Source: Chloroflexota bacterium (GTDB taxonomy: Bacteria; Chloroflexota; Anaerolineae; UBA1429). Taken from it: 64,000 nt of DNA. Below the pieces are notes generated by a model. It made no database searches. It saw only the letters and a list, made by a program, of their open reading frames with translations, and had not been told where the DNA came from. A program made the translations under genes and the position numbers. The stretch lies in the NCBI GenBank assembly GCA_012719135.1, contig JAAYAW010000016.1, positions 1 to 64,000 on the forward strand, given 5' to 3'. Of the stretch, positions 1 to 64,000 are shown in pieces (position 1 is the first letter of the stretch; each line of letters starts with the position of its first letter).

Positions 1-24
1 ACCTCCAGGCGGTAGCGGTCCTTG

Positions 25-1020
25 CTACATCTGCGAGAGGCGCTGCGCAGCCAGTACCGCCGCTCCAACCGAGCCCGAGGCATCACCCAGCTCTGCGGCG
101 ACGATGCGGATTGATTCGCTCTCGTTCTTGTTCAGAAAGTGCTGGTAGGCCACCTCGCGCACGCGCCCAAGGTAGCCCTCCCCCATGCGCTCTACCACAC
201 CACCGCCGACTACCACGGCCTCTGGATCCAGCACATTGACGCAACTGGCGATCAGCAAACCCAGGTACCTCTGCGCCTCATCGATCGCATGCACCGTCAC
301 AGCGTCGCCTTGTTGATAGGCACGGTCGAGCACCGCAGAGGTCAGATTCTTGCGGCCCTGCTCCTTCATCAGTTGAGGAATGATGGACGATTCCCCGGCA
401 TCAATCGCCTCGTTGATGGCCCTTTCGATGCCGCTTCGGCTCGCGTAAGCCTCCGCATGTCCCCGCTCGCCACAGCCGCACAGGGCGCCATCCGCCTGGA
501 GAACCATGTGCCCGACCTCTCCGGCCGAGCCGCGAAAGCCGGTGTGGAGCGCGCCGTTCAGGATGAGCCCGCCACCCAGCCCGGTTCCCACGAACATGGC
601 GATCATGTCTCTGGTGCCGCGCCCGGCGCCGAAGCGATGCTCACCAACAGCGCCGACGTTCACATCGTTATCCACGATCACACGGAGGCCCAGCCTTTCG
701 GAAAGCCTTGCCGCAAGCGGATACTGGTTCCATGTTGGCCCCATGTTGGTCAGGCTAAGCACAAGCCCCTGACTGGCCAGCACGGGCCCGGGCACCCCAA
801 CCCCGACACCGAGGACGTCCTGCTTCGTGACACCCGCAGCCAGCAAGGCCTGTTTGATGGCCTTGACAACGCGGCCAACCACGGCATCCGCCCCCAGCTC
901 CGCCCGGGATTTAGCCTTAGCCTCGCCGAGGCGCTCGCCTGAGCTTACGTCCACGACCGAGACATAGAGGCTTGTGGCACCCAGGTCGACACCGATCGCA
1001 AGATTGCGCCGCTGCTCCAT
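25..1020 (-). CDS. ROK family protein / glucokinase-like sugar kinase
   Basis: N-term IGVDLGATSLYVSVVD, FVGTGLGGGLILNG, GEVGHMVL and CGCGERGHAEAYAS are ROK motifs (zinc-binding CxCGxxGC-like). Confidence 0.93.
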   Translation of the reverse strand: MEQRRNLAIGVDLGATSLYVSVVDVSSGERLGEAKAKSRAELGADAVVGRVVKAIKQALLAAGVTKQDVLGVGVGVPGPVLASQGLVLSLTNMGPTWNQYPLAARLSERLGLRVIVDNDVNVGAVGEHRFGAGRGTRDMIAMFVGTGLGGGLILNGALHTGFRGSAGEVGHMVLQADGALCGCGERGHAEAYASRSGIERAINEAIDAGESSIIPQLMKEQGRKNLTSAVLDRAYQQGDAVTVHAIDEAQRYLGLLIASCVNVLDPEAVVVGGGVVERMGEGYLGRVREVAYQHFLNKNESESIRIVAAELGDASGSVGAAVLAAQRLSQM

Positions 1021-1053
1021 GTCGCCTCCTATCGTCGCGCTATGGATAATCGC

Positions 1054-1743
1054 CTACTCAGGGTCCTGAAGCCAGAGGCAGCGCGCCACAGCGCCCTCCA
1101 GCACCACGCGCTCGCCGCCCACCAACACGGCAATCAAACCACTCCCTGAAGGCGGCTCGAGCCCCAACACCGTCAGCCGCGCGCCCGGCAGAAGGTGTTG
1201 AGCCTCAAGAAGCGCCAGCGTGGCGCTATCGCGCTCCGCTTCTTCGTGGATGCGCAGGAGGACATACTCCCGCCCAGGGGAGACCTCGGTCAGCGGCCGC
1301 GATGCGCCGACTCTCGCTTCCTGCCCGGGCAGCGGATTCCCATGCGGGCAGGCCACCGTCCCATCGGCAAAAGCGCCGTCGAGCAGTTCCGCCACGCGGG
1401 ACGCCGTTTCAGAGGAAAGCCCGTGCTCAAGCCGGTCCGCCTCGCCATGCACCTCGGACCAGGGCACGTTCAGGACTCGGGCTAACAGCAACTCGGTCAG
1501 CATGTGTCGCCGCACCACCGAAGCGGCGGCAACACTCCCCTCCTCGGTCAGACGAACCGTCTTGTCCTGGCCCATCAACACCCAGCCATCCCTGACCATG
1601 CGCTGCAGCGTGGCCGTGACGGTAGGAGGCGACACCTCCATCCACTCGGCAAGACGGCGGCCGTACACTGGCTGGCTGTCTCGCAACAGGGTGTAGATGA
1701 CGCCCAGATAATCCTCGATGGTGGGAGACGGCCTCTCCGACAT
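1054..1743 (-). CDS. DtxR/MntR-family metal-dependent transcriptional regulator
   Basis: PTIEDYLGVIYTLL..., winged-helix VSPPTVTATLQRMVRDGWV, metal-binding region RRHMLTELLLARVLNVPWSEVHGEADRLEHGLS. Confidence 0.92.
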   Translation of the reverse strand: MSERPSPTIEDYLGVIYTLLRDSQPVYGRRLAEWMEVSPPTVTATLQRMVRDGWVLMGQDKTVRLTEEGSVAAASVVRRHMLTELLLARVLNVPWSEVHGEADRLEHGLSSETASRVAELLDGAFADGTVACPHGNPLPGQEARVGASRPLTEVSPGREYVLLRIHEEAERDSATLALLEAQHLLPGARLTVLGLEPPSGSGLIAVLVGGERVVLEGAVARCLWLQDPE

Positions 1744-1953
1744 GCTGTTCGACTCTCCCCGTACCGCTTTGACGGCGTAACCGAACGTAGAACATGGGGC
1801 GCAGCCTTCGCATCCGCGGTATGCCCATGATACCAGCGCATTGGTGGGCGGTCAATCGCCGGGAAGCGCGGTCAGGCCCTCCGCTGGACATCCATACACG
1901 GATGGACTAGTATGGCGGGCAGGCATATGCCAAACACCCATGGAGGTATCCAT

Positions 1954-2727
1954 ATGATCAGTGATACGAGCTACAGGCTCGACGGCCAGACGGGCCTCGT
2001 CATCGGAGGAGCGGGCGGCATCGGGCAAGTTCTGGCTCTGGGGCTGGCCGCAGCGGGAGCAAACGTCGTTGTCGCCGACTTGGCGTCCAAACTGCAGGAT
2101 GCGGAGGCTGTTGCCGACAGCATACGAGCCGGTGGAACACGCGCTCTGGCTCTGGGAATTGACGTCACCAATGTGGCCTCCATTCAAGAGGTAGTAACTC
2201 GCTCCGTATCCGAGTTCAAGGCTCTGGACTGGATGGTCAACTGCGCCGGCATCAACATCCGCAAGCCCGTTCTGGACTATACCGAGCGCGAATGGGACCT
2301 CATGGTGGACATCAACCTCAAGGGCGCCTTCTTCTGCACCCAGGCTGTGGCGCGCCAGATGGTTTCCCAGAAGCACGGGCGGATCGTCAACATCGCCTCT
2401 CAGCTGGCCGCTGTGGCCATGCGCGATCGGTCGATCTATGCAATCACCAAGGCCGGTGTGGCGCACATGGCCAAGGCCTTCGCAGTGGAGCTGGCTCCCA
2501 TGGGAGTTGCCGTGAACGCGGTGGGGCCCACGTTTGTCTCTACGCCGCTGACAACCGATATGTTCACGGACGCGACCTTTATCCAGGAGAACCTGCCCCA
2601 CATACCAGCGGGACGCTTTGGAACCACAGATGACGTCCTGGGCACGGTGCGTTTCCTCCTTTCGCCCGCAGCTGACCTGATCACCGGGCAGCTCATCCTG
2701 GTGGATGGGGGATACACCAGTTGGTAA
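1954..2727 (+). CDS. SDR family oxidoreductase
   Basis: GGAGGIGQVLALGLAAAGANVVVAD Rossmann motif, NCAGIN, S..YAITKAGVAHM catalytic YxxxK; ATG at 1954 after GGAGG. Confidence 0.93.
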   Translation: MISDTSYRLDGQTGLVIGGAGGIGQVLALGLAAAGANVVVADLASKLQDAEAVADSIRAGGTRALALGIDVTNVASIQEVVTRSVSEFKALDWMVNCAGINIRKPVLDYTEREWDLMVDINLKGAFFCTQAVARQMVSQKHGRIVNIASQLAAVAMRDRSIYAITKAGVAHMAKAFAVELAPMGVAVNAVGPTFVSTPLTTDMFTDATFIQENLPHIPAGRFGTTDDVLGTVRFLLSPAADLITGQLILVDGGYTSW

Positions 2728-2787
2728 CCGTGGGCCAAGGGCGGTTTGTGGCCCCAAGACGCGAGCGATGAACACGAGGAGGGTCTC

Positions 2788-3543
2788 ATGAAGGGTGTTG
2801 TGCTGGCCGGTGGCCTCGGGTCGCGGCTGTATCCGCTAACCCACGCGACAAACAAGCACCTGCTTCCCGTCTACGACAAGCCGATGGTCTACTATCCGAT
2901 CCGGACGCTGGTCCAGGCGGGAATCAACGAGGTACTGATCGTGACGGGTGGCCCTCACGCGGGCGACTTTATCGGGGTGCTGCGCAATGGAAAAGACCTT
3001 GGCCTGCGTCATCTCGAGTACGCCTTTCAGGCGACGGAGGGCGGCATTGCTGATGCCCTCAGCCTGTGTGAGGACTTTGCCGACGGCGGCGATATTGCCG
3101 TGATACTGGGCGACAACACCACCGATGCGGACATCTCGGCTTCAGTCAAAGGTTTTGCAGGCGGCGCGATGGTGTTCCTTCGTCAGGTGCCGGATCCGGA
3201 GCGTTTTGGCGTGCCCGTCTTTGACGCCCAGAACCAGTCGCGCATCATCGGCATTGAGGAAAAGCCCCGAGAGCCCAAAAGCAACTATGCCGTTACCGGG
3301 CTGTACCTCTATGACAACCGGGTCTTTGAGTTCATCAAGACTCTGGAGCCTTCTGCCCGGGGCGAGCTAGAGATCACGGACGTCAACAATGCCTACATCC
3401 GTCTGGGCTCCCTCAAGTGGGCGGAACTCAAGGGTTTCTGGTCCGATGCCGGCACATTCGAGAGCCTGTTCCGGTCGAACGTCTTCTGGGCGCAAAAGAG
3501 CACCGGCCAGGCCGCAGAGGACTTTCGCGAGTACTTGACGTAG
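2788..3543 (+). CDS. Sugar nucleotidyltransferase (glucose-1-phosphate thymidylyltransferase-like, short form)
   Basis: MKGVVLAGGLGSRLYPLTHATNKHLLPVYDKPMVYYPI signature; GIEEKP; about 252 aa. Confidence 0.93.
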   Translation: MKGVVLAGGLGSRLYPLTHATNKHLLPVYDKPMVYYPIRTLVQAGINEVLIVTGGPHAGDFIGVLRNGKDLGLRHLEYAFQATEGGIADALSLCEDFADGGDIAVILGDNTTDADISASVKGFAGGAMVFLRQVPDPERFGVPVFDAQNQSRIIGIEEKPREPKSNYAVTGLYLYDNRVFEFIKTLEPSARGELEITDVNNAYIRLGSLKWAELKGFWSDAGTFESLFRSNVFWAQKSTGQAAEDFREYLT

Positions 3544-3569
3544 CTTCACAGGATGTTGGCCTGGATGCA

Positions 3570-3605
3570 AAGGGAGGGTGATGCTGTCGCGCATCACCCT
3601 CCCTT
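3570..3605. terminator. Bidirectional intrinsic-terminator-like hairpin between convergent genes
   Basis: Perfect 15-bp stem AAGGGAGGGTGATGC / GCATCACCCTCCCTT with 6-nt loop, A-rich on one flank. Confidence 0.75.
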
Positions 3606-3622
3606 CCTATCGGTTCACGCGG

Positions 3623-3994
3623 CTACCAGCGAAAGACGTCGCTCTTGAACAGTTCCAGCGGATTGCCATCAGGATCGCGGAAGAACGCGACCTGCATGGG
3701 GCCCGCCTCTCTGGGCTCTACAAAGAACTCGACGCCCTTCGCCTTGAGTTCCTCATAGGTGGCCATCACATCATCTACCTCAAAGGCCAGATGGGCAAAG
3801 GCCCCCTCGGCACCGGGAACCTGATCCGGGATGCCCATCAGCTCGATCGTGGTGCCGCCGATGTCGATAAAGACGCAATCGCGGCCAGGCATCTCAGCCG
3901 CGATTCTTAGCCCCAGCACCTCGGTGTAGAATGCCTTTGCCCGGGCGAAATCGGGCGTGCGCAGCGCCACATGGTGAGCCTTGACCCCTTGCAT
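3623..3994 (-). CDS. VOC family (glyoxalase/bleomycin resistance-like) protein
   Basis: HHVALRTPDFARAKAFYTEVLGL..., HLAFEVDDVMATYEELKAKGVEF, FFRDPDGNPLELF. Confidence 0.92.
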   Translation of the reverse strand: MQGVKAHHVALRTPDFARAKAFYTEVLGLRIAAEMPGRDCVFIDIGGTTIELMGIPDQVPGAEGAFAHLAFEVDDVMATYEELKAKGVEFFVEPREAGPMQVAFFRDPDGNPLELFKSDVFRW

Positions 3995-4083
3995 AGCCTT
4001 TTACCTTCCTATCTGTGGGTTTGACCCGAACGCATCCATCGTAACGCTGGCCATCGGAGCTGTCAACCTGTCGCGGAGACCGT

Positions 4084-4112
4084 TTGACACGCCCCACGCC
4101 GCCGTTTACACT
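4084..4112 (+). promoter_or_regulatory. Putative sigma70-type promoter for the methyltransferase gene
   Basis: TTGACA (4084-4089), 17 nt, TACACT (4107-4112); overlaps the ORF-track start, so the true start is probably GTG 4141. Confidence 0.55.
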
Positions 4113-4140
4113 GGGCGCAGTCTCGCAGGTGGTGGGTGCG

Positions 4141-4950
4141 GTGAGCAACGAGAGACAGGAAGCCGAGCGCGACATCGGGTCCCTCTGGAGGGGCGTCGAT
4201 TTGTCGGGCAACACGGTGGTCATCGGGCTCGGCGAAGGCCTGCTCATTCAGGCCTTGTCGGAGCACGCCTTGAGCGCGGGGGGCCAGGTGATCGCGCTCA
4301 GCCGCCGCATGGCCGAGATCGAGTCCGTGACCCGTCGCATCCCCACGCCCGGCCTTCAGTTTGTGCAGTCCCGTCCTCGGGCGCTCCCGCTGCTGGATGG
4401 CACCGTCGACCTGATGGTGTTAAGCAGCGCGATTCGCCAGGTTCCTACGAGTGCTCTCCCGGCCTTCTTTGAGGAGGTGTGGCGCGTGCTTGTGCCCGGC
4501 GGCCGGCTTCGCCTTTCGGACGTGCTCCAGCCCAGTGAAGCCGAGTACAACGAGGCGTGGCGCCTGAGAAACGCGCTGATCGAACGGCTGGCTCAGGCCA
4601 TCGGGCGCCCCACCGCACTCTATGCGAACCTGCCCGCCGTCGCTCAGGCACTGACGCAGATCGGCTTTGAGAACCTGGCGGTTTCTCTGTTGCCAGGCTA
4701 CCCGCTGACCGAAGCCTGGCTGGACAACACGGAGGAGGCCGTCCTGGCCATGGCCTCACGTCCGATCGATCCCGACCTGCGGCAGCAGATCCTCGAACGG
4801 GATCTACCGCGCCTGATTGCGGCCTTTCGCTCGGGTGATCAGCGCGCCGCCGAGCGCTTTGTACTGCGTGGAGCCAAGGCCGGTGGTCTGGCTCTGGATA
4901 TGGAGGCATCCTTCACGGAGGCCGACCTGGTGGATCAGGATGACAACTGA
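4141..4950 (+). CDS. Class I SAM-dependent methyltransferase-like protein
   Basis: Methyltransf_11-type fold: VVIGLGEGLLIQALSEHAL, VDLMVLSSAIRQVP...VWRVLVPGGRLRLSDV. Confidence 0.75.
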   Translation: MSNERQEAERDIGSLWRGVDLSGNTVVIGLGEGLLIQALSEHALSAGGQVIALSRRMAEIESVTRRIPTPGLQFVQSRPRALPLLDGTVDLMVLSSAIRQVPTSALPAFFEEVWRVLVPGGRLRLSDVLQPSEAEYNEAWRLRNALIERLAQAIGRPTALYANLPAVAQALTQIGFENLAVSLLPGYPLTEAWLDNTEEAVLAMASRPIDPDLRQQILERDLPRLIAAFRSGDQRAAERFVLRGAKAGGLALDMEASFTEADLVDQDDN

Positions 4951-4974
4951 GCGGCTGGGCCCCCGCATCGTACG

Positions 4975-6123
4975 ATGACGATCTACGTCGATGTGTCAGC
5001 TGCCGTCCACAGTAAAGCCGGGTTGAGCCGCTACGCCTCGAGCCTGGTTAGGGCTCTCGATCCCCTGCTCGGAGAGCGACTGGGTCTATTCCAGAATGGT
5101 CTCGGGGCGCGGGCACCGCTGGAAGGCTTTTCCGACCGGACGGTCGGAGTCCCATACGGGTACAAGCCCTGGCGCGCGATGGTGCTGGCCAGCCAGGGGT
5201 TGTGCGTTCGGCTCATCCGACATCTGCCCGATGCGGAGTTGTTTCACGCCACAGAGCATCTCCTGCCCACTGTGGGTCGGGTACCCACAGTGCTAACGGT
5301 CCACGACCTGATATTCCAGCGCTATCCTCAGTACCACAAGCGCGCCAACTACATGTACCTTCGGGCAGCCATGCCCCTGTTCTGCCGTCGCGCCTCCGCG
5401 GTGATCGCAATCTCGGACAGCACTCGCCGTGACCTGATAGAGCTCTACGGCCTGCCGGAGGACAAGATCACGGTGATCGCCGAGGCCGCAGCGCCAGCCT
5501 TCACACCCCAGAGCCCAGAGCGCATCCAGGATGTCCGCACCCGATACGGCCTGCCCGAACGTTACGTACTGGCGCTCGGCACGCTGGAGCCCCGAAAGAA
5601 CCTCTCGCGTCTCATCGATGCGAGCGGTCCACTCATCGAACGCGGCATCATCGATGCGCTCGTGCTCGTTGGCGCTCGCGGCTGGCTCGTTGACGAGTTC
5701 GATCAGCACCTGGCATCATCGCGCTGGCGCGAACGGGTCATTCAGCCGGGCTTTGTGGCCGAGGAAGACTTGCCCGCCCTGTACGCTGGAGCCGTGCTGA
5801 CAGCCCAGCCCAGCCTCTATGAAGGTTTCGGGTTGCCGGTTCTGGAGGCCATGGCCAGCGGCTGTCCGGTCTGCTCCAGCTCGGCCTCCAGCCTGCCGGA
5901 GGTGGGAGGCGACGCTTCCCGGTACTTTGACCCGCATGACGTGGATGACATGGCCGACGTGCTCCTCCAGGTGGCCGCGGACGACGCGGTGAGGCAGCAG
6001 ATGCGCGAGGCCGGCCTGGCCAGGGCCCGGACCTTTTCCTGGGCGCGCACGGCCAGGGAGACCGCCGCCCTCTACGAGAAGGTGATCGCCGAACACGGCC
6101 GGGCTCGGCGGCCCGGCGCATGA
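4975..6123 (+). CDS. Glycosyltransferase family 1/GT4
   Basis: VLALGTLEPRKNLSRLIDA, PSLYEGFGLPVLEAMASGCPV, SSLPEVGGDA. Confidence 0.94.
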   Translation: MTIYVDVSAAVHSKAGLSRYASSLVRALDPLLGERLGLFQNGLGARAPLEGFSDRTVGVPYGYKPWRAMVLASQGLCVRLIRHLPDAELFHATEHLLPTVGRVPTVLTVHDLIFQRYPQYHKRANYMYLRAAMPLFCRRASAVIAISDSTRRDLIELYGLPEDKITVIAEAAAPAFTPQSPERIQDVRTRYGLPERYVLALGTLEPRKNLSRLIDASGPLIERGIIDALVLVGARGWLVDEFDQHLASSRWRERVIQPGFVAEEDLPALYAGAVLTAQPSLYEGFGLPVLEAMASGCPVCSSSASSLPEVGGDASRYFDPHDVDDMADVLLQVAADDAVRQQMREAGLARARTFSWARTARETAALYEKVIAEHGRARRPGA

Positions 6124-6199
6124 TGCACCGCTGGCGCTTCGAATACCGGCCAGCGGTTGGCGTCGTCACTCGAAACGCACCTATCCCGGGAGCTGTGAC

Positions 6200-7492
6200 G
6201 TGCGCATCTTGATCGCGACCCCCTCGTACCCGCCCAAGATCGGCGGCGGAGAGCGCTATACGCAGGCTCTTGCAGAGGCAGCCGTACAGGCGGGCCACGC
6301 CGTTACCATCATCACCAGCGATATCGCCGAGAACGCCGAGTTCTGGCGCTGGCACCCCCGGCAAAGGCACGCCCGCCCATCGGAGAGCGTGGAGGATGGC
6401 ATTCGCGTACTCCGCTGCCCGGCGCTGGGGCTTCCCGGTGGATGGCCGACCTTGACGCTGTGGCGCAAGGCCATGGTCATGCTTGGCATGCTCGGACCCA
6501 GGACCACCCCACTGCTAGAGCGCATGGCCAGGCTGATCCCCAACGTCCCCAGTCTTGAGGATGAATTCGAGAGGCTGGGCGAACTAGACCTGGTGCACGC
6601 CTACAATCTATCCTGGGAGTACCCGCTGATCGTGGCCTGGCGCACGGCACAGAAGCGCGGGATCCCCTTTGTGGTCACGCCTTATGCACATCTGGGCGCC
6701 GAGGTGAGCGCTCGCGTCACGCGCAACATCACCATGCCTCACCAGCTGAGGGCCATGCAAGGCGCCGACGCGATCCTCGCTTTGCCCACCGCTGAGGCCC
6801 AGGGGCTGATCGCGCTCGGGCTGCGGCCGGATCATGTACACGCGGTGGGATCGGGCTACGATCCCCACCCCGCCGTTGCCGGCGGCCCTGATCCGGTCCA
6901 GCATATCGAGGGACCCGTGGTGGCCTTTGTCGGCCGAATCAGCAAGGACAAGGGGGCTCTCGTCGCGGCAGATGCCGTTCGAATGCTTCGGAGGACCGCC
7001 AGTCCGCCGCCCACCCTGGTGCTGATGGGCCCGTTGGACGACTCCTTCGCACGTTACTATGCACGCATGAGCGCTCGCGAACGGGCGGGGATCGTGCTCC
7101 TGGGGCCCGTGAGCGAGCAGGTCAAGCACACCGTCCTGGAGCGAGCGGAGCTGTTGGTTCTGCCCTCGCGGGTCGATTCCTTCGGGATCGTGCTCCTGGA
7201 GGCGTGGTCTCACGGCAAGCCGGTGATCGGTGCGCGCGCAGGCGGCATACCGGGGGTGATCGACCACGGCGTCGACGGGCTTCTGGTCCCCTGGGGCGAT
7301 CATCGGGCCCTGGCGGAGGCGATCGAGACGATCCTTGGGGATCCCGATCGGGCCCGCCGCATGGGCGATGCCGGGCGTGCAAAGACAGCGGCGCGCTACA
7401 CGTGGCCCGCCGTCTATGCACAGGTGGAAGAGCTGTACCAGCGGGTACTGGTCGCTCGCGGGCATTCCACGGCGGCGATGGACCAGAGCTGA
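6200..7492 (+). CDS. Glycosyltransferase family GT4
   Basis: MRILIATPSYPPKIGGGERYTQALAEAA; VAFVGRISKDKG; LPSRVDSFGIVLLEAWSHGKPVIGARAGGIPGVI. Confidence 0.94.
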   Translation: MRILIATPSYPPKIGGGERYTQALAEAAVQAGHAVTIITSDIAENAEFWRWHPRQRHARPSESVEDGIRVLRCPALGLPGGWPTLTLWRKAMVMLGMLGPRTTPLLERMARLIPNVPSLEDEFERLGELDLVHAYNLSWEYPLIVAWRTAQKRGIPFVVTPYAHLGAEVSARVTRNITMPHQLRAMQGADAILALPTAEAQGLIALGLRPDHVHAVGSGYDPHPAVAGGPDPVQHIEGPVVAFVGRISKDKGALVAADAVRMLRRTASPPPTLVLMGPLDDSFARYYARMSARERAGIVLLGPVSEQVKHTVLERAELLVLPSRVDSFGIVLLEAWSHGKPVIGARAGGIPGVIDHGVDGLLVPWGDHRALAEAIETILGDPDRARRMGDAGRAKTAARYTWPAVYAQVEELYQRVLVARGHSTAAMDQS

Positions 7493-8751
7493 TGCGGATT
7501 GCACTGGTCGTCCACCAGTACCTGCCCGAACACGTCGGGGGGACCGAGGTCTACACCCACAGCCTGGCGGAGGCGCTCACCCGGCAGGGCCACAGCGTCA
7601 CGGTCTTCTTCCCCGACGCCGCAGTCAACGACGACTCGCAGGAAACGATCGACGCGCACATGGCCTGGCGTGCACCCGCCTCCCCGCCCTTTGGCCCTCT
7701 CGGTCCTCTGGGCCAGTTCTGGCGCACCTTCCGGAATCCGGAGACGGAGCGCAGCTACCGCCGCATGCTTGCGCAGATCGATCCAGAGATCGTGCATGTC
7801 CAGCACGTCCAGAACACATCGGTGCGTCTGCTGGCCCTTTCGGGCGCACGTGCCGTCTTTCTCACGCTCCATGACTACTGGTATCGCTGTGCCCAGGGCC
7901 AGCTGGATTATGTCGACCATTCGGTATGCCAGGGACCATCCGGGGCCTGTGCCGAGTGTGCGCGTGCTCGCAGCAGCAGGCCGCTTCCCGTCGCATTGCG
8001 CCCGGCCATCGCTCTGCCGATGGCGTATCGAAACGCCTACATCACCTGGATGCTGACTTTTGTCGAGCGATTCATAGCGCCAAGCCATCACGTACGGGAT
8101 CAGTATGTGCGATGGGGAATGGATGCGGGCCGGATCACAGTGCTGCCGAACGGGGTCGACCTGGAACGGCTGCGGTCGCACGGCGCCGGCATCTCGGAAC
8201 CCTCGGCAGGCATCACCTTCGGCTATCTGGGGGCCCTGGCGCCCTCGAAAGGGGTCCAGACCCTCGTTGACGCCTTCCAGGAGATGCCCTCGAAGGCGCG
8301 TCTGAGGCTCATTGGCGATGAAGAGGCGTTTCCCGCGTACGTCCGAGAGTTGCGCGAGCGAGCCAGGTCCGGCGTCTCGTTCTGTGGACCCGTTCCGTCG
8401 AACCGGGTTGGGGATGCGCTCCGCTCGATCGATTGCCTGATCGTGCCCTCGCTGGTCAGCGAGACCTACTCCATGGTGGTGGATGAGGCCCACGCCATGG
8501 GGGTGCCCGTCGTAGCCAGCCGCATCGGAGCCCTTACGCGCATCCGCGATGGGATAGATGGCCGGCTGTTCGATCCGGGGAACGTGACAGAGCTCCGCCG
8601 TATCCTCCGTGAACTCGCTAGCCAACCCGATCTCTGCCGCCGATACGCCTCTGCCCTGCCACGCGTGCCCGATGTCAACGAGCAGGCCGAAAAGCTCGGG
8701 GCGCTATATGCTGAATCCGTGGCTGCTCGGAAAACGGTCGGACGCGCCTAG
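7492..8751 (+). CDS. Glycosyltransferase family GT4
   Basis: MRIALVVHQYLPEHVGGTEVYTHSLAEAL from ATG 7492 (overlaps the previous stop); VPSLVSETYSMVVDEAHAMGVPVVAS. Confidence 0.93.
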   Translation: MRIALVVHQYLPEHVGGTEVYTHSLAEALTRQGHSVTVFFPDAAVNDDSQETIDAHMAWRAPASPPFGPLGPLGQFWRTFRNPETERSYRRMLAQIDPEIVHVQHVQNTSVRLLALSGARAVFLTLHDYWYRCAQGQLDYVDHSVCQGPSGACAECARARSSRPLPVALRPAIALPMAYRNAYITWMLTFVERFIAPSHHVRDQYVRWGMDAGRITVLPNGVDLERLRSHGAGISEPSAGITFGYLGALAPSKGVQTLVDAFQEMPSKARLRLIGDEEAFPAYVRELRERARSGVSFCGPVPSNRVGDALRSIDCLIVPSLVSETYSMVVDEAHAMGVPVVASRIGALTRIRDGIDGRLFDPGNVTELRRILRELASQPDLCRRYASALPRVPDVNEQAEKLGALYAESVAARKTVGRA

Positions 8752-9605
8752 ACCTCTTCGGCAAACCGCTGGCGGAAGCGGCCGAACACCCAGAGCCCAA
8801 AGGCGAGGAACGCGGCCGAAGTCAAGGCCGTGCGGAGCGTAAAATCCCAGGCTGGGATGTGCGCGGCCGTGCCCACCGTCGAGCCGTACAGGATGGAACG
8901 GTACGACGCTACGATAGAGGCCATCGGATTCAGCATGTAGAGAAGTCGACGCACGGGCAGGAGGAGGCCGGCGATGTGCGCCCACTCTGGTAGCATCTCC
9001 ATCGGGTAAAAGACCGGGGTCAAGAAAAACCAGGCCTGCAGCAAGACCTCCATGATAACCCCGGTATCACGGTAGAAGACGTTGAGAGTCGATAGCAGGA
9101 GAGAGATCCCAACCGTGAACATCAGATGAATGAGCATGACGACAGGGAGAAGGGACACAGCCGGAGTAATCGGCACGCCAAAGACCAGTATCATACCGAA
9201 TAATACGATAAAGGCAAGGCAAAAGTTCACAAAGTTGGCAAGAACCGTGGAAAGAGGCAATACTTCGAGAGGGAAGTAGACCTTCTTAATGAGATGCCCG
9301 TTGTGCGAGACGGACAGGATAGAGCTCGTCACCGCAGTCGAGAAAAAGTTCCATGGCAGAACACCGCACATAACAAAGACGGGGAACTTGGGCACACTGA
9401 GATTCGGGATCATCACAGTGAATACGATGGTAAAGACGAGCATAAGAAGCATCGGATTTACAAGAGACCACAAGAAACCAAGTACGGAGTTCTTGTAGCG
9501 CAACTTGAGATCCCTCATCACCAGGATCCCCAGCAACTCCCGGTAGGCGTACACCTCGCGTATTCGCGTCAGCATGGTTCCCACCTGTAGCCGGATCGCG
9601 GGCAC
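8748..9605 (-). CDS. ABC-2 type polysaccharide exporter permease (Wzm/KpsM-like)
   Basis: ELLGILVMRDLKLRYKNSVLGFLWSLVNPMLLMLVFTIVF N-terminus; multiple hydrophobic helices; adjacent to an ATPase. Confidence 0.94.
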   Translation of the reverse strand: MPAIRLQVGTMLTRIREVYAYRELLGILVMRDLKLRYKNSVLGFLWSLVNPMLLMLVFTIVFTVMIPNLSVPKFPVFVMCGVLPWNFFSTAVTSSILSVSHNGHLIKKVYFPLEVLPLSTVLANFVNFCLAFIVLFGMILVFGVPITPAVSLLPVVMLIHLMFTVGISLLLSTLNVFYRDTGVIMEVLLQAWFFLTPVFYPMEMLPEWAHIAGLLLPVRRLLYMLNPMASIVASYRSILYGSTVGTAAHIPAWDFTLRTALTSAAFLAFGLWVFGRFRQRFAEEV

Positions 9606-9623
9606 GGCCTGCGAAAGAGCGCA

Positions 9624-10394
9624 TCAGAGGATTTGAACATCCTGGTCCTCCTCTTGCGCACTCGCGACATAGGCATCCAGAACCTCTCCGCACTCACCGT
9701 CCATCATCATCCGGCCTCGATCCAGCCAAACGGCACGCTGACACAGAGACTGTACGGCATCGAGATCATGCGAGACGAATACGATCGTCACCCCCTCCTG
9801 CATGATCTCGTGAATCTTGTGCAGGCATTTTACCTGGAACGCGGGGTCTCCGACGGCGAGCACCTCATCCACCAGCAGTATGTCCGCATCCACGCTCACT
9901 GCGATGGAGAACGCCAGGCGCATCGCCATGCCGGAGGAGTAGAACTTGAGTTGGACGTCGATGAACCTCTCAAGCTCAGAGAAAGCGACGATCTCGTCAA
10001 ACCGGCGCTCGATATCCCTCTTCTTGAGGCCCATGAGGGCGCCATTCAGGTAGACGTTGTCTCGCCCGCTCAGCTCAGGATGGAACCCCGCCCCGAGTTC
10101 GAGAAGGCCCGAGACCCGCCCTCGCACGTCGACCGTCCCGCGAGTAGGCGTGAGGATCCGGGTCATCAGCTTCAGAGAGGTGCTCTTGCCCGAGCCGTTG
10201 TTGCCCACAATCGCCACCGTCTCGCCGCCCTTTATGTCGAAGGACAGGTCGTTCACCGCCCAGTATGACTCGCGTGGCAGATGCCGGCCCTGCCGCTGAA
10301 GCATGCGCAGCATCAGATCCTGGAAGGATCGTGCGCGGTCATGCTGGACGGTAAACCGCTTGGATACGTGCGAAAAGGAGAGTCCCGTCGTCAT
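9624..10394 (-). CDS. ABC polysaccharide exporter ATPase (Wzt/KpsT-like, no C-terminal carbohydrate-binding domain)
   Basis: Walker A GNNGSGKST, LELGAGFHPELSGRDNVYLNG, Walker B ADILLVDEVLAVGD, total 256 aa. Confidence 0.95.
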   Translation of the reverse strand: MTTGLSFSHVSKRFTVQHDRARSFQDLMLRMLQRQGRHLPRESYWAVNDLSFDIKGGETVAIVGNNGSGKSTSLKLMTRILTPTRGTVDVRGRVSGLLELGAGFHPELSGRDNVYLNGALMGLKKRDIERRFDEIVAFSELERFIDVQLKFYSSGMAMRLAFSIAVSVDADILLVDEVLAVGDPAFQVKCLHKIHEIMQEGVTIVFVSHDLDAVQSLCQRAVWLDRGRMMMDGECGEVLDAYVASAQEEDQDVQIL

Positions 10395-10403
10395 GTGCGT
10401 ATG

Positions 10404-11903
10404 CTATTCCTCGTATGTGCGTTTCTCACTTGGCCGCTGGGCACTTTCGGAACACGGCACACGGCTCCCCGGTGGCAAGTCCTCTCCAGCCACCTCGGCC
10501 CGCAACAGAGTCTTGAGGGCCTCGATCAGCGCGGCCTGTTCGGCGGCAACGGTCTCCAGGCGCTCAATGCGCTCCAGCGTCGACAGATTGTAGAGTACCT
10601 GCCGCTCAACGATCCGATCCAGGTAAGCCTCTTTGACGTGCGTGGTCATGTTCTCCCGGACCCACTCGATGAGGCGTCCGATCGCAGGCACGCGCGATCT
10701 TGCCCGATACTCTCGCAGCGCGACGTCCGCCCGCAATCTCCACGGATCAGCCGGCTCGCCCTCTGTATCCGGCCTCGCTCCTCCAGCGAGAAGCGACTGT
10801 ATCATATCCAGTGTGTCCGCCGCAAAGACCTCCGGCGAAAAGAGCGCCGCGCGTTTCCGCCCGCGGTCGCGAAAGATGGCCGCCCGTTCCGGGTCCTCAT
10901 AGAGGGCACTCAATTGCTCCGCGAGGCTTTCGGCAGACCCGGCCTTGAAGAGCAGACCGGCGGGCTCACCAGCCTCCGCGCCCATGACGTACGGCATGGC
11001 CGCGATGTCGCTGGCGATCGCCAGAGTCCCGGCGGCCATCGCCTCCACCAGAGGCACGCCAAACCCCTCGTGGTCGCTGGGAAGCACGAGGCACTCTGCC
11101 AAGCGGTAGTACGGCTCGATGCGAGGCACTTTACCCACCATGAGCACACGGTCGTCGAGCCCCAGGCTGTGCACCTGCGCCCTGAGCTGTGCCGCATATT
11201 CTCCGTAAGCGGGAGAAGAGCGATCATCGCCCACCACAAGAAGCATCGTGTCCGGCAGGCGCTCTCGCAGCAGATGCAGCGCAGATATCAGGAGATCGAT
11301 GCGCTTGTTCCCTGCCAGACGCCCCACATACAGTACGACTCTGCGGTCCCCCAAGCCCAGCTGCCCGCGCAGTGCGAGCGCCTCCTGATCGAGTGCAGGC
11401 GACTGGAGGGAGCGCGTGCTGACAGAGAGCCCGATGACGCGCGTACGATCCTGCAGTCCGCCCTGATGCGACCACAGCTCTCTCGCGCCAAAAGGGCTAT
11501 CCGCCACGACAAGGTCCGCGTAGCGCGAAAGCTCACAACCGTACACCGATCGCTCCAGAGCGTCCAGATCAGTGCGGGTCCCCCAGGTCTCCGGTGGGGT
11601 TACGCCATGGTACCAAAAGACCTTCTTGCCCGGGAGATGGCGGAAACGCTCGGCGAGCGGGTACCATCCCGAGTACTCCAAAATGTACGCATCGGAGGCT
11701 GGCAGGGGATCGCCGGGCCGAACGCGGCTGCTGATGGCCCTTATCCCCTTATCCCTCCGCGTAAAGAGCGTTCCATAGCACACACGCAACTGGTGGCCCG
11801 CCCGCTGAAGCGCACGAGCCACGTCGCACGTGTGCTTCCCGGTTGCGTCGCCCGCGAGTACGGAGTGGACCAGTATCGTAACGCGCGGACCGCGCTGGCT
11901 CAT
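10404..11903 (-). CDS. Glycosyltransferase family GT4 with C-terminal coiled-coil tail
   Basis: VVLYVGRLAGNKRIDLLISAL, PSDHEGFGVPLVEAMAAGTLAIASD; tail REYRARSRVPAIGRLIEWVRENMTTHVKEAYLDRIVERQVLYN. Confidence 0.92.
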   Translation of the reverse strand: MSQRGPRVTILVHSVLAGDATGKHTCDVARALQRAGHQLRVCYGTLFTRRDKGIRAISSRVRPGDPLPASDAYILEYSGWYPLAERFRHLPGKKVFWYHGVTPPETWGTRTDLDALERSVYGCELSRYADLVVADSPFGARELWSHQGGLQDRTRVIGLSVSTRSLQSPALDQEALALRGQLGLGDRRVVLYVGRLAGNKRIDLLISALHLLRERLPDTMLLVVGDDRSSPAYGEYAAQLRAQVHSLGLDDRVLMVGKVPRIEPYYRLAECLVLPSDHEGFGVPLVEAMAAGTLAIASDIAAMPYVMGAEAGEPAGLLFKAGSAESLAEQLSALYEDPERAAIFRDRGRKRAALFSPEVFAADTLDMIQSLLAGGARPDTEGEPADPWRLRADVALREYRARSRVPAIGRLIEWVRENMTTHVKEAYLDRIVERQVLYNLSTLERIERLETVAAEQAALIEALKTLLRAEVAGEDLPPGSRVPCSESAQRPSEKRTYEE

Positions 11904-13366
11904 GCCTCACCTGCTCCACTGGGAGGCTCGGCGGCGTCGACAGAACGACGGCTTGGACGCTCGATCTCCTCCTGAAACCGCGCGAGCTCCTCAGCCTGGC
12001 TGGAGATCGCTTCCTCCAGGCGAAGCAATCGCTTGGTCATGGACATGTTGTAGAGCACCTGCCGCTCGACGATTGAATCGAGATAGGGCTCTTTGATGTG
12101 CGAGGTGAGTTGAACGCGCAACCACGCGATAAACGGCCCGATCAGCGGCACGCGTGACCGGACCCGGTACTCGCGCAGGGACACGTCTGCCCGCGAAAAG
12201 ACCTGTTCGGGAGGTCGCGACGGCCGCCTAAGGATCGGTCCCATTGCGAGAACCTCCCGCACCAGTCCCACGGTCGCATCGCCAAAGGCTTGAAGCCCAT
12301 AACGCCCCACACGCTCGCGCCCGATCCGGCGCAGCTCGGAGGCCAGGCGAGGGTCAGTCAGTATCGAGTCGATCGCCCTGGCCAGGGACTCCTCGGAACC
12401 CCTCTCGAACAGCAGGCCAGCCGGCGATTCCGTATCCGCACCGATGACCCAGGGCATGGCACCTGCGTCGCTGGCAACAGCCGGGACCCCGGCCGCCATC
12501 GCCTCGATCAGCGGAAGGCCAAATCCCTCATGCTCACTGGTAAGCACAAGGACATCGGCGAGATGATAATAGGGCTCCACACGCGGCACCTTCCCAAGAA
12601 ACCGGACGTGATCCTCCAGGTGCAGTTCCCGCACCTGCGCCCTGATCTCCTCCGCGTACGCCACATACGCGGGCGCGGAGCGATCGTCTCCAATCACCAG
12701 GAGCAGGATGTCCTTGTGCCGGGCGGTGAGCCGAGCAAGAGCCGACACCAGGAGATCCAAACGCTTGTTAGCGGCCAGGCGACCTACACTGAGAAGGACG
12801 CGCCGATTGGTCGCCCCCAGCTGAGTGCGCAGATCCTCGAGATCGTGCTCCGAGGGCCGCTCGGAAAAAGACTGATAGTCCACGGCATTGGCGATCACGC
12901 GAACCCGACCCGTCAGGTCTCTTTCGTGATCAGAGAGTTCAGCCGCGCCAAAGGGACTGCAGGCCACCACAGCATCGGCATAGTGAGCCAATCCTATGCC
13001 GAGGACCGCTCTCTCCTGGTGCCGGCGATCCGCATCGCTCTCCCAGAACTCAGTAGGGGTCACACCGTGATACCAAAAGATGCTCCTTGCCGGATAGGAT
13101 CGCAGATGCTCGGCCAGCGGAAACCAACTCGCGTACTCTACGAGATAGAGGTCCGCCTGCGGAAGCGGATCTCCCGGCACGACCCTGACGCTGATGGCCC
13201 GGATATCCGGTTCCTCACGCGTATACACGCCGCTGTAACAGACTTGGACCGGGTAACCGGCGCGCATGAGGCTTTGGGCGATATCAACGATGTGCCTGCT
13301 GACGGCATCCCCTGCCAGCACCGAGGAGGCCAGGATCGCCACGCTTTGCCTGACGGTCATAGTCAT
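11900..13366 (-). CDS. Glycosyltransferase family GT4 with C-terminal coiled-coil tail (paralogue of preceding gene)
   Basis: VLLSVGRLAANKRLDLLVSAL, TSEHEGFGLPLIEAMAAGVPAVASD; tail REYRVRSRVPLIGPFIAWLRVQLTSHIKEPYLDSIVERQVLYN; ATG 13366 overlaps the upstream stop. Confidence 0.92.
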   Translation of the reverse strand: MTMTVRQSVAILASSVLAGDAVSRHIVDIAQSLMRAGYPVQVCYSGVYTREEPDIRAISVRVVPGDPLPQADLYLVEYASWFPLAEHLRSYPARSIFWYHGVTPTEFWESDADRRHQERAVLGIGLAHYADAVVACSPFGAAELSDHERDLTGRVRVIANAVDYQSFSERPSEHDLEDLRTQLGATNRRVLLSVGRLAANKRLDLLVSALARLTARHKDILLLVIGDDRSAPAYVAYAEEIRAQVRELHLEDHVRFLGKVPRVEPYYHLADVLVLTSEHEGFGLPLIEAMAAGVPAVASDAGAMPWVIGADTESPAGLLFERGSEESLARAIDSILTDPRLASELRRIGRERVGRYGLQAFGDATVGLVREVLAMGPILRRPSRPPEQVFSRADVSLREYRVRSRVPLIGPFIAWLRVQLTSHIKEPYLDSIVERQVLYNMSMTKRLLRLEEAISSQAEELARFQEEIERPSRRSVDAAEPPSGAGEA

Positions 13367-15915
13367 GGCACCTCCGAAGACAAGGCAAGATACCCTGGCG
13401 GGGATTCCACACTCCACGGTAGCAACCGACCGCGCGCCGTACACACTTGCCCCACTGCAGGCCGCGCTTGGCCGAACAAGCCCCTGGGCTCTGCTCGCGT
13501 GATCTCAGCATAGTCCAGGTGGACCTCCCCTACGCCGGTGGTCCGTAGCCGGAGCGCCAACACCCCCGGCTCTGAGAGAACAAAGCCGAGCGCCACGTCG
13601 CTATACTCTCCCGGGCTCAGATCCTCCAGCTCGATCGGGCGCGAGACCAGGAGCGTGGCGCCATCATCCGTAGCGGCCTCCACCGCGGCCACAGGTCCCG
13701 GCGAGGAGACGGGGCCGGCGACGCGAAGCCGGAACACAGCGGTATACTCCCCGGCCGGCATGCAATTGTAGGGCCCATGGACAAAGAGTCCCGCCTGAAC
13801 GGTGGCGACCGCCAGCCAGTTATCCGCCTCCCGATCCACACGAATGCCCCCAAGGCCCCTCCGCATGGATTCCCCGTCCAGGCGCCATGAGGGACTCCAG
13901 AGTGCGATGCCGAACACGATCACCAGCAAAGCACCTCCTCCCAGGCAGACCAGCCCGAGAAGGCGCGGTGCCACGCGCCGGATGCCAGCGGATGCGGCCC
14001 GGTTATCGAGTGACCGGTACGCCAGATTGACGATCACGCATGCCACCAGGGCCCACGCCAGCATGAGTCCGGTGCCATCGGAAAAGAAGGGCTCGTGAGC
14101 CACCTCGATGGCGTCTATGCAGACAGCGCGGGTCCCGTTGTAGCTGAGGCGAACGGCCAGAGGTTGAGCCTCGCGGTTCTCATAGACCAGACTGTACGAT
14201 CGGTACTCGCCGCCTAGATCATCGCTCGAGACCACCAGAGAGGCGAGGACTGAGGCCGGCGAGTCAGCTCGATCGCTGAGCAGGGCAAGGTCCAGGCGTG
14301 CATCGGCCTGCGCATCTGGCGCAACATCTGACAGCCGGGCGCGCAACTGCACGACGTAACGCCCCGGCAGCGCTTCATGGGTGATGCGGGCCGCGAGAGA
14401 GCCCGATGCGGTTTCCGTAGTCCCGGAGCCAAACAGCGTGGTATAGCCCTGCGAGGCCGCCACATCACTCGCCACCTGGCCCCCGTCCGCCCGCACGCTT
14501 TCGACCCCGGGAAAGTAGAGCACGTCCTCAGGCACAGCCAAACGATCACGCAACTCCGGCGGATACCGGCTATCCTTGTACGTCTTGTGGCTCTCGGCAA
14601 GAGGGAGGACGGCTGCCGGTCGAAAGGATCCGAGGCGAGGAAGTGCCTCATACAACTGAGCGGCCGCAAAGGGACCATTGTAGGCAAGCCAGGGCTGCGC
14701 ATAGATGACGGCGCTGATCCCGACCGATGCCACAATCGCCAGCAGGAGCAGCCCGTGAACAAACACGCTGCGCGATTGCACGGCAACGACTCCGATACCG
14801 ACAGCCAGAAGCGGGAGCGCAACCACCAGGTACCGTGTAGCCGGCTGCCACTGCACCCAGAAGCCAGGCATCACAATGCCAAAGAGGAGGGCTGTGGCCA
14901 GGACGAGCCCCATGGGGTATCCCACAGAAGGCCCCCGCCGGAACAGCCAGGCCAGACCAGGAACGCTGAATAGGTACACCGGCGCATACATCAGCAGCCC
15001 ATTGCGCTGATCCAGCAGCCATCCCAAGGTCGACTTGGCCCAGGCGATCAAGAAGAATCCGCGCTCTTGGCCTGCCGGGCTGCCGTAAAGCGCGAGTGGC
15101 GACCAACTGCCATACATATGCCGCGAATAGAGCAAATACAGACACGCCGAGAGAACACACGGCAGCACGATGGCGGCCATCAGCCTGAGGCGTGCAGGAT
15201 GTGTGCGAGCACGCACCAGGGCAATGCCGACGAGCACCACGGAAATGGGCGCGAACCGGATCACCAGCCAGGGCAAAGCCGCCGCCGCCAGGCCCAGCGA
15301 AAGGAAGGAGAGCGTCCTGTCAGTTGCCTGGTTGAGGATCACCAGCGCGAGCACCACGAGCAGTGCGCCGGGCATCTCCGGGTAGATCATCGTGGCGTAC
15401 ACGGTGAATGGCGGCGTCACGCCAAGGGCGACGGCGCCCAGAACCGCGACGGCACGATTGCCTGTGAGTTGCTGCGCCAGAAGAAAGGTCAGGCCCACCG
15501 CAAGCGCCGACAGCATCGACATCGCCAGGGCCACGCCCGCCCTTTCTGCAAACGCGTAGGGCCAGGCGATGAGCAGCGGCAGGCCGATCATGTGCATGGG
15601 CCTGGAAAGGCCATCCTCGCGGATCTGTGCGTGAGGGCTGATGCCACAGGGCGGCGGGTTATTGGAGAGGTCCAGATCGCCATCGCGCGACAGGCTCTCT
15701 GCCAGCGCGAGATAGTGCGGCTCGTCCCCCGTGGCCGGCCAGTTGCTGACGGTGTAGGGCACCAGGTAACTGTAGGCTACCACGAACAGAACAACGAGAC
15801 CTGCGAACACGCGCCAGTCGCGACGTGTGATCGGGCATATGAGAGACGCCCCCTGGCGGGCGCGTCCATCAGGCGCTGCGGCGAACCGCTCGCAAAGGGC
15901 AGACCATCGACTCAT
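13363..15915 (-). CDS. Large polytopic membrane protein, GT-C (PMT/ArnT)-like, with extracytoplasmic beta-sandwich-like segments
   Basis: N-terminal GDEPHYLALAESLSRDGDLDLSNN and about 10 hydrophobic helices, then two soluble segments separated by further TM helices. Confidence 0.65.
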   Translation of the reverse strand: MSRWSALCERFAAAPDGRARQGASLICPITRRDWRVFAGLVVLFVVAYSYLVPYTVSNWPATGDEPHYLALAESLSRDGDLDLSNNPPPCGISPHAQIREDGLSRPMHMIGLPLLIAWPYAFAERAGVALAMSMLSALAVGLTFLLAQQLTGNRAVAVLGAVALGVTPPFTVYATMIYPEMPGALLVVLALVILNQATDRTLSFLSLGLAAAALPWLVIRFAPISVVLVGIALVRARTHPARLRLMAAIVLPCVLSACLYLLYSRHMYGSWSPLALYGSPAGQERGFFLIAWAKSTLGWLLDQRNGLLMYAPVYLFSVPGLAWLFRRGPSVGYPMGLVLATALLFGIVMPGFWVQWQPATRYLVVALPLLAVGIGVVAVQSRSVFVHGLLLLAIVASVGISAVIYAQPWLAYNGPFAAAQLYEALPRLGSFRPAAVLPLAESHKTYKDSRYPPELRDRLAVPEDVLYFPGVESVRADGGQVASDVAASQGYTTLFGSGTTETASGSLAARITHEALPGRYVVQLRARLSDVAPDAQADARLDLALLSDRADSPASVLASLVVSSDDLGGEYRSYSLVYENREAQPLAVRLSYNGTRAVCIDAIEVAHEPFFSDGTGLMLAWALVACVIVNLAYRSLDNRAASAGIRRVAPRLLGLVCLGGGALLVIVFGIALWSPSWRLDGESMRRGLGGIRVDREADNWLAVATVQAGLFVHGPYNCMPAGEYTAVFRLRVAGPVSSPGPVAAVEAATDDGATLLVSRPIELEDLSPGEYSDVALGFVLSEPGVLALRLRTTGVGEVHLDYAEITRAEPRGLFGQARPAVGQVCTARGRLLPWSVESPPGYLALSSEVP

Positions 15916-16256
15916 TACACCGCCCGGCTAACGATGACCGGCCGTGGTGACAGGAAACCACGCCGTGTGAGGATCGCTCTTTCGCATTCGATGTCAGGCT
16001 GGGGCGTCCGGAAGCCCTGCGAGATCGAGAGCACGCTTCGAGGGGCCCGTGACGGCCACGTATTGTGCCCTGTGCCCACCTCGTGACGCGCATTGGTGCG
16101 CAGAACCACACGATCCCTGACTCCAGATCGGTGGCGGGCCATAGTCTAGCACGGGTGCGGAGCCCACGCAATAGCCGCCGGGGCGCCCCCGCGCGGCCGG
16201 CGAACGCGCACGTCGCCTGGTCGTCCCCGCCCTCGCCCGCCCGAGAGGGAACGTGA

Positions 16257-16262
16257 TATAAT
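16257..16262 (+). promoter_or_regulatory. Putative extended -10 element upstream of the FAD-dependent oxidoreductase
   Basis: TGATATAAT in otherwise GC-rich intergenic DNA; no clear -35. Confidence 0.4.
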
Positions 16263-16432
16263 CCTCAGGGTTTACGCCGATTACGGCATCGCGGCCGTCC
16301 GCCAGCGATCACGTGCCAAGCGAGAGCCGCCCGGCCGCATAACTTGGGGGTCATCGATCCGCGGGCCGCCGGTTTCCCTGAGGCCGCCCCTCTGGTGCGA
16401 ATAGGAGTATCAACATCACATCTGCGTCGACC

Positions 16433-17812
16433 TTGGCCGTCCTCGGAGCTGGCCCTGCCGGCTTGACCGCCGCGCGAGAAGCCGCCCGTTCTGGCTTGCG
16501 CCCGCTGGTACTCGAGTCCCTGCCCGTGGTCGGCGGGCTCTCGCGCACCATTGTCCACGAGGGCTATCGCTTTGACCTGGGTGGGCACCGCTTTCTTACA
16601 CGGATGCCCGAGATTCAGCAGCTCTGGCAAGACACGCTGGGCAACGATCTCTTGACCGTACAGAGGCAATCCCGCATACGGTACCGTGACGGGTACCTCC
16701 GTTACCCACTGGAACTGGCGGATACTCTCCTGGGCGTTGGTCCGATCCAGGGAGCGCTCATGCTGGGAAGCTACGTCAAAGCCGCGCTCGGTCCCGCATC
16801 CGAAGAGGCGACGCTGGAGCAGTGGATGACGCGCCGGTTCGGGAGACGACTCTACGAAGCGTTCTTCCGTGGATACACCGAGAAGGTCTGGGGCATACCC
16901 TGCAGCGAGATACAGGCGGAATGGGCCAGCCAGCGCATACAAAACCTCTCGCTGAAGGATGCCCTGCTTAACGCGGCGGGCTTCCGCCCAGATGCCAAGA
17001 CGCTGAGCGATACCTTCTACTATCCCCGACTGGGCCCGGGCATGATGTGGGAGCGGTTCGCGGAGGATCTTCGCTCACACGGAGGGGACCTTCTCATGGA
17101 CGCCTACGTGACGGAGCTCCATCACGACGGACGTCGCGTGCAGTCCATCGTCTATCGGCATCAGGGCCAGCCTCGAGAGATGAGTGCAGACGCGTTCATC
17201 TCGAGCATGCCGCTGGACGAGCTCTTGCGCTGCCTTCGTCCGGAGCCTCCGGAGAGAATCGTCGAGAGCGCCAGAGGTCTCAGGTACCGCGGGTTCATCA
17301 TCGTACAGCTCGCTGTGGCACGACCGGAGCTGTTTCCTTACCACTGGATCTACGTGCAGACGCCGCAGATCAGGGCGGGACGCGTCCAGAACTTTGGAAA
17401 CTGGAGCCGAGCCCTCCTGCCATCGGAGGATGTATCGAGCGTCGGCGTCGAGTACTTTGCGACGGTTGGAGACGACCTCTGGTCACTGGACGATGAGGCC
17501 CTGTTCCGGCTCGCTTCGTCTGAGATGGAGAGCCTTGGCCTCTTGCAGGCGCGGTGGGTGACCGGCGGCAAGGTGGTTCGCCATCCAAAGGCATATCCCG
17601 TATATGACGGCCAGTACCGGCAGAACGTGGAGCGGATCCGGGATTACCTGGGCCGTTTCGAGAATCTTCAGACGATCGGCAGAGCGGGCATGCACCGCTA
17701 CAACAACCTCGATCATTCCATGTTGACGGGCATCCTGGCGGCACGAAACCTGGCAGGTGAGCATCACGATTTATGGCGGGTCAACGCCGATCATGCTCAG
17801 GCCGTAGGCTGA
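16433..17812 (+). CDS. FAD/NAD(P)-dependent oxidoreductase, UDP-galactopyranose mutase / protoporphyrinogen oxidase-like
   Basis: AVLGAGPAGLTAAREAARSGLRPLVLES, VVGGLSRT, FDLGGHRFLTRMPEI; TTG start tentative. Confidence 0.85.
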   Translation: MAVLGAGPAGLTAAREAARSGLRPLVLESLPVVGGLSRTIVHEGYRFDLGGHRFLTRMPEIQQLWQDTLGNDLLTVQRQSRIRYRDGYLRYPLELADTLLGVGPIQGALMLGSYVKAALGPASEEATLEQWMTRRFGRRLYEAFFRGYTEKVWGIPCSEIQAEWASQRIQNLSLKDALLNAAGFRPDAKTLSDTFYYPRLGPGMMWERFAEDLRSHGGDLLMDAYVTELHHDGRRVQSIVYRHQGQPREMSADAFISSMPLDELLRCLRPEPPERIVESARGLRYRGFIIVQLAVARPELFPYHWIYVQTPQIRAGRVQNFGNWSRALLPSEDVSSVGVEYFATVGDDLWSLDDEALFRLASSEMESLGLLQARWVTGGKVVRHPKAYPVYDGQYRQNVERIRDYLGRFENLQTIGRAGMHRYNNLDHSMLTGILAARNLAGEHHDLWRVNADHAQAVG

Positions 17813-17817
17813 AAGCG

Positions 17818-18672
17818 ATGGCGAGTCAGAGGCTTCGCGGCGGCGCCACAGCCACAGATCATGCTGACGCCCTGGGTGCCGGCTATTGGGACACCGTCTC
17901 GGAATCGATGGATGCTGGCGGGCACTACCTGGATAGATTCCTGGGCGATCTCAAGACCCAGGCATACCTTGGCCTCTTCGCTCGGTGGCTCCCGGTACCT
18001 CCGGTACCGGCCCTGAAGACCGACCTCTTTGAGGAATCGAACGGCGTGGACTCCCTGCTCTGGCGCATCGCATCTCCTCCCGCCAACACCTACGGTATGG
18101 ATCTCTCACCGCAGATGGCTCGCCGGGCGATGGAACAGGAGCCGGAGCCCTATGGCGGCTTTGTATCCGCGGATGCACGGCGCCTGCCTTTCGCCAGCGC
18201 CAGCCTGGGCTTTGTGTTCTCGCCTTCGACGCTCGATCACTTTGAGGATCGCGCGGATCTGGCCGTCAGCCTGCGGGAGATCCTCCGGGTGCTGCGCCCA
18301 GGCGGTGTGCTGTTGATCACACTGGCCAACCGGAGCAACATCGGGGATCCACTTCGACGCCTCGCAATCCGGATGCGGATCGCTCCCTACTATATCGGCG
18401 CATCGTACTCTCCCGCCCAGTTGCGGCGAGAGCTCGAATCCGCCGGCTTTCTCGTGCGGGAGCAATCCGCTCTAGTACACCACCCCAGAATGATGGGCGT
18501 GGCCTGCGCCAGACTGGCAAGCCTCATCCGCTGGCGCTGGCTCACGCGGGCATTCCAGCGAGCACTGCTTGCGATGCAACGGTGTGCGGACACACGCTGG
18601 CGCTACGCCACGGGCTGTTTCGTTGCCGCATTGGCCGCCAAACCACTCCCGGGAGAGATCAGTGAACCCTGA
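17818..18672 (+). CDS. SAM-dependent methyltransferase (Methyltransf_11-like)
   Basis: YGMDLSPQMARRAMEQ, ADARRLPFASASLGFVFSPSTLDHFEDR, LREILRVLRPGGVLLITL. Confidence 0.9.
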   Translation: MASQRLRGGATATDHADALGAGYWDTVSESMDAGGHYLDRFLGDLKTQAYLGLFARWLPVPPVPALKTDLFEESNGVDSLLWRIASPPANTYGMDLSPQMARRAMEQEPEPYGGFVSADARRLPFASASLGFVFSPSTLDHFEDRADLAVSLREILRVLRPGGVLLITLANRSNIGDPLRRLAIRMRIAPYYIGASYSPAQLRRELESAGFLVREQSALVHHPRMMGVACARLASLIRWRWLTRAFQRALLAMQRCADTRWRYATGCFVAALAAKPLPGEISEP

Positions 18673-20014
18673 TGGAACGCTCCACATGGCACGGCGCCTC
18701 TTCTGGTCGGCCTTCACGGGTTGGCAGGCCTTCCGTGAGCCTTCCTTGCCCTACTGGCCGCCGGAGCGGCTCGCCGCCCTCCAGAGCCGGAGACTGCGGC
18801 GGATCGTCCACTATGCTTACGACACGTTCCCGTACTACAGGGACTTGTTCGACCGCGAACACCTGCGACCAGAGCAGATACGTTGCGCAGACGATCTCAG
18901 GAAACTGCCGATCGTGGAGGCCGATGCGCTTTGCCACGCGCCGGACAGCTTTGTGTCTCAAAGATATCGAGCCGGGTCAGGGGCCATGCTGATGAGCAGC
19001 GGTGTGTCTGGGAACTCAAAGCTTGTTCATTGGGATACTGCCGCACTTTGCCGCATCCTGGCCAGCAAGCATCGCTATCGCGAGGTGTTGGCGCGCTTTG
19101 TCGGGAAGACGTTCGGCTACCGGGAGATGTCCGTATCCAACCCGGAGAACGTGGCGATTGCCCTGCGCGCCTTCTACGAGGCCAACACCTGGGTTCCGAG
19201 GAGCGTGGATTATGAGCGTTCTCGCGCCCTGTCCACCAGTTCTTTCGACGAGATACTCGAGCAGATCGATGCGTACCGGCCGGACCATCTGGGCGGATAT
19301 GGTGCGACGCTGGGCGCTCTCTATCGCTACGCCCACGAGCATGGAACTCCCTTCTACCGGCCCCTGTTGATCACCTACGGAGCATCGAACTTGCCTGAGC
19401 AGGATCGAGTGCTCTTGGAGGAGCGGTACAACATCCCGGTCGTGTCCTCGTACCAGGCGAGCGAGTTCCTGCGAATTGCGTATCAGTGCGAGCTGCGACA
19501 AAGCTTCCATGTATGCATAGACCAGGTGGCTTTCCGCGTGGTAGACGACGACGGAGTGGACGTTCGCCCGGGAGAACAGGGGCGCATCATACTCACAAAC
19601 CTGGTGAACCATGGCACAGTGCTGCTCAACTATGCCTTGGGTGACCTCGTTATCCTCGGGGAGGGCCCCTGCGCCTGCGGCCGGACCTTGCCAACCATTC
19701 GAGCCATCGTGGGGCGCGCGTTTGACCTTCTCGTACTTCCCGGCGGGCAGCGCACCCATATGGATGGGCTCATCAAGGGCTTTGCGTACCGGCGCCATCT
19801 GGTCCAGTGGCAGATGGAGCAATACACGCTCTATCGCTACACCGTGCGCGTGGTGCCCGACAGCCAGGTGGACTGGGACACCCTGGCCACCGCTTTGGCG
19901 CTCCACCTCCGCCAGATGATCCATCCCGAGGCCGTGATAGCCATCGAGCGGCTCGAGTACATCCCCGTGGGCCGCTCAGGCAAGTTCAAAGCCTGCATCT
20001 CTCACCTGTCATGA
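18662..20014 (+). CDS. PaaK/CapK-like AMP-forming ligase (phenylacetate-CoA ligase / coenzyme F390 synthetase family)
   Basis: LRRIVHYAYDTFPYYRDLFDREHLRPEQIRCADDLRKLPIVE, MLMSSGVSGNSKLVHWD, LTNLVNHGTVLLNYALGDLVILGEGPCACGRTLPTI. Confidence 0.88.
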   Translation: MNPDGTLHMARRLFWSAFTGWQAFREPSLPYWPPERLAALQSRRLRRIVHYAYDTFPYYRDLFDREHLRPEQIRCADDLRKLPIVEADALCHAPDSFVSQRYRAGSGAMLMSSGVSGNSKLVHWDTAALCRILASKHRYREVLARFVGKTFGYREMSVSNPENVAIALRAFYEANTWVPRSVDYERSRALSTSSFDEILEQIDAYRPDHLGGYGATLGALYRYAHEHGTPFYRPLLITYGASNLPEQDRVLLEERYNIPVVSSYQASEFLRIAYQCELRQSFHVCIDQVAFRVVDDDGVDVRPGEQGRIILTNLVNHGTVLLNYALGDLVILGEGPCACGRTLPTIRAIVGRAFDLLVLPGGQRTHMDGLIKGFAYRRHLVQWQMEQYTLYRYTVRVVPDSQVDWDTLATALALHLRQMIHPEAVIAIERLEYIPVGRSGKFKACISHLS

Positions 20015-21027
20015 AACCAACGCTCACGGTAATCGTTCCGGTGTACAACGATAGCGCCAACCTGGCGGTATGCTACGCCGCGCTGTCACGCTCGACGCGA
20101 CCTCCCGATCAGGTGATCGTCATCGATGACGGCAGCAGCGAGCCACTGCCGGAGCCGCCAGAGACACTACCGGTGCTGCAGCTGCGCCTGCCCGACGGAC
20201 CACAGGGCTCCTTTGTGGCGCGAAACCGGGGTGTATCACGCGCCCGGGGCGAGATTCTTGTGTTTGTCGATGCGGACGTGCGAGTCCACAAAGACGCCCT
20301 GGATCGCCTCGTCACGTACCTGTGCGATCACCCATCGGTGGCAGCGGTCTTTGGCTCCTATGATGATGCCCCGGCAGCCCCCCACTGGGTATCCCGCTAC
20401 AAGAACCTGATGCACCATTATGTCCACCAACACGCAAAGCGAGAGGCCGCTTCGTTCTGGACGGGCCTTGGCGCCATCCGGCGTTCTGCCTTTGACGCCG
20501 TGGGCGGGTTCAGCACCAACGCGCGCACGGTGCGCGATATCGATATGGGCATTCGTCTGGCGCACGCCGGCCACCGCGTTCATGTTGCCCCGGAGATACA
20601 GGGCACGCACCTGAAGCGCTGGTCATTTAGGAAGATGATTCGCTCGGACATCCTGGACCGGGCGATACCCTGGACACGGCTGATCGCCCATGCGGGCAGT
20701 CTCCCGGACGACCTGAACCTGGCCGTCAGCAGCCGCTGGAGCGCTGCATTCGCATGGGCAGGATTGGTCTCCTTGGCCGCCGTTCCGCTCTGGGGGCCTG
20801 CAGTGATCGCGTGCTTACTCTGCTTGGGGGCAGTCGCCCTTCTGAACAGGGCGCTCTGGCGCTTTATGGCGGCACACGGCGGGGGACTGTTCGCCGTGGG
20901 GGCCTTCTGTCTCTATACCCTCTACCTGCTCTACAGCAGCGCCACCTTTGTCGTCGTATTCCCTCTAGAACGGGCGAAGACGCTCGGGGATCGGTCCGCG
21001 CCAAAACAGGGGGGGATATGGCCATAG
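20011..21027 (+). CDS. Glycosyltransferase family 2
   Basis: LTVIVPVYNDSANLAVCYAALSRSTRPPDQVIVIDDGS, ILVFVDADVRVH; C-terminal TM helices; ATG 20011 overlaps the previous stop. Confidence 0.93.
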   Translation: MKPTLTVIVPVYNDSANLAVCYAALSRSTRPPDQVIVIDDGSSEPLPEPPETLPVLQLRLPDGPQGSFVARNRGVSRARGEILVFVDADVRVHKDALDRLVTYLCDHPSVAAVFGSYDDAPAAPHWVSRYKNLMHHYVHQHAKREAASFWTGLGAIRRSAFDAVGGFSTNARTVRDIDMGIRLAHAGHRVHVAPEIQGTHLKRWSFRKMIRSDILDRAIPWTRLIAHAGSLPDDLNLAVSSRWSAAFAWAGLVSLAAVPLWGPAVIACLLCLGAVALLNRALWRFMAAHGGGLFAVGAFCLYTLYLLYSSATFVVVFPLERAKTLGDRSAPKQGGIWP

Positions 21028-21043
21028 CCATATCCCCCCCTGT
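21006..21043. terminator. Perfect 17-bp hairpin at the end of the GT2 gene, facing tRNA-Pro
   Basis: ACAGGGGGGGATATGGC-CATA-GCCATATCCCCCCCTGT; the GT2 stop codon lies inside it. Confidence 0.7.
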
Positions 21044-21055
21044 CGTTACCGCCTG

Positions 21056-21129
21056 TCGGGGCGAGAGGACTTGAACCTCCGACCTCACGGACCCGAACCG
21101 TGCGCGCTTCCGGACTGCGCTACGCCCCG
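21056..21129 (-). tRNA. tRNA-Pro (CGG)
   Basis: Complete cloverleaf on the minus strand: CGGGGCG acceptor, D arm GCGC..GCGC, anticodon loop TTCGGGT, T loop TTCAAGT; C1-G72 as in bacterial tRNA-Pro. Confidence 0.95.
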
Positions 21130-21188
21130 ACGACAGGGAGAGTATAGGTGCATGCGGTTCTCATGGCAAATCGCCGACGCGGCCTGCG

Positions 21189-22079
21189 TCAGTTGCGAAG
21201 CCTACTCACTTTGACGATGAGGTCCGCGAGCAATCCGATGGCCGCAACTTGCACCGCGCCGAGCAGAATGATCACGGTCGAAGCCGGAACATGCCCGGTA
21301 AACTGAAAACGAAACAGATCAACAACCAGCTTGATGAACCCCGCGAGAAATAGTAACCCGCATGCGGGAATAAACAATCTTAACGGATTAAAGTACATGA
21401 TCGTGCGGATCACCAGAGTCAGGTAGTTGTATGTATCCCGCACGGGATGGAAGGTGCTGCGACCGATACGCTCGTGATATTCGATAGGGATCCAGCGCAC
21501 CATGTACCCGCTGCTCAGAGCGGCCATCGTGATGGTGCTCACCCACGAGTGCGAGTTGGGTAGAATTCCATAGAAGCGTTCTACGAGATCCTTACGCATG
21601 GCGCGCAGCCCAGAGTTCAGATCTGGGATGCGGTACTCTACCATGTACGAAGCCAGCCTGCGGATAAAGTCCTTTGCCGGGCGCCGGAGCCATGCCACGG
21701 TGCCCGCCTCTCTTTCCCTGGCCCCGATCACCATGTGAGCCCCTTCGTCAAGAACACGGATCATCTCGGGGATGGCACCGGCCGGGTAGGTCCCGTCGGC
21801 GTCGGTCATCACGATGTACTTGCCCAACGCTGCCCGGACACCCGTCGTCCGAGCGGCTCCAGTGCCCCTGTTCTGGGTGTGTGAGATAACCCTCACGTTG
21901 TCGTACCGGGATGACTGCGCAGCGGTGTCATCCGTCGAACCGTCATCCACCACGATGATCTCATAGCCCAGTGCTAGCCCGTCCATGACGACAATCAGGT
22001 CCCGCAGCACTGGCCCGATGGCCTCGTGTTCATTGTATGCCGGGATGACCATGCTGACGACGATTCCACTCGTTTCCAT
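21189..22079 (-). CDS. Glycosyltransferase family 2 (polyprenyl-phosphate sugar synthase-like, C-terminal TM)
   Basis: VVSMVIPAYNEHEAIGPVLRDL, IIVVDDGSTDDTA, YIVMTDADGTYPAGAIPEM; two C-terminal TM helices. Confidence 0.93.
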   Translation of the reverse strand: METSGIVVSMVIPAYNEHEAIGPVLRDLIVVMDGLALGYEIIVVDDGSTDDTAAQSSRYDNVRVISHTQNRGTGAARTTGVRAALGKYIVMTDADGTYPAGAIPEMIRVLDEGAHMVIGAREREAGTVAWLRRPAKDFIRRLASYMVEYRIPDLNSGLRAMRKDLVERFYGILPNSHSWVSTITMAALSSGYMVRWIPIEYHERIGRSTFHPVRDTYNYLTLVIRTIMYFNPLRLFIPACGLLFLAGFIKLVVDLFRFQFTGHVPASTVIILLGAVQVAAIGLLADLIVKVSRLRN

Positions 22080-22161
22080 GCATCTACTCCCTCTGGTAGC
22101 CTGCGACGAGTATAGGCTTCGCCGACGCAAGCGACAAGGACTCATCCTTGGCCACGGATGG

Positions 22162-22190
22162 TTGAGCCAGCCACATCTACACTCTATAAT
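22162..22190 (+). promoter_or_regulatory. Putative sigma70-type promoter for the FGGY kinase
   Basis: TTGAGC (22162-22167), 17 nt, TATAAT (22185-22190). Confidence 0.65.
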
Positions 22191-22225
22191 GCTCGCAGAG
22201 ACACGTTACAGGGAGGGCTGTTCCG

Positions 22226-23683
22226 ATGCGCATCGTCCTGGGCCTCGATATCGGTACGACGAGCCTGAGCGCCGTGGCATTCGATGCTGACGAGCAGCGC
22301 GTTGTCACCCAGGCTGTTCTGCCAAACCGGGGTGCCTTGTACGAAGATCTGCCGGGGGGGCTCCTGGGTGCCGAACTCGATCTGGCGATCGTGCACGATC
22401 AGCTGATTGAGCTCCTTGGGCAAATCGCTGCCGCCCTGCCCGATCGAGAGGCAGTCCGAGCGATCGGTCTGACGGGACAGCAACACGGCATGGCCTTGTT
22501 CGATGAACAGCTATACCCCGCCGGCCGCGCGATCACCTGGCAGGATCAACGGACGCTCTGTCCATACGGTTCCGGCACAGCCACCTGGCTGGAGGCCTTT
22601 GTGGCCGAGGCTGGCGGCGAAGGCGCTTTTGTGCACACGGGATGCCGCCCTGCCGCCGGCTTTATGGGCCCTTCGCTGTATTGGGTCTTGAGACAGGCGT
22701 CCGGCCCTCGCCAGTTCGCCCACGCCTGCCTCATACCGGATGCCGCTTTCGTGCTGCTAACGGGATGCCCTCCGGTCACAGACGTAACCGACGGAGCCAG
22801 CTCTGGACTGGTGGACATCGTCCACGGTGAGTGGGCATGGGAGATCATCGAACGACTCAAGTTGCCCCCTTCCCTGTTCCCGCCTATCCATCCTGCAGGC
22901 CTTCCCTTCGGCACGCTTGACGCGGCCATCTCGCGAGTTACGGGCCTGCCCAGGGTACCGGTCTGCGTCGCGGCCGGCGATAACCAGGCTAGCTTCGCCG
23001 GATCCGTGCGAGACCCCGGCAGGAGCGTCCTCGTGAACGTCGGCACCGGGGGGCAGGTCTCGGTGGTGATCCCAACCTACGGCACGGCCGAAGGACTCGA
23101 GACCCGGGCTTACTTTGGCGGCCTCTTCCTTCTGGTGGGTGCCGGTCTCTACGGTGGGCGTGCCTATGCCTACCTCAGATCGTTCTTTGAGAGCGTAGGT
23201 CAGACGATCTATGACATGAGTACGTGCGATGACCTTTACGGACGCATGAACAAGCTGGCCGAGGCGACGCCGCCCGGTGCCGACGGCCTCCGCTGCAGGC
23301 CGCTGTTCACCGGCACCCGAACCAATCCGGATACGCGGGCGAGCCTTACGGGCATCGGTCCGACGAACTTTACCCCTGGGCATCTCGCGAGAGCTTTGCT
23401 CGAGGGAATCGCTGAGGGGTTTGGCGAGATGTACGCGGCGATGCGCCCACTATCCGGTGGCCGGTCCACGCTGGTGGGCGCTGGAAACGGGCTGACTCTG
23501 AACCCTTTGCTGGCTGCAATCGTGGCGGATCGCTTTGACCTGCCGCTGCACCTGGCAGGCACGACGGAGGCCGCAGCTCTGGGAGCAGCGCTCCTCGCGG
23601 CCAACGGCGCTGGGATACTCTCCATCGAAGAAGGCTCCCGCAGCATCGTATATGACAGGGTGATCCAGCCAGAGACCCCCTGA
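22226..23683 (+). CDS. FGGY-family carbohydrate kinase, sedoheptulokinase-like
   Basis: MRIVLGLDIGTTSLSAVAFD, IGLTGQQHGM, VCVAAGDNQASFAGSV, NVGTGGQVSVV. Confidence 0.9.
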   Translation: MRIVLGLDIGTTSLSAVAFDADEQRVVTQAVLPNRGALYEDLPGGLLGAELDLAIVHDQLIELLGQIAAALPDREAVRAIGLTGQQHGMALFDEQLYPAGRAITWQDQRTLCPYGSGTATWLEAFVAEAGGEGAFVHTGCRPAAGFMGPSLYWVLRQASGPRQFAHACLIPDAAFVLLTGCPPVTDVTDGASSGLVDIVHGEWAWEIIERLKLPPSLFPPIHPAGLPFGTLDAAISRVTGLPRVPVCVAAGDNQASFAGSVRDPGRSVLVNVGTGGQVSVVIPTYGTAEGLETRAYFGGLFLLVGAGLYGGRAYAYLRSFFESVGQTIYDMSTCDDLYGRMNKLAEATPPGADGLRCRPLFTGTRTNPDTRASLTGIGPTNFTPGHLARALLEGIAEGFGEMYAAMRPLSGGRSTLVGAGNGLTLNPLLAAIVADRFDLPLHLAGTTEAAALGAALLAANGAGILSIEEGSRSIVYDRVIQPETP

Positions 23684-23847
23684 TACACAGTTGAGCGACG
23701 GGCCGGGTCAGGCATCTGCTCTTGAGCCTGTGCTCACACGAGCAGGTCCAGGGAGGGCCGGGGCCGAAGCGCTCGTCGCGCCGGCCCGTCGTGAGGTGCC
23801 TGTGCCTCTGATAACCATGCGCCACCACCTCTACCGCGCCAGTTGTC

Positions 23848-23876
23848 TTGACACCCCATCGCGTCGTGCCTAGAAT
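23848..23876 (+). promoter_or_regulatory. Strong sigma70-type promoter for DUF1015-serA
   Basis: TTGACA (23848-23853), exactly 17 nt, TAGAAT (23871-23876). Confidence 0.7.
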
Positions 23877-23996
23877 GCCCTAGTGTCCGGCCAGGAAGGC
23901 CGGCCAGGCAACAGCGCCGACAGTGCCAGGCTGCGACCATGGCAGCCCGGCTGACTGGTCGGCTTTTTCGATTCCCAGGGATGGGAGGCTATACCC

Positions 23997-25280
23997 GTGC
24001 CCGAGATACGTCCCTTCACAGGCATTCGCTACGCCCCCTCGCACCTCTCTGCCGGGGTACTCGCCCCTCCTTTTGACGTCATCGACGAGGAGCAACGCCG
24101 TGCTCTGGCTGAGCGCTCTCCTCACAACGTGGTCGTCATCGATAAGGGACCGGTCGACCACGGAGATGAATGGTACGCGCTCGCCGCAGCTGTGCGAGAT
24201 CGCTGGCTCGAGCAGGGGGTCCTCCTGAGGGATCCCACGCCGGGCTTTTATGGTTACAGGCAGTCCTTCTCGATGCAGGGGCAGGAATACACCCGCACTG
24301 GCTTTGTCGCGGCGGTACGCCTGGCCCCTTGGGGCCAGGGGGTTCACCCACACGAACGGACGCGTACGGGAGATCGTGCCGACCGGCTCAAGCTCACGAG
24401 AGCCCTGCACGCCAACATGAGCCCGGTCTTTGGGCTCTATTCGGACACCGCGGGGACTCTGGATCGTTTTCTCGAGCCACCGGAGGAACCTCTGCTCGAC
24501 GAGGTTCCAGTGGATGGGGTGCGACACACCTTCTGGCGCATCGACGATGCCGAGAGTGTGGAGGAGTTGCGGTCACAGATCGCTTCGCGCGACATCGTGA
24601 TCGCCGATGGGCACCATCGTTACGAGACGGCGCTCGCTTACCAGGCGGAGATGCGCTCGCAGCAACCCTTGGCTACAGCCTCTCAGGCCTGGGACTATGT
24701 GATGATGTACCTCACCAATGCCGACGCACCCGGCCTCGTGATCCTGCCGACGCATCGGCTGGTCAATAAGTCGAACCTCGATCAGGAAGCCCTGTTGCAC
24801 TCCCTCGGTAGCCAGTTTGAGATCTATCCACTCTGGGACCATTCCCAGATCGCAGAGCGCCTGCGATCTGCCGCTGAGAGCACCCTGTCATTGGCCATGT
24901 ACACTCGGGATATGGGCAACTTCATGCTCAAGCTCAAGGCGGGAGTCGGCAAGCCCTCCGCGAGCCGACCCCAGGGAGAGTCTCTTCTGGAGGCCCTCGA
25001 TGTGGTCGCTCTACAGGAAAGAATCCTCTGCCCACTGCTCGGCATCTCCCAGGAGGATCTGGCTGCCTCCGCCGGGGTGACCTACACAACAGATGCGGAC
25101 GTCGCGCTGCGCGAGGTTCGGGAAGGCCGGGCTGAACTGGCCTTTATACTCAATCCGACGACGACGGAGCAAGTCTGGCGGGCAGCCACGACGGGGCTGT
25201 TCATGCCGCAGAAGAGCACGTACTTTTACCCAAAGCTGCTCACGGGCCTCGTGTTCAACCCGCTGGACGACCCGAGATAG
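23997..25280 (+). CDS. DUF1015 family protein
   Basis: PEIRPFTGIRYAPSHLSAGVLAPPFDVIDEEQR, HPHERTRTGDRADRLKLTRAL, IADGHHRYETAL; GTG start. Confidence 0.93.
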   Translation: MPEIRPFTGIRYAPSHLSAGVLAPPFDVIDEEQRRALAERSPHNVVVIDKGPVDHGDEWYALAAAVRDRWLEQGVLLRDPTPGFYGYRQSFSMQGQEYTRTGFVAAVRLAPWGQGVHPHERTRTGDRADRLKLTRALHANMSPVFGLYSDTAGTLDRFLEPPEEPLLDEVPVDGVRHTFWRIDDAESVEELRSQIASRDIVIADGHHRYETALAYQAEMRSQQPLATASQAWDYVMMYLTNADAPGLVILPTHRLVNKSNLDQEALLHSLGSQFEIYPLWDHSQIAERLRSAAESTLSLAMYTRDMGNFMLKLKAGVGKPSASRPQGESLLEALDVVALQERILCPLLGISQEDLAASAGVTYTTDADVALREVREGRAELAFILNPTTTEQVWRAATTGLFMPQKSTYFYPKLLTGLVFNPLDDPR

Positions 25281-25303
25281 GCACCATGGAGCCGGGAGGC
25301 AAG

Positions 25304-26902
25304 ATGCGCATACTGGTGACGGAGACGCTGGGCGATTCGGGGATGGCCTATCTGCGCGAGCATGCAGAGGTAGATCAGAGGCTGAGGCTGTCCCATCAAG
25401 AGTTATGCGACATCCTGCCCGAGTATGACGCCCTGATCGTCCGCAGCGCCACGACGGTAGACGACGCGCTGCTCCAGGCAGGGACCCGGCTTCGTGTGGT
25501 CGGGCGCGCCGGCACGGGGGTCGACAACATCGACGTTGAGGCGGCCACCAGGCTCGGGATTCTGGTCGTCAACGCGCCCAGCGGGAACAGCAACGCCGTG
25601 GCGGAGCATACAATCGCCCTGATCCTGGCCATGGCCCGCCAGCTGATACCCGCCGTCTGCTCGATGAAGGAGGGCAGATGGGAAAAGAGCTCGCTGCAGG
25701 GAATAGAGGTTCGCAACAAGGTCCTGGGGCTGGTCGGACTCGGCCGGATCGGGCGACTGGTGGCGTCCAAGGCCAAGGGCCTGGAGATGCGCGTCGTAGC
25801 CTATGATCCCTTCATCTCGGCCGGCGGCGCTGCCTCGATAGGCGTCGAGTTGCTGTCGCTCGACGACCTCTTGAGAACAGCCGACTTTATCTCCGTCCAC
25901 ACGCCGCTCACCCCGGCAACGCACGGCATGATCGGCATTCGCGAGCTCGCCCTTCTCAAGCCGGAAGCGTATCTGATCAATGTCGCGCGCGGAGGCCTAA
26001 TCGATGAGGCCGCCCTGCGGGAGGCGCTATCCGCTGGCCGGCTCGCCGGGGCTGCACTGGACGTCTTTGAGACGGAGCCCGTGAGAGATGCTGATTTCGT
26101 GGCTGATCGAAGGCTCATCGCCACCCCGCATCTCGGCGGCTCGACAGCCGAAGCACAGGAGAACGTCGCGCTGGACGTGGCCGAGGCAATTGTGGATTAC
26201 CTGGAGGGGCGCTTCCCCAGTTCACCTGTGAACGTCCCGTACGTGGCGCCGCAAGCTGCGGGATTCCTGAGGCCCTACGTCGATCTGGCCGAGCGCCTTG
26301 GCCGCTTCTTTATCCAGTGGCGCACGCGAATCTCCGGGCCTATCGAGCTGGTGTTTGAAGGCGAAGTCTGCGAATACGACACCAGGCTCCTCACCTCGGC
26401 GTTCCTGGCCGGCTTGTTGCACTCGGCCACGACGGAGCCCGTGAACATCGTGAATGCCCGGCACATCGCCTCTGGCGCCGGACTCGAGGTTTCAGAGATG
26501 TCCCTCTCACGGCCCGATCGTCCGACCAGTCAGATTACGGCCCGCATGGTCAATGGCCCCGAGCCCCGCGACATCTCCGGCGCACTGATCAACGGCATGC
26601 CCCACCTTGTGGGTCTCGATGGCCAACGCGTGGACTGCGTTGCACAGGGGCACATGCTCGTCGACGTGCATCATGACGTTCCCGGCATCGTCGGAAACCT
26701 GGGCCAGCTTCTGGGCTCCAATGGCGTCAACATATCCTTCGCACAGATGGGGCGCGCGCGCCGTGGTGGAGAGGCCATCATGATTCTGGGATTGGACGAG
26801 GCGCTGCCGGCCAACCTGATCCCCAGGATACTGGAGCTCTCCAACATTCACGTCGTGCGGGCGGTGGAGTTGCCCCCGTTGCCCGGATATGACGAAAACT
26901 AG
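25304..26902 (+). CDS. serA: D-3-phosphoglycerate dehydrogenase with C-terminal ACT domain
   Basis: VGRAGTGVDNIDVEAATRLGILVVNAPSGNSNAVAEHT, GLVGLGRIGRLVASKAKGLEMRVVAYDPF, ACT-like VPGIVGNLGQLLGSNGVNISFAQMGR. Confidence 0.96.
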   Translation: MRILVTETLGDSGMAYLREHAEVDQRLRLSHQELCDILPEYDALIVRSATTVDDALLQAGTRLRVVGRAGTGVDNIDVEAATRLGILVVNAPSGNSNAVAEHTIALILAMARQLIPAVCSMKEGRWEKSSLQGIEVRNKVLGLVGLGRIGRLVASKAKGLEMRVVAYDPFISAGGAASIGVELLSLDDLLRTADFISVHTPLTPATHGMIGIRELALLKPEAYLINVARGGLIDEAALREALSAGRLAGAALDVFETEPVRDADFVADRRLIATPHLGGSTAEAQENVALDVAEAIVDYLEGRFPSSPVNVPYVAPQAAGFLRPYVDLAERLGRFFIQWRTRISGPIELVFEGEVCEYDTRLLTSAFLAGLLHSATTEPVNIVNARHIASGAGLEVSEMSLSRPDRPTSQITARMVNGPEPRDISGALINGMPHLVGLDGQRVDCVAQGHMLVDVHHDVPGIVGNLGQLLGSNGVNISFAQMGRARRGGEAIMILGLDEALPANLIPRILELSNIHVVRAVELPPLPGYDEN

Positions 26903-26928
26903 CAAAGGTCCGGCGAGCGGAACAAAGC

Positions 26929-26961
26929 GGCGCGGGGTGCCTGGATGAAGCGCCCCGCGCC
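26929..26961 (+). terminator. Intrinsic terminator after serA
   Basis: GGCGCGGGGTGC / GCGCCCCGCGCC 12-bp stem (one G.U), 9-nt loop, followed by TTCTCGTTTCT. Confidence 0.75.
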
Positions 26962-27004
26962 TTCTCGTTTCTGTCTCGTACTCGCCGAACCGCGACCTCC
27001 GCGG

Positions 27005-27526
27005 CTACCAGCGCCCCCGGTGTACACGCTCTTCATCGTATTGGGTTCGAGGCTCCTTGGTCTCGCCGGGCACCCCCACGGGCACATAGCACAGAGGAAT
27101 CACCCCCTCAGGAATCCCCAGAATGGCGCGCGCCTCGACCACCCGTTCCTCATTGGGATAGATGCCGCACCAGACAGCACCAAGGCCCAGGGCCACGGCA
27201 GCCATCAGGAGGTTCTCTGTCGCCGCCGAGACGTCCTGGATCCAGAACGCGGGCCGATCCTCGAAGGAGAGGTCGGGCTGGCCACAGGGGATGATGACCA
27301 CAGGGGCCTCCAGGGCCATTCTGGCATGAGGGTGTGATTCGACGATCTTGCGACGCGTCTCCTCGTCACGCACCACGATAAAGTGCCAGGGCTGACGGTT
27401 ACCGGCCGAGGGTGCGGCCATGGCCGCTTTCAGCAGGAGCTCTACCTGTGCATCGGTCACGGCACCCTCAGCGAACTTGCGAATGCTCCGCCGCGCGTAC
27501 ATCGCGTCCAGTACAGAACTGAGCAT
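27005..27526 (-). CDS. Nitroreductase family protein
   Basis: MYARRSIRKFAEGAVTDAQVELLLKAAMAAPSAGNRQPWHFIVV, AVALGLGAVWCGIYP. Confidence 0.95.
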   Translation of the reverse strand: MLSSVLDAMYARRSIRKFAEGAVTDAQVELLLKAAMAAPSAGNRQPWHFIVVRDEETRRKIVESHPHARMALEAPVVIIPCGQPDLSFEDRPAFWIQDVSAATENLLMAAVALGLGAVWCGIYPNEERVVEARAILGIPEGVIPLCYVPVGVPGETKEPRTQYDEERVHRGRW

Positions 27527-27676
27527 GACGATCCTCCTACCATCACCGGCTGGGAACACCTTGACGGGGTCAGGATAGCCGGAGCCCATTCTGGCTGTCA
27601 ACCCACCCACTGGAGGGCAAGCAGCGGACCGGTAATAGCAAAGGACGGACCCATAATGGGACCGTCCTTTGGATTC

Positions 27677-27753
27677 TGGTACCGCATGAGGGATTCGAAC
27701 CCTCGATCTCCGCCTTGAGAGGGCGGTGTCCTAGGCCACTAGACGAATGCGGC
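27677..27753 (-). tRNA. tRNA-Glu (CTC), CCA encoded
   Basis: Cloverleaf on the minus strand: GCCGCAT...ATGCGGT A CCA, anticodon loop CTCTCAA flanked by CCGCC/GGCGG, T loop TTCGAAT. Confidence 0.95.
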
Positions 27754-27987
27754 TCACGATGGGCCATATTGTACACAGAAGGCCGCTACTGTCAAAACCG
27801 GAAAAGGCCTCCCGGCGGGCACTGACTGCCGAACAGCCCGCCTTTGAGCTGAGCCAGTATGCCTGTATCCTGAGGTCAGAGCGGCACATGGAATCACCCG
27901 CTCTCCGAAGACGCGTTCCTTGCCAATCTTGAGCAGAGGACTTATCATTTCACCATCCCATCCCAATGGCCCTGCCGCGATGCAGGC

Positions 27988-29865
27988 ATGGCGCCAAGGA
28001 GCAGCGTGCCGATAGACTCCGAGATCCTGGAAAGCCTTCTGAACCGCGTTCAAAAGCCCGGCCGATATGTGGGCGGTGAATGGAATGCCATCACCAAGGA
28101 CTGGGCGAATGTAGAGGTCAGTATCGCCCTCGCCTATCCAGACGTCTATGAGGTTGGCATGTCCAACCTGGGGTTGGCGATCCTATACGACATCGTCAAT
28201 CGCCAGCAGGCTATGGTTGCGGAACGGGTGTACGCACCCTGGGTGGACATGGAAGGCGCGCTGCGCCAGGCAGGACTCCCGCTGTATTCGCTCGAGACTC
28301 GGCGACATCTAGTCGACTTCGATGTTCTGGGGTTCACCCTTCAGACTGAGCTCACCTACACCAACGTGCTCAACATGCTGGATCTCGCGCTAATCCCTCT
28401 GCGGTCCGCGGAGCGGCCTGAGACGATGCCCCTTGTCATTGCGGGCGGGAGCTGCGCATACAACCCCGAACCAATGGCCAGGTTCATCGACCTGTTTGCG
28501 CTCGGCGAGGGGGAGGAGTTGGTGGTAGACCTGCTGGCGGCGGTATCGACTTGGAAGCGCACCGGGCGCCGCGAAGGTCGCCATGGGCTTCTCAAGTCCA
28601 TGGCACAAATACCGGGCGTCTATGTGCCATCGCTCTATACCGTGAGCTACGCCTCTACCGGAGAGATTGGCCGGATCTCGCCAGAGCAGGGTGCACCGTC
28701 ACGAGTTCGGAAGCGAATCATGGCCACGCTGGCCCCCACGCCTCGCGCGCCGCTCCTGCCGAACATCAGTGCCATCCACGATCGCGCTGCGGTGGAGATA
28801 CAGCGTGGCTGCAGCCGAGGTTGCCGGTTCTGCCAGGCCGGCATGATCTACAGGCCCATCCGCGAGCGCCCGGTGGGAGAGGTTCTCGAGGATGTGGACG
28901 CGATCATCGCAAACACGGGCTACGACGAGGTCGGCCTGGTATCACTGAGCAGCAGCGATCACTCCGGGATCAGCGAGATCGTGCGCAGCCTGGTGGAGAG
29001 GTACGCGGAAGACCGGCTCGCCATCTCATTGCCATCGCTGAGGCTAGACTCATTTTCGGTCGAGATCGCCCGGCTGATCAAACAACAGCGCAAAACCGGC
29101 TTTACCTTTGCGCCGGAGGCGGGCAGCCAGCGGCTACGCGACGTCATCAACAAGTGCGTGACGGAGCAGGACCTCCTCCGCACGGCGGAGGCGGCATTCG
29201 AGAGCGGCTGGGACCGGATCAAGCTCTACTTTATGCTCGGCCTGCCTACAGAGACAGACGAAGACGCTCAGGAGATTGCGCGGCTGATTCGCGAGGTCCG
29301 TGACATGGGGCGACGCGTGCGCGGTAAGCGCGTGGAAATCAGCGCATCGGTTGCGACCTTTGTTCCCAAACCACACACGCCCTTCCAGTGGCAGCCCCTG
29401 GCCCAGAGGGAAGAGGTGGAGGCCCGGCAACAGCTCATCGTGAAGGCGGTGCAGAGCGCGAGAATCCACGTGAGCTATTCGGACTGGGAGTCCACCTGGC
29501 TCGAGGCGCTGCTGAGTCGGGGCGACCGGCGGACTGGAGAGGTGATCGAGCGGGCCTGGAGAAAAGGCGCTCGTTTCGACGCATGGAGCGAGTGTTTCCG
29601 CCCGCCGGTCTGGTACGCTGCCGTCGAGGACGCGGGCCTGGACGCAGGCTGGTATCTCCACCGCGAGCGTGGGCAGCATGAAGTGCTGCCCTGGCAGGCC
29701 ATCGACGTCGGTGTATCCGACGCGTTCCTGTGGAACGAGTATGAGCGCGCGCTGGCCGGCTCCCTCTCACCGGACTGTCGCGAACACTGCTACGACTGCG
29801 GCATCCTGGTGGCCTTTGGCGCAGAGCGTGACTCCTTCGAGAGCGCGATCTGGGGGTGCCCGTGA
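27988..29865 (+). CDS. TIGR03960-family B12-binding-domain radical SAM protein
   Basis: N-terminal NVEVSIALAYPDVYEVGMSNLGLAILYDIVN; radical SAM EIQRGCSRGCRFCQAGMIYRPIRER; FTFAPEAGSQRLRDVINK. Confidence 0.93.
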   Translation: MAPRSSVPIDSEILESLLNRVQKPGRYVGGEWNAITKDWANVEVSIALAYPDVYEVGMSNLGLAILYDIVNRQQAMVAERVYAPWVDMEGALRQAGLPLYSLETRRHLVDFDVLGFTLQTELTYTNVLNMLDLALIPLRSAERPETMPLVIAGGSCAYNPEPMARFIDLFALGEGEELVVDLLAAVSTWKRTGRREGRHGLLKSMAQIPGVYVPSLYTVSYASTGEIGRISPEQGAPSRVRKRIMATLAPTPRAPLLPNISAIHDRAAVEIQRGCSRGCRFCQAGMIYRPIRERPVGEVLEDVDAIIANTGYDEVGLVSLSSSDHSGISEIVRSLVERYAEDRLAISLPSLRLDSFSVEIARLIKQQRKTGFTFAPEAGSQRLRDVINKCVTEQDLLRTAEAAFESGWDRIKLYFMLGLPTETDEDAQEIARLIREVRDMGRRVRGKRVEISASVATFVPKPHTPFQWQPLAQREEVEARQQLIVKAVQSARIHVSYSDWESTWLEALLSRGDRRTGEVIERAWRKGARFDAWSECFRPPVWYAAVEDAGLDAGWYLHRERGQHEVLPWQAIDVGVSDAFLWNEYERALAGSLSPDCREHCYDCGILVAFGAERDSFESAIWGCP

Positions 29866-30572
29866 CGGCAACGGCTGATACAGCACTGCGTGTTCGAGTT
29901 CACCATGCCATCGGAGAGCCGCTGTGCTACACCTCCGTGCTGGACATGGGCAGGCACTGGGAGCGGCTCCTTCGACGGGCCCGCATCCCTCTGGCCTACT
30001 CACAGGGCTACCATCCTCACCCGCGCATTCTGTTCGCCGCCCCCCTGCCGGTAGGCTACCGCGCGACCGACGAACTGCTGGATATCGTGCTGGACCGGCC
30101 GCACAGCCCGGCCGGAGTGCGTGCCCTGCTTCTTGCACAGAGCCCGCGCGGGCTCGAGATCAATGAGGTAGAGGCCGTCGCCCCGGATGCGCCCGTCCTC
30201 CAGTCCCTCATCAGCGATGCCCGCTACACGATCGAGCTTTGGAGCCCGGCATCGGAGGAGGACATCCGCGGGGCACTGGCCGCCTTTGAGAGCCAGACCG
30301 AAGTTGTGCGCACGCGTGAGCGCAAGGGCCGGCTTCAGGAATACAACCTCCGGGAGTTGTTCTCCTCGCTCGCGTATGCCCATCCCGAGCACCTACCGCT
30401 GGAGACCGAGCCCCGCGTGCACCAGCATGTTCTGGAGGCGATCGCGCGGTGCGGCTCCCGTGGATCGGGCCGGCCAGAGGAGTTGATCGACGCCCTGGGC
30501 GTTCCGTATCGCTCCTATCGCATCACCCGCACGGGCCTCATCTGGTCATCGGACAAGGAGGGTGCCGCATGA
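29856..30572 (+). CDS. TIGR03936-family radical SAM-associated protein (DUF2344)
   Basis: RVRVHHAIGEPLCYTSVLDMGRHWERLLRRARIPLAYSQGYHPHPRILFAAPLPVGYRATDELLDI. Confidence 0.93.
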   Translation: MPVTATADTALRVRVHHAIGEPLCYTSVLDMGRHWERLLRRARIPLAYSQGYHPHPRILFAAPLPVGYRATDELLDIVLDRPHSPAGVRALLLAQSPRGLEINEVEAVAPDAPVLQSLISDARYTIELWSPASEEDIRGALAAFESQTEVVRTRERKGRLQEYNLRELFSSLAYAHPEHLPLETEPRVHQHVLEAIARCGSRGSGRPEELIDALGVPYRSYRITRTGLIWSSDKEGAA

Positions 30573-31147
30573 AGCAACTCTGGTCGCCCTGGCGGATCGA
30601 CTACATTCGCGGAGACAAGCCCTCCGGCTGTGTGTTCTGCGGCGCCCCCCTTCTGGAGGGCTCGGAACAGAACCTCGTGCTCTTTCGCGGCGAGCATGCT
30701 TACGTGATGATGAACCGCTACCCGTACACGAACGGCCACCTAATGGTCATCCCGTACGCGCATGTGGCGATGCTCACTGACCTTCCTTCGTGCACGCAGA
30801 TAGAGATGCTCCAGGAAGTAAACATGTGCATTGAGGTCCTGCGGGAGGTGATGAGTCCCCAAGGCTACAATGTCGGCCTCAACCTGGGTGCATCCGCCGG
30901 CGCAGGGATTCGAGATCACCTCCACTTTCATGTCGTGCCGCGCTGGATCGGGGATACGAACTTCATGGCAGTCATCGGCGAGACGGCCGTGATCGTCCAG
31001 GATCTCATCCAATGCTTTGGCCAGCTCCGCAAGGCCTTTGACGCGCGCTGCATCTTTGGCGAGGACGAGGAATTCCGTCCCCGGCGGGGAGACCCCACCG
31101 GTTCCGCCAGCGAAGGAGGAGGGACCAATTCCGGCCCGCAGAGTTGA
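30569..31147 (+). CDS. HIT family protein (AP4A phosphorylase-like)
   Basis: MKQLWSPWRIDYI, CVFC, MNRYPYTNGHLMVIPYAHVAML, GIRDHLHFHVVPRW HIT motif. Confidence 0.95.
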   Translation: MKQLWSPWRIDYIRGDKPSGCVFCGAPLLEGSEQNLVLFRGEHAYVMMNRYPYTNGHLMVIPYAHVAMLTDLPSCTQIEMLQEVNMCIEVLREVMSPQGYNVGLNLGASAGAGIRDHLHFHVVPRWIGDTNFMAVIGETAVIVQDLIQCFGQLRKAFDARCIFGEDEEFRPRRGDPTGSASEGGGTNSGPQS

Positions 31148-31171
31148 CTCGGCGCACGCGGCGCCTATAAT
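31144..31171 (+). promoter_or_regulatory. Sigma70-type promoter upstream of the cobalamin riboswitch
   Basis: TTGACT (31144-31149), 16 nt, TATAAT (31166-31171). Confidence 0.75.
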
Positions 31172-31196
31172 GGCAGAGTCGGTTAGGAAGCTGAAC

Positions 31197-31314
31197 GATC
31201 GAGGTGCCCTGAAGCCCGGAAGCCAGGGGCACAATGGGGGAAGCCGGTTCGAGTCCGGCGCTGTCCCGCAACTGTAATGGCCTGAGGGCCAGAGCCAGGT
31301 TACCCGCCTCGATC
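31197..31314 (+). promoter_or_regulatory. Cobalamin (B12) riboswitch
   Basis: P1 GATCGAGG/CCTCGATC; GGTGCCC...GGGCAC; GGGGGAAGCCGGTTCGAGTCCGGCGCTGTCCCGCAACTGTAA; GCCAGAGCCAGGTTACCCGCCT match the conserved cobalamin riboswitch core. Confidence 0.96.
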
Positions 31315-31394
31315 AACGACCTGCAAACCTTCGCGGAAAGGGTGACTGTCGCCATGCCAGTTCGTCTAGTTCGTTTTACATCGCGTCCGAACCT

Positions 31395-31436
31395 GGAGGG
31401 AAAGGCCTCGCATTTGGCCAGCCCCTCCTTTTCTTT
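31395..31436 (+). terminator. Candidate intrinsic terminator serving as riboswitch expression platform
   Basis: GGAGGGAAAGGCCTCGCATTTGGCCAGCCCCTCC hairpin followed directly by TTTTCTTT, 80 nt after the aptamer and before the likely start codon. Confidence 0.65.
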
Positions 31437-31464
31437 GCCGGAGGCCGAGCCGGACCGGGTTCTG

Positions 31465-33753
31465 ATGCCTCCCCCCGCTGCACGCAATCCCCGCCCATTG
31501 CCGGCGCGGCTCAGCAGGCTGCCCGTCTGCCTATCGATCGCCCTGTTGCTGCTTTGCTTGGCCGCGTGGGCGCCGTTAATACGCGCCCAGGCTGATGGGC
31601 CGCATGCCGACACAATCGCGGCCACTGTTGACTATCTCAGACAGCAGGTCACGCCTGAGGGAGGGCTCGATGCCTTTGGCAGCGGAGCGGACCCCTCCAC
31701 GACGGCGAGGGCCATCATCGCGCTCGGCACCGCTGGGATCGATCCGGTGGTTCTGTCGCATCCAGAGTCAGGCCTAGCGCCCCTCGACTACCTGGTGAGC
31801 ACACTCGTCACGTACACTCACGAAAGCCCCTTTGAGGATAGTGAGCACCTGTTCCCGGGGAACGCCGGCCTGGCGCTGGCTGCCCTGGCGAGCGCCGACC
31901 TGAGACCCGCTCCATCGACAGGAGTGGATCTGGTAGAGCAACTGGAGGCGACGCTGCGCCCGACAGGCGCCTACAGCACAACTGCAGCCTCGGGATTCAC
32001 CACTGGGGAAGCCCTGGCCTCCAACCAGGCTTGGGCGATGCTCGGGCTCGCCATGGCCGGTCGCCCCGTGCCCGCCACAGCCGCCAGCTACCTCATCGGC
32101 CTGCAGGAACCATCCGGAGGCTGGCAGGATAGCGATCCCGACACCACGGGCTTGGCCGTCGTCGCCCTCATGTCCACGGGCCATGTCGCACCCACCGATC
32201 CGGCGATCTCCCGTGCGCGCGACATGCTCTGGAGCACGCAGTTGTCGGGCGGAGGATGGCGTCCGGCCTGGGATACTGAGCCGATCAACGTGGATAGCAC
32301 GGCCTGGGCCATCCAGGCGATGCTCGCCTGCGGCCATCAACTGCCGCTCGCCTCGCACCGAACCACTCTGGCCGCGGACGAGGCGCTGAGCGCGGCCCAG
32401 CTCCCCAATGGCAGCCTGGGAGGCGAGTTCGCGAGCGCCTACAGCACCGCAGAGGGAATCCTAGGCCTATCGGGGGTACCCTTCTACCTAACGCCGGCGC
32501 TGAGAGTAGAACGCGGTCTGGCCTGGCTCGCCGAGCAGGTGAGCCCAGATCTTGCCGTGAGCGCGGCCGTGGACATCGCCTCAGCCCTGGCGTTCTCGGG
32601 CTATGATCCGCGCTCGCTCGATAAATCAGGGGTCGGATTGATGCACGTGATCGAGGCGCAGGCGCAGGATTATGCCGCGGCCTCGGTGGACCAGGCCGGG
32701 AAGGTCGCGGTTCTGCTCGGGCAACTGGAGCCTGCGATGGCGAGCATGAACGCGGCCGTCGCAGCCGCCATAGACGCCGCATGGGATCCCGCCGTGCAAG
32801 CCTTCGGAACCATCACGAACACCTACCATCAGGCCTATGCGATCCTGGGCCTGCACGCCCTGGGCGAGCCGGTGCCGGACGGTGCAGCGACCACGCTGCT
32901 GAGCCTTCAACAGGCCGATGGGGGCTGGAAGTACGACCTGGCCGAGGCCGAATGGAACACCACCACACCAGACAACACCGGCCTGGCTATCCAGGCGCTG
33001 ATCGCCGCCGGGCTCGACTCGGCCCACCCGGCAATCCAGGGTGCCCTCGGCTATCTGCGATCGACCCAGGACAGTGAGGGCGGGTGGTCGAACGCCAACG
33101 CAACCGCCATGGCGCTTCAGGGGCTTCGATCGGCCGGCGAAGAGCCTGGCCTCTGGCGCACACAAGCAGGATATGCCCCCGTCTTCGCCATTGCCCGTTA
33201 CGGCAAGGCCGACGGACCCGCAGTCTGGATGTGGGACTCTCCCTGGGGCGGACCCGAGGACAGCCTGCTCGCGACGGTGCAGTACATACCGGCTCTCGAC
33301 CAGAGAACACTTCTCTCGCCCCCCGTCCCCCTTGCCCCCTACAACCCTATGCCCCGTGGAGCCGATCCCGATATCCTTCTTCCGAGTACGGTGCGCTTCT
33401 GGGGTCGCGATGGCACCCTGCAAGTTCGCCTTGGAGCTGTGGGGGATTCCGATGGAGATGCCTCAGCAACCATAGCCTGGCTGCGCCCGGACATGAGCAC
33501 GTGGAGCGAAACCGTGGTGCTAGCAAGGGAAGCGGACGTCTTTGCCGCCGATATACCCGTCGATCGCGGTTGGTGCATGGTCCGCATCACGTTGCTGGAT
33601 CCTGATGGAGTCCGGAGCGGAGAGAACACCGGCCAGACGGTGACGCTTACCAGCCGCGTGCCCGTCGAGGCGTGGCTTGGTGGATCACCGGTACCCATTC
33701 CAGCACGCTGGGTACATCGGGCATGGCATCGTCGGGCCGTGGAGGCCCCGTAG
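31465..33753 (+). CDS. Secreted prenyltransferase/squalene-cyclase-repeat (alpha/alpha-barrel) protein, transcobalamin/intrinsic-factor alpha-domain-like
   Basis: Signal peptide LSIALLLLCLAAWAPLIRAQA; repeats LQEPSGGWQDSDPDTTGLAVVAL, TQLSGGGWRPAWD, LQQADGGWKYDL...TGLAIQALIAAG, SEGGWSNANATAMALQGL; downstream of a B12 riboswitch. Confidence 0.85.
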   Translation: MPPPAARNPRPLPARLSRLPVCLSIALLLLCLAAWAPLIRAQADGPHADTIAATVDYLRQQVTPEGGLDAFGSGADPSTTARAIIALGTAGIDPVVLSHPESGLAPLDYLVSTLVTYTHESPFEDSEHLFPGNAGLALAALASADLRPAPSTGVDLVEQLEATLRPTGAYSTTAASGFTTGEALASNQAWAMLGLAMAGRPVPATAASYLIGLQEPSGGWQDSDPDTTGLAVVALMSTGHVAPTDPAISRARDMLWSTQLSGGGWRPAWDTEPINVDSTAWAIQAMLACGHQLPLASHRTTLAADEALSAAQLPNGSLGGEFASAYSTAEGILGLSGVPFYLTPALRVERGLAWLAEQVSPDLAVSAAVDIASALAFSGYDPRSLDKSGVGLMHVIEAQAQDYAAASVDQAGKVAVLLGQLEPAMASMNAAVAAAIDAAWDPAVQAFGTITNTYHQAYAILGLHALGEPVPDGAATTLLSLQQADGGWKYDLAEAEWNTTTPDNTGLAIQALIAAGLDSAHPAIQGALGYLRSTQDSEGGWSNANATAMALQGLRSAGEEPGLWRTQAGYAPVFAIARYGKADGPAVWMWDSPWGGPEDSLLATVQYIPALDQRTLLSPPVPLAPYNPMPRGADPDILLPSTVRFWGRDGTLQVRLGAVGDSDGDASATIAWLRPDMSTWSETVVLAREADVFAADIPVDRGWCMVRITLLDPDGVRSGENTGQTVTLTSRVPVEAWLGGSPVPIPARWVHRAWHRRAVEAP

Positions 33754-33755
33754 AC

Positions 33756-34811
33756 ATGGGCAACATCCGACGCTTGCGCTGTGCCCTATGGCTCGTCGTC
33801 TTGGCCAGCACGATTGTCTTGGCGCTGTTTTCGCCGTCGCAGGCGGCGGCGCAGGCTGGTACGCGGGTAGGCCTCGTCATCGATACCGGAACAGGCGATC
33901 CGATCACGATGATCGTGACCGTCGCTGAGGCCAACCCTACCGGGTACAGGATCCTGCAGGCGTCCGATCTGGATATCGTCGCACAGAGCTCCGGCCTTGG
34001 CGTGGCCATCTGTTCCATAGAGGGGATAGGTTGCCCGGCGTCGCGGTGCTTTTGCGAGTCGCCCGCGCACAGCTGGACGTACTGGCACCTCGTCGACGGC
34101 GTTTGGGTCTACTCGCCCGTTGGCGCCAGCACATACAGGGTCTCGAACGGATCGGTCGAGGCCTGGCGTTGGGGCCCCGGAGATCCGCCGGCTCTGATCA
34201 CCTTTGATGAGATCGCGGCCGCGGCCAACGGCGAGTTGAGCTCTGGAGAGGCTGGGGCCCAGCAGGCGTACCCCGGCCCTGAACCAGCAACACCGGATCC
34301 GGACGGCTCGTTCGATCCCTATCCAGCTCCGGATGCAACCGCGCCTGCTTGGGAGGCTTATCCAGGGCCTGATGAGCCTGCCACTGCCGAGACGCCAGCG
34401 TCCGCAAGCACGCCGGCCATTCTCGCCCCAATAGCCACTATGGAAACACCATCGGGCCCTGCTCCCACTCAAGAGGAGATCCCGCCGACGTTCACACCGA
34501 TCTCTCTGGGGGCAGCCACACCCGAACGCGAGTTACTCCAGGTAGAGACAAGAGCCACCGGCGAGCCATCGACAGGCCTCAACGAGGACCAGGTGGCGGC
34601 CCCCTCTACGCCCGACCGCGTGGCTGCTCTCATCTCGACCGCGGTCGCGCGCCATCTCGATGCTGCGGCGGCCGGCGACGAGCCCGCCGAGCACAGCACC
34701 TCCCGGTCATATGTGGGCTTTGGTGTTCTGCTGTTGCTGCTGCTTGGCCTTGTTGGTTATGTATACCTATTGCGACGACAACGCCGCGCCGATCGGGCCC
34801 GGCACGGGTAG
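33756..34811 (+). CDS. Secreted, C-terminally membrane-anchored DUF4430-like (transcobalamin beta-domain-like) protein
   Basis: Signal peptide; GTRVGLVIDTGTGDPITMIVTVAEANPTGYRILQAS...LGVAICSIEGIG...SWTYWHLVDGVWVYSPVGASTYRVSNGSVEAWRWG; Pro/Ala/Thr-rich linker; C-terminal TM GFGVLLLLLLGLVGYVYLLRRQRR. Confidence 0.8.
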   Translation: MGNIRRLRCALWLVVLASTIVLALFSPSQAAAQAGTRVGLVIDTGTGDPITMIVTVAEANPTGYRILQASDLDIVAQSSGLGVAICSIEGIGCPASRCFCESPAHSWTYWHLVDGVWVYSPVGASTYRVSNGSVEAWRWGPGDPPALITFDEIAAAANGELSSGEAGAQQAYPGPEPATPDPDGSFDPYPAPDATAPAWEAYPGPDEPATAETPASASTPAILAPIATMETPSGPAPTQEEIPPTFTPISLGAATPERELLQVETRATGEPSTGLNEDQVAAPSTPDRVAALISTAVARHLDAAAAGDEPAEHSTSRSYVGFGVLLLLLLGLVGYVYLLRRQRRADRARHG

Positions 34812-34901
34812 CCGAGCGCGGAAGGATTTCCCTCGCCGCGTCTGAGGCGGCAGGACGCCGGGCAGAGCTCGTCAGCCCACAGGCGCAGAGTGGCCGGATG
34901 C

Positions 34902-34931
34902 TTGGCATGCGGCTCTGCCCGGTGCTATACT
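34902..34931 (+). promoter_or_regulatory. Putative promoter of the radical SAM / gcv operon
   Basis: TTGGCA (34902-34907), 18 nt, TATACT (34926-34931); implies a very short leader before ATG 34941. Confidence 0.5.
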
Positions 34932-34940
34932 CCGCTAGCC

Positions 34941-35843
34941 ATGACGATTCAGCAGACGCTCTCGACGATCTGTTCGGTTCCAAGCGCCCCTGCCCTGCGC
35001 GATGCGGTGGAGCAGGCCTGGGCCGTGCGCAAGAGCCACCATCCTGATACGATCTTGCTGGTCCGGCCCTATGCTACGGCTCCCATCAGCGTGACCGGGC
35101 CAGCGTGCGCGCTCGACTGTGCTCATTGCGGAGGGCATTACCTCCAGCACATGGAGAGCCTTACGGCGCCGAGCTCGCGCTCCAGTCGCAGCTATCTCAT
35201 TTCCGGGGGTTGCGACAGCCGCGGCGTGGTGCCGTTAGCGGCGCACCGAGAGGCTATCGCCGAGCTTGCCAGGCATCATCGGCTTGTCCTTCATGTTGGC
35301 CTGATGCCCCCACTGGAGCTGGCCAGCATGGACCTACCTGTGGCCGCCGTCTCACTCGACATTGTGGGAGATCGCGAGACCGCCCTAGAGGTCTATGGGC
35401 TCGACGTCCCACTGGCGACCTACATCGCGCAGTTCGAGGCCCTCTCTGAGATCGCTCCTGTCGTCCCACACATCACCATCGGGCTCCACGCTGGGCAGAT
35501 CCGCGGCGAGTACGAGGTAATTCGAGCGCTCCTGCCACTGGCCCCCGAACGGGTCGTCTTCCTGGTGCTGATACCGACTGCCGGCACGCGCTATGCCAGT
35601 TGTCTGCCTCCATCGCCAGAACAGGTGGCGTCGGTGCTCGCGACGGCTCGATGCCTGCTTCCAGATACGCGCCTATACTTGGGGTGCATGCGCCCGCCCG
35701 GCCGTTACCGGCAGACTCTGGATGTCCTCGCCATAGCCGCGGGCGTGAACGCGATCGTGAACCCGACCCGGGCGGCCGAACGGGCGGTTGAAGAGGCCGG
35801 TTTGAGTACCACTCTGGGGGACGAGTGTTGCGCGCTCTACTAG
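34941..35843 (+). CDS. Radical SAM protein, candidate subunit of two-component lipoyl synthase (LipS1/LipS2-like)
   Basis: CALDCAHC (CX3CX2C) cluster motif, biotin-synthase-like size (about 300 aa), paired with a second radical SAM gene and directly upstream of gcvTHP. Confidence 0.78.
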   Translation: MTIQQTLSTICSVPSAPALRDAVEQAWAVRKSHHPDTILLVRPYATAPISVTGPACALDCAHCGGHYLQHMESLTAPSSRSSRSYLISGGCDSRGVVPLAAHREAIAELARHHRLVLHVGLMPPLELASMDLPVAAVSLDIVGDRETALEVYGLDVPLATYIAQFEALSEIAPVVPHITIGLHAGQIRGEYEVIRALLPLAPERVVFLVLIPTAGTRYASCLPPSPEQVASVLATARCLLPDTRLYLGCMRPPGRYRQTLDVLAIAAGVNAIVNPTRAAERAVEEAGLSTTLGDECCALY

Positions 35844-36842
35844 AGCCTTCAGAACTGACGTGGAGGCTATCCAGCGGGACGGCCTCGGTGCTCGGCCTGA
35901 CCCGCGCCCCCACGGCGGTCCCGCCGACCACGGCCTATGTCATGCTGGGAGATCGCTGTGCGAACGACTGTGCCTTTTGCGCCCAGGCTCGCTCCAGCCG
36001 CGCCAGCGAGGATGCGCTCTCCCGCGTGATCTGGCCTCCTATCACGGGCGAGCAGGCGGTTGCCGCAGTGACGGACGGATTCGCGCGCCACACGATCCGG
36101 CGCGTGTGCCTGCAGATCACGGGAGGCCCGGAGGCACACCTTTCGGCGCTCTCCGCCGTCCAGGCGATCAGCTCAGTATCACCAGTGCCCGTCTGCGTAT
36201 CCATCGCAGCCTCAACGCAGGGAGAGATCGCCCAGCTGCTTTCGGCTGGCGCCGAACGCGTAACGCTGGCCTTGGATGCCGTCACACCGACCCTGTTCGA
36301 GCATGTGAAGAAACGCTCCTGGGCCGCTACCTGGGCCTGCCTGCAGGAGGCGGCCAATCGCTATCCGAGCCATATCGGCACGCATCTCATCGCTGGCCTA
36401 GGCGAGACGGAAGAGCAACTTGTCACCCTCGCCAGCGAGCTCTTTCGCCTGCAGGTGTCGGTTGGGCTCTTTGCCTTTACGCCCGTTCGGGGCACCAGGA
36501 TGGAGTTGAACGCGCCTCCGGCGCTGGATCGATACCGCCGTGTGCAGGCCGCCCTGTGGCTGCTGCGAGAGGGCCTTGTCCAGCGAGAGGAGCTGAGATT
36601 TGACGATTGCGGCACCTTGCGGAGCCTCTCGATGGAGAGAAACGCGCTGGCCGAACTCCTACGGAGCGGCGAAGCGTTTCGAACTCGGGGATGCCCGGAC
36701 TGCAATAGACCCTACTACAACGAGCGGCCGAGCGGTGCGCATTACAACTATCCCCGACCCTTGACTCAGGCGGAGGCGGACAGGGAGGTATCCTCTCTGC
36801 TCGAGATGCTGGACTTTGCCACAACCGGATCCGAAGGAGCCT

Positions 36843-36868
<26 letters not shown>
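35825..36868 (+). CDS. Radical SAM protein, candidate partner subunit of two-component lipoyl synthase (LipS1/LipS2-like)
   Basis: GDRCANDCAFCAQARSS (CX3CX2C, BioB-like CAQ), HLIAGLGETEEQLV, GCPDCNRPYYNERPSGAHYNYPRPL; coupled to the preceding gene. Confidence 0.78.
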
Positions 36869-37955
<1,087 letters not shown>

Positions 37956-37959
37956 GATC

Positions 37960-38352
37960 ATGGCATCAACGATCGATCAGAGCTGCCTGTACGCCGAGAA
38001 TCACGAATGGATCCGCGTTCAGGAGGACCTGGCCACGGTGGGCATCAGCGACTATGCCCAGGACGAGCTGACCGACGTCGTCTACGTCGAACTGCCAGAG
38101 ATCGGTTCCACCTTCAAGCAGGGCGATCCGTTCGCCGTCGTCGAGTCCGTCAAGGCGGCCTCTGACGTCTTTCTGCCGGTAGCGGGCGAGATCGTCGAGG
38201 TGAACGCCGCATTGGACGACACACCTGAGGCGGTGAACGACGATCCGTACGGACGGGGCTGGTTCGTCCGTATCCGCGTAACGGATCCTGAGGAACTGGC
38301 TACGCTCATGTCCCCGGAGGCCTATGCGTCCTACCTGCAGGAACAGGGTTGA
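37960..38352 (+). CDS. gcvH: Glycine cleavage system H protein
   Basis: YAENHEWIRVQEDLATVGISDYAQDELTDVVYVELPEIG, lipoyl-Lys motif FAVVESVKAASDVFLPVAGEI. Confidence 0.98.
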   Translation: MASTIDQSCLYAENHEWIRVQEDLATVGISDYAQDELTDVVYVELPEIGSTFKQGDPFAVVESVKAASDVFLPVAGEIVEVNAALDDTPEAVNDDPYGRGWFVRIRVTDPEELATLMSPEAYASYLQEQG

Positions 38353-38357
38353 TCGGC

Positions 38358-39698
38358 ATGGCGTACGTCCCACACACGGCGACGGATCGCGCCGAGATGC
38401 TGGCCCTGATCGGAGCGGCATCGTGCGAGGCGCTCTTTGAGTCCATCCCGGAGGAGTGCCGTTACCCAAAGGTGACGCTTCCCGAACCAGTCTCTGAGAT
38501 GGAAATGCTGGCGGAACTGCGCGCCCTCGGGAGGCGCAATACGAGCGTCCTGGATCGCCCGTGTTTCCTTGGCGCGGGCGCCTACAACCACTACGTGCCC
38601 AGCGTGGTCCCCCATCTGACCGGTCGATCCGAGTTCTACACGGCCTACACCCCTTACCAGCCTGAGATCAGCCAGGGCACGCTTCAGGCGGTCTTTGAGT
38701 ATCAGACGATGATCTGCGCGCTCACCGGTATGGAGGTAAGCAACGCCTCGCACTATGACGGAGCCACCGCGCTGGCCGAGGCCATCATCATGGCGCTGGG
38801 GATCGCGCGCGGCAAGAAGCGCAAGGCCATCGTGTCGCAGGATGTCCACCCCGAGTACCGCGCCGTCGCGCGCACATACACGCAAGGGATGGACGTGGTC
38901 ATTATCGGAGACGACAAGCCGGCCACGCTTGAGGAACTGCTCGCACAGCTAGATGAAGAGACAGCCTGCCTGGTCCTTCAAACGCCCGACTTTTTCGGGC
39001 GCATCCATGATCTCACGGGCGTGGCTGATAGAGTCCATCGCCACGGAGCACAGCTTGTGGTCGCTTGCGATCCGATCTCACTGGGCATGTTGATGCCACC
39101 CGGGGCAATGGGCGCCGATATTGTTGTCGGCGAAGGCCAGCCGCTTGGCATCGGGCTGCAGTTCGGCGGGCCGTATCTGGGCTTTTCCGCATGCCGGAAG
39201 GCGGACGTGAGGCGCATGGCCGGTCGCGTGGTCGGTGAGACGGTGGACATCGCCGGCGAGCGCGGATACGTGCTGACTCTTGCGACCCGCGAACAACACA
39301 TCCGCCGAGAGAAGGCTACGTCCAACATCTGCTCGAACCAGGGCCTTAACGTTCTCGCCGCCGCCATCTACCTCAGTGCGCTGGGCCGGTGCGGGCTGGC
39401 CCGAGTAGCCGAGCTCTGCTACCAGCGAGCCCATTATGCGGCAGCCACCATCGATGCACTGCCCGGCTACCAGGTGGATGGTGCGCTGCCTTTCTTCAAG
39501 GAGTTCGTCGTCCACTGCCCTGCCCCGGCGAGGGAGATCAACCGGGCCCTGCTGGCCAAACATGGGATCATAGGAGGCTATGATCTGGGACAGCTCTCGC
39601 CTGCGCGAGAGAACCAGATGCTTCTGTGCGTGACCGAGATGAACACGGCCTCCCAGATCGACCATCTTGCGCAGGCTCTGAGGGAGGTGGCAGGATGA
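38358..39698 (+). CDS. gcvPA: Glycine dehydrogenase (decarboxylating) subunit 1
   Basis: FLGAGAYNHYVPSVVPHLTGRSEFYTAYTPYQPEISQGTLQAVFEYQTMICALTGMEVSNASHYDGATA. Confidence 0.98.
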   Translation: MAYVPHTATDRAEMLALIGAASCEALFESIPEECRYPKVTLPEPVSEMEMLAELRALGRRNTSVLDRPCFLGAGAYNHYVPSVVPHLTGRSEFYTAYTPYQPEISQGTLQAVFEYQTMICALTGMEVSNASHYDGATALAEAIIMALGIARGKKRKAIVSQDVHPEYRAVARTYTQGMDVVIIGDDKPATLEELLAQLDEETACLVLQTPDFFGRIHDLTGVADRVHRHGAQLVVACDPISLGMLMPPGAMGADIVVGEGQPLGIGLQFGGPYLGFSACRKADVRRMAGRVVGETVDIAGERGYVLTLATREQHIRREKATSNICSNQGLNVLAAAIYLSALGRCGLARVAELCYQRAHYAAATIDALPGYQVDGALPFFKEFVVHCPAPAREINRALLAKHGIIGGYDLGQLSPARENQMLLCVTEMNTASQIDHLAQALREVAG

Positions 39699-41167
39699 GC
39701 GAGCCGATCATCTACGAACTGGGAGCGCCGGGCCGTTGCGCTGCCCACCTGCCAAAGCTCGACGTACCGCCCAGCCCGCTGCCGCCGGCGCATCTTCTGC
39801 GCGATGGGCTGGACCTGCCCGAGGTGAGCGAAGTCGATCTGGTTCGCCATTATGTGCGGCTTTCACAGATGAACTACGGGGTCGATATCGGCCTGTATCC
39901 GCTAGGCTCCTGCACCATGAAGTACAACCCCAAAGCCAACGAGGAGGCGGCGCGCATCTCGGACTTGCACAACGTGCACCCTTACCAGCCCGAGGAGTCG
40001 GTGCAGGGCAATCTGGCCTTGATGTACGCCTTGCAGAGTGCTCTGGCGGAGCTGGGCGGATTCCAGGCCGTCAGCCTTCAGCCGGCGGCCGGGGCACACG
40101 GCGAGCTCTCGGGCATTCTGATGATCCGAGCCTACCACCGCGCCCGTGGCGATGCCCAGCGCACAGTAATGCTCATCCCGGACTCGGCCCACGGCACCAA
40201 CCCAGCGTCGACCAGCATGGTGGGCCTGGAGGCTGTCGAGGTATCGTCCGATGAGCGAGGCAATGTCGACCTGAGCGCCCTGACTCCTCATCTCAATCAG
40301 CGTCTGGCGGGCATCATGCTCACAAACCCCAATACGTTGGGGCTGTTCGATGAACACGTGCAGGAGATCTGTCGACGCGTGCACGAGGCCGGCGGCCTCG
40401 TCTACGGGGACGGCGCCAACTTTAACGCCCTGATGGGTATCGTGAAGCCTGTGCAGTTGGGCTTTGACGTGATGCACCTGAACCTGCACAAGACCTTTTC
40501 CACCCCCCACGGTGGGGGTGGCCCTGGTTCTGGCCCGGTGGGAGCGGGGCCGGCGCTGGCGGACTATCTCCCTGGTCCGCTTGTCGCCAGGGACTCTGGA
40601 GCAGAGGGGGAGACCTATCGCTGGGAGATCCCAGCGCGATCGATCGGACGCGTCAAGTCGTTCTACGGGCACTTTGGCATCATCGTGAGGGCCTATGCGT
40701 ATATCTGCATGCTCGGCGCCTCCGGCCTGAGGGAGAGCAGCGAGGCCGCTGTGCTGGCCGCCAACTACCTGCAGGAGCGTCTGCGCCGGACCTACCCACT
40801 CCCCTACCCAAGAACGTGCATGCACGAGTTTGTGCTGGAGGGCCGGCTACAGGGCGCCCCTGGGATTCGGGCGCTCGATATCGCCAAGCGGCTGATCGAC
40901 TATGGCTACCATCCGCCGACCAACTACTTTCCTTTGATCGTACATGAAGCTCTGATGATCGAACCCACCGAGACGGAGAGTAAGCGCGAGCTCGACGCGT
41001 TTGCGGACGCCCTGGAGCGCATCGCGCAGGAGGCCGTAGATCATCCCGAGTGGCTGCATGAAGCCCCCACGAGAGCTCCGCTGCGACGCCTCGACGAGGT
41101 GCGAGCGGCCAAGGATCTGGTGCTTTGCTGGGAACGCCGGGACTCGCGAGATAAAGATGGGCAGTGA
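39695..41167 (+). CDS. gcvPB: Glycine dehydrogenase (decarboxylating) subunit 2
   Basis: [61 protein letters not shown]. Confidence 0.98.
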
Positions 41168-41873
41168 GTTCGAGGCGGCTGGCGCCAAGCCCACCGTGCC
41201 GGCGCTCTATCTCGTGGCGACACCCATCGGCAACCTGGGAGATATCACGCTGCGTGCGCTGGAGACGCTCCGTCTGGTGGACGTGGTTGCCGCTGAAGAC
41301 ACACGCGTCACCGGCCGGCTCCTAAAGCACTATGGCATCAGAAAGCCGCTCATCTCTTTCTTTGAGCACAACCAGCAGAAGGCAACCGAGACAGTCATCG
41401 AGCACGTGCGCGCAGGGCGATCGGTAGCGCTTGTCACAACAGCCGGTACGCCGGGCATCGCCGACCCGGGCTATACGGCGGTTCGCCGGGCGATCGAGGA
41501 GTCGCTCCCGGTCACGTTGATTCCAGGCCCTTCGGCGGCTACGATGGCTTTGGTGCTATCGGGGCTGGCCGTCCACAGCTATACCTATCGCGGCTTTACG
41601 CCACGCAGGCCAGGCGCTCGCCGACGCTTTTTCCTGGCGGACGCCGCATCGCCCTATACGCTCGTGTACTATGAGAGCCCGCACCGCTTGGTTGCGGCCC
41701 TCAGAGACGCCCTGGAGGTCTTTGGCGATCGGCGAGCCGCACTGGCGAACGATCTGACCAAGCTCTATGAGGAGGTCGTGCGCGGGCGCCTGTCGGACCT
41801 GATCACACACGTGGAGGGCCAGGGCGCCCGCGGTGAGTACGTTTTGGTCGTTGAGGGAGCGCAATCGGCATGA
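41157..41873 (+). CDS. rsmI: 16S rRNA (cytidine(1402)-2'-O)-methyltransferase
   Basis: [74 protein letters not shown]. Confidence 0.96.
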
Positions 41874-42712
41874 AGCCCGATGAGCGGCTGGACGAATTGG
41901 TGACTCGGGTTCTTGCCTCAGCCAAGTACCAGCATATCCAGCGGGATGTGGTGGCCAGAGTGGGCGCAACCGAATTGGCAGCGGGCCACACGCTCAAAGA
42001 CGCGATCAAGTCAACCCGCCGCAAGCTCCATCAGATCGGCGCGGTCTACCTTTCAGGACGCCGAGATTATGGCGCTGCACTCGCGCTCCTGCGCGAAGCC
42101 CAAAGCTCAGGACAGCCCGCTCAGACCAAGGAAGCCTGCCGAACGATCATGCGTGCTCACCAATCCAGCCGTGAACGGATATCGATCCTTGAGAGCTTTT
42201 ACCAGGACCTGTTCGCCCCCTTGGCCCCGGTGAAGTCGGTGCTGGACCTCGCCTGTGGCCTCAACCCGCTGTCTATTCCGTGGATGCCGCTGACGCCCGG
42301 TGCTCGATATCATGCGCTGGACATCTTCCATGATCTGATGGCTTTCTTGTGGCAGGCCATGCCGCTGCTGGGGGTTCAGGGTTCTGCCGAGGTGGGCGAT
42401 GTGTTGGCCGAGAGCCCGGCTACGCCTGCGGACGTGGCTCTGCTGCTCAAGTCGGTACCCTGCCTTGAGCTGATCGAACGAAACGCCGGCGAGAGGATCG
42501 TGGCCTCTGTGCCTGCCCGGCACGTGGTGGTCTCTTTTCCCACCGCTAGCCTCGGAGGCCGGCGAGATCGCGGCATGCTCGCCACCTACCGGCGACGCAT
42601 GGAGCAGATCTGCGCCCAGAGAGTCTGGACGGTTCGCGAACACCTCTACGATAGCGAGTTGGCCTACGTCATCGACAAGGCCGGTCCAGCCGGTGGAGGA
42701 TCCGATGGGTGA
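41870..42712 (+). CDS. Arm/RmtB/FmrO-family 16S rRNA (guanine(1405)-N7)-methyltransferase homologue
   Basis: [88 protein letters not shown] align end to end with RmtB-type enzymes. Confidence 0.9.
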
Positions 42713-43694
42713 TAGGCCTGTGCGACTGGCGATTGCGGGGGCCGGTCACATGGGGGCCCGGCATGCCGCCGCCATCCGCACCTGCGAGAGCGCCGAACTG
42801 GTTGCCGTCTGGAGCAGGACGAGGGCGCACGCCGCACGTCTTGCGGGGGAGCATGGTGCCCGTGTCGCCGAGTCGCTGAGCGCACTCGTGGAGAGCTTCG
42901 ATATTGACGCGGTGATCGTCTGTACGCCCCCGGCACACCACGCGGAACCGGCCCTGGCCGCCTTCCGGGCCGGCAAGCACGTGATTGTGGAAAAGCCCCT
43001 GGCGCGATCGATCTCGCACGGAGAGCGAATGATCGAGGCGGCCGACGCCGCGGGCCTTTTCCTGATGACGGCACACGTGGCGCGTCACCTGCCTCTCTTG
43101 CGCACCCTGCATGACCAGGTGCTTTCGGGAGCCATCGGCGAGATCGCCATGATACACATGTCTCGCGAGACCGCCACGGCGCTCTCGGGCTGGCGCATCG
43201 ACCCGGCCGAGGGGGGTGGCGTGGTTCTGGACCTGGGCATTCACGAGTTTGACTGGCTGCTCTGGACGGCGGGCCCTGTGGAGCGCGTGTACTGCCGGGC
43301 GGCCTCCCGCGTGCGAGACGCCGCCGCGGCCTATGCACTCACCACGCTGAGGTTCCGCAGCGGGGCCATCGCCGAGGTGGAGAGCTCTGCGACAAAGGGC
43401 GAGGGGTTTCGCATTTCCGGAGAACTCGCTGGCGACGCCGGGTTGATCACCTACGATAGCGATCGTGACGTGGCCCTGAGCACCGATCTGGAGCCGCTCG
43501 GCCGGGCGGAGTATGGCGGCCTCCCCACCAGCTTCACCCGCGCTAGCCCCTTCCTGGAACAGATGGAGCACTGGATGCGGTGCCTGCGCGGGCAGGAGCG
43601 GCCCTTGGTAAAGCCGTCCGAGGCTCTGGACGCTCTACGAGTCGCGCTCGCGGCCCTCGAATCGGCCAGGTCAGGTCAGGTGCTGCCACCATGA
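42705..43694 (+). CDS. Gfo/Idh/MocA family oxidoreductase
   Basis: VRLAIAGAGHMGARHAAAI, EKPLARSISHGERMIEAADAAGLFLMTAHVARHLP, GVVLDLGIHEFDWL. Confidence 0.94.
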   Translation: MGDRPVRLAIAGAGHMGARHAAAIRTCESAELVAVWSRTRAHAARLAGEHGARVAESLSALVESFDIDAVIVCTPPAHHAEPALAAFRAGKHVIVEKPLARSISHGERMIEAADAAGLFLMTAHVARHLPLLRTLHDQVLSGAIGEIAMIHMSRETATALSGWRIDPAEGGGVVLDLGIHEFDWLLWTAGPVERVYCRAASRVRDAAAAYALTTLRFRSGAIAEVESSATKGEGFRISGELAGDAGLITYDSDRDVALSTDLEPLGRAEYGGLPTSFTRASPFLEQMEHWMRCLRGQERPLVKPSEALDALRVALAALESARSGQVLPP

Positions 43695-44713
43695 GTCATA
43701 CGGCAAACCGAGTGGGAATCTGGAGCCTGGATCACATGCACGCGCGCAGCTACCTGAACGCGGTGTGCGCTCGCGATGATCTCGACGAGATCCTTCTGCT
43801 CGAGGAGACGAATCGAGACCTGGCCCACCAGATCGCTGCCCAGACGGGCGTATCCGTCGCCTCTGGCCCGGCCGAGTTTCTCGAGCGTGTCGATGCCGTG
43901 ATCATCACGTCGGACAATGTACACCATGCGCCTCTGGCGCTGGCTGCGGCGCGGGCCGGCGTACATGCGTTGGTGGAGAAACCACTGGCGACACGGATTC
44001 CTGATGCCGTCGCCATGGTGGAGGCCTATCGGCAAGCGAGCCTCGTTCTGGCCACCTCCTTCCCTTGCCCCTTCAGCCCGGCTTTCCAGGCTCTGGCTGC
44101 TCGTGCGCGCGCAGGCGAACTCGGTGATGTGCTCGCCCTGCGCTGCACCAACAGAGGCACGATGCCGGGCGGGTTCTTTATCGAGAGAGAGCGCTCCGGC
44201 GGCGGAGCGGTGATCGACCATGCTGTTCACGTTGCCGATCTTCTGAGGCGGATCACCGGCAGAGATCCACAACGGGTGTACGCGGAGATCGGCCACGGGC
44301 TGTATCATCAGGACTGGGACGATAGCGGGCTGCTGACGATTGAGATGAGCGGCGGCACCTTTTCCACGCTGGATTGCAGCTGGAGCCGCCCGGGGAGCTT
44401 TCCCACCTGGGGCGATGTGACCATCAAGCTCATCGGATCAGAGGCCAGCGCGACAGCTGATCTCTTTGGGCAGCGATTGGAGTACTACCCCGCAGAACCC
44501 GCACGCCCCAAGTGGATCGGTTGGGGCAGCGATCTGGACGCGCTCTTGATCGATGACTTTCTGGAAGCCATCCGAGCCGGGCGGCAGCCCGTCAGCAGCG
44601 GCGAGGACGGCCTATGGGCTCTGCGGGTAGCCCTGGCCGCCTACGCCTCAGCACAGGCCGGCGCGCCTGTGGATGTGCTGCCGGGCCCAGCAGTCGACAG
44701 GGAGGGACTATGA
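43691..44713 (+). CDS. Gfo/Idh/MocA family oxidoreductase
   Basis: VDAVIITSDNVHHAPLALAAARAGVHALVEKPLATRIPDAVAMVEAYR, GGGAVIDHAVHVADLLR. Confidence 0.93.
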   Translation: MSHTANRVGIWSLDHMHARSYLNAVCARDDLDEILLLEETNRDLAHQIAAQTGVSVASGPAEFLERVDAVIITSDNVHHAPLALAAARAGVHALVEKPLATRIPDAVAMVEAYRQASLVLATSFPCPFSPAFQALAARARAGELGDVLALRCTNRGTMPGGFFIERERSGGGAVIDHAVHVADLLRRITGRDPQRVYAEIGHGLYHQDWDDSGLLTIEMSGGTFSTLDCSWSRPGSFPTWGDVTIKLIGSEASATADLFGQRLEYYPAEPARPKWIGWGSDLDALLIDDFLEAIRAGRQPVSSGEDGLWALRVALAAYASAQAGAPVDVLPGPAVDREGL

Positions 44714-45912
44714 CGGACCTGCGTCGTGGCTGGGGGACCTATACGCCACCCCTGTCGGCACGTGAGCGATTCAACCGGATCATGCACTTTCAGTCGGTGG
44801 ACTGCATCTCTCATCTCGAGTTCGGCTACTGGACAGAGCTCAAGGAAGACTGGATGCGCCAGGGTAACCTGCCACCCCAGTTGAGGAGATCCGACGGCTC
44901 GATACCGGACGATGCCGTGGAGACGTTCTTTGGCGTCGAGCAGATGGAGCATGTAGACGCGCGGCTCGGCGCCTTGCCCCTTCGCCCCGTGGAGGTACTC
45001 GAGCGCACCGAAACGACGATCACGTACCGGGATGGCATCGGTGTGCTAAGGCAGGACAAGGCGTCCGGCACGGAGACGATCCCGCACTTTCTGCAGTTCC
45101 CCATCCGCGACCGCGAGAGCTGGCTAGCCTTTCGGGATGAGTTCCTGGATCCGGCACGGCCGGAGCGTGCCTATCGGGCCGATGAGATCGATGCCCTGGA
45201 GCGCCGCTCTCGTGCGTCCTCCAGCCCCGTGGTCACGGACCTGGGCTCGTACATCGGACGCATTCGCGACTGGACCGGCTTCGAGCGCCTGGCATTGCTT
45301 TCGATGGATGATCCCGATCTCGTTGAGGAGATGGTGGCACACCAGGCAGACCTGGCGCTCTCACAGATGCCGGCCATCCTGGAGCGTGGCTTTATCGACG
45401 CCGCAGGCGGCTGGGAGGATATCGCCTTCAACAGCGGGCCGATCCTCAATCCGCGGTTTTTCTCAGAGCGCATCATGCCTCACATGAGCCGTGTAACTCG
45501 GCTCCTCCGCCAACATGGCATCGATATCATCTGGACCGACTGCGACGGCCTCATCCTAAAGCTCATCCCGCTCTGGCTGGAAATCGGGGTGAACTGTATG
45601 TTTCCGCTGGAGGTGCATCCTGGAAACGATCCGGTTGCGCTGAGAGAGCAGTATGGGCGCTCGCTGCTTATCCGAGGTGGCTTTGACAAGTACGCGCTCT
45701 GGGAGGGGAGGGAGGCCGTGCTCAGCGAGCTCAAGCGGATCGAGCCAGCAGTGGCTGAGGGAGGCTTCATACCGCATGTAGATCATCGCTGCCCCGCTTT
45801 GGTGTCTTTTGATACGTATTGCTACTATATCTGGGAAAAGTGCCACATGCTGGGGTGGCCTGAGAGCACGATCAAGTCATTCGCCTTCTACGAGCGATGG
45901 AAGGCGTTGTAG
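44710..45912 (+). CDS. Uroporphyrinogen decarboxylase (URO-D)-superfamily protein
   Basis: SARERFNRIMHFQSVDCISHLEFGYW, IDAAGGWEDIAFNSGPILNPRFFSERIMPHMSRV, DCDGLILKLIPLWLEIGVNCMFPLEV. Confidence 0.85.
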   Translation: MTDLRRGWGTYTPPLSARERFNRIMHFQSVDCISHLEFGYWTELKEDWMRQGNLPPQLRRSDGSIPDDAVETFFGVEQMEHVDARLGALPLRPVEVLERTETTITYRDGIGVLRQDKASGTETIPHFLQFPIRDRESWLAFRDEFLDPARPERAYRADEIDALERRSRASSSPVVTDLGSYIGRIRDWTGFERLALLSMDDPDLVEEMVAHQADLALSQMPAILERGFIDAAGGWEDIAFNSGPILNPRFFSERIMPHMSRVTRLLRQHGIDIIWTDCDGLILKLIPLWLEIGVNCMFPLEVHPGNDPVALREQYGRSLLIRGGFDKYALWEGREAVLSELKRIEPAVAEGGFIPHVDHRCPALVSFDTYCYYIWEKCHMLGWPESTIKSFAFYERWKAL

Positions 45913-45941
45913 GCACAGCCCCAATACGAAACGGAGTGTGC

Positions 45942-46580
45942 ATGGAGATCAATTGGTACGGTGGAGGCTGCTTTCGTATACGTGGTCGGGGGGCCACTGT
46001 GGTGACGGACCCTTTCGCGCCCGAATCCGGTTTCCGGCTCGCGCGCATGGCCGCCAATCTGGTTACCGTTTCTCACGACGATCCCGCGAACAACTACGTG
46101 CGCATCGTGCGCGACGATCCGTATGTAATCTCGGGACCGGGCGAGTACGAGGTCGGCGGGGTCTTTGTGATCGGCGTGACCTGCTATCACGATGATCAAG
46201 AGGGCGCGCGCTTTGGACGCAACACCGCCTATATCATTGAGCTTGAGGATATGACGATCTGCCACCTGGGAGACCTCGGACATGTGCCCACCCAGGAGCA
46301 GATCGAGGAGTTCGATGGTATCGACGTGCTGATGATTCCGGTGGGCGGGAAAGACGTGCTGGCGGGCCCCCGTGCCGCAGAGGTCGTCAATCTGCTGGAG
46401 CCCAAGCTCGTCATTCCGATGCGATACCGGATCGCCGATATGGACCGTGACCTGGCAACGGTGACGCGCTTCCTCACCGAGATGGAAGCCAAAGAGTCGC
46501 AGCCAGAGGACGCCCTCAAGGTGACCGCATCGCAGCTGAGTGAAGACACGCGCGTGTGCGTGCTATCACCTCGCCGATGA
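45942..46580 (+). CDS. MBL-fold metallo-hydrolase (L-ascorbate lactonase-like)
   Basis: MEINWYGGGCFRIRGRGATVVTDPF, VTVSHDDPANNYVRIV, CHLGDLGHVPTQEQIEEFDGIDVLMIPVGG, KLVIPMRY. Confidence 0.88.
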   Translation: MEINWYGGGCFRIRGRGATVVTDPFAPESGFRLARMAANLVTVSHDDPANNYVRIVRDDPYVISGPGEYEVGGVFVIGVTCYHDDQEGARFGRNTAYIIELEDMTICHLGDLGHVPTQEQIEEFDGIDVLMIPVGGKDVLAGPRAAEVVNLLEPKLVIPMRYRIADMDRDLATVTRFLTEMEAKESQPEDALKVTASQLSEDTRVCVLSPRR

Positions 46581-47884
46581 ACAACCTCCGTCCAACGCAA
46601 GAGCACAGGCGTGCCTACACCATCGGCATCGAGGATGCCGGGAGACTGGTACGCCTGCCTGCGTTGCTGATAGAGCTGGGCCTCGGGCCCGACAAGCTCA
46701 TCGATCAACTAGCCCGATCCTCTCTGGTCGTGCGTGCCAGATCGCGGGGAGCGGCGGGCGCGCGAGCGCTGGCTGACCTAGGCCATTCGTTGGGGCTCCC
46801 GACTGGGGATGACCCGTCTCAGCCGGGCGCAGTGTTCACGGGCTGCGTGACGATTCGTGAGCTGGAGCAGGCGATCGGCGCTCTCGAGGCGTCGTCGACG
46901 CCGGCCAGCCTCCAACTGGGCGTTGAGATGCGTGCAGCCATCGCGGCAGCGTTGGAGCCCATCCCCTTTACGTCGGCCATCGGAGACCGCCAGATCCATT
47001 GGGGACAACGAACTCTCGTGATGGGCATCATCAACGTCACCCCGGACTCTTTCTCGGGTGATGGCGCCATGTCCGGTGGGCGCGCGGTGGAGCGAGCGAT
47101 CCGCACCGCGGTGGAGCAGGCACTGGCCATGGAGGAGGACGGTGCCGACATCCTGGACGTCGGCGCCGAATCCACCCGTCCGGGCGCACTCCCCGTCGAC
47201 GAGGATGAGGAACTCCGCCGGCTGATCCCGGTGATCGTGGCTATCCGGGAATCCTCGCGTGTCCCGCTCTCTGTAGATACCTACAAGAGCGCGGTGGCAC
47301 GCGCGGCGCTCAGCGAGGGCGCCGATATGATCAACGACATTCACGGTATGCAGCGCGATGCCGGGATGGCCGCGACCCTCGCTGCAAGCCAAGCACCCGT
47401 GGTGCTGATGCACAACCGTCTCGACGCCACGGTCAGCACACAATCCGGGTTAGGGAATCGCTACGTGGGCGTCCGGTATCCGGACCTGATGCTGGATGTG
47501 ATCGAGGCACTGGCCGATCTCCGCGATGCCGCCCAGGCACAGGGAATCGAGCAGCCGCGCCTATTCGTGGATCCCGGGTTGGGCTTTGGCAAGACGGTTG
47601 AGCAGAGCCTGCGGATCATCGAGCGCGCCGGAACACTGCGTACGCTGGGGCAGCCGCTACTGCTGGGTCCCTCCCGCAAGTCCTTTGTTGGCTACACATT
47701 GGGATTGCCCCCCGAACAGCGGACGATCGGCACAGTGGCCACGCTGGCTTACGCGGTCGCGCGCTGCGGCGCGGACATCGTCAGAGTCCATGACGTGCGG
47801 GCTGGGTTGGAGGCTGTCACAATCGCCGATGCGGCTCTTGGCGCCACGCAGCCCTCTGGCATCGCTTCGCCCGAGGAGCGATAG
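46577..47884 (+). CDS. folP: Dihydropteroate synthase with about 135-aa N-terminal extension
   Basis: LVMGIINVTPDSFSGDG, ADILDVGAESTRPGALPVDEDEELRRLIPVI, SVDTYKSAVARAALSEGADMINDI, DPGLGFGKT. Confidence 0.95.
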   Translation: MNNLRPTQEHRRAYTIGIEDAGRLVRLPALLIELGLGPDKLIDQLARSSLVVRARSRGAAGARALADLGHSLGLPTGDDPSQPGAVFTGCVTIRELEQAIGALEASSTPASLQLGVEMRAAIAAALEPIPFTSAIGDRQIHWGQRTLVMGIINVTPDSFSGDGAMSGGRAVERAIRTAVEQALAMEEDGADILDVGAESTRPGALPVDEDEELRRLIPVIVAIRESSRVPLSVDTYKSAVARAALSEGADMINDIHGMQRDAGMAATLAASQAPVVLMHNRLDATVSTQSGLGNRYVGVRYPDLMLDVIEALADLRDAAQAQGIEQPRLFVDPGLGFGKTVEQSLRIIERAGTLRTLGQPLLLGPSRKSFVGYTLGLPPEQRTIGTVATLAYAVARCGADIVRVHDVRAGLEAVTIADAALGATQPSGIASPEER

Positions 47885-47888
47885 GTCC

Positions 47889-48383
47889 GTGGCCACAGCA
47901 TACCTGGGGTTGGGCTCCAATATCGGGGATCGGGAGGCCGCCATCGCCGAGGCGTACCGACTCTTGGAGAAGGCCGGCGAGGCGGTGATACGTCGCTCGC
48001 CGCTCTATGAGACGGAGCCCTGGGGCTATCTCGAGCAGGCTCGGTTCCTCAACGCCGTCTGTGAGATCAGCACGGACCGCACGCCACACGCACTGCTGCG
48101 GCTACTCAAACAGATCGAGCAGGATATGGGCCGCCAGCCCTCCCGCCGCAACGGGCCCCGGATCATCGATCTCGATATCCTGCTCTACGACGCCATAGAG
48201 ATCAGTACGGAGGTGCTCTCTATACCGCACCCGGGCATGCTCGAACGCTCGACGGTCCTCGTGCCTCTCTGCGACATCGCCCGCGAGGCAAGGCACCCCC
48301 GGACGGAGCGGAGCATGGGCGAGCATCTGTCGCTCCTTGAGCCAGTCACCGGCATCGCGCCCTACCCTCCGGGCCTCGGGTGA
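47889..48383 (+). CDS. folK: 2-amino-4-hydroxy-6-hydroxymethyldihydropteridine diphosphokinase
   Basis: AYLGLGSNIGDREAAIAEAYRLLE, SPLYETEPWGYLEQARFLNAV, RNGPRIIDLDILLYD; GTG 47889. Confidence 0.97.
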   Translation: MATAYLGLGSNIGDREAAIAEAYRLLEKAGEAVIRRSPLYETEPWGYLEQARFLNAVCEISTDRTPHALLRLLKQIEQDMGRQPSRRNGPRIIDLDILLYDAIEISTEVLSIPHPGMLERSTVLVPLCDIAREARHPRTERSMGEHLSLLEPVTGIAPYPPGLG

Positions 48384-48413
48384 GTATGCCGCCCCCGTCG
48401 GGCCGGGATGGAC

Positions 48414-50123
48414 CTAACGCTTGAACTGGCTCAGGAGATCTCGCGTCAGGTAGTACGCGAGCTTGGGCTGCCGGTACTCGTTCAAGAGGCCCTTGTTGTT
48501 ATAGTTGCGCGGGCGTGCCAGTGCTCTGGCCCCGTCTTGGCCCTTGTCTGTCCGGGTGTCATAGAATTGCCAGATAAAGAACCCGCAGAGATCGGGCCGT
48601 GCCAGAAAGTGCCTGAGGCAGTCCGCGAGAACCTTCGCCTGATACTCCTCGCTCCAGACGACGCCATCCTCCAGCGCATGCCATCCGTAGATCGCGCCGG
48701 CGCCAAACTCGGTTACGATCATCGGCTTTGCGCCGATCACGGCACGCATCCGATCCAGAAACTCCGGCCAGCTTTGATCATGCGTGTACCAACCGTGATA
48801 GGCATTCAGGCATACGAAATCCACCAGGTCAAAGCAGCGATCCCGAGCCGCGCGATCGCTGGCAAAGGTCACCGGCCGGGTACGATCGATCTCGTGCACG
48901 GTGTCCACCAAGCGGGAGACGATCGCCCGACCCACTCCGGTATCGGTAGCGCACTCGTTCAGCACGCTCCAGGCCCAGATGCACGGATGAGATACATCCC
49001 TCTCAACCATCGCCCACACCATCGCCGCCGCACGATCGCTGATGACGTCCGATGCCAGCTGATCGGCGCGAAAGCCCCAGAGAGGGATCTCCTCTAGAAA
49101 GAGGATGCCCAGCTCATCACAGAGGTCCAGGAACCGCTGGTCGTTGGGATAGTGCGCCCCTCGGATGGCGTTCGCTCCCATATCCTTGAGCAGTTGCAGA
49201 TCCCTGAGCATCAGGTGCTCGGGGATTGCCGGACCCCATTCGGCATGATCCTCGTGTCGATTGAGGCCCCTAATTCGCAGGGGCGCTCCATTCAGAAGCA
49301 GTTCCTCGCCCGTGACTGCGACCTCACGAAAGCCCGTGCGCTCGATGACATCATCCTGTTGCAGTTCCAAGCGAACCTGGTATAGCCGCGGGTTCTCTGG
49401 CGACCAGATCTCCACGCCGTCCAGGCTCTGGCCGAACATCACTATCTCGGACGCGCCACGCTCCACGGCCGTCTCGCCTGACCTTATTGGCATATCATCC
49501 AGGAACAACTCCCAGGCGACTCTGCGGGTCTCCTCGGACAACGAGACCAATTCGGCCCGCACGTTGAGTGCAGCCTGTCCATCATTGAGAACGGGCGCCA
49601 CGCGGAAGGAATCGACGTACGCCTCGCCCTGGAGGAGTTCGATCCACACTGGTCGAGGAATGCCTCCATAGCGGAACCAGTCCAGCCGATCCGAGGGGAT
49701 AGTCGAAGACCCATCGTGGGTGCTATCCACCCGCACCACCAACTCATGGGCTCCCTGGCGAGGTGCAATGATCAAGATCGAGAACGGGGAATAGCCACCA
49801 TAGTGCTCGCCCACTGGCTCACCATCGAGCCAGACGTTGGCTTGGTGCATGACCGAGGCGAAGCACAGTCTTGCAGCGCGACAGGGGGCAAGATCGAACC
49901 GGCACCGGTACCAGCCGATGCCTTCATAGTTCAGCAGCGTACGGTGGGTATTCCATACGCCGGGCACCCAGAGCCTGATCGGATCGGAAGGGAATGCGCC
50001 GCCGTACCACTCTTCGAGCAGACCACGATCCTGCGGATCCTGGACAAAGTCCCACACCCCCGCGAGGTCGACCTGCTCCCGTTTCTGACTGGTACGGAAT
50101 GTGCGATGCATACTCCCCCCCAT
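48414..50123 (-). CDS. Glycoside hydrolase family 2 (beta-glucuronidase/beta-galactosidase-like)
   Basis: VPGVWNTHRTLLNYEGIGWYRCRFDL, IRGLNRHEDHAEWGPAIPEHLMLRDLQLLKDMGANAIRGAHYPND, WSVLNECATD. Confidence 0.93.
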   Translation of the reverse strand: MGGSMHRTFRTSQKREQVDLAGVWDFVQDPQDRGLLEEWYGGAFPSDPIRLWVPGVWNTHRTLLNYEGIGWYRCRFDLAPCRAARLCFASVMHQANVWLDGEPVGEHYGGYSPFSILIIAPRQGAHELVVRVDSTHDGSSTIPSDRLDWFRYGGIPRPVWIELLQGEAYVDSFRVAPVLNDGQAALNVRAELVSLSEETRRVAWELFLDDMPIRSGETAVERGASEIVMFGQSLDGVEIWSPENPRLYQVRLELQQDDVIERTGFREVAVTGEELLLNGAPLRIRGLNRHEDHAEWGPAIPEHLMLRDLQLLKDMGANAIRGAHYPNDQRFLDLCDELGILFLEEIPLWGFRADQLASDVISDRAAAMVWAMVERDVSHPCIWAWSVLNECATDTGVGRAIVSRLVDTVHEIDRTRPVTFASDRAARDRCFDLVDFVCLNAYHGWYTHDQSWPEFLDRMRAVIGAKPMIVTEFGAGAIYGWHALEDGVVWSEEYQAKVLADCLRHFLARPDLCGFFIWQFYDTRTDKGQDGARALARPRNYNNKGLLNEYRQPKLAYYLTRDLLSQFKR

Positions 50124-50273
50124 GCCTTTGGCCCCTGGACGATCGTGGCCGCAGTATAGTATTGACCCACGCGTCCGGCAAGGATCTCAGGAGCCGGCCA
50201 TCACGGCCTCCGTCAAGATGTGGTACACTCTGCCCCAGCGATGCGGTTGCATTTACTCTGGTGCGAGGCCCGA

Positions 50274-51406
50274 TGCAGATACTGCACATCTACAAGGACT
50301 ACTACCCCGTCCTCGGCGGGATCGAAAACCACGTCAAGCTGTTGGCTGAGGGCCAGGCCGCGGCCGGGCATGACGTCACCGTGTTGGTGACCTCTCGCTC
50401 GGCTCGCACGCAGGAAGAGATGCGCAACGGGGTCACGGTGATCAAGTGCGCCAGGCTTGTGCAGGCCGCCTCGACCCCGATGAGCCTGGTCATGCCCTGG
50501 TGGGTTGCCAGGCAGCGCCCCGATATCACACACCTGCATTTCCCCTACCCTCCCGGCGAGCTATCCCAGTGGCCGCACCTCAGCCGCCGGCCCACGGTGC
50601 TCAGCTACCACAGCGATATCGTGCGCCAAAAGCGCCTGGCGGCGCTCTATGGGCCCGCCATGAGGCTGATACTCCGACGAGTGGACCGCATCCTGGTCGG
50701 TTCTCCGAACTACCTGGCCAGCTCGGTCGTTCTGCGCCAGGTGCAGCAGAGGTGCACCGTGGTGCCCTACGGCATTCGTCAGAAGCCGTTTCAGGAGGTC
50801 GCGCCCATAGATGTGGAAAGCGTCTCGCGGCGGCACGGCCCGGGCCCCTGGGTGCTTTTTGTGGGGGTTCTGCGCTACTACAAGGGTCTGGAGTACTTGG
50901 TGGAAGCGATGAACCAGGTACATGGGCGGCTTCTCATCGTCGGCGATGGTCCCGAACGCGAGGCGCTTCGAGCTTTGGCTTTGCGCCTGGGCGATCGCGT
51001 GGTGTTTGCCGGAGCGATACCGGATTCCGAGCTGCCGGCCTACTATGGAGCGGCCAGCGTCTTTTGCCTCCCAGCGAGCGAGCGCAGCGAGGCCTTTGGC
51101 CTTGTACAGGTGGAAGCACTCGCTTCGAGCCTGCCGATCATCAGTACCGAGCTGGGCACCGGGACAAGTTATGTCAATGAGGATGGCGTCTCCGGTGTGG
51201 TGGTTCCACCGCGTGACCCAGCTGCTCTGGTCGCCGCACTGAATCGGGTGCTCGACGACCCCGCTCTGCGCGCACGGCTCGCGAACGGCGCCCTCGCCCG
51301 GGCACGGGCCTTTACGGCAGAGCGCATGCTCTCCGATGTAGAAGGCGTCTATGCCCGTGTGCTCAAGGAGCGTGCACGGCGCGGAGAGCGAACAGCAGAG
51401 CCCTGA
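50274..51406 (+). CDS. Glycosyltransferase family GT4
   Basis: MQILHIYKDYYPVLGGIENHVKLLAEGQAAAGHDVTVLV, VGVLRYYKGLEYLVEAM, PASERSEAFGLVQVEALASSLPIIST. Confidence 0.94.
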
Positions 51407-51467
51407 TCTTGCCCGTCATTCTACGGTGACGTATTCTCGCCGAATGATCCCACTGACTGGAGTATGT

Positions 51468-54400
51468 ATGTCTCGGGTCGGCAGGCTGGCCACGAATCTG
51501 ATCGAGCCGCTCTGGCTGCTCGCACTCGTCGCGGTTCCGCTGTTCTTCAACACCTACTCTTTTCGCGTCTTTGAGCCCGACAAGCTGGGAGTGTTCCGCG
51601 CGCTATCGCTCGCTATTGCATTGCTTGTCATCGTTGGCGTGGCGCAGTACGCCGCCAAGCTCCGCTCGCGGACAGAGATGCTCGCAGGGGTGCGCGGATT
51701 GCTCAAGACGCCGCTGGTCGTTCCAGCTCTGGCGACTGCGGCCGTTTACCTGTTCTCTACGGCGTGGTCGGTAGAGCCTCGGACCAGCTTGCTGGGCTCA
51801 TACCAACGCCTGCAGGGTACCGTCAGCACGCTGTGCTACGTCGCCCTGTTTGCCTCCCTGCTGCTGTATCTACGCCGGCGGGAACAGCTGGAGCGCCTGC
51901 TCACCTTGATCGTCATCACCAGCTTTCCGATCGCGCTCTACGGAATCCTTCAGCACCATGGGATGGACCCGCTGCCCTGGCAGGGCGACGTCTCCGCGCG
52001 GGTAGCTTCGAGCCTGGGGAATCCCATCTTCCTGGGGGCCTATCTGGGGATGGTGATCCCCATCACCATCAGCCACATGCTGTTGAGTCCTCCTCTGGAG
52101 TGGGCCTCGCGTGACAGAACTCGCCGCCGGCTCGCACTTGTGGTGTGCCTGTGCGCGGCGCTCTTGCAGGCTGGGGCCTGGCTTACTCTGTCGTTCGCAA
52201 CCGCTGCACTTGTTTCGCTGCTAGCCCTGGCTGCGAGCATCGCCCTGGCGCGAAAGGCCGGGGCGACGTTCGCCGTGGCGTCGCGGCTATCGCTCGGCGC
52301 TCAGATACTCGTCGTTCAGATAGTCGCGCTGCTCTTCTGCGGCAGCCGAGGCCCCCAGGTCGGCCTGTTGGCCGGCCTGTGCCTCTTTGGACTGCTGATC
52401 GTAGCCCTTCGCCGCCGTAGAGGGCTGGCGATCGGCGTCGTTGCGGCCAGCGTCTTGATGGTCGCGCTGCTTGTTACCGCAAACATCCCTAGTTCGCCGC
52501 TTGCAGCGATTCGAGATGTGCCCTATCTGGGGCGGCTGGGACGATTGCTCGAGGTGGACCGCGGCACCGGGCGAGTACGCGTCCTAATCTGGCAGGGCTC
52601 CATAGACCTGCTTCGAAGCGACCCGTTGCGAGCTGTGATCGGATATGGCCCAGAGACGATGCACCTGGTGTACAACCGGTACTACCCTGCGGAGCTTGCG
52701 CAGGTGGAATCACGCACCGCCTCCCCCGACCGGGCTCACAATGAGACGTTCGACGCACTGATAACCACCGGTCTACTCGGCCTGGCGGTGCAACTCGTGC
52801 TGTTCATGAGCGTGGTTCATCTCGCCCTTCGCTCCCTGGGCCTGGTGCCGAGCAGGCGTGCCCGCGATGCTCTGTTCCTTCTCAGCGGGATGGGCGGTGC
52901 CCTGGGAGTCCTGCTGCCGCCATTCCTCGAGGGCAGCCTGCGCCTGAGCGGAGTCGGGCTGCCATTGGGCATTGCAGCCGGGGTGTTCCTCTATGTGGCT
53001 GCGTGTGCGCTGCGTGGCACAGCCCGGCCCACGCCGCTGGCCGCCTGGCAGCAGATGCTCGCGGTTGCGCTTCTGGCCGCTCTCGTGGCCCACTGGCTCG
53101 AGATCTCGGTCGGCATCGCCATCGCCGCCACGCGGGTCCATTTCTGGTGCTATGCCGCCATCGCTCTCTGCCTCACGAGAGAAAGCATGCGCTCGCCCAG
53201 TGGCCCTGAAGGGCTGGCGGCGCCAGCCATCCCGCTCAGGCGGCCGGACGCAAGGCACCACCGGCGCGCACCGGGCCGCTCCCGCGGCATCATGGCGCCT
53301 CCCGTTCAGGCAGCCACCGCCCCGGCGGGACGAGCGCGGGTGTGCACCTTGGCCCTGGCTCTATCTGCCATCCCGGTCACACTGGCCTGGAACCTGCTGG
53401 TGAACTCCTCCGGCACCACGAACCCATGGCACGTGCTGGCGGAGGGCTTCTCCGGAGGGCAACCGGGAGGCATCGTCGCCTTTGGGCCCCTGTGGCTCGT
53501 GGCTCTGCTCTTTCCCGCGCTGGCGCTTCCCCTGTTCGAACAGATGAAGGCCCCTACAGCTTCCGGCCGGCCCGATGCGCGCCTGCGAACGCTGGCCGGG
53601 TCGGCGGCCATGCTGATCATCGCCCCCGTGACGTACACTCTTTTGTTGGCTTTCGGTCTTGTGAAACCGACGAACCCTTCCGCGCTTCTCACCGGGTACG
53701 CTCTCATGTTGCTGTTCATCGCCGGCGGCATGTCCGCGGCTCTGCATCGTTCGTCTGACCGGAAGGAGGGCAAGGGCCGGGCAGCGGCGCTGATTCCCCT
53801 GTCAGCTCTCTGGCTCGGCGCGCTGGCTCTGGGATGGGCCATAGGGATGGCTCCCATCAGGGCGGACATGGTGTTCAAGCAGGGTTTGGCCCACGATGCT
53901 GCCCGCTCGTGGGAAGCGGCCGCTATCGCCTACGAGCAAGCGGTGGACGCGGCCCCCGCGCAAGATTATTACATCCTGTACGCAGGCAGAGCGCGCCTGG
54001 AGCAGGCCAAGGCCAGCCACAACCCCGCCGTGGCGGCCGATCTGCTGAACACGGCCCTGGAGCACCTCAACAGGGCAAGAGAGTTGAGCCCGCTCAACAC
54101 CGACCACACGGCAAACCTGGCACGAGCGCATCGCACGTGGGCCGATTCGGAACCGGACCTTCAGGCCAGGACGGAGCACCTGGAGGAGGCCTCCGCCCTG
54201 TATGCAGAGGCCACGGAGCTCAGCCCCAACAACGCCATTCTGATGAATGAGTGGGGCATGACTTTTGCCTCCCTGGGGGATGCCGCGCGTGCCCGCGAGT
54301 GTTACGAACGCTCACTGGCGCTGGATGATCGTTATGCGACGACTTTTCTGCTGCTGAGCGACCTCGCCATCGGCCATGAGGATTGGACTGCGGCTCTCCC

Positions 54401-54686
54401 ATACCTGGAGAGGGCCTCGGAGTTGAGTCCGAGTTCCCCCTCCACATGGGGCCGCCTGGCCTACGTCTATGCCAACCTGCAGCGCTGGACCGAGGCCATC
54501 GCTGCGAACGAGACAGTTCTGGAGTTGCAGCCGGATGACTATACTACACTAAGGAACCTGATCTACATCTACACCAAGCAGCAAGATGTGGACATGGCCC
54601 TGTACTATCTGGAGCGCGCCCTGCCCCTGGCGCCAGAGGGCGACCGCGCAACACTGGACGCTCTGCATGAGCAACTCACCCAATGA
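51468..54686 (+). CDS. O-antigen ligase (Wzy/WaaL)-like polytopic membrane protein with C-terminal TPR repeats
   Basis: Multiple TM helices; GYGPETMHLVYNRYYPAEL...SRTASPDRAHNETFDALITTGLLGL; C-terminal TPRs ATELSPNNAILMNEWGMTFASLGDAARARECYERSLALDDRY. Confidence 0.85.
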   Translation: MSRVGRLATNLIEPLWLLALVAVPLFFNTYSFRVFEPDKLGVFRALSLAIALLVIVGVAQYAAKLRSRTEMLAGVRGLLKTPLVVPALATAAVYLFSTAWSVEPRTSLLGSYQRLQGTVSTLCYVALFASLLLYLRRREQLERLLTLIVITSFPIALYGILQHHGMDPLPWQGDVSARVASSLGNPIFLGAYLGMVIPITISHMLLSPPLEWASRDRTRRRLALVVCLCAALLQAGAWLTLSFATAALVSLLALAASIALARKAGATFAVASRLSLGAQILVVQIVALLFCGSRGPQVGLLAGLCLFGLLIVALRRRRGLAIGVVAASVLMVALLVTANIPSSPLAAIRDVPYLGRLGRLLEVDRGTGRVRVLIWQGSIDLLRSDPLRAVIGYGPETMHLVYNRYYPAELAQVESRTASPDRAHNETFDALITTGLLGLAVQLVLFMSVVHLALRSLGLVPSRRARDALFLLSGMGGALGVLLPPFLEGSLRLSGVGLPLGIAAGVFLYVAACALRGTARPTPLAAWQQMLAVALLAALVAHWLEISVGIAIAATRVHFWCYAAIALCLTRESMRSPSGPEGLAAPAIPLRRPDARHHRRAPGRSRGIMAPPVQAATAPAGRARVCTLALALSAIPVTLAWNLLVNSSGTTNPWHVLAEGFSGGQPGGIVAFGPLWLVALLFPALALPLFEQMKAPTASGRPDARLRTLAGSAAMLIIAPVTYTLLLAFGLVKPTNPSALLTGYALMLLFIAGGMSAALHRSSDRKEGKGRAAALIPLSALWLGALALGWAIGMAPIRADMVFKQGLAHDAARSWEAAAIAYEQAVDAAPAQDYYILYAGRARLEQAKASHNPAVAADLLNTALEHLNRARELSPLNTDHTANLARAHRTWADSEPDLQARTEHLEEASALYAEATELSPNNAILMNEWGMTFASLGDAARARECYERSLALDDRYATTFLLLSDLAIGHEDWTAALPYLERASELSPSSPSTWGRLAYVYANLQRWTEAIAANETVLELQPDDYTTLRNLIYIYTKQQDVDMALYYLERALPLAPEGDRATLDALHEQLTQ

Positions 54687-54719
54687 GTAGAGCACACATC
54701 ACCCCGTGGGAGTAGTGGT

Positions 54720-55754
54720 ATGGCCCAATATGCGCTGATCGGCCTTTCGGCTTTCCTGCTGGCGGCGGGTGCAACACCCGTGATGCGGCGCGTCGCCTTC
54801 CGGCTCGGTATCGTGGATCTCCCCGCCGCACGCAAGGTACACGCCCGCCCGATGCCGTTGCTGGGTGGCGTTGCCATCTATGTCGCCTTCATCGCCACCC
54901 TGGCCATCCTGGGTGACCGCGCCTATGTACGAGAGGTGGTGGGTATCTTCGCCGGCGCCACGCTGTGTTCGTTCGTGGGAGCATGGGATGATCGATCCAG
55001 CCTCAGACCCAGAGCCAAGCTGCTGGTACAGGTGCTGGCCAGCGTCATCCTGGTGCTCTCTGGCGTATCCATACAACTGCCCTGGCTGGGGCCCCTGAAC
55101 ACCATCGTCACGATCATTTGGGTTGTCGGTATCACCAACGCCATGAATCTGCTCGACAACATGGATGGCCTGTGCGGCGGAACGGCGATGATCGCGGCCA
55201 CCTTCTTCCTGCTCCTGGCGGCCACCGAGGGGCAGTATCTCGTAGGCGCACTGGCAGCGGCTGTCGTCGGCGCCTGCGTCGGCTTTCTGGTGTACAACTT
55301 TAACCCGGCCAGCGTATTCATGGGCGACAGCGGAGCGCTTTTCCTCGGCTTTGTCCTCGCAGCGCTGGGAATCAAGCTCCGATTCATGACTCTCTCGCCC
55401 AGCGTCTCCTGGCTCATACCCGTAGTGGTGCTGGGGCTGCCGGTGTTTGACACCACTCTCGTGACCGTATCGCGGCTGCGCCGAGGTCTAAACCCCCTGA
55501 CGACGCCGGGAAAGGACCACCTTTCACACCGTCTGGTGGCGCGCGGGATGTCGCACAGAGAGGCCGTCCTGGTCCTCTACCTCGTGAGCGGAGCCTTTGG
55601 CGTCGTGGGCATGTTCCTGACCCAGGCATCTGCCCGACTGTCTATGGCCATCGGCATCTCATTGGCACTCGCGGGGGTCTGTGCCATTTACCGGCTCGAG
55701 AGTGGAACGAGAGCCGTATCCAGCCCGCCGCCGCCCGAGCGCGCCGAGCCGTAG
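54720..55754 (+). CDS. MraY/WecA-like undecaprenyl-phosphate glycosyl-1-phosphate transferase
   Basis: [78 protein letters not shown]. Confidence 0.95.
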
Positions 55755-55829
55755 GTTACCGTTGTTCGCCAGCACGCCCCGCTCTTTCGTGACAACGGGG
55801 ACGTGCCCAGTTCACAAAAAGGAGTCGAC

Positions 55830-56393
55830 ATGCGTGATCTGAGACAGAGCCCAGGTGCGAGCGCAGCGCAGCCCCAGCCGATGCAGTGGCGCCAGCCTCC
55901 GGCGATGGCCCTCAAGCGTGGCGCTCGCTATGGCGCCGTCATCCACACGAGCGCCGGAGTCATCGAAGTCGAGTTGTTCCAGGACGAGACGCCCGTAACG
56001 GTGAACAACTTTGTCTTTCTGGCACGCAAGGGATACTACGATGGGGTTACGTTTCACCGTGTGATTCCGGGCTTTATGGCGCAGACGGGCGATCCCACAG
56101 GCACGGGGGCTGGGGGGCCCGGATACACGTTTCAGGACGAGTTTTCTCCACGGCTGCGGCATAGCGCAGAAGGAGTGGTCTCGATGGCCAATCGAGGGCC
56201 GGCCACCAACGGCAGCCAGTTCTTTATCACCTATGTGCCCACCCCGCACCTGGATGGGCGGCACACGGTATTCGGACGGGTCATCAAGGGCATGGATGTC
56301 GTTCGAGCGATAGCACCGCGGGATCCGGGCGCGCGACCGGCGCCTCCTCCGGGTGACACGATCCTGAGCATCGACATCCTGGAAACCCTGTGA
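55830..56393 (+). CDS. Peptidyl-prolyl cis-trans isomerase, cyclophilin type
   Basis: [77 protein letters not shown]. Confidence 0.97.
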
Positions 56394-56962
56394 CGACGCC
56401 CTCACCAGGTGACAGCCAGCGCAAGGCCTCTGGCCGCTACTCGCACTGGGTGGCTCTGGCCGCGTCGCTGGCTATCACCGCATTGGTGCTGATATTCCGC
56501 GAGGAACTCGCCGAACTGCGTGAGTACGGCTACATTGGCGTGTTTCTGATCAGCATCGTCGGGAATGCCACCGTAGTCTTGCCCACGCCGAGCCTGGCCA
56601 TCGTGTTTGCCGGCGGGAGCGTCCTGAATCCCTTCCTCGTAGGGCTGGTGGCAGGCGTTGGAGAGCCGTTGGGAGAACTGACGGGGTACATGGCAGGCTA
56701 TGCCGGTAGCGCCGTGGTGGAGGACAACCCCCGCTTCCAGAGGGTGAGGGACCTCGTTGAGCGCCATGGCTTCCTGACCCTGCTGGTTCTGTCGTCTATA
56801 CCCAACCCGCTCTTTGACCTTGCGGGCATCGCTGCCGGCATGGCCCGCTATCCGGTGCTCGCTTTCTTGCTGCCGTGCTGGATTGGGAAGACCATCAAAG
56901 CCACCGCCGTCGCACTGGTGGGCTCGCTGTCGCTGGATTGGGTCATGGGCTGGTTGGGATAG
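56390..56962 (+). CDS. VTT/DedA (SNARE-associated)-family membrane protein
   Basis: Small membrane protein with [29 protein letters not shown] and [38 protein letters not shown]. Confidence 0.85.
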
Positions 56963-57010
56963 TTGAACCCAGTCCACAGGTGATCGTCGAGGGGCGTGCC
57001 TGGAAGGTAG

Positions 57011-57038
57011 ACCGTCTCGCTCTATCGAGCGAGACGGT
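57011..57038. terminator. Terminator-like hairpin between convergent genes
   Basis: Perfect 12-bp stem ACCGTCTCGCTC-TATC-GAGCGAGACGGT followed by TCCCTCTCT. Confidence 0.65.
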
Positions 57039-57046
57039 TCCCTCTC

Positions 57047-57286
57047 TCAGAGGTGATGGATGGCGTCCATCTCCACTCCGGCAGCCTGGAGAGCGGCCGT
57101 GACACTCTCGCGTTCGCCCCACGCGATGCGTGCCGCTATACCGCAGTTGTTCGATAGCTCACGCGGCACAGGGATCAGCCGCACGGCGAGCCCTGCCTTC
57201 TGAAGGACCCGCTCCGCCCGCAGGGCAGCAGAAGTGCTCGGAACAAGGACGACCCCGAATTCCTCTCCGTCCACAAGCTTGGCCAT
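57047..57286 (-). CDS. DUF3343-domain protein (putative Se/S carrier-like)
   Basis: GVVLVPSTSAALRAERVLQKAGLAVRLIPVPRELSNNCGIAARI; 79 aa. Confidence 0.85.
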   Translation of the reverse strand: MAKLVDGEEFGVVLVPSTSAALRAERVLQKAGLAVRLIPVPRELSNNCGIAARIAWGERESVTAALQAAGVEMDAIHHL

Positions 57287-57346
57287 GTCACCTACCTTCT
57301 AACATATACGCGGGCATTATAGCCCAGGTAGGGCAAACCGCGCAGT

Positions 57347-57375
57347 TTGACATGGCCTGCGCCGGCGTTTATGCT
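57347..57375 (+). promoter_or_regulatory. Putative sigma70-type promoter of the rhamnosidase-like gene
   Basis: TTGACA (57347-57352), 17 nt, TATGCT (57370-57375). Confidence 0.55.
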
Positions 57376-57420
57376 GGCCACGTTCAGGCCCTCCCCACGC
57401 ACTCGGAAGGAACCGCACCG

Positions 57421-59853
57421 ATGAGAGTGACGTACGACCGCAACCCTTTCCCGCCGGCGGCACTCCCTGGGTGTCCGCAACCTCCGCCAGGCTATGGCTG
57501 CCAGTGGATCTGGCATCCGAGCGCCGAGCCCGGAAAGCCGGCGTTCATGGCCTTCCGGCTGCCCGTGTCTCTCGATCGAGCCCACGGGACAGTGATCCAT
57601 GTCTCCGCGGACCAGCGCTATGAGCTCTACCTCGATGGGAAACGCATCGGTCGCGGACCAATGCGCGGCGACGTGGCACACTGGCAGTACGAGAGCTACC
57701 ACGTGGACCTGATGGCGGGATCGCACCTGCTGGCGGCCCGCGTGTGGTGGCTGCCCGAGGATGGCGCGCCGATGGCCCAGCTTTCGAGCAACCCTGGTTT
57801 TCTCTTGCTGGCTGAGGGCCCGCTCACCGACCGGCTCTCCACCGGCGTGGCTCCCTGGGAAGTGTTGGCGATCGAGGGCTATGAACGGCTACCCGCCCCA
57901 TCGTTGGGATCCTATGCGGTGGTGGGCTGGTCCTTTCTGCTGGACGGCCATCAGCATCCCTGGGGATGGAACACCGACCCCTGCACCTCCGGAGCCTGGC
58001 AACCTGCCGTTGACGTGGCCGTGCCCGTGGGAGATGCCGTTCATGCGGCGGCCGATCCGGAGACGGCGCATCGCCAGCCAGCACACCATCTTGAACCAAC
58101 AGCGCTACCGGCCATGTGCGATCTCGCGCACAAGGCGGGAACCGTGAGATTGGCAGAGTCCGTCAGCTCAGATTGGCAGCCCGGGTCGCCAGTAGAGCTG
58201 GCCGACAACGAGATCGCCTTAGCTTCCCAGTGGCAGGCCATGCTCCGCGGCGACGGATCCCTGGAGATCGAACAACGCCGGCGCGTGCACGTGTTGATCG
58301 ATCTGGACGACTACTTGTGCGCCTATCCGGAGCTATCCACATCGGGCGGCAAAGGCGCCAGAATCACCATGGGGTGGGCGGAGGCTCTGTATGAGAGCGC
58401 AGACCCGCATGATCACCGCAAGGGCAACCGAGGGGAGGTCCAGGGCAAATACATCCGCTGCCCGGTAGATGCCTTCCTTCTGGAGGGAGGCAGAGGACGC
58501 CTCTACAGCACACTCTGGTGGCGTGCAGGCCGTTATGTCGACGTGCTGGTGGAGACGGAAGATGACCCGCTGAGCATTCACGGTCTCATATGGCGGGAGA
58601 CCCGCTACCCGCTGGAGATGGAATCAACCCTGGAGACCGACGACGCCGCCTTTGATGCCGTACGTCCCTTGATGTTTCGAACCCTCCAGATGTGCGCGCA
58701 CGAGACCTACATGGATTGCCCATACTATGAGCAGTTGCAGTACGTGGGCGATACACGGCTGGAGATCCTCGCCACATTCGTCACGACACATGATGATCGC
58801 CTGCCTGTGCGCGCCTACACCCTCTTTGACCAGTCGCGAGGATCCGACGGCCTCACCCGAAGCAGGTATCCCTCTGCCGTTCCGCAGGTGATCCCGCCCT
58901 TTTCGCTCTGGTGGGTCAGTATGGTTCACGACCTGTACATGTGGCGGCGCAGACACGAGTTGGTTCGCCGCATGCTGCCCGGAGTGCACGCCGTGCTCTC
59001 GGCATTCGATCAGTACAGAGGCGCTCAGGATCTTGTCAGCGCGCCGGACAGTTGGAACTTTGTGGATTGGGTACCAGAGTGGCGGGCCGGATGTCCGCCC
59101 GATGCCCGATACGGCCACAGCTCCATTCTGAACCTTCAGTTCATCTACGCGCTCGATCGTGCCTGCGCGATGCTGGAGGGACTAGGCAATCCCGATCTTG
59201 CCAGACATTGGCGCCGAATCCGTGAACGTGTCGCTGCCGCGGTGGTCGACAAGTATTGGGTAGCAAGACGCGGCCTGCTCTCTGACGATCTCGCGATGAC
59301 GCGCTACTCCGAGCATGCGCAGTGCCTGGCGCTTTTGTGCGATCTGTTCGATGGCAGCGACCGCAACCGGGTGGTCGAGGGGATGCTCCACAGCCCAGGT
59401 CTGGCACGCACCACGGTGTACTTTAGCCACTATCTGTTCGAAGCTCTCTACAAGGTCGGAGCCCTGGATCAGGCGGACCAACGGCTGTCCTTCTGGCGTG
59501 ACCTGCCTTCGATGGGCCTCAAGACAGTGCTTGAACAGCCCGAGCCATCACGCTCGGATTGCCATGCCTGGGGCGCGCACCCGCTCTATCATGCTTACGC
59601 ATCGTTCCTGGGAGCGCGGCCATCGGAACCGGGCTTTGCTCGGATCCGCATCGCCCCCCAGCCGGGCCGCTTCAGGCTCCTGCGAGGGCGCATGCCGGAT
59701 GCTGGTGCCGGCTGGATCGCCTCTGACCTCTCATTCGTCAGTGGCATGTCCGGAAGCATAGACCTGCCAGATGGCCTCGAGGGGGAGTTGGTCTGGCAGG
59801 GGCAAACGGTCCCGCTCAAGCCAGGCCACAACGCCTTGCAGCCCGCCCGTTGA
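57421..59853 (+). CDS. Alpha-L-rhamnosidase-like (Bac_rhamnosid / GH78-like) protein
   Basis: QWIWHPSAEPGKPAFMAFRLPVSL, MCAHETYMDCPYYEQLQYVGDTRLEIL, SDCHAWGAHPLYHAYASFLGARPSEPGFARIRIAPQPG. Confidence 0.88.
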   Translation: MRVTYDRNPFPPAALPGCPQPPPGYGCQWIWHPSAEPGKPAFMAFRLPVSLDRAHGTVIHVSADQRYELYLDGKRIGRGPMRGDVAHWQYESYHVDLMAGSHLLAARVWWLPEDGAPMAQLSSNPGFLLLAEGPLTDRLSTGVAPWEVLAIEGYERLPAPSLGSYAVVGWSFLLDGHQHPWGWNTDPCTSGAWQPAVDVAVPVGDAVHAAADPETAHRQPAHHLEPTALPAMCDLAHKAGTVRLAESVSSDWQPGSPVELADNEIALASQWQAMLRGDGSLEIEQRRRVHVLIDLDDYLCAYPELSTSGGKGARITMGWAEALYESADPHDHRKGNRGEVQGKYIRCPVDAFLLEGGRGRLYSTLWWRAGRYVDVLVETEDDPLSIHGLIWRETRYPLEMESTLETDDAAFDAVRPLMFRTLQMCAHETYMDCPYYEQLQYVGDTRLEILATFVTTHDDRLPVRAYTLFDQSRGSDGLTRSRYPSAVPQVIPPFSLWWVSMVHDLYMWRRRHELVRRMLPGVHAVLSAFDQYRGAQDLVSAPDSWNFVDWVPEWRAGCPPDARYGHSSILNLQFIYALDRACAMLEGLGNPDLARHWRRIRERVAAAVVDKYWVARRGLLSDDLAMTRYSEHAQCLALLCDLFDGSDRNRVVEGMLHSPGLARTTVYFSHYLFEALYKVGALDQADQRLSFWRDLPSMGLKTVLEQPEPSRSDCHAWGAHPLYHAYASFLGARPSEPGFARIRIAPQPGRFRLLRGRMPDAGAGWIASDLSFVSGMSGSIDLPDGLEGELVWQGQTVPLKPGHNALQPAR

Positions 59854-59896
59854 CGGGCGGGCCGGAATAAGCCGATATACGTGGAGGAAGTCCCCT

Positions 59897-61069
59897 ATGC
59901 CTGTTGAACTGAGCCTGCGCTACGGCGCCAACCCGCACCAGCAGCCTGCCCGGGTCTATGTGGAATCGGACTCGCTACCGTTCTCGGTCCGCAACGGTCG
60001 CCCCGGATACATTAACCTGCTGGACGCGCTCAACGCATGGCAACTCGTTCGCGAACTGCGCTCGGCGTTGTCCTTGCCCGCGGCAGCCTCCTTCAAGCAC
60101 GTGAGCCCCGCGGGAGCCGCCGTGAGCATCCCCTTGAGTGAAGCAGAACGTGTGGCGTGCGCAGTGGAGGACATGGAGCTTTCGCCCCTGGCTGCGGCCT
60201 ATGCCCGCGCGCGCGGTGCCGACCGCATGTCATCCTTTGGCGATTGGGTCGCCCTGAGCGATCCCTGCGATCTATCCACGGCTGAGATCCTGCGTCGCGA
60301 GGTTTCCGATGGCATCATCGCTCCAGGCTATGAACCGGGAGCGCTCGATATCCTGTGCCAGAAACGCGGCGGCTCCTACTGTGTGCTGGAGATAGATCCC
60401 CAATATGCGCCTGAGGAGATCGAGAGGCGAACCGTATTCGGTGTGACGCTCGAACAACGCCGGAACGACGCCCGCATTACGCCTGACACCTTCGCCAACA
60501 TCGTTTCCATGAATCGCGAAATGCCTGAAGAAGGCCTGCGTGATCTCATCGTGGCCACCATCACGCTCAAGTATACCCAGTCCAATTCGGTCTGTCTGGC
60601 GCACCACGGACAGGTGACAGGAAATGGCGCCGGCCAGCAGTCTCGCGTTCACTGCACGCGCCTGGCCGCAGACAAGTCGGACCTCTGGTTTCTGAGGCAG
60701 CATCCGGTGATTCAAGAGTTCCACTTCGCCCGGGGCCTGAGCCGGGCGGACAGGAACAACGCGATTGACCTGTACTTTGCCGAGGCGCTTTCCCCGGCGG
60801 AGGAACGGGCCTGGGAGGCTTCGTTCCAGAAGGTGCCGACCCGGCTGGACCATGCCGAGAGGCGCGCCTGGCTGAACGAGCTACGCGGGGTCGCACTCAG
60901 TAGCGACGCCTACTTCCCCTTCCGAGACAGCATCGATCGGGCCTCCCGCAGCGGGGTGAGCTGTGTGGCGCATCCGGGGGGATCCAAACGAGACCAGGAT
61001 GTGATCGGCGCCTGCGATGAATACCACATGGTGATGGCACAGACCGGTCTACGGCTGTTCCATCACTAG
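59897..61069 (+). CDS. Stand-alone phosphoribosylaminoimidazolecarboxamide formyltransferase (PurH AICARFT domain only)
   Basis: LRYGANPHQQPARVYV, FKHVSPAGAAVSIPLSEAE, KYTQSNSVCLAHHGQVTGNGAGQQSRVHCTRLA; no IMP cyclohydrolase domain. Confidence 0.93.
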   Translation: MPVELSLRYGANPHQQPARVYVESDSLPFSVRNGRPGYINLLDALNAWQLVRELRSALSLPAAASFKHVSPAGAAVSIPLSEAERVACAVEDMELSPLAAAYARARGADRMSSFGDWVALSDPCDLSTAEILRREVSDGIIAPGYEPGALDILCQKRGGSYCVLEIDPQYAPEEIERRTVFGVTLEQRRNDARITPDTFANIVSMNREMPEEGLRDLIVATITLKYTQSNSVCLAHHGQVTGNGAGQQSRVHCTRLAADKSDLWFLRQHPVIQEFHFARGLSRADRNNAIDLYFAEALSPAEERAWEASFQKVPTRLDHAERRAWLNELRGVALSSDAYFPFRDSIDRASRSGVSCVAHPGGSKRDQDVIGACDEYHMVMAQTGLRLFHH

Positions 61070-61097
61070 AGTCTTGGTGGCGTGAAGCAACACGAGT

Positions 61098-61131
61098 CAG
61101 GCCCCGCAGCCCGGAAGGCTTGCGGGGCCTG
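61098..61131. terminator. Terminator-like hairpin between convergent genes
   Basis: CAGGCCCCGCA...TGCGGGGCCTG stem. Confidence 0.6.
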
Positions 61132-61154
61132 TGACGTTCGGATCAGGCAGCGCC

Positions 61155-62546
61155 CTATTCGAGAACACCGTCGAGGATGCCGGCTGCCCAACGGGGCAAT
61201 CGCCCCACCACGTGGACCCCGTCGGGGCCGTACTCGACGCTATCCACCACCCCGCGCTCGCGCCAGCTGCTTAGGATATCTCCCGCAGAGTACGGTAGAA
61301 CGACATCAAAAGGCAGCATGTTCTCAGCCAGCACGGCTTCGATCTCGGCAAGCAGGTCCTCTATGCCGACGCCCTGCTCCGCGGAGAGAAGGACCACTCG
61401 CTCGTACTCGTCCGACAAGCGACTCACCGGCCCCTCACGCTGGAGGAACCGCGTGCTCTCACGCGCAGCCAGAGCCTCCGGATCCACCAAGTCGATCTTG
61501 TTCATCGCCAGAATCATGGGCTTGGCGTCGGCGCCGATTTCGCGCAGCACCTGCAGCACCGCGCTATCCTTATCCAGTACGAGGGGATCACTGATATCGA
61601 TGACGTGCACGAGCACATCGGCCTCCAGCACTTCCTCCAGCGTGGCACGGAATGCCGCAACCAGCTGGGTGGGAAGCTTCTGGATAAAGCCTACGGTATC
61701 CGTAAAGAGCACCTGCTTGCCGCCGGGGAGGTCAAGCCGGCGCGTCGTAGGGTCCAGGGTGGCAAACAGCTGGTCCTGGACGAGCACGCCGGCATCGGTG
61801 AGCCGGTTGAGCAACGTGGACTTGCCGGCGTTTGTGTACCCAACGATCGCAACGGTTGGCAGTCCCTGCCGACGTCGCTGGCGGCGCCTTTGGCCACGAA
61901 GCTGACGCACCTGCTCCAGTTCGCGCCGAAGCTGCGCCATCCTTCGCCCAATCTCGCGCCGGTCCGACTCCAGCTGCGTCTCTCCGGGGCCCCGAAGCCC
62001 GACGCCGCCCACGGCCTGCCTCGAGAGGTGGGTCCATTGCCGCGTGAGGCGTGGCATACGGTAGGCATACTGTGCCAGTGCCACCTGGAGCGCTCCCTCG
62101 CGCGTGCGAGCGTGCAGCGCAAAGATATCCAGGATCAGCGCGGTCCGATCGAGTATGCTCAGCCCCAGTTCGCGCTCCAGCGTCCGGAGCTGCGCGGGCG
62201 ACAGCTCATCATCAAAGATGACAACCTCCGCGCCCAGCTCACTGCAGCGCTCTCGGACCTCGGCAACCTTTCCCGAGCCCATGTAGGTGGCCGGCTGTAC
62301 CTGCTCAACATTCTGCCGATCCTGTCCGACCACCTCGAGGCCTGCCGTCTCAGCGAGACGACGAAGCTCCTCCAGTGAAGAATCCGTGTCAAAGACGGAA
62401 CGTTCTCCCCGCACGTGCACCGCCATGAGGAACGCACGCTGTGGCCTTCTCCGGATCGATTCAGACTCGGACTCGCCAGCCGAATGTAGCGCTAAACTCG
62501 TGATAGCCTTTCTCCTGCTTCGAGCAGCCGTTCCTCCGGAACGCAA
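61155..62546 (-). CDS. hflX: GTPase HflX (N-terminal start uncertain)
   Basis: ATYMGSGKVAEVRERC, DDELSPAQLRTLERELGLSILDRTALILDIFALHARTREGALQVALAQY, GYTNAGKSTLLNRLTDAGVLVQDQLFATLDPTTRRLDLPGG. Confidence 0.96.
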   Translation of the reverse strand: MRSGGTAARSRRKAITSLALHSAGESESESIRRRPQRAFLMAVHVRGERSVFDTDSSLEELRRLAETAGLEVVGQDRQNVEQVQPATYMGSGKVAEVRERCSELGAEVVIFDDELSPAQLRTLERELGLSILDRTALILDIFALHARTREGALQVALAQYAYRMPRLTRQWTHLSRQAVGGVGLRGPGETQLESDRREIGRRMAQLRRELEQVRQLRGQRRRQRRRQGLPTVAIVGYTNAGKSTLLNRLTDAGVLVQDQLFATLDPTTRRLDLPGGKQVLFTDTVGFIQKLPTQLVAAFRATLEEVLEADVLVHVIDISDPLVLDKDSAVLQVLREIGADAKPMILAMNKIDLVDPEALAARESTRFLQREGPVSRLSDEYERVVLLSAEQGVGIEDLLAEIEAVLAENMLPFDVVLPYSAGDILSSWRERGVVDSVEYGPDGVHVVGRLPRWAAGILDGVLE

Positions 62547-63646
62547 ACCGAGAGCCGCAGATACCCTTCACCATACTGCCCAAAGGCCGTCCCGGGCGTC
62601 ATCCACACACCCGTCTTGTCCAGCATGTCGAGGGCATACTCTTCACACGTGGCTCCCTCAGGAACGCGCGCCCAGACGTACAGCCCACCCTTGGGTACAT
62701 CCGCGCTCATTCCCAGCCGCGGAAGCCAGCCCAGGATGATGTCACGTCGTCGCTGGTAGATGGCATTGCGTTCTGCGAGCCAAGACTGATCGCCGTTATA
62801 GGCGAGAGTCGCCGCGTCCTGTATGGGCCGGAAGATGCCGGAATCAATGTTGGTCTTGACCGTGGTGAGCGCCTCGATGGCGGTCGCGTTGCCCACAGCG
62901 ACACCAACCCGCCAACCGGCCATGTTGTAGGTCTTGCTGTGCGAGTTGAACTCGATGGACACCTCTTTTGCCCCGGGCACCTGCAGAATGCTGGGAGCCA
63001 CGTAGCCATCAAAGGTCACATCGCAATACGGATTGTCATAGCAGATCAGTATGTCGTTGGCCGAAGCAAAGTCCACGGCTCTGGCCAGGAACTCGAGAGG
63101 CGCCGCCGCTCCGGTCGGGTTGTTGGGGTAGTTCAGCCACATGATAGTGGCGCGCTTGAGCACGTCGCCAGGGATCGCGTCAAAATCCGGCAGCCACCCG
63201 TTCTCTCGATAGAGCGGCATCGGGTACGAATCTCCCCCGGCCAACAGGGCACCCATCCGGTACGTCGGATAGCCAGGATCCGTAGCGAGGGCGATGCTGC
63301 CCGGGTCAATGAAGGCCAGGGCCACGTTCGCAAGCCCCTCCTTTGAACCGATGAGAGGTAGGATCTCCGATCCCGGATCCAACTCGACGCCAAAGCGACG
63401 GCCGTAGTAATCCGCCGTCGCTTGGCGGAGCGCCGGCGTACCATAGTAACCCGCATACCCATGGGTATCCGGACGCAGCGCGCTTTGGTACATGGCATCG
63501 ATGATCTCCTTGGGGGGCATCAGATCAGGGCTGCCGATCCCAAGGCTGATCACATCGACACCGTGCGCGCGCTCTGCCGCGATGCGCTTCTCCACGGTGG
63601 CGAACACATAGGGCGGTAGGTTTTCGATGCGCTTGGCGATTTTCAT
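62492..63646 (-). CDS. LL-diaminopimelate aminotransferase-like class I/II aminotransferase
   Basis: RIENLPPYVFATVEKRIAAERAHGVDVISLGIGSPDLMPP, MWLNYPNNPTGA, EFNSHSKTYNMAGWRVGVAVGN. Confidence 0.93.
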   Translation of the reverse strand: MKIAKRIENLPPYVFATVEKRIAAERAHGVDVISLGIGSPDLMPPKEIIDAMYQSALRPDTHGYAGYYGTPALRQATADYYGRRFGVELDPGSEILPLIGSKEGLANVALAFIDPGSIALATDPGYPTYRMGALLAGGDSYPMPLYRENGWLPDFDAIPGDVLKRATIMWLNYPNNPTGAAAPLEFLARAVDFASANDILICYDNPYCDVTFDGYVAPSILQVPGAKEVSIEFNSHSKTYNMAGWRVGVAVGNATAIEALTTVKTNIDSGIFRPIQDAATLAYNGDQSWLAERNAIYQRRRDIILGWLPRLGMSADVPKGGLYVWARVPEGATCEEYALDMLDKTGVWMTPGTAFGQYGEGYLRLSVCVPEERLLEAGERLSRV

Positions 63647-63702
63647 CCTGCTCTCCTAGCTGATACGGTCCCAAAGAGCGAGCGTAGGCCGAGTCTCTTC
63701 AC

Positions 63703-64000
63703 TCAGCGAGCAATTGCGCGCGCCGCAAGGGGCTCATCCTCGAGCCAGGTCTTGAGCACGTGTCCAACACGCAGAAGGCTCTTGGAAGCCACTCGTTGCG
63801 TTGTATCCTCGGTCGTATGCCAGAATGGATAGTCAAAATCGATAAGGAGGACAGAAGGAATACCCACCTTCAGAAAGGGCGTGTGGTCATCGATGATGTG
63901 ATGCTTATGAGATGGCACAAACACGTCCTCATATCCCAGGCGCCCAGCGAGAGCCCAAAGCTCCTCGGAAAGCCAGAGCGACGAGGACCACTCATAATAC
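63703..64000 (-). CDS. M28-family peptidase, C-terminal portion; continues beyond the window
   Basis: The reading frame is open to the window edge: YYEWSSSLWLSEELWALAGRLGYEDVFVPSHKHHIIDDHTPFLKVGIPSVLLIDFDYPFWHTTEDT. Confidence 0.88.
   Translation of the reverse strand, partial: YYEWSSSLWLSEELWALAGRLGYEDVFVPSHKHHIIDDHTPFLKVGIPSVLLIDFDYPFWHTTEDTTQRVASKSLLRVGHVLKTWLEDEPLAARAIAR

Follow-up and report, generated by a model that had tools for sequence, protein, structure and literature searches.

A cobalamin riboswitch locus of Chloroflexota encoding a putative two-protein surface catcher for vitamin B12

The locus

The window, i.e. the whole stretch of 64,000 nucleotides of Chloroflexota DNA that was analysed, carries a sigma-70-type promoter, a complete cobalamin riboswitch and two genes for predicted exported proteins, all of them where an earlier note, made from the sequence alone, had placed them (Table 1). 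The riboswitch spans positions 1–189 of the RF00174 covariance model in full, lies above the gathering cut-off of 31.5 bits, and is the single RF00174 match in the 2.64 Mb genome. It is followed by a terminator-like hairpin with a T-run, which is a possible OFF expression platform of the riboswitch. The stem is contained in the predicted fold, a fold that is no better than those of shuffled sequences, and the hairpin is not among the reports of the terminator scan.

The reading frame of gene 1 is open up to 33753; its longest version begins at 31234, and a further ATG is at 31354. The probable start, judged from the sequence, is the ATG at 31465, which is located 3′ of the hairpin and from which the product opens with the signal peptide LSIALLLLCLAAWAPLIRAQA.

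Table 1. Features of the riboswitch locus, and the ECF module found elsewhere in the genome
Feature	Position	Strand	Basis
Sigma-70-type promoter, TTGACT-16-TATAAT	31144-31171	+	11/12 consensus positions matched, 0 in 50 shuffles
Cobalamin riboswitch aptamer RF00174, complete	31185-31325	+	63.9 bits, E 1.8e-13
Terminator-like hairpin and T-run, 3′ of the riboswitch	31395-31436	+	GGAGGG...CCCTCC-TTTTCTTT, read from the sequence
Gene 1, predicted exported double alpha/alpha-barrel protein	31465-33753	+	Pfam SQHop_cyclase models above cut-off
Barrel 1 of gene 1	31576-32496	+	Family barrel HMM, E 2e-57
Barrel 2 of gene 1	32488-33324	+	Family barrel HMM, E 7e-60
Gene 2, predicted exported, membrane-anchored transcobalamin-like beta-domain protein, 351 aa	33756-34811	+	ORF, sequence features
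Transcobalamin-like beta-grasp domain of gene 2	33852-34265	+	AlphaFold2 pLDDT 93.2, Foldseek
Cys-rich loop C-x6-C-x4-C-x-C of gene 2, family-conserved	34011-34055	+	Two alignments
C-terminal transmembrane helix of gene 2, then RRQRR	34707-34772	+	Read from the sequence
ECF module T-AA'-S	contig C52:19343-22835		T, ATPase and S genes present

The two proteins

The product of gene 1 consists of a signal peptide, two barrels (residues 75–381 and 379–657 by the family HMM, numbered from the ATG at 31354) and a C-terminal region. The barrels are toroids of the squalene-cyclase type, as matches to Pfam squalene-hopene-cyclase models above cut-off indicate. The fold had thus been read correctly in the earlier note; the count had not, since there are two barrels instead of one. 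Gene 1 has no match to NCBIfam SCO2321_fam (cut-off 300 bits).

Gene 2 encodes, in order, a signal peptide, the beta domain, a Pro-rich linker, one transmembrane helix and an RRQRR tail, and the position of the helix is hydrophobic in most homologues as well. The string SWTYWHLVDGVWVYSPVGASTYRVSNGSVEAWRWG, previously quoted for the second protein, is present. The AlphaFold model of the domain displays a beta-grasp core, S1-S2-H-S3-S4-S5. When it is compared with the PDB by Foldseek, the best 18 matches are transcobalamins, haptocorrin, intrinsic factor and a bacterial DUF4430 protein, with a probability of 1.00 (8ixt, 5np4, 5no0, 3u7z and 2pmv are among the top matches). The structure search that had been proposed as a refuting check therefore places protein 2 inside the DUF4430/transcobalamin beta domains. 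Within the SLBB beta-grasp superfamily, the transcobalamin-like clade is marked by an insert, a beta-hairpin that follows the helix (Burroughs et al., 2007; PMC1796856), and this insert is present in the model, where strands 42–47 and 50–56 directly follow helix 31–37. The order of elements is S1, S2, H, the beta-hairpin insert, the Cys-rich loop, S3, S4 and S5.

At the sequence level the relationship is distant. The Pfam DUF4430 model (PF14478) has no match in gene 2, in any of its 53 homologues or in the genome at any of the thresholds tried, and neither gene 2 nor its profile finds a meaningful match when searched against the sequences of the PDB. Profile-profile comparison of the gene 2 family with true DUF4430 domains aligns them in full register with an E-value of 9e-5 and a probability of only 59%, and gene 2 scores 20 bits against NCBIfam SCO2322_fam, which is below the cut-off of 85 bits. 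DUF4430 is therefore rejected as the name of its sequence family, and the label given in the earlier note is corrected in this respect. On the structural model, the domain of gene 2 is transcobalamin-like but divergent, and has an additional loop rich in Cys.

Relatives of the locus

Neighbouring barrel and beta-domain genes behind riboswitches recur across Chloroflexota: a cobalamin riboswitch is upstream of 39 of the 41 barrel loci tested, and the barrel adjoins a beta domain in 68 of 80 named loci. Some beta-domain loci have no barrel gene nearby, and several of these are at contig ends. The scan of genome contigs used a 12-row subset of the 53-row alignment. Herpetosiphon aurantiacus DSM 785, a named strain whose genome is complete, also has a version of the system. 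Canonical DUF4430 next to CbiQ is also present in Chloroflexota, at two other loci (L074 and L076).

Natural fusions are found among the 80 loci, 23 between barrel and beta domain, in both domain orders on a single chain, and three between beta domain and an ECF S component. One beta-domain/barrel fusion of 404 aa is modelled as one confident unit (pLDDT 94.9, pTM 0.94), for which the PDB search retrieves toroid cyclases and transcobalamins. The TM-score to transcobalamin is ~0.44 over ~315 columns; the fusion has the permuted, beta-first order, a sequential alignment covers one domain only, and such scores therefore say nothing about a clamp.

The transport partner

There is no transporter in the window, as had been noted earlier, since neither a CbiQ nor a BtuC gene was found on the riboswitch-bearing contig. 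The transport partner, which the same note left as unknown, can nevertheless be named. In relatives, ECF genes are present in 33 of the 41 loci with enough downstream DNA, and all three parts in 25. These linked genes, together with the beta-domain/S-component fusions, point to an ECF module as the predicted partner of the two-protein system. An orthologous set is on contig C52 of this genome (Table 1); it matches the sets linked to riboswitch loci in relatives, with an S component of 42–61% identity, and no such match is seen for the other two ECF S components encoded in the genome. It should be pointed out that the ECF genes are unlinked to the riboswitch here and in most loci of the genome's family, and the partnership in this genome therefore rests on orthology.

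CbiC was not found in the genome, and no BtuC is above cut-off. These absences are consistent with B12 scavenging, auxotrophy being read in this case from a single marker, CbiC, and from a draft genome. Several B12-binding domains are present, including a corrinoid methyltransferase protein; NrdJ, a B12-dependent enzyme, was not found.

Cobalamin riboswitches also govern the uptake of cobalt and of corrinoid precursors, and the ligand might thus be a precursor, another cobamide or cobalt instead of cobalamin itself. Two further points are in keeping with such a ligand, the match of the C52 T component to CbiQ and the uptake of cobinamide by known B12 carriers (PMC5997447). Nevertheless, the S component matches PF12822/ECF vitamin families, with CbiM appearing below cut-off only, and the structural neighbours of the beta domain bind cobalamin. 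Cobalt alone would also do little for B12 synthesis, because the genome has no CbiC. A ligand other than cobalamin is on balance unlikely.

Proposed mechanism

The locus is very probably a surface device for catching B12. Its fuller description, a riboswitch-controlled two-protein surface catcher for vitamin B12 or other corrinoids that feeds an ECF importer, is given a probability of roughly 85%. The exported barrels of gene 1 would be equivalent to the alpha domain of transcobalamin and intrinsic factor, and the product of gene 2, which the flexible linker and the single transmembrane helix would keep attached to the membrane, would be the counterpart of their beta domain. Cobalamin would be held in a putative sandwich, with a barrel on one side and the beta domain on the other. 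Once loaded, the membrane-held beta domain would deliver cobalamin to the C52 S component for import, and high cytoplasmic B12 would act through the riboswitch to switch both genes off. The genome has two barrels for a single beta domain, and this lack of 1:1 pairing counts against the scheme.

Perhaps the sandwich is a reversible clamp, whereby cobalamin glues a free barrel to the tethered beta domain, and docking on the S component opens the clamp and releases the vitamin. Such docking is suggested by the beta/S fusions of some relatives. The reversible clamp is tentative, at a little under even odds.

The two proteins might instead bind B12 separately, for example to store it at the surface or to compete with other microbes, with neither a clamp nor feeding of the ECF importer. 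The unlinked ECF genes and the beta-domain loci that lack a nearby barrel agree with separate binding, which is nonetheless improbable in view of the barrel/beta fusions in both orders, the beta/S-component fusions, and the finding that in animal carriers the two domains are brought together by cobalamin (PMC11107200). That the barrel protein is a terpene or squalene cyclase, or some other enzyme, with an incidental link to the riboswitch, is hardly credible: squalene-hopene cyclases are its best Pfam and PDB matches, but the terpene cyclase identity is largely refuted by the absence of the catalytic DxDD from all 66 barrels, those of gene 1 included (the commonest reading at the similar motif is D-x-N-S-T-A), and the protein is predicted to be exported and is beside a beta domain and riboswitch almost everywhere.

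Relation to known systems

The animal carriers transcobalamin, intrinsic factor and haptocorrin likewise combine an alpha/alpha barrel with a beta-grasp domain that has the hairpin insert, and provide the best structural match of the beta domain. They differ from the present system, which has two separate genes, two barrels in gene 1, a membrane-tethered beta domain, a Cys-rich loop that follows the hairpin and precedes strand 3, no Pfam DUF4430 match, and linkage to an ECF importer in place of endocytosis. Squalene-hopene cyclases share the toroid but not the predicted export or the lack of DxDD. The ECF-CbrT cobalamin transporter is similar in its set of components, being an ECF-type B12 importer of T, ATPases and S; its S component itself binds the substrate and no external carrier is described (PMC5997447), whereas putative external carriers are present here.

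Burroughs et al. (2007; PMC1796856) predicted bacterial B12 scavengers made of a toroid and a transcobalamin-like domain (SLBB/DUF4430), with CbiO/CbiQ operons; the hosts reported there are low-GC Gram-positives, planctomycetes and some archaea. This prediction is the only literature found on bacterial transcobalamin-like proteins. Common to those scavengers and to the present branch are an exported toroid and a transcobalamin-type beta-grasp domain, with the toroid on either side, a second paralogous beta-domain gene, CbiO/CbiQ operons, and hosts without B12 synthesis genes. The present branch differs in four ways: the DUF4430 profile does not detect it, its two parts are separate genes, a cobalamin riboswitch nearly always precedes it, and beta/S-component fusions occur within it. 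The locus is thus a split, Pfam-invisible variant of the kind predicted in 2007 and not a new category.

Barrel and beta-domain proteins of relatives also match NCBIfam SCO2321 and SCO2322 (NF053823 and NF040672), all well below the curated cut-offs: 72–96 bits for SCO2321_fam (cut-off 300) and up to 38 bits for SCO2322_fam (cut-off 85). No paper was found on SCO2322. The present analysis offers a likely function for these families, which databases list only under those names.

The animal B12 carriers are tied by these findings to a widespread, putative bacterial uptake system, in which the carrier domains are separate genes under a B12 riboswitch with a named importer. The origin of the two-domain design of transcobalamin thereby becomes testable. 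The same applies to the release of B12 from such a carrier without its destruction; animal carriers need degradation to release the vitamin (PMC11107200). If the reversible clamp is true, the importer would be of the ECF type and would operate together with external carrier subunits.

Locus organization

The promoter, complete cobalamin riboswitch and two signal-peptide genes claimed in the earlier note are all present. The genome (2.64 Mb, rated 99% complete) has no other riboswitch of this class. Both genes lie 3′ of the riboswitch and are separated by 2 bases. Directly downstream of the LipS1/LipS2 pair are glycine-cleavage genes, as read from translations; neither these nor the LipS genes look related to the two-gene system. 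In a same-genus relative a radical-SAM gene like the LipS pair also comes after the two genes.

Positions of the features in the window and at related loci
Feature	Position	Remarks
Radical-SAM protein and TIGR03936/DUF2344 partner, then HIT-family ATP adenylyltransferase-like gene	window 27988-31147	
Promoter	window 31144-31171	near-consensus
Cobalamin riboswitch	window 31185-31325	complete; 3′ of promoter; 63.9 bits
Gene 1	window 31465-33753	start probable; signal peptide, two alpha/alpha barrels
Gene 2	window 33756-34811	signal peptide, compact domain of ~120 residues, Pro-rich linker, one C-terminal membrane helix, Arg-rich tail
LipS1/LipS2 lipoyl synthase pair	window 34941-36868	next after gene 2; both above NCBIfam cut-offs
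Radical-SAM gene, same-genus relative	L022:8543-9508	
Beta domain/ECF S component, single chain	L030:9625-11817	
Beta domain/ECF S component, single chain	L143:6842-9238	
Beta domain/ECF S component, single chain	L170:6854-9061	
ECF set: T, double ATPase, S	C52:19343-22835	other contig of the same genome

The beta domain

Gene 2 had been described as carrying a DUF4430-like module. The Pfam DUF4430 profile does not bear this out, as it matches neither gene 2, nor 53 homologues, nor anything else in the genome, but structure searches do. A model of the domain built from the 53 homologues (alignment A1) has a mean pLDDT of 93.2, and its best 18 PDB matches, each with probability 1.00, are transcobalamins, haptocorrin, intrinsic factor and the bacterial 3u7z; the match that follows is an unrelated protein (probability 0.44). 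TM-scores, on target length, are 0.73–0.74 against the isolated human transcobalamin beta domain and 0.82–0.83 against 3u7z, which we take to be a DUF4430-type protein and whose PDB title reads putative metal-binding protein. A profile–profile comparison of the gene 2 family with four same-phylum DUF4430 domains gives a full-register alignment (E 9e-5, probability 59%). As modelled, the domain is transcobalamin-like by structure, not by sequence profile. In the model a beta hairpin also follows the helix, the feature by which Burroughs et al. (PMC1796856) defined the transcobalamin-like clade. The chief difference lies in a Cys-rich loop (C54, C61, C66 and C68, model numbering) between the hairpin and strand 3.

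The barrels

Pfam labels gene 1 as squalene-hopene-cyclase repeats. An enzymatic role for the barrel is unlikely, however, since the cyclase catalytic motif DxDD is kept in none of 66 barrels. Both gene 1 barrels belong to the same family as those of relatives (E 2e-57 and 7e-60), among which single-chain barrel/beta-domain fusions are common, in both domain orders. One such chain of 404 residues, from relative G029, is modelled as a single unit (pLDDT 94.9, pTM 0.94) and matches toroid cyclases and transcobalamins in the PDB. It should be pointed out that the beta domain is first in this fusion and last in transcobalamin, so the search is uninformative on a shared clamp geometry. One to three tandem barrels and one to two beta-domain genes occur, in no fixed ratio (window 31576-33324 compared with loci L048, L051 and L053 of other genomes).

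Distribution and probable transport partner

Homologues of gene 2 are found in 35 of 60 relatives, and a fused-protein query hits 130 of the 298 genomes searched in the class. Scanning named genomes yielded 80 loci, nearly all from Chloroflexota (Anaerolineae, Caldilineales, Ardenticatenia, Thermoflexales, Herpetosiphon and Chloroflexales), with one from Acidimicrobiales. The barrel adjoins the beta domain in 68 of these and is fused to it in 23. A cobalamin riboswitch precedes 39 of the 41 barrel loci tested, within ~350 bases of the called start in 38 and 2.1 kb upstream in one. Six loci (L031, L034, L037, L054, L055, L057) have beta-domain genes with no barrel gene found nearby, some at contig ends; no cobalamin riboswitch was found in the stretch searched there.

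ECF transporter genes, named from PF12822, PF02361 and TIGR04520, are present in 33 of the 41 loci for which 4.5 kb or more of downstream sequence is available, and all three parts (S, T and double ATPase) in 25. In three of the 80 loci the beta domain is fused to the S component, which is direct evidence for the transport partner. The genome itself has three CbiQ-type T genes. The ECF set on contig C52 is orthologous to the relatives' riboswitch-linked sets (S 42–61%, ATPase mostly 47–54% identity), and the S components of the two remaining sets match none of these. By orthology, the C52 set would be the partner that the earlier note left unnamed.

Functional implications

In the animal carriers, domain association requires cobalamin, and binding is sequential, beta domain first (PMC11107200); two separate proteins closing on the vitamin would thus be a natural arrangement. 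Beside the folds, linkage and fusions observed here, we infer a ligand, a clamp and a hand-over: the barrel and beta-domain proteins would close on the vitamin, the anchor would hold the beta domain at the membrane, and the beta domain may pass the vitamin to the S component. The last is a natural next step, because the beta domain is membrane-anchored and in some relatives part of the S component.

Bacterial toroid plus transcobalamin-like proteins with CbiO/CbiQ operons have been described, and B12 scavenging predicted (Burroughs et al., 2007; PMC1796856). The literature searched, mostly open-access, yielded no experimental work on them and nothing on SCO2322. The known form of the system is also represented in the phylum: in small-genome members (L074, L076), a canonical DUF4430 protein is encoded immediately 5′ of a CbiQ-like gene. 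The Chloroflexota branch is a variant of this predicted kind; what is new about it is that the DUF4430 profile misses it, that it takes a two-gene form, that a riboswitch is nearly always present, and that beta/S fusions occur. As for the organism, CbiC was not found in the genome, nor any BtuC above cut-off, yet several B12-binding domains are present, including a corrinoid methyltransferase protein; it therefore probably depends on corrinoid import.
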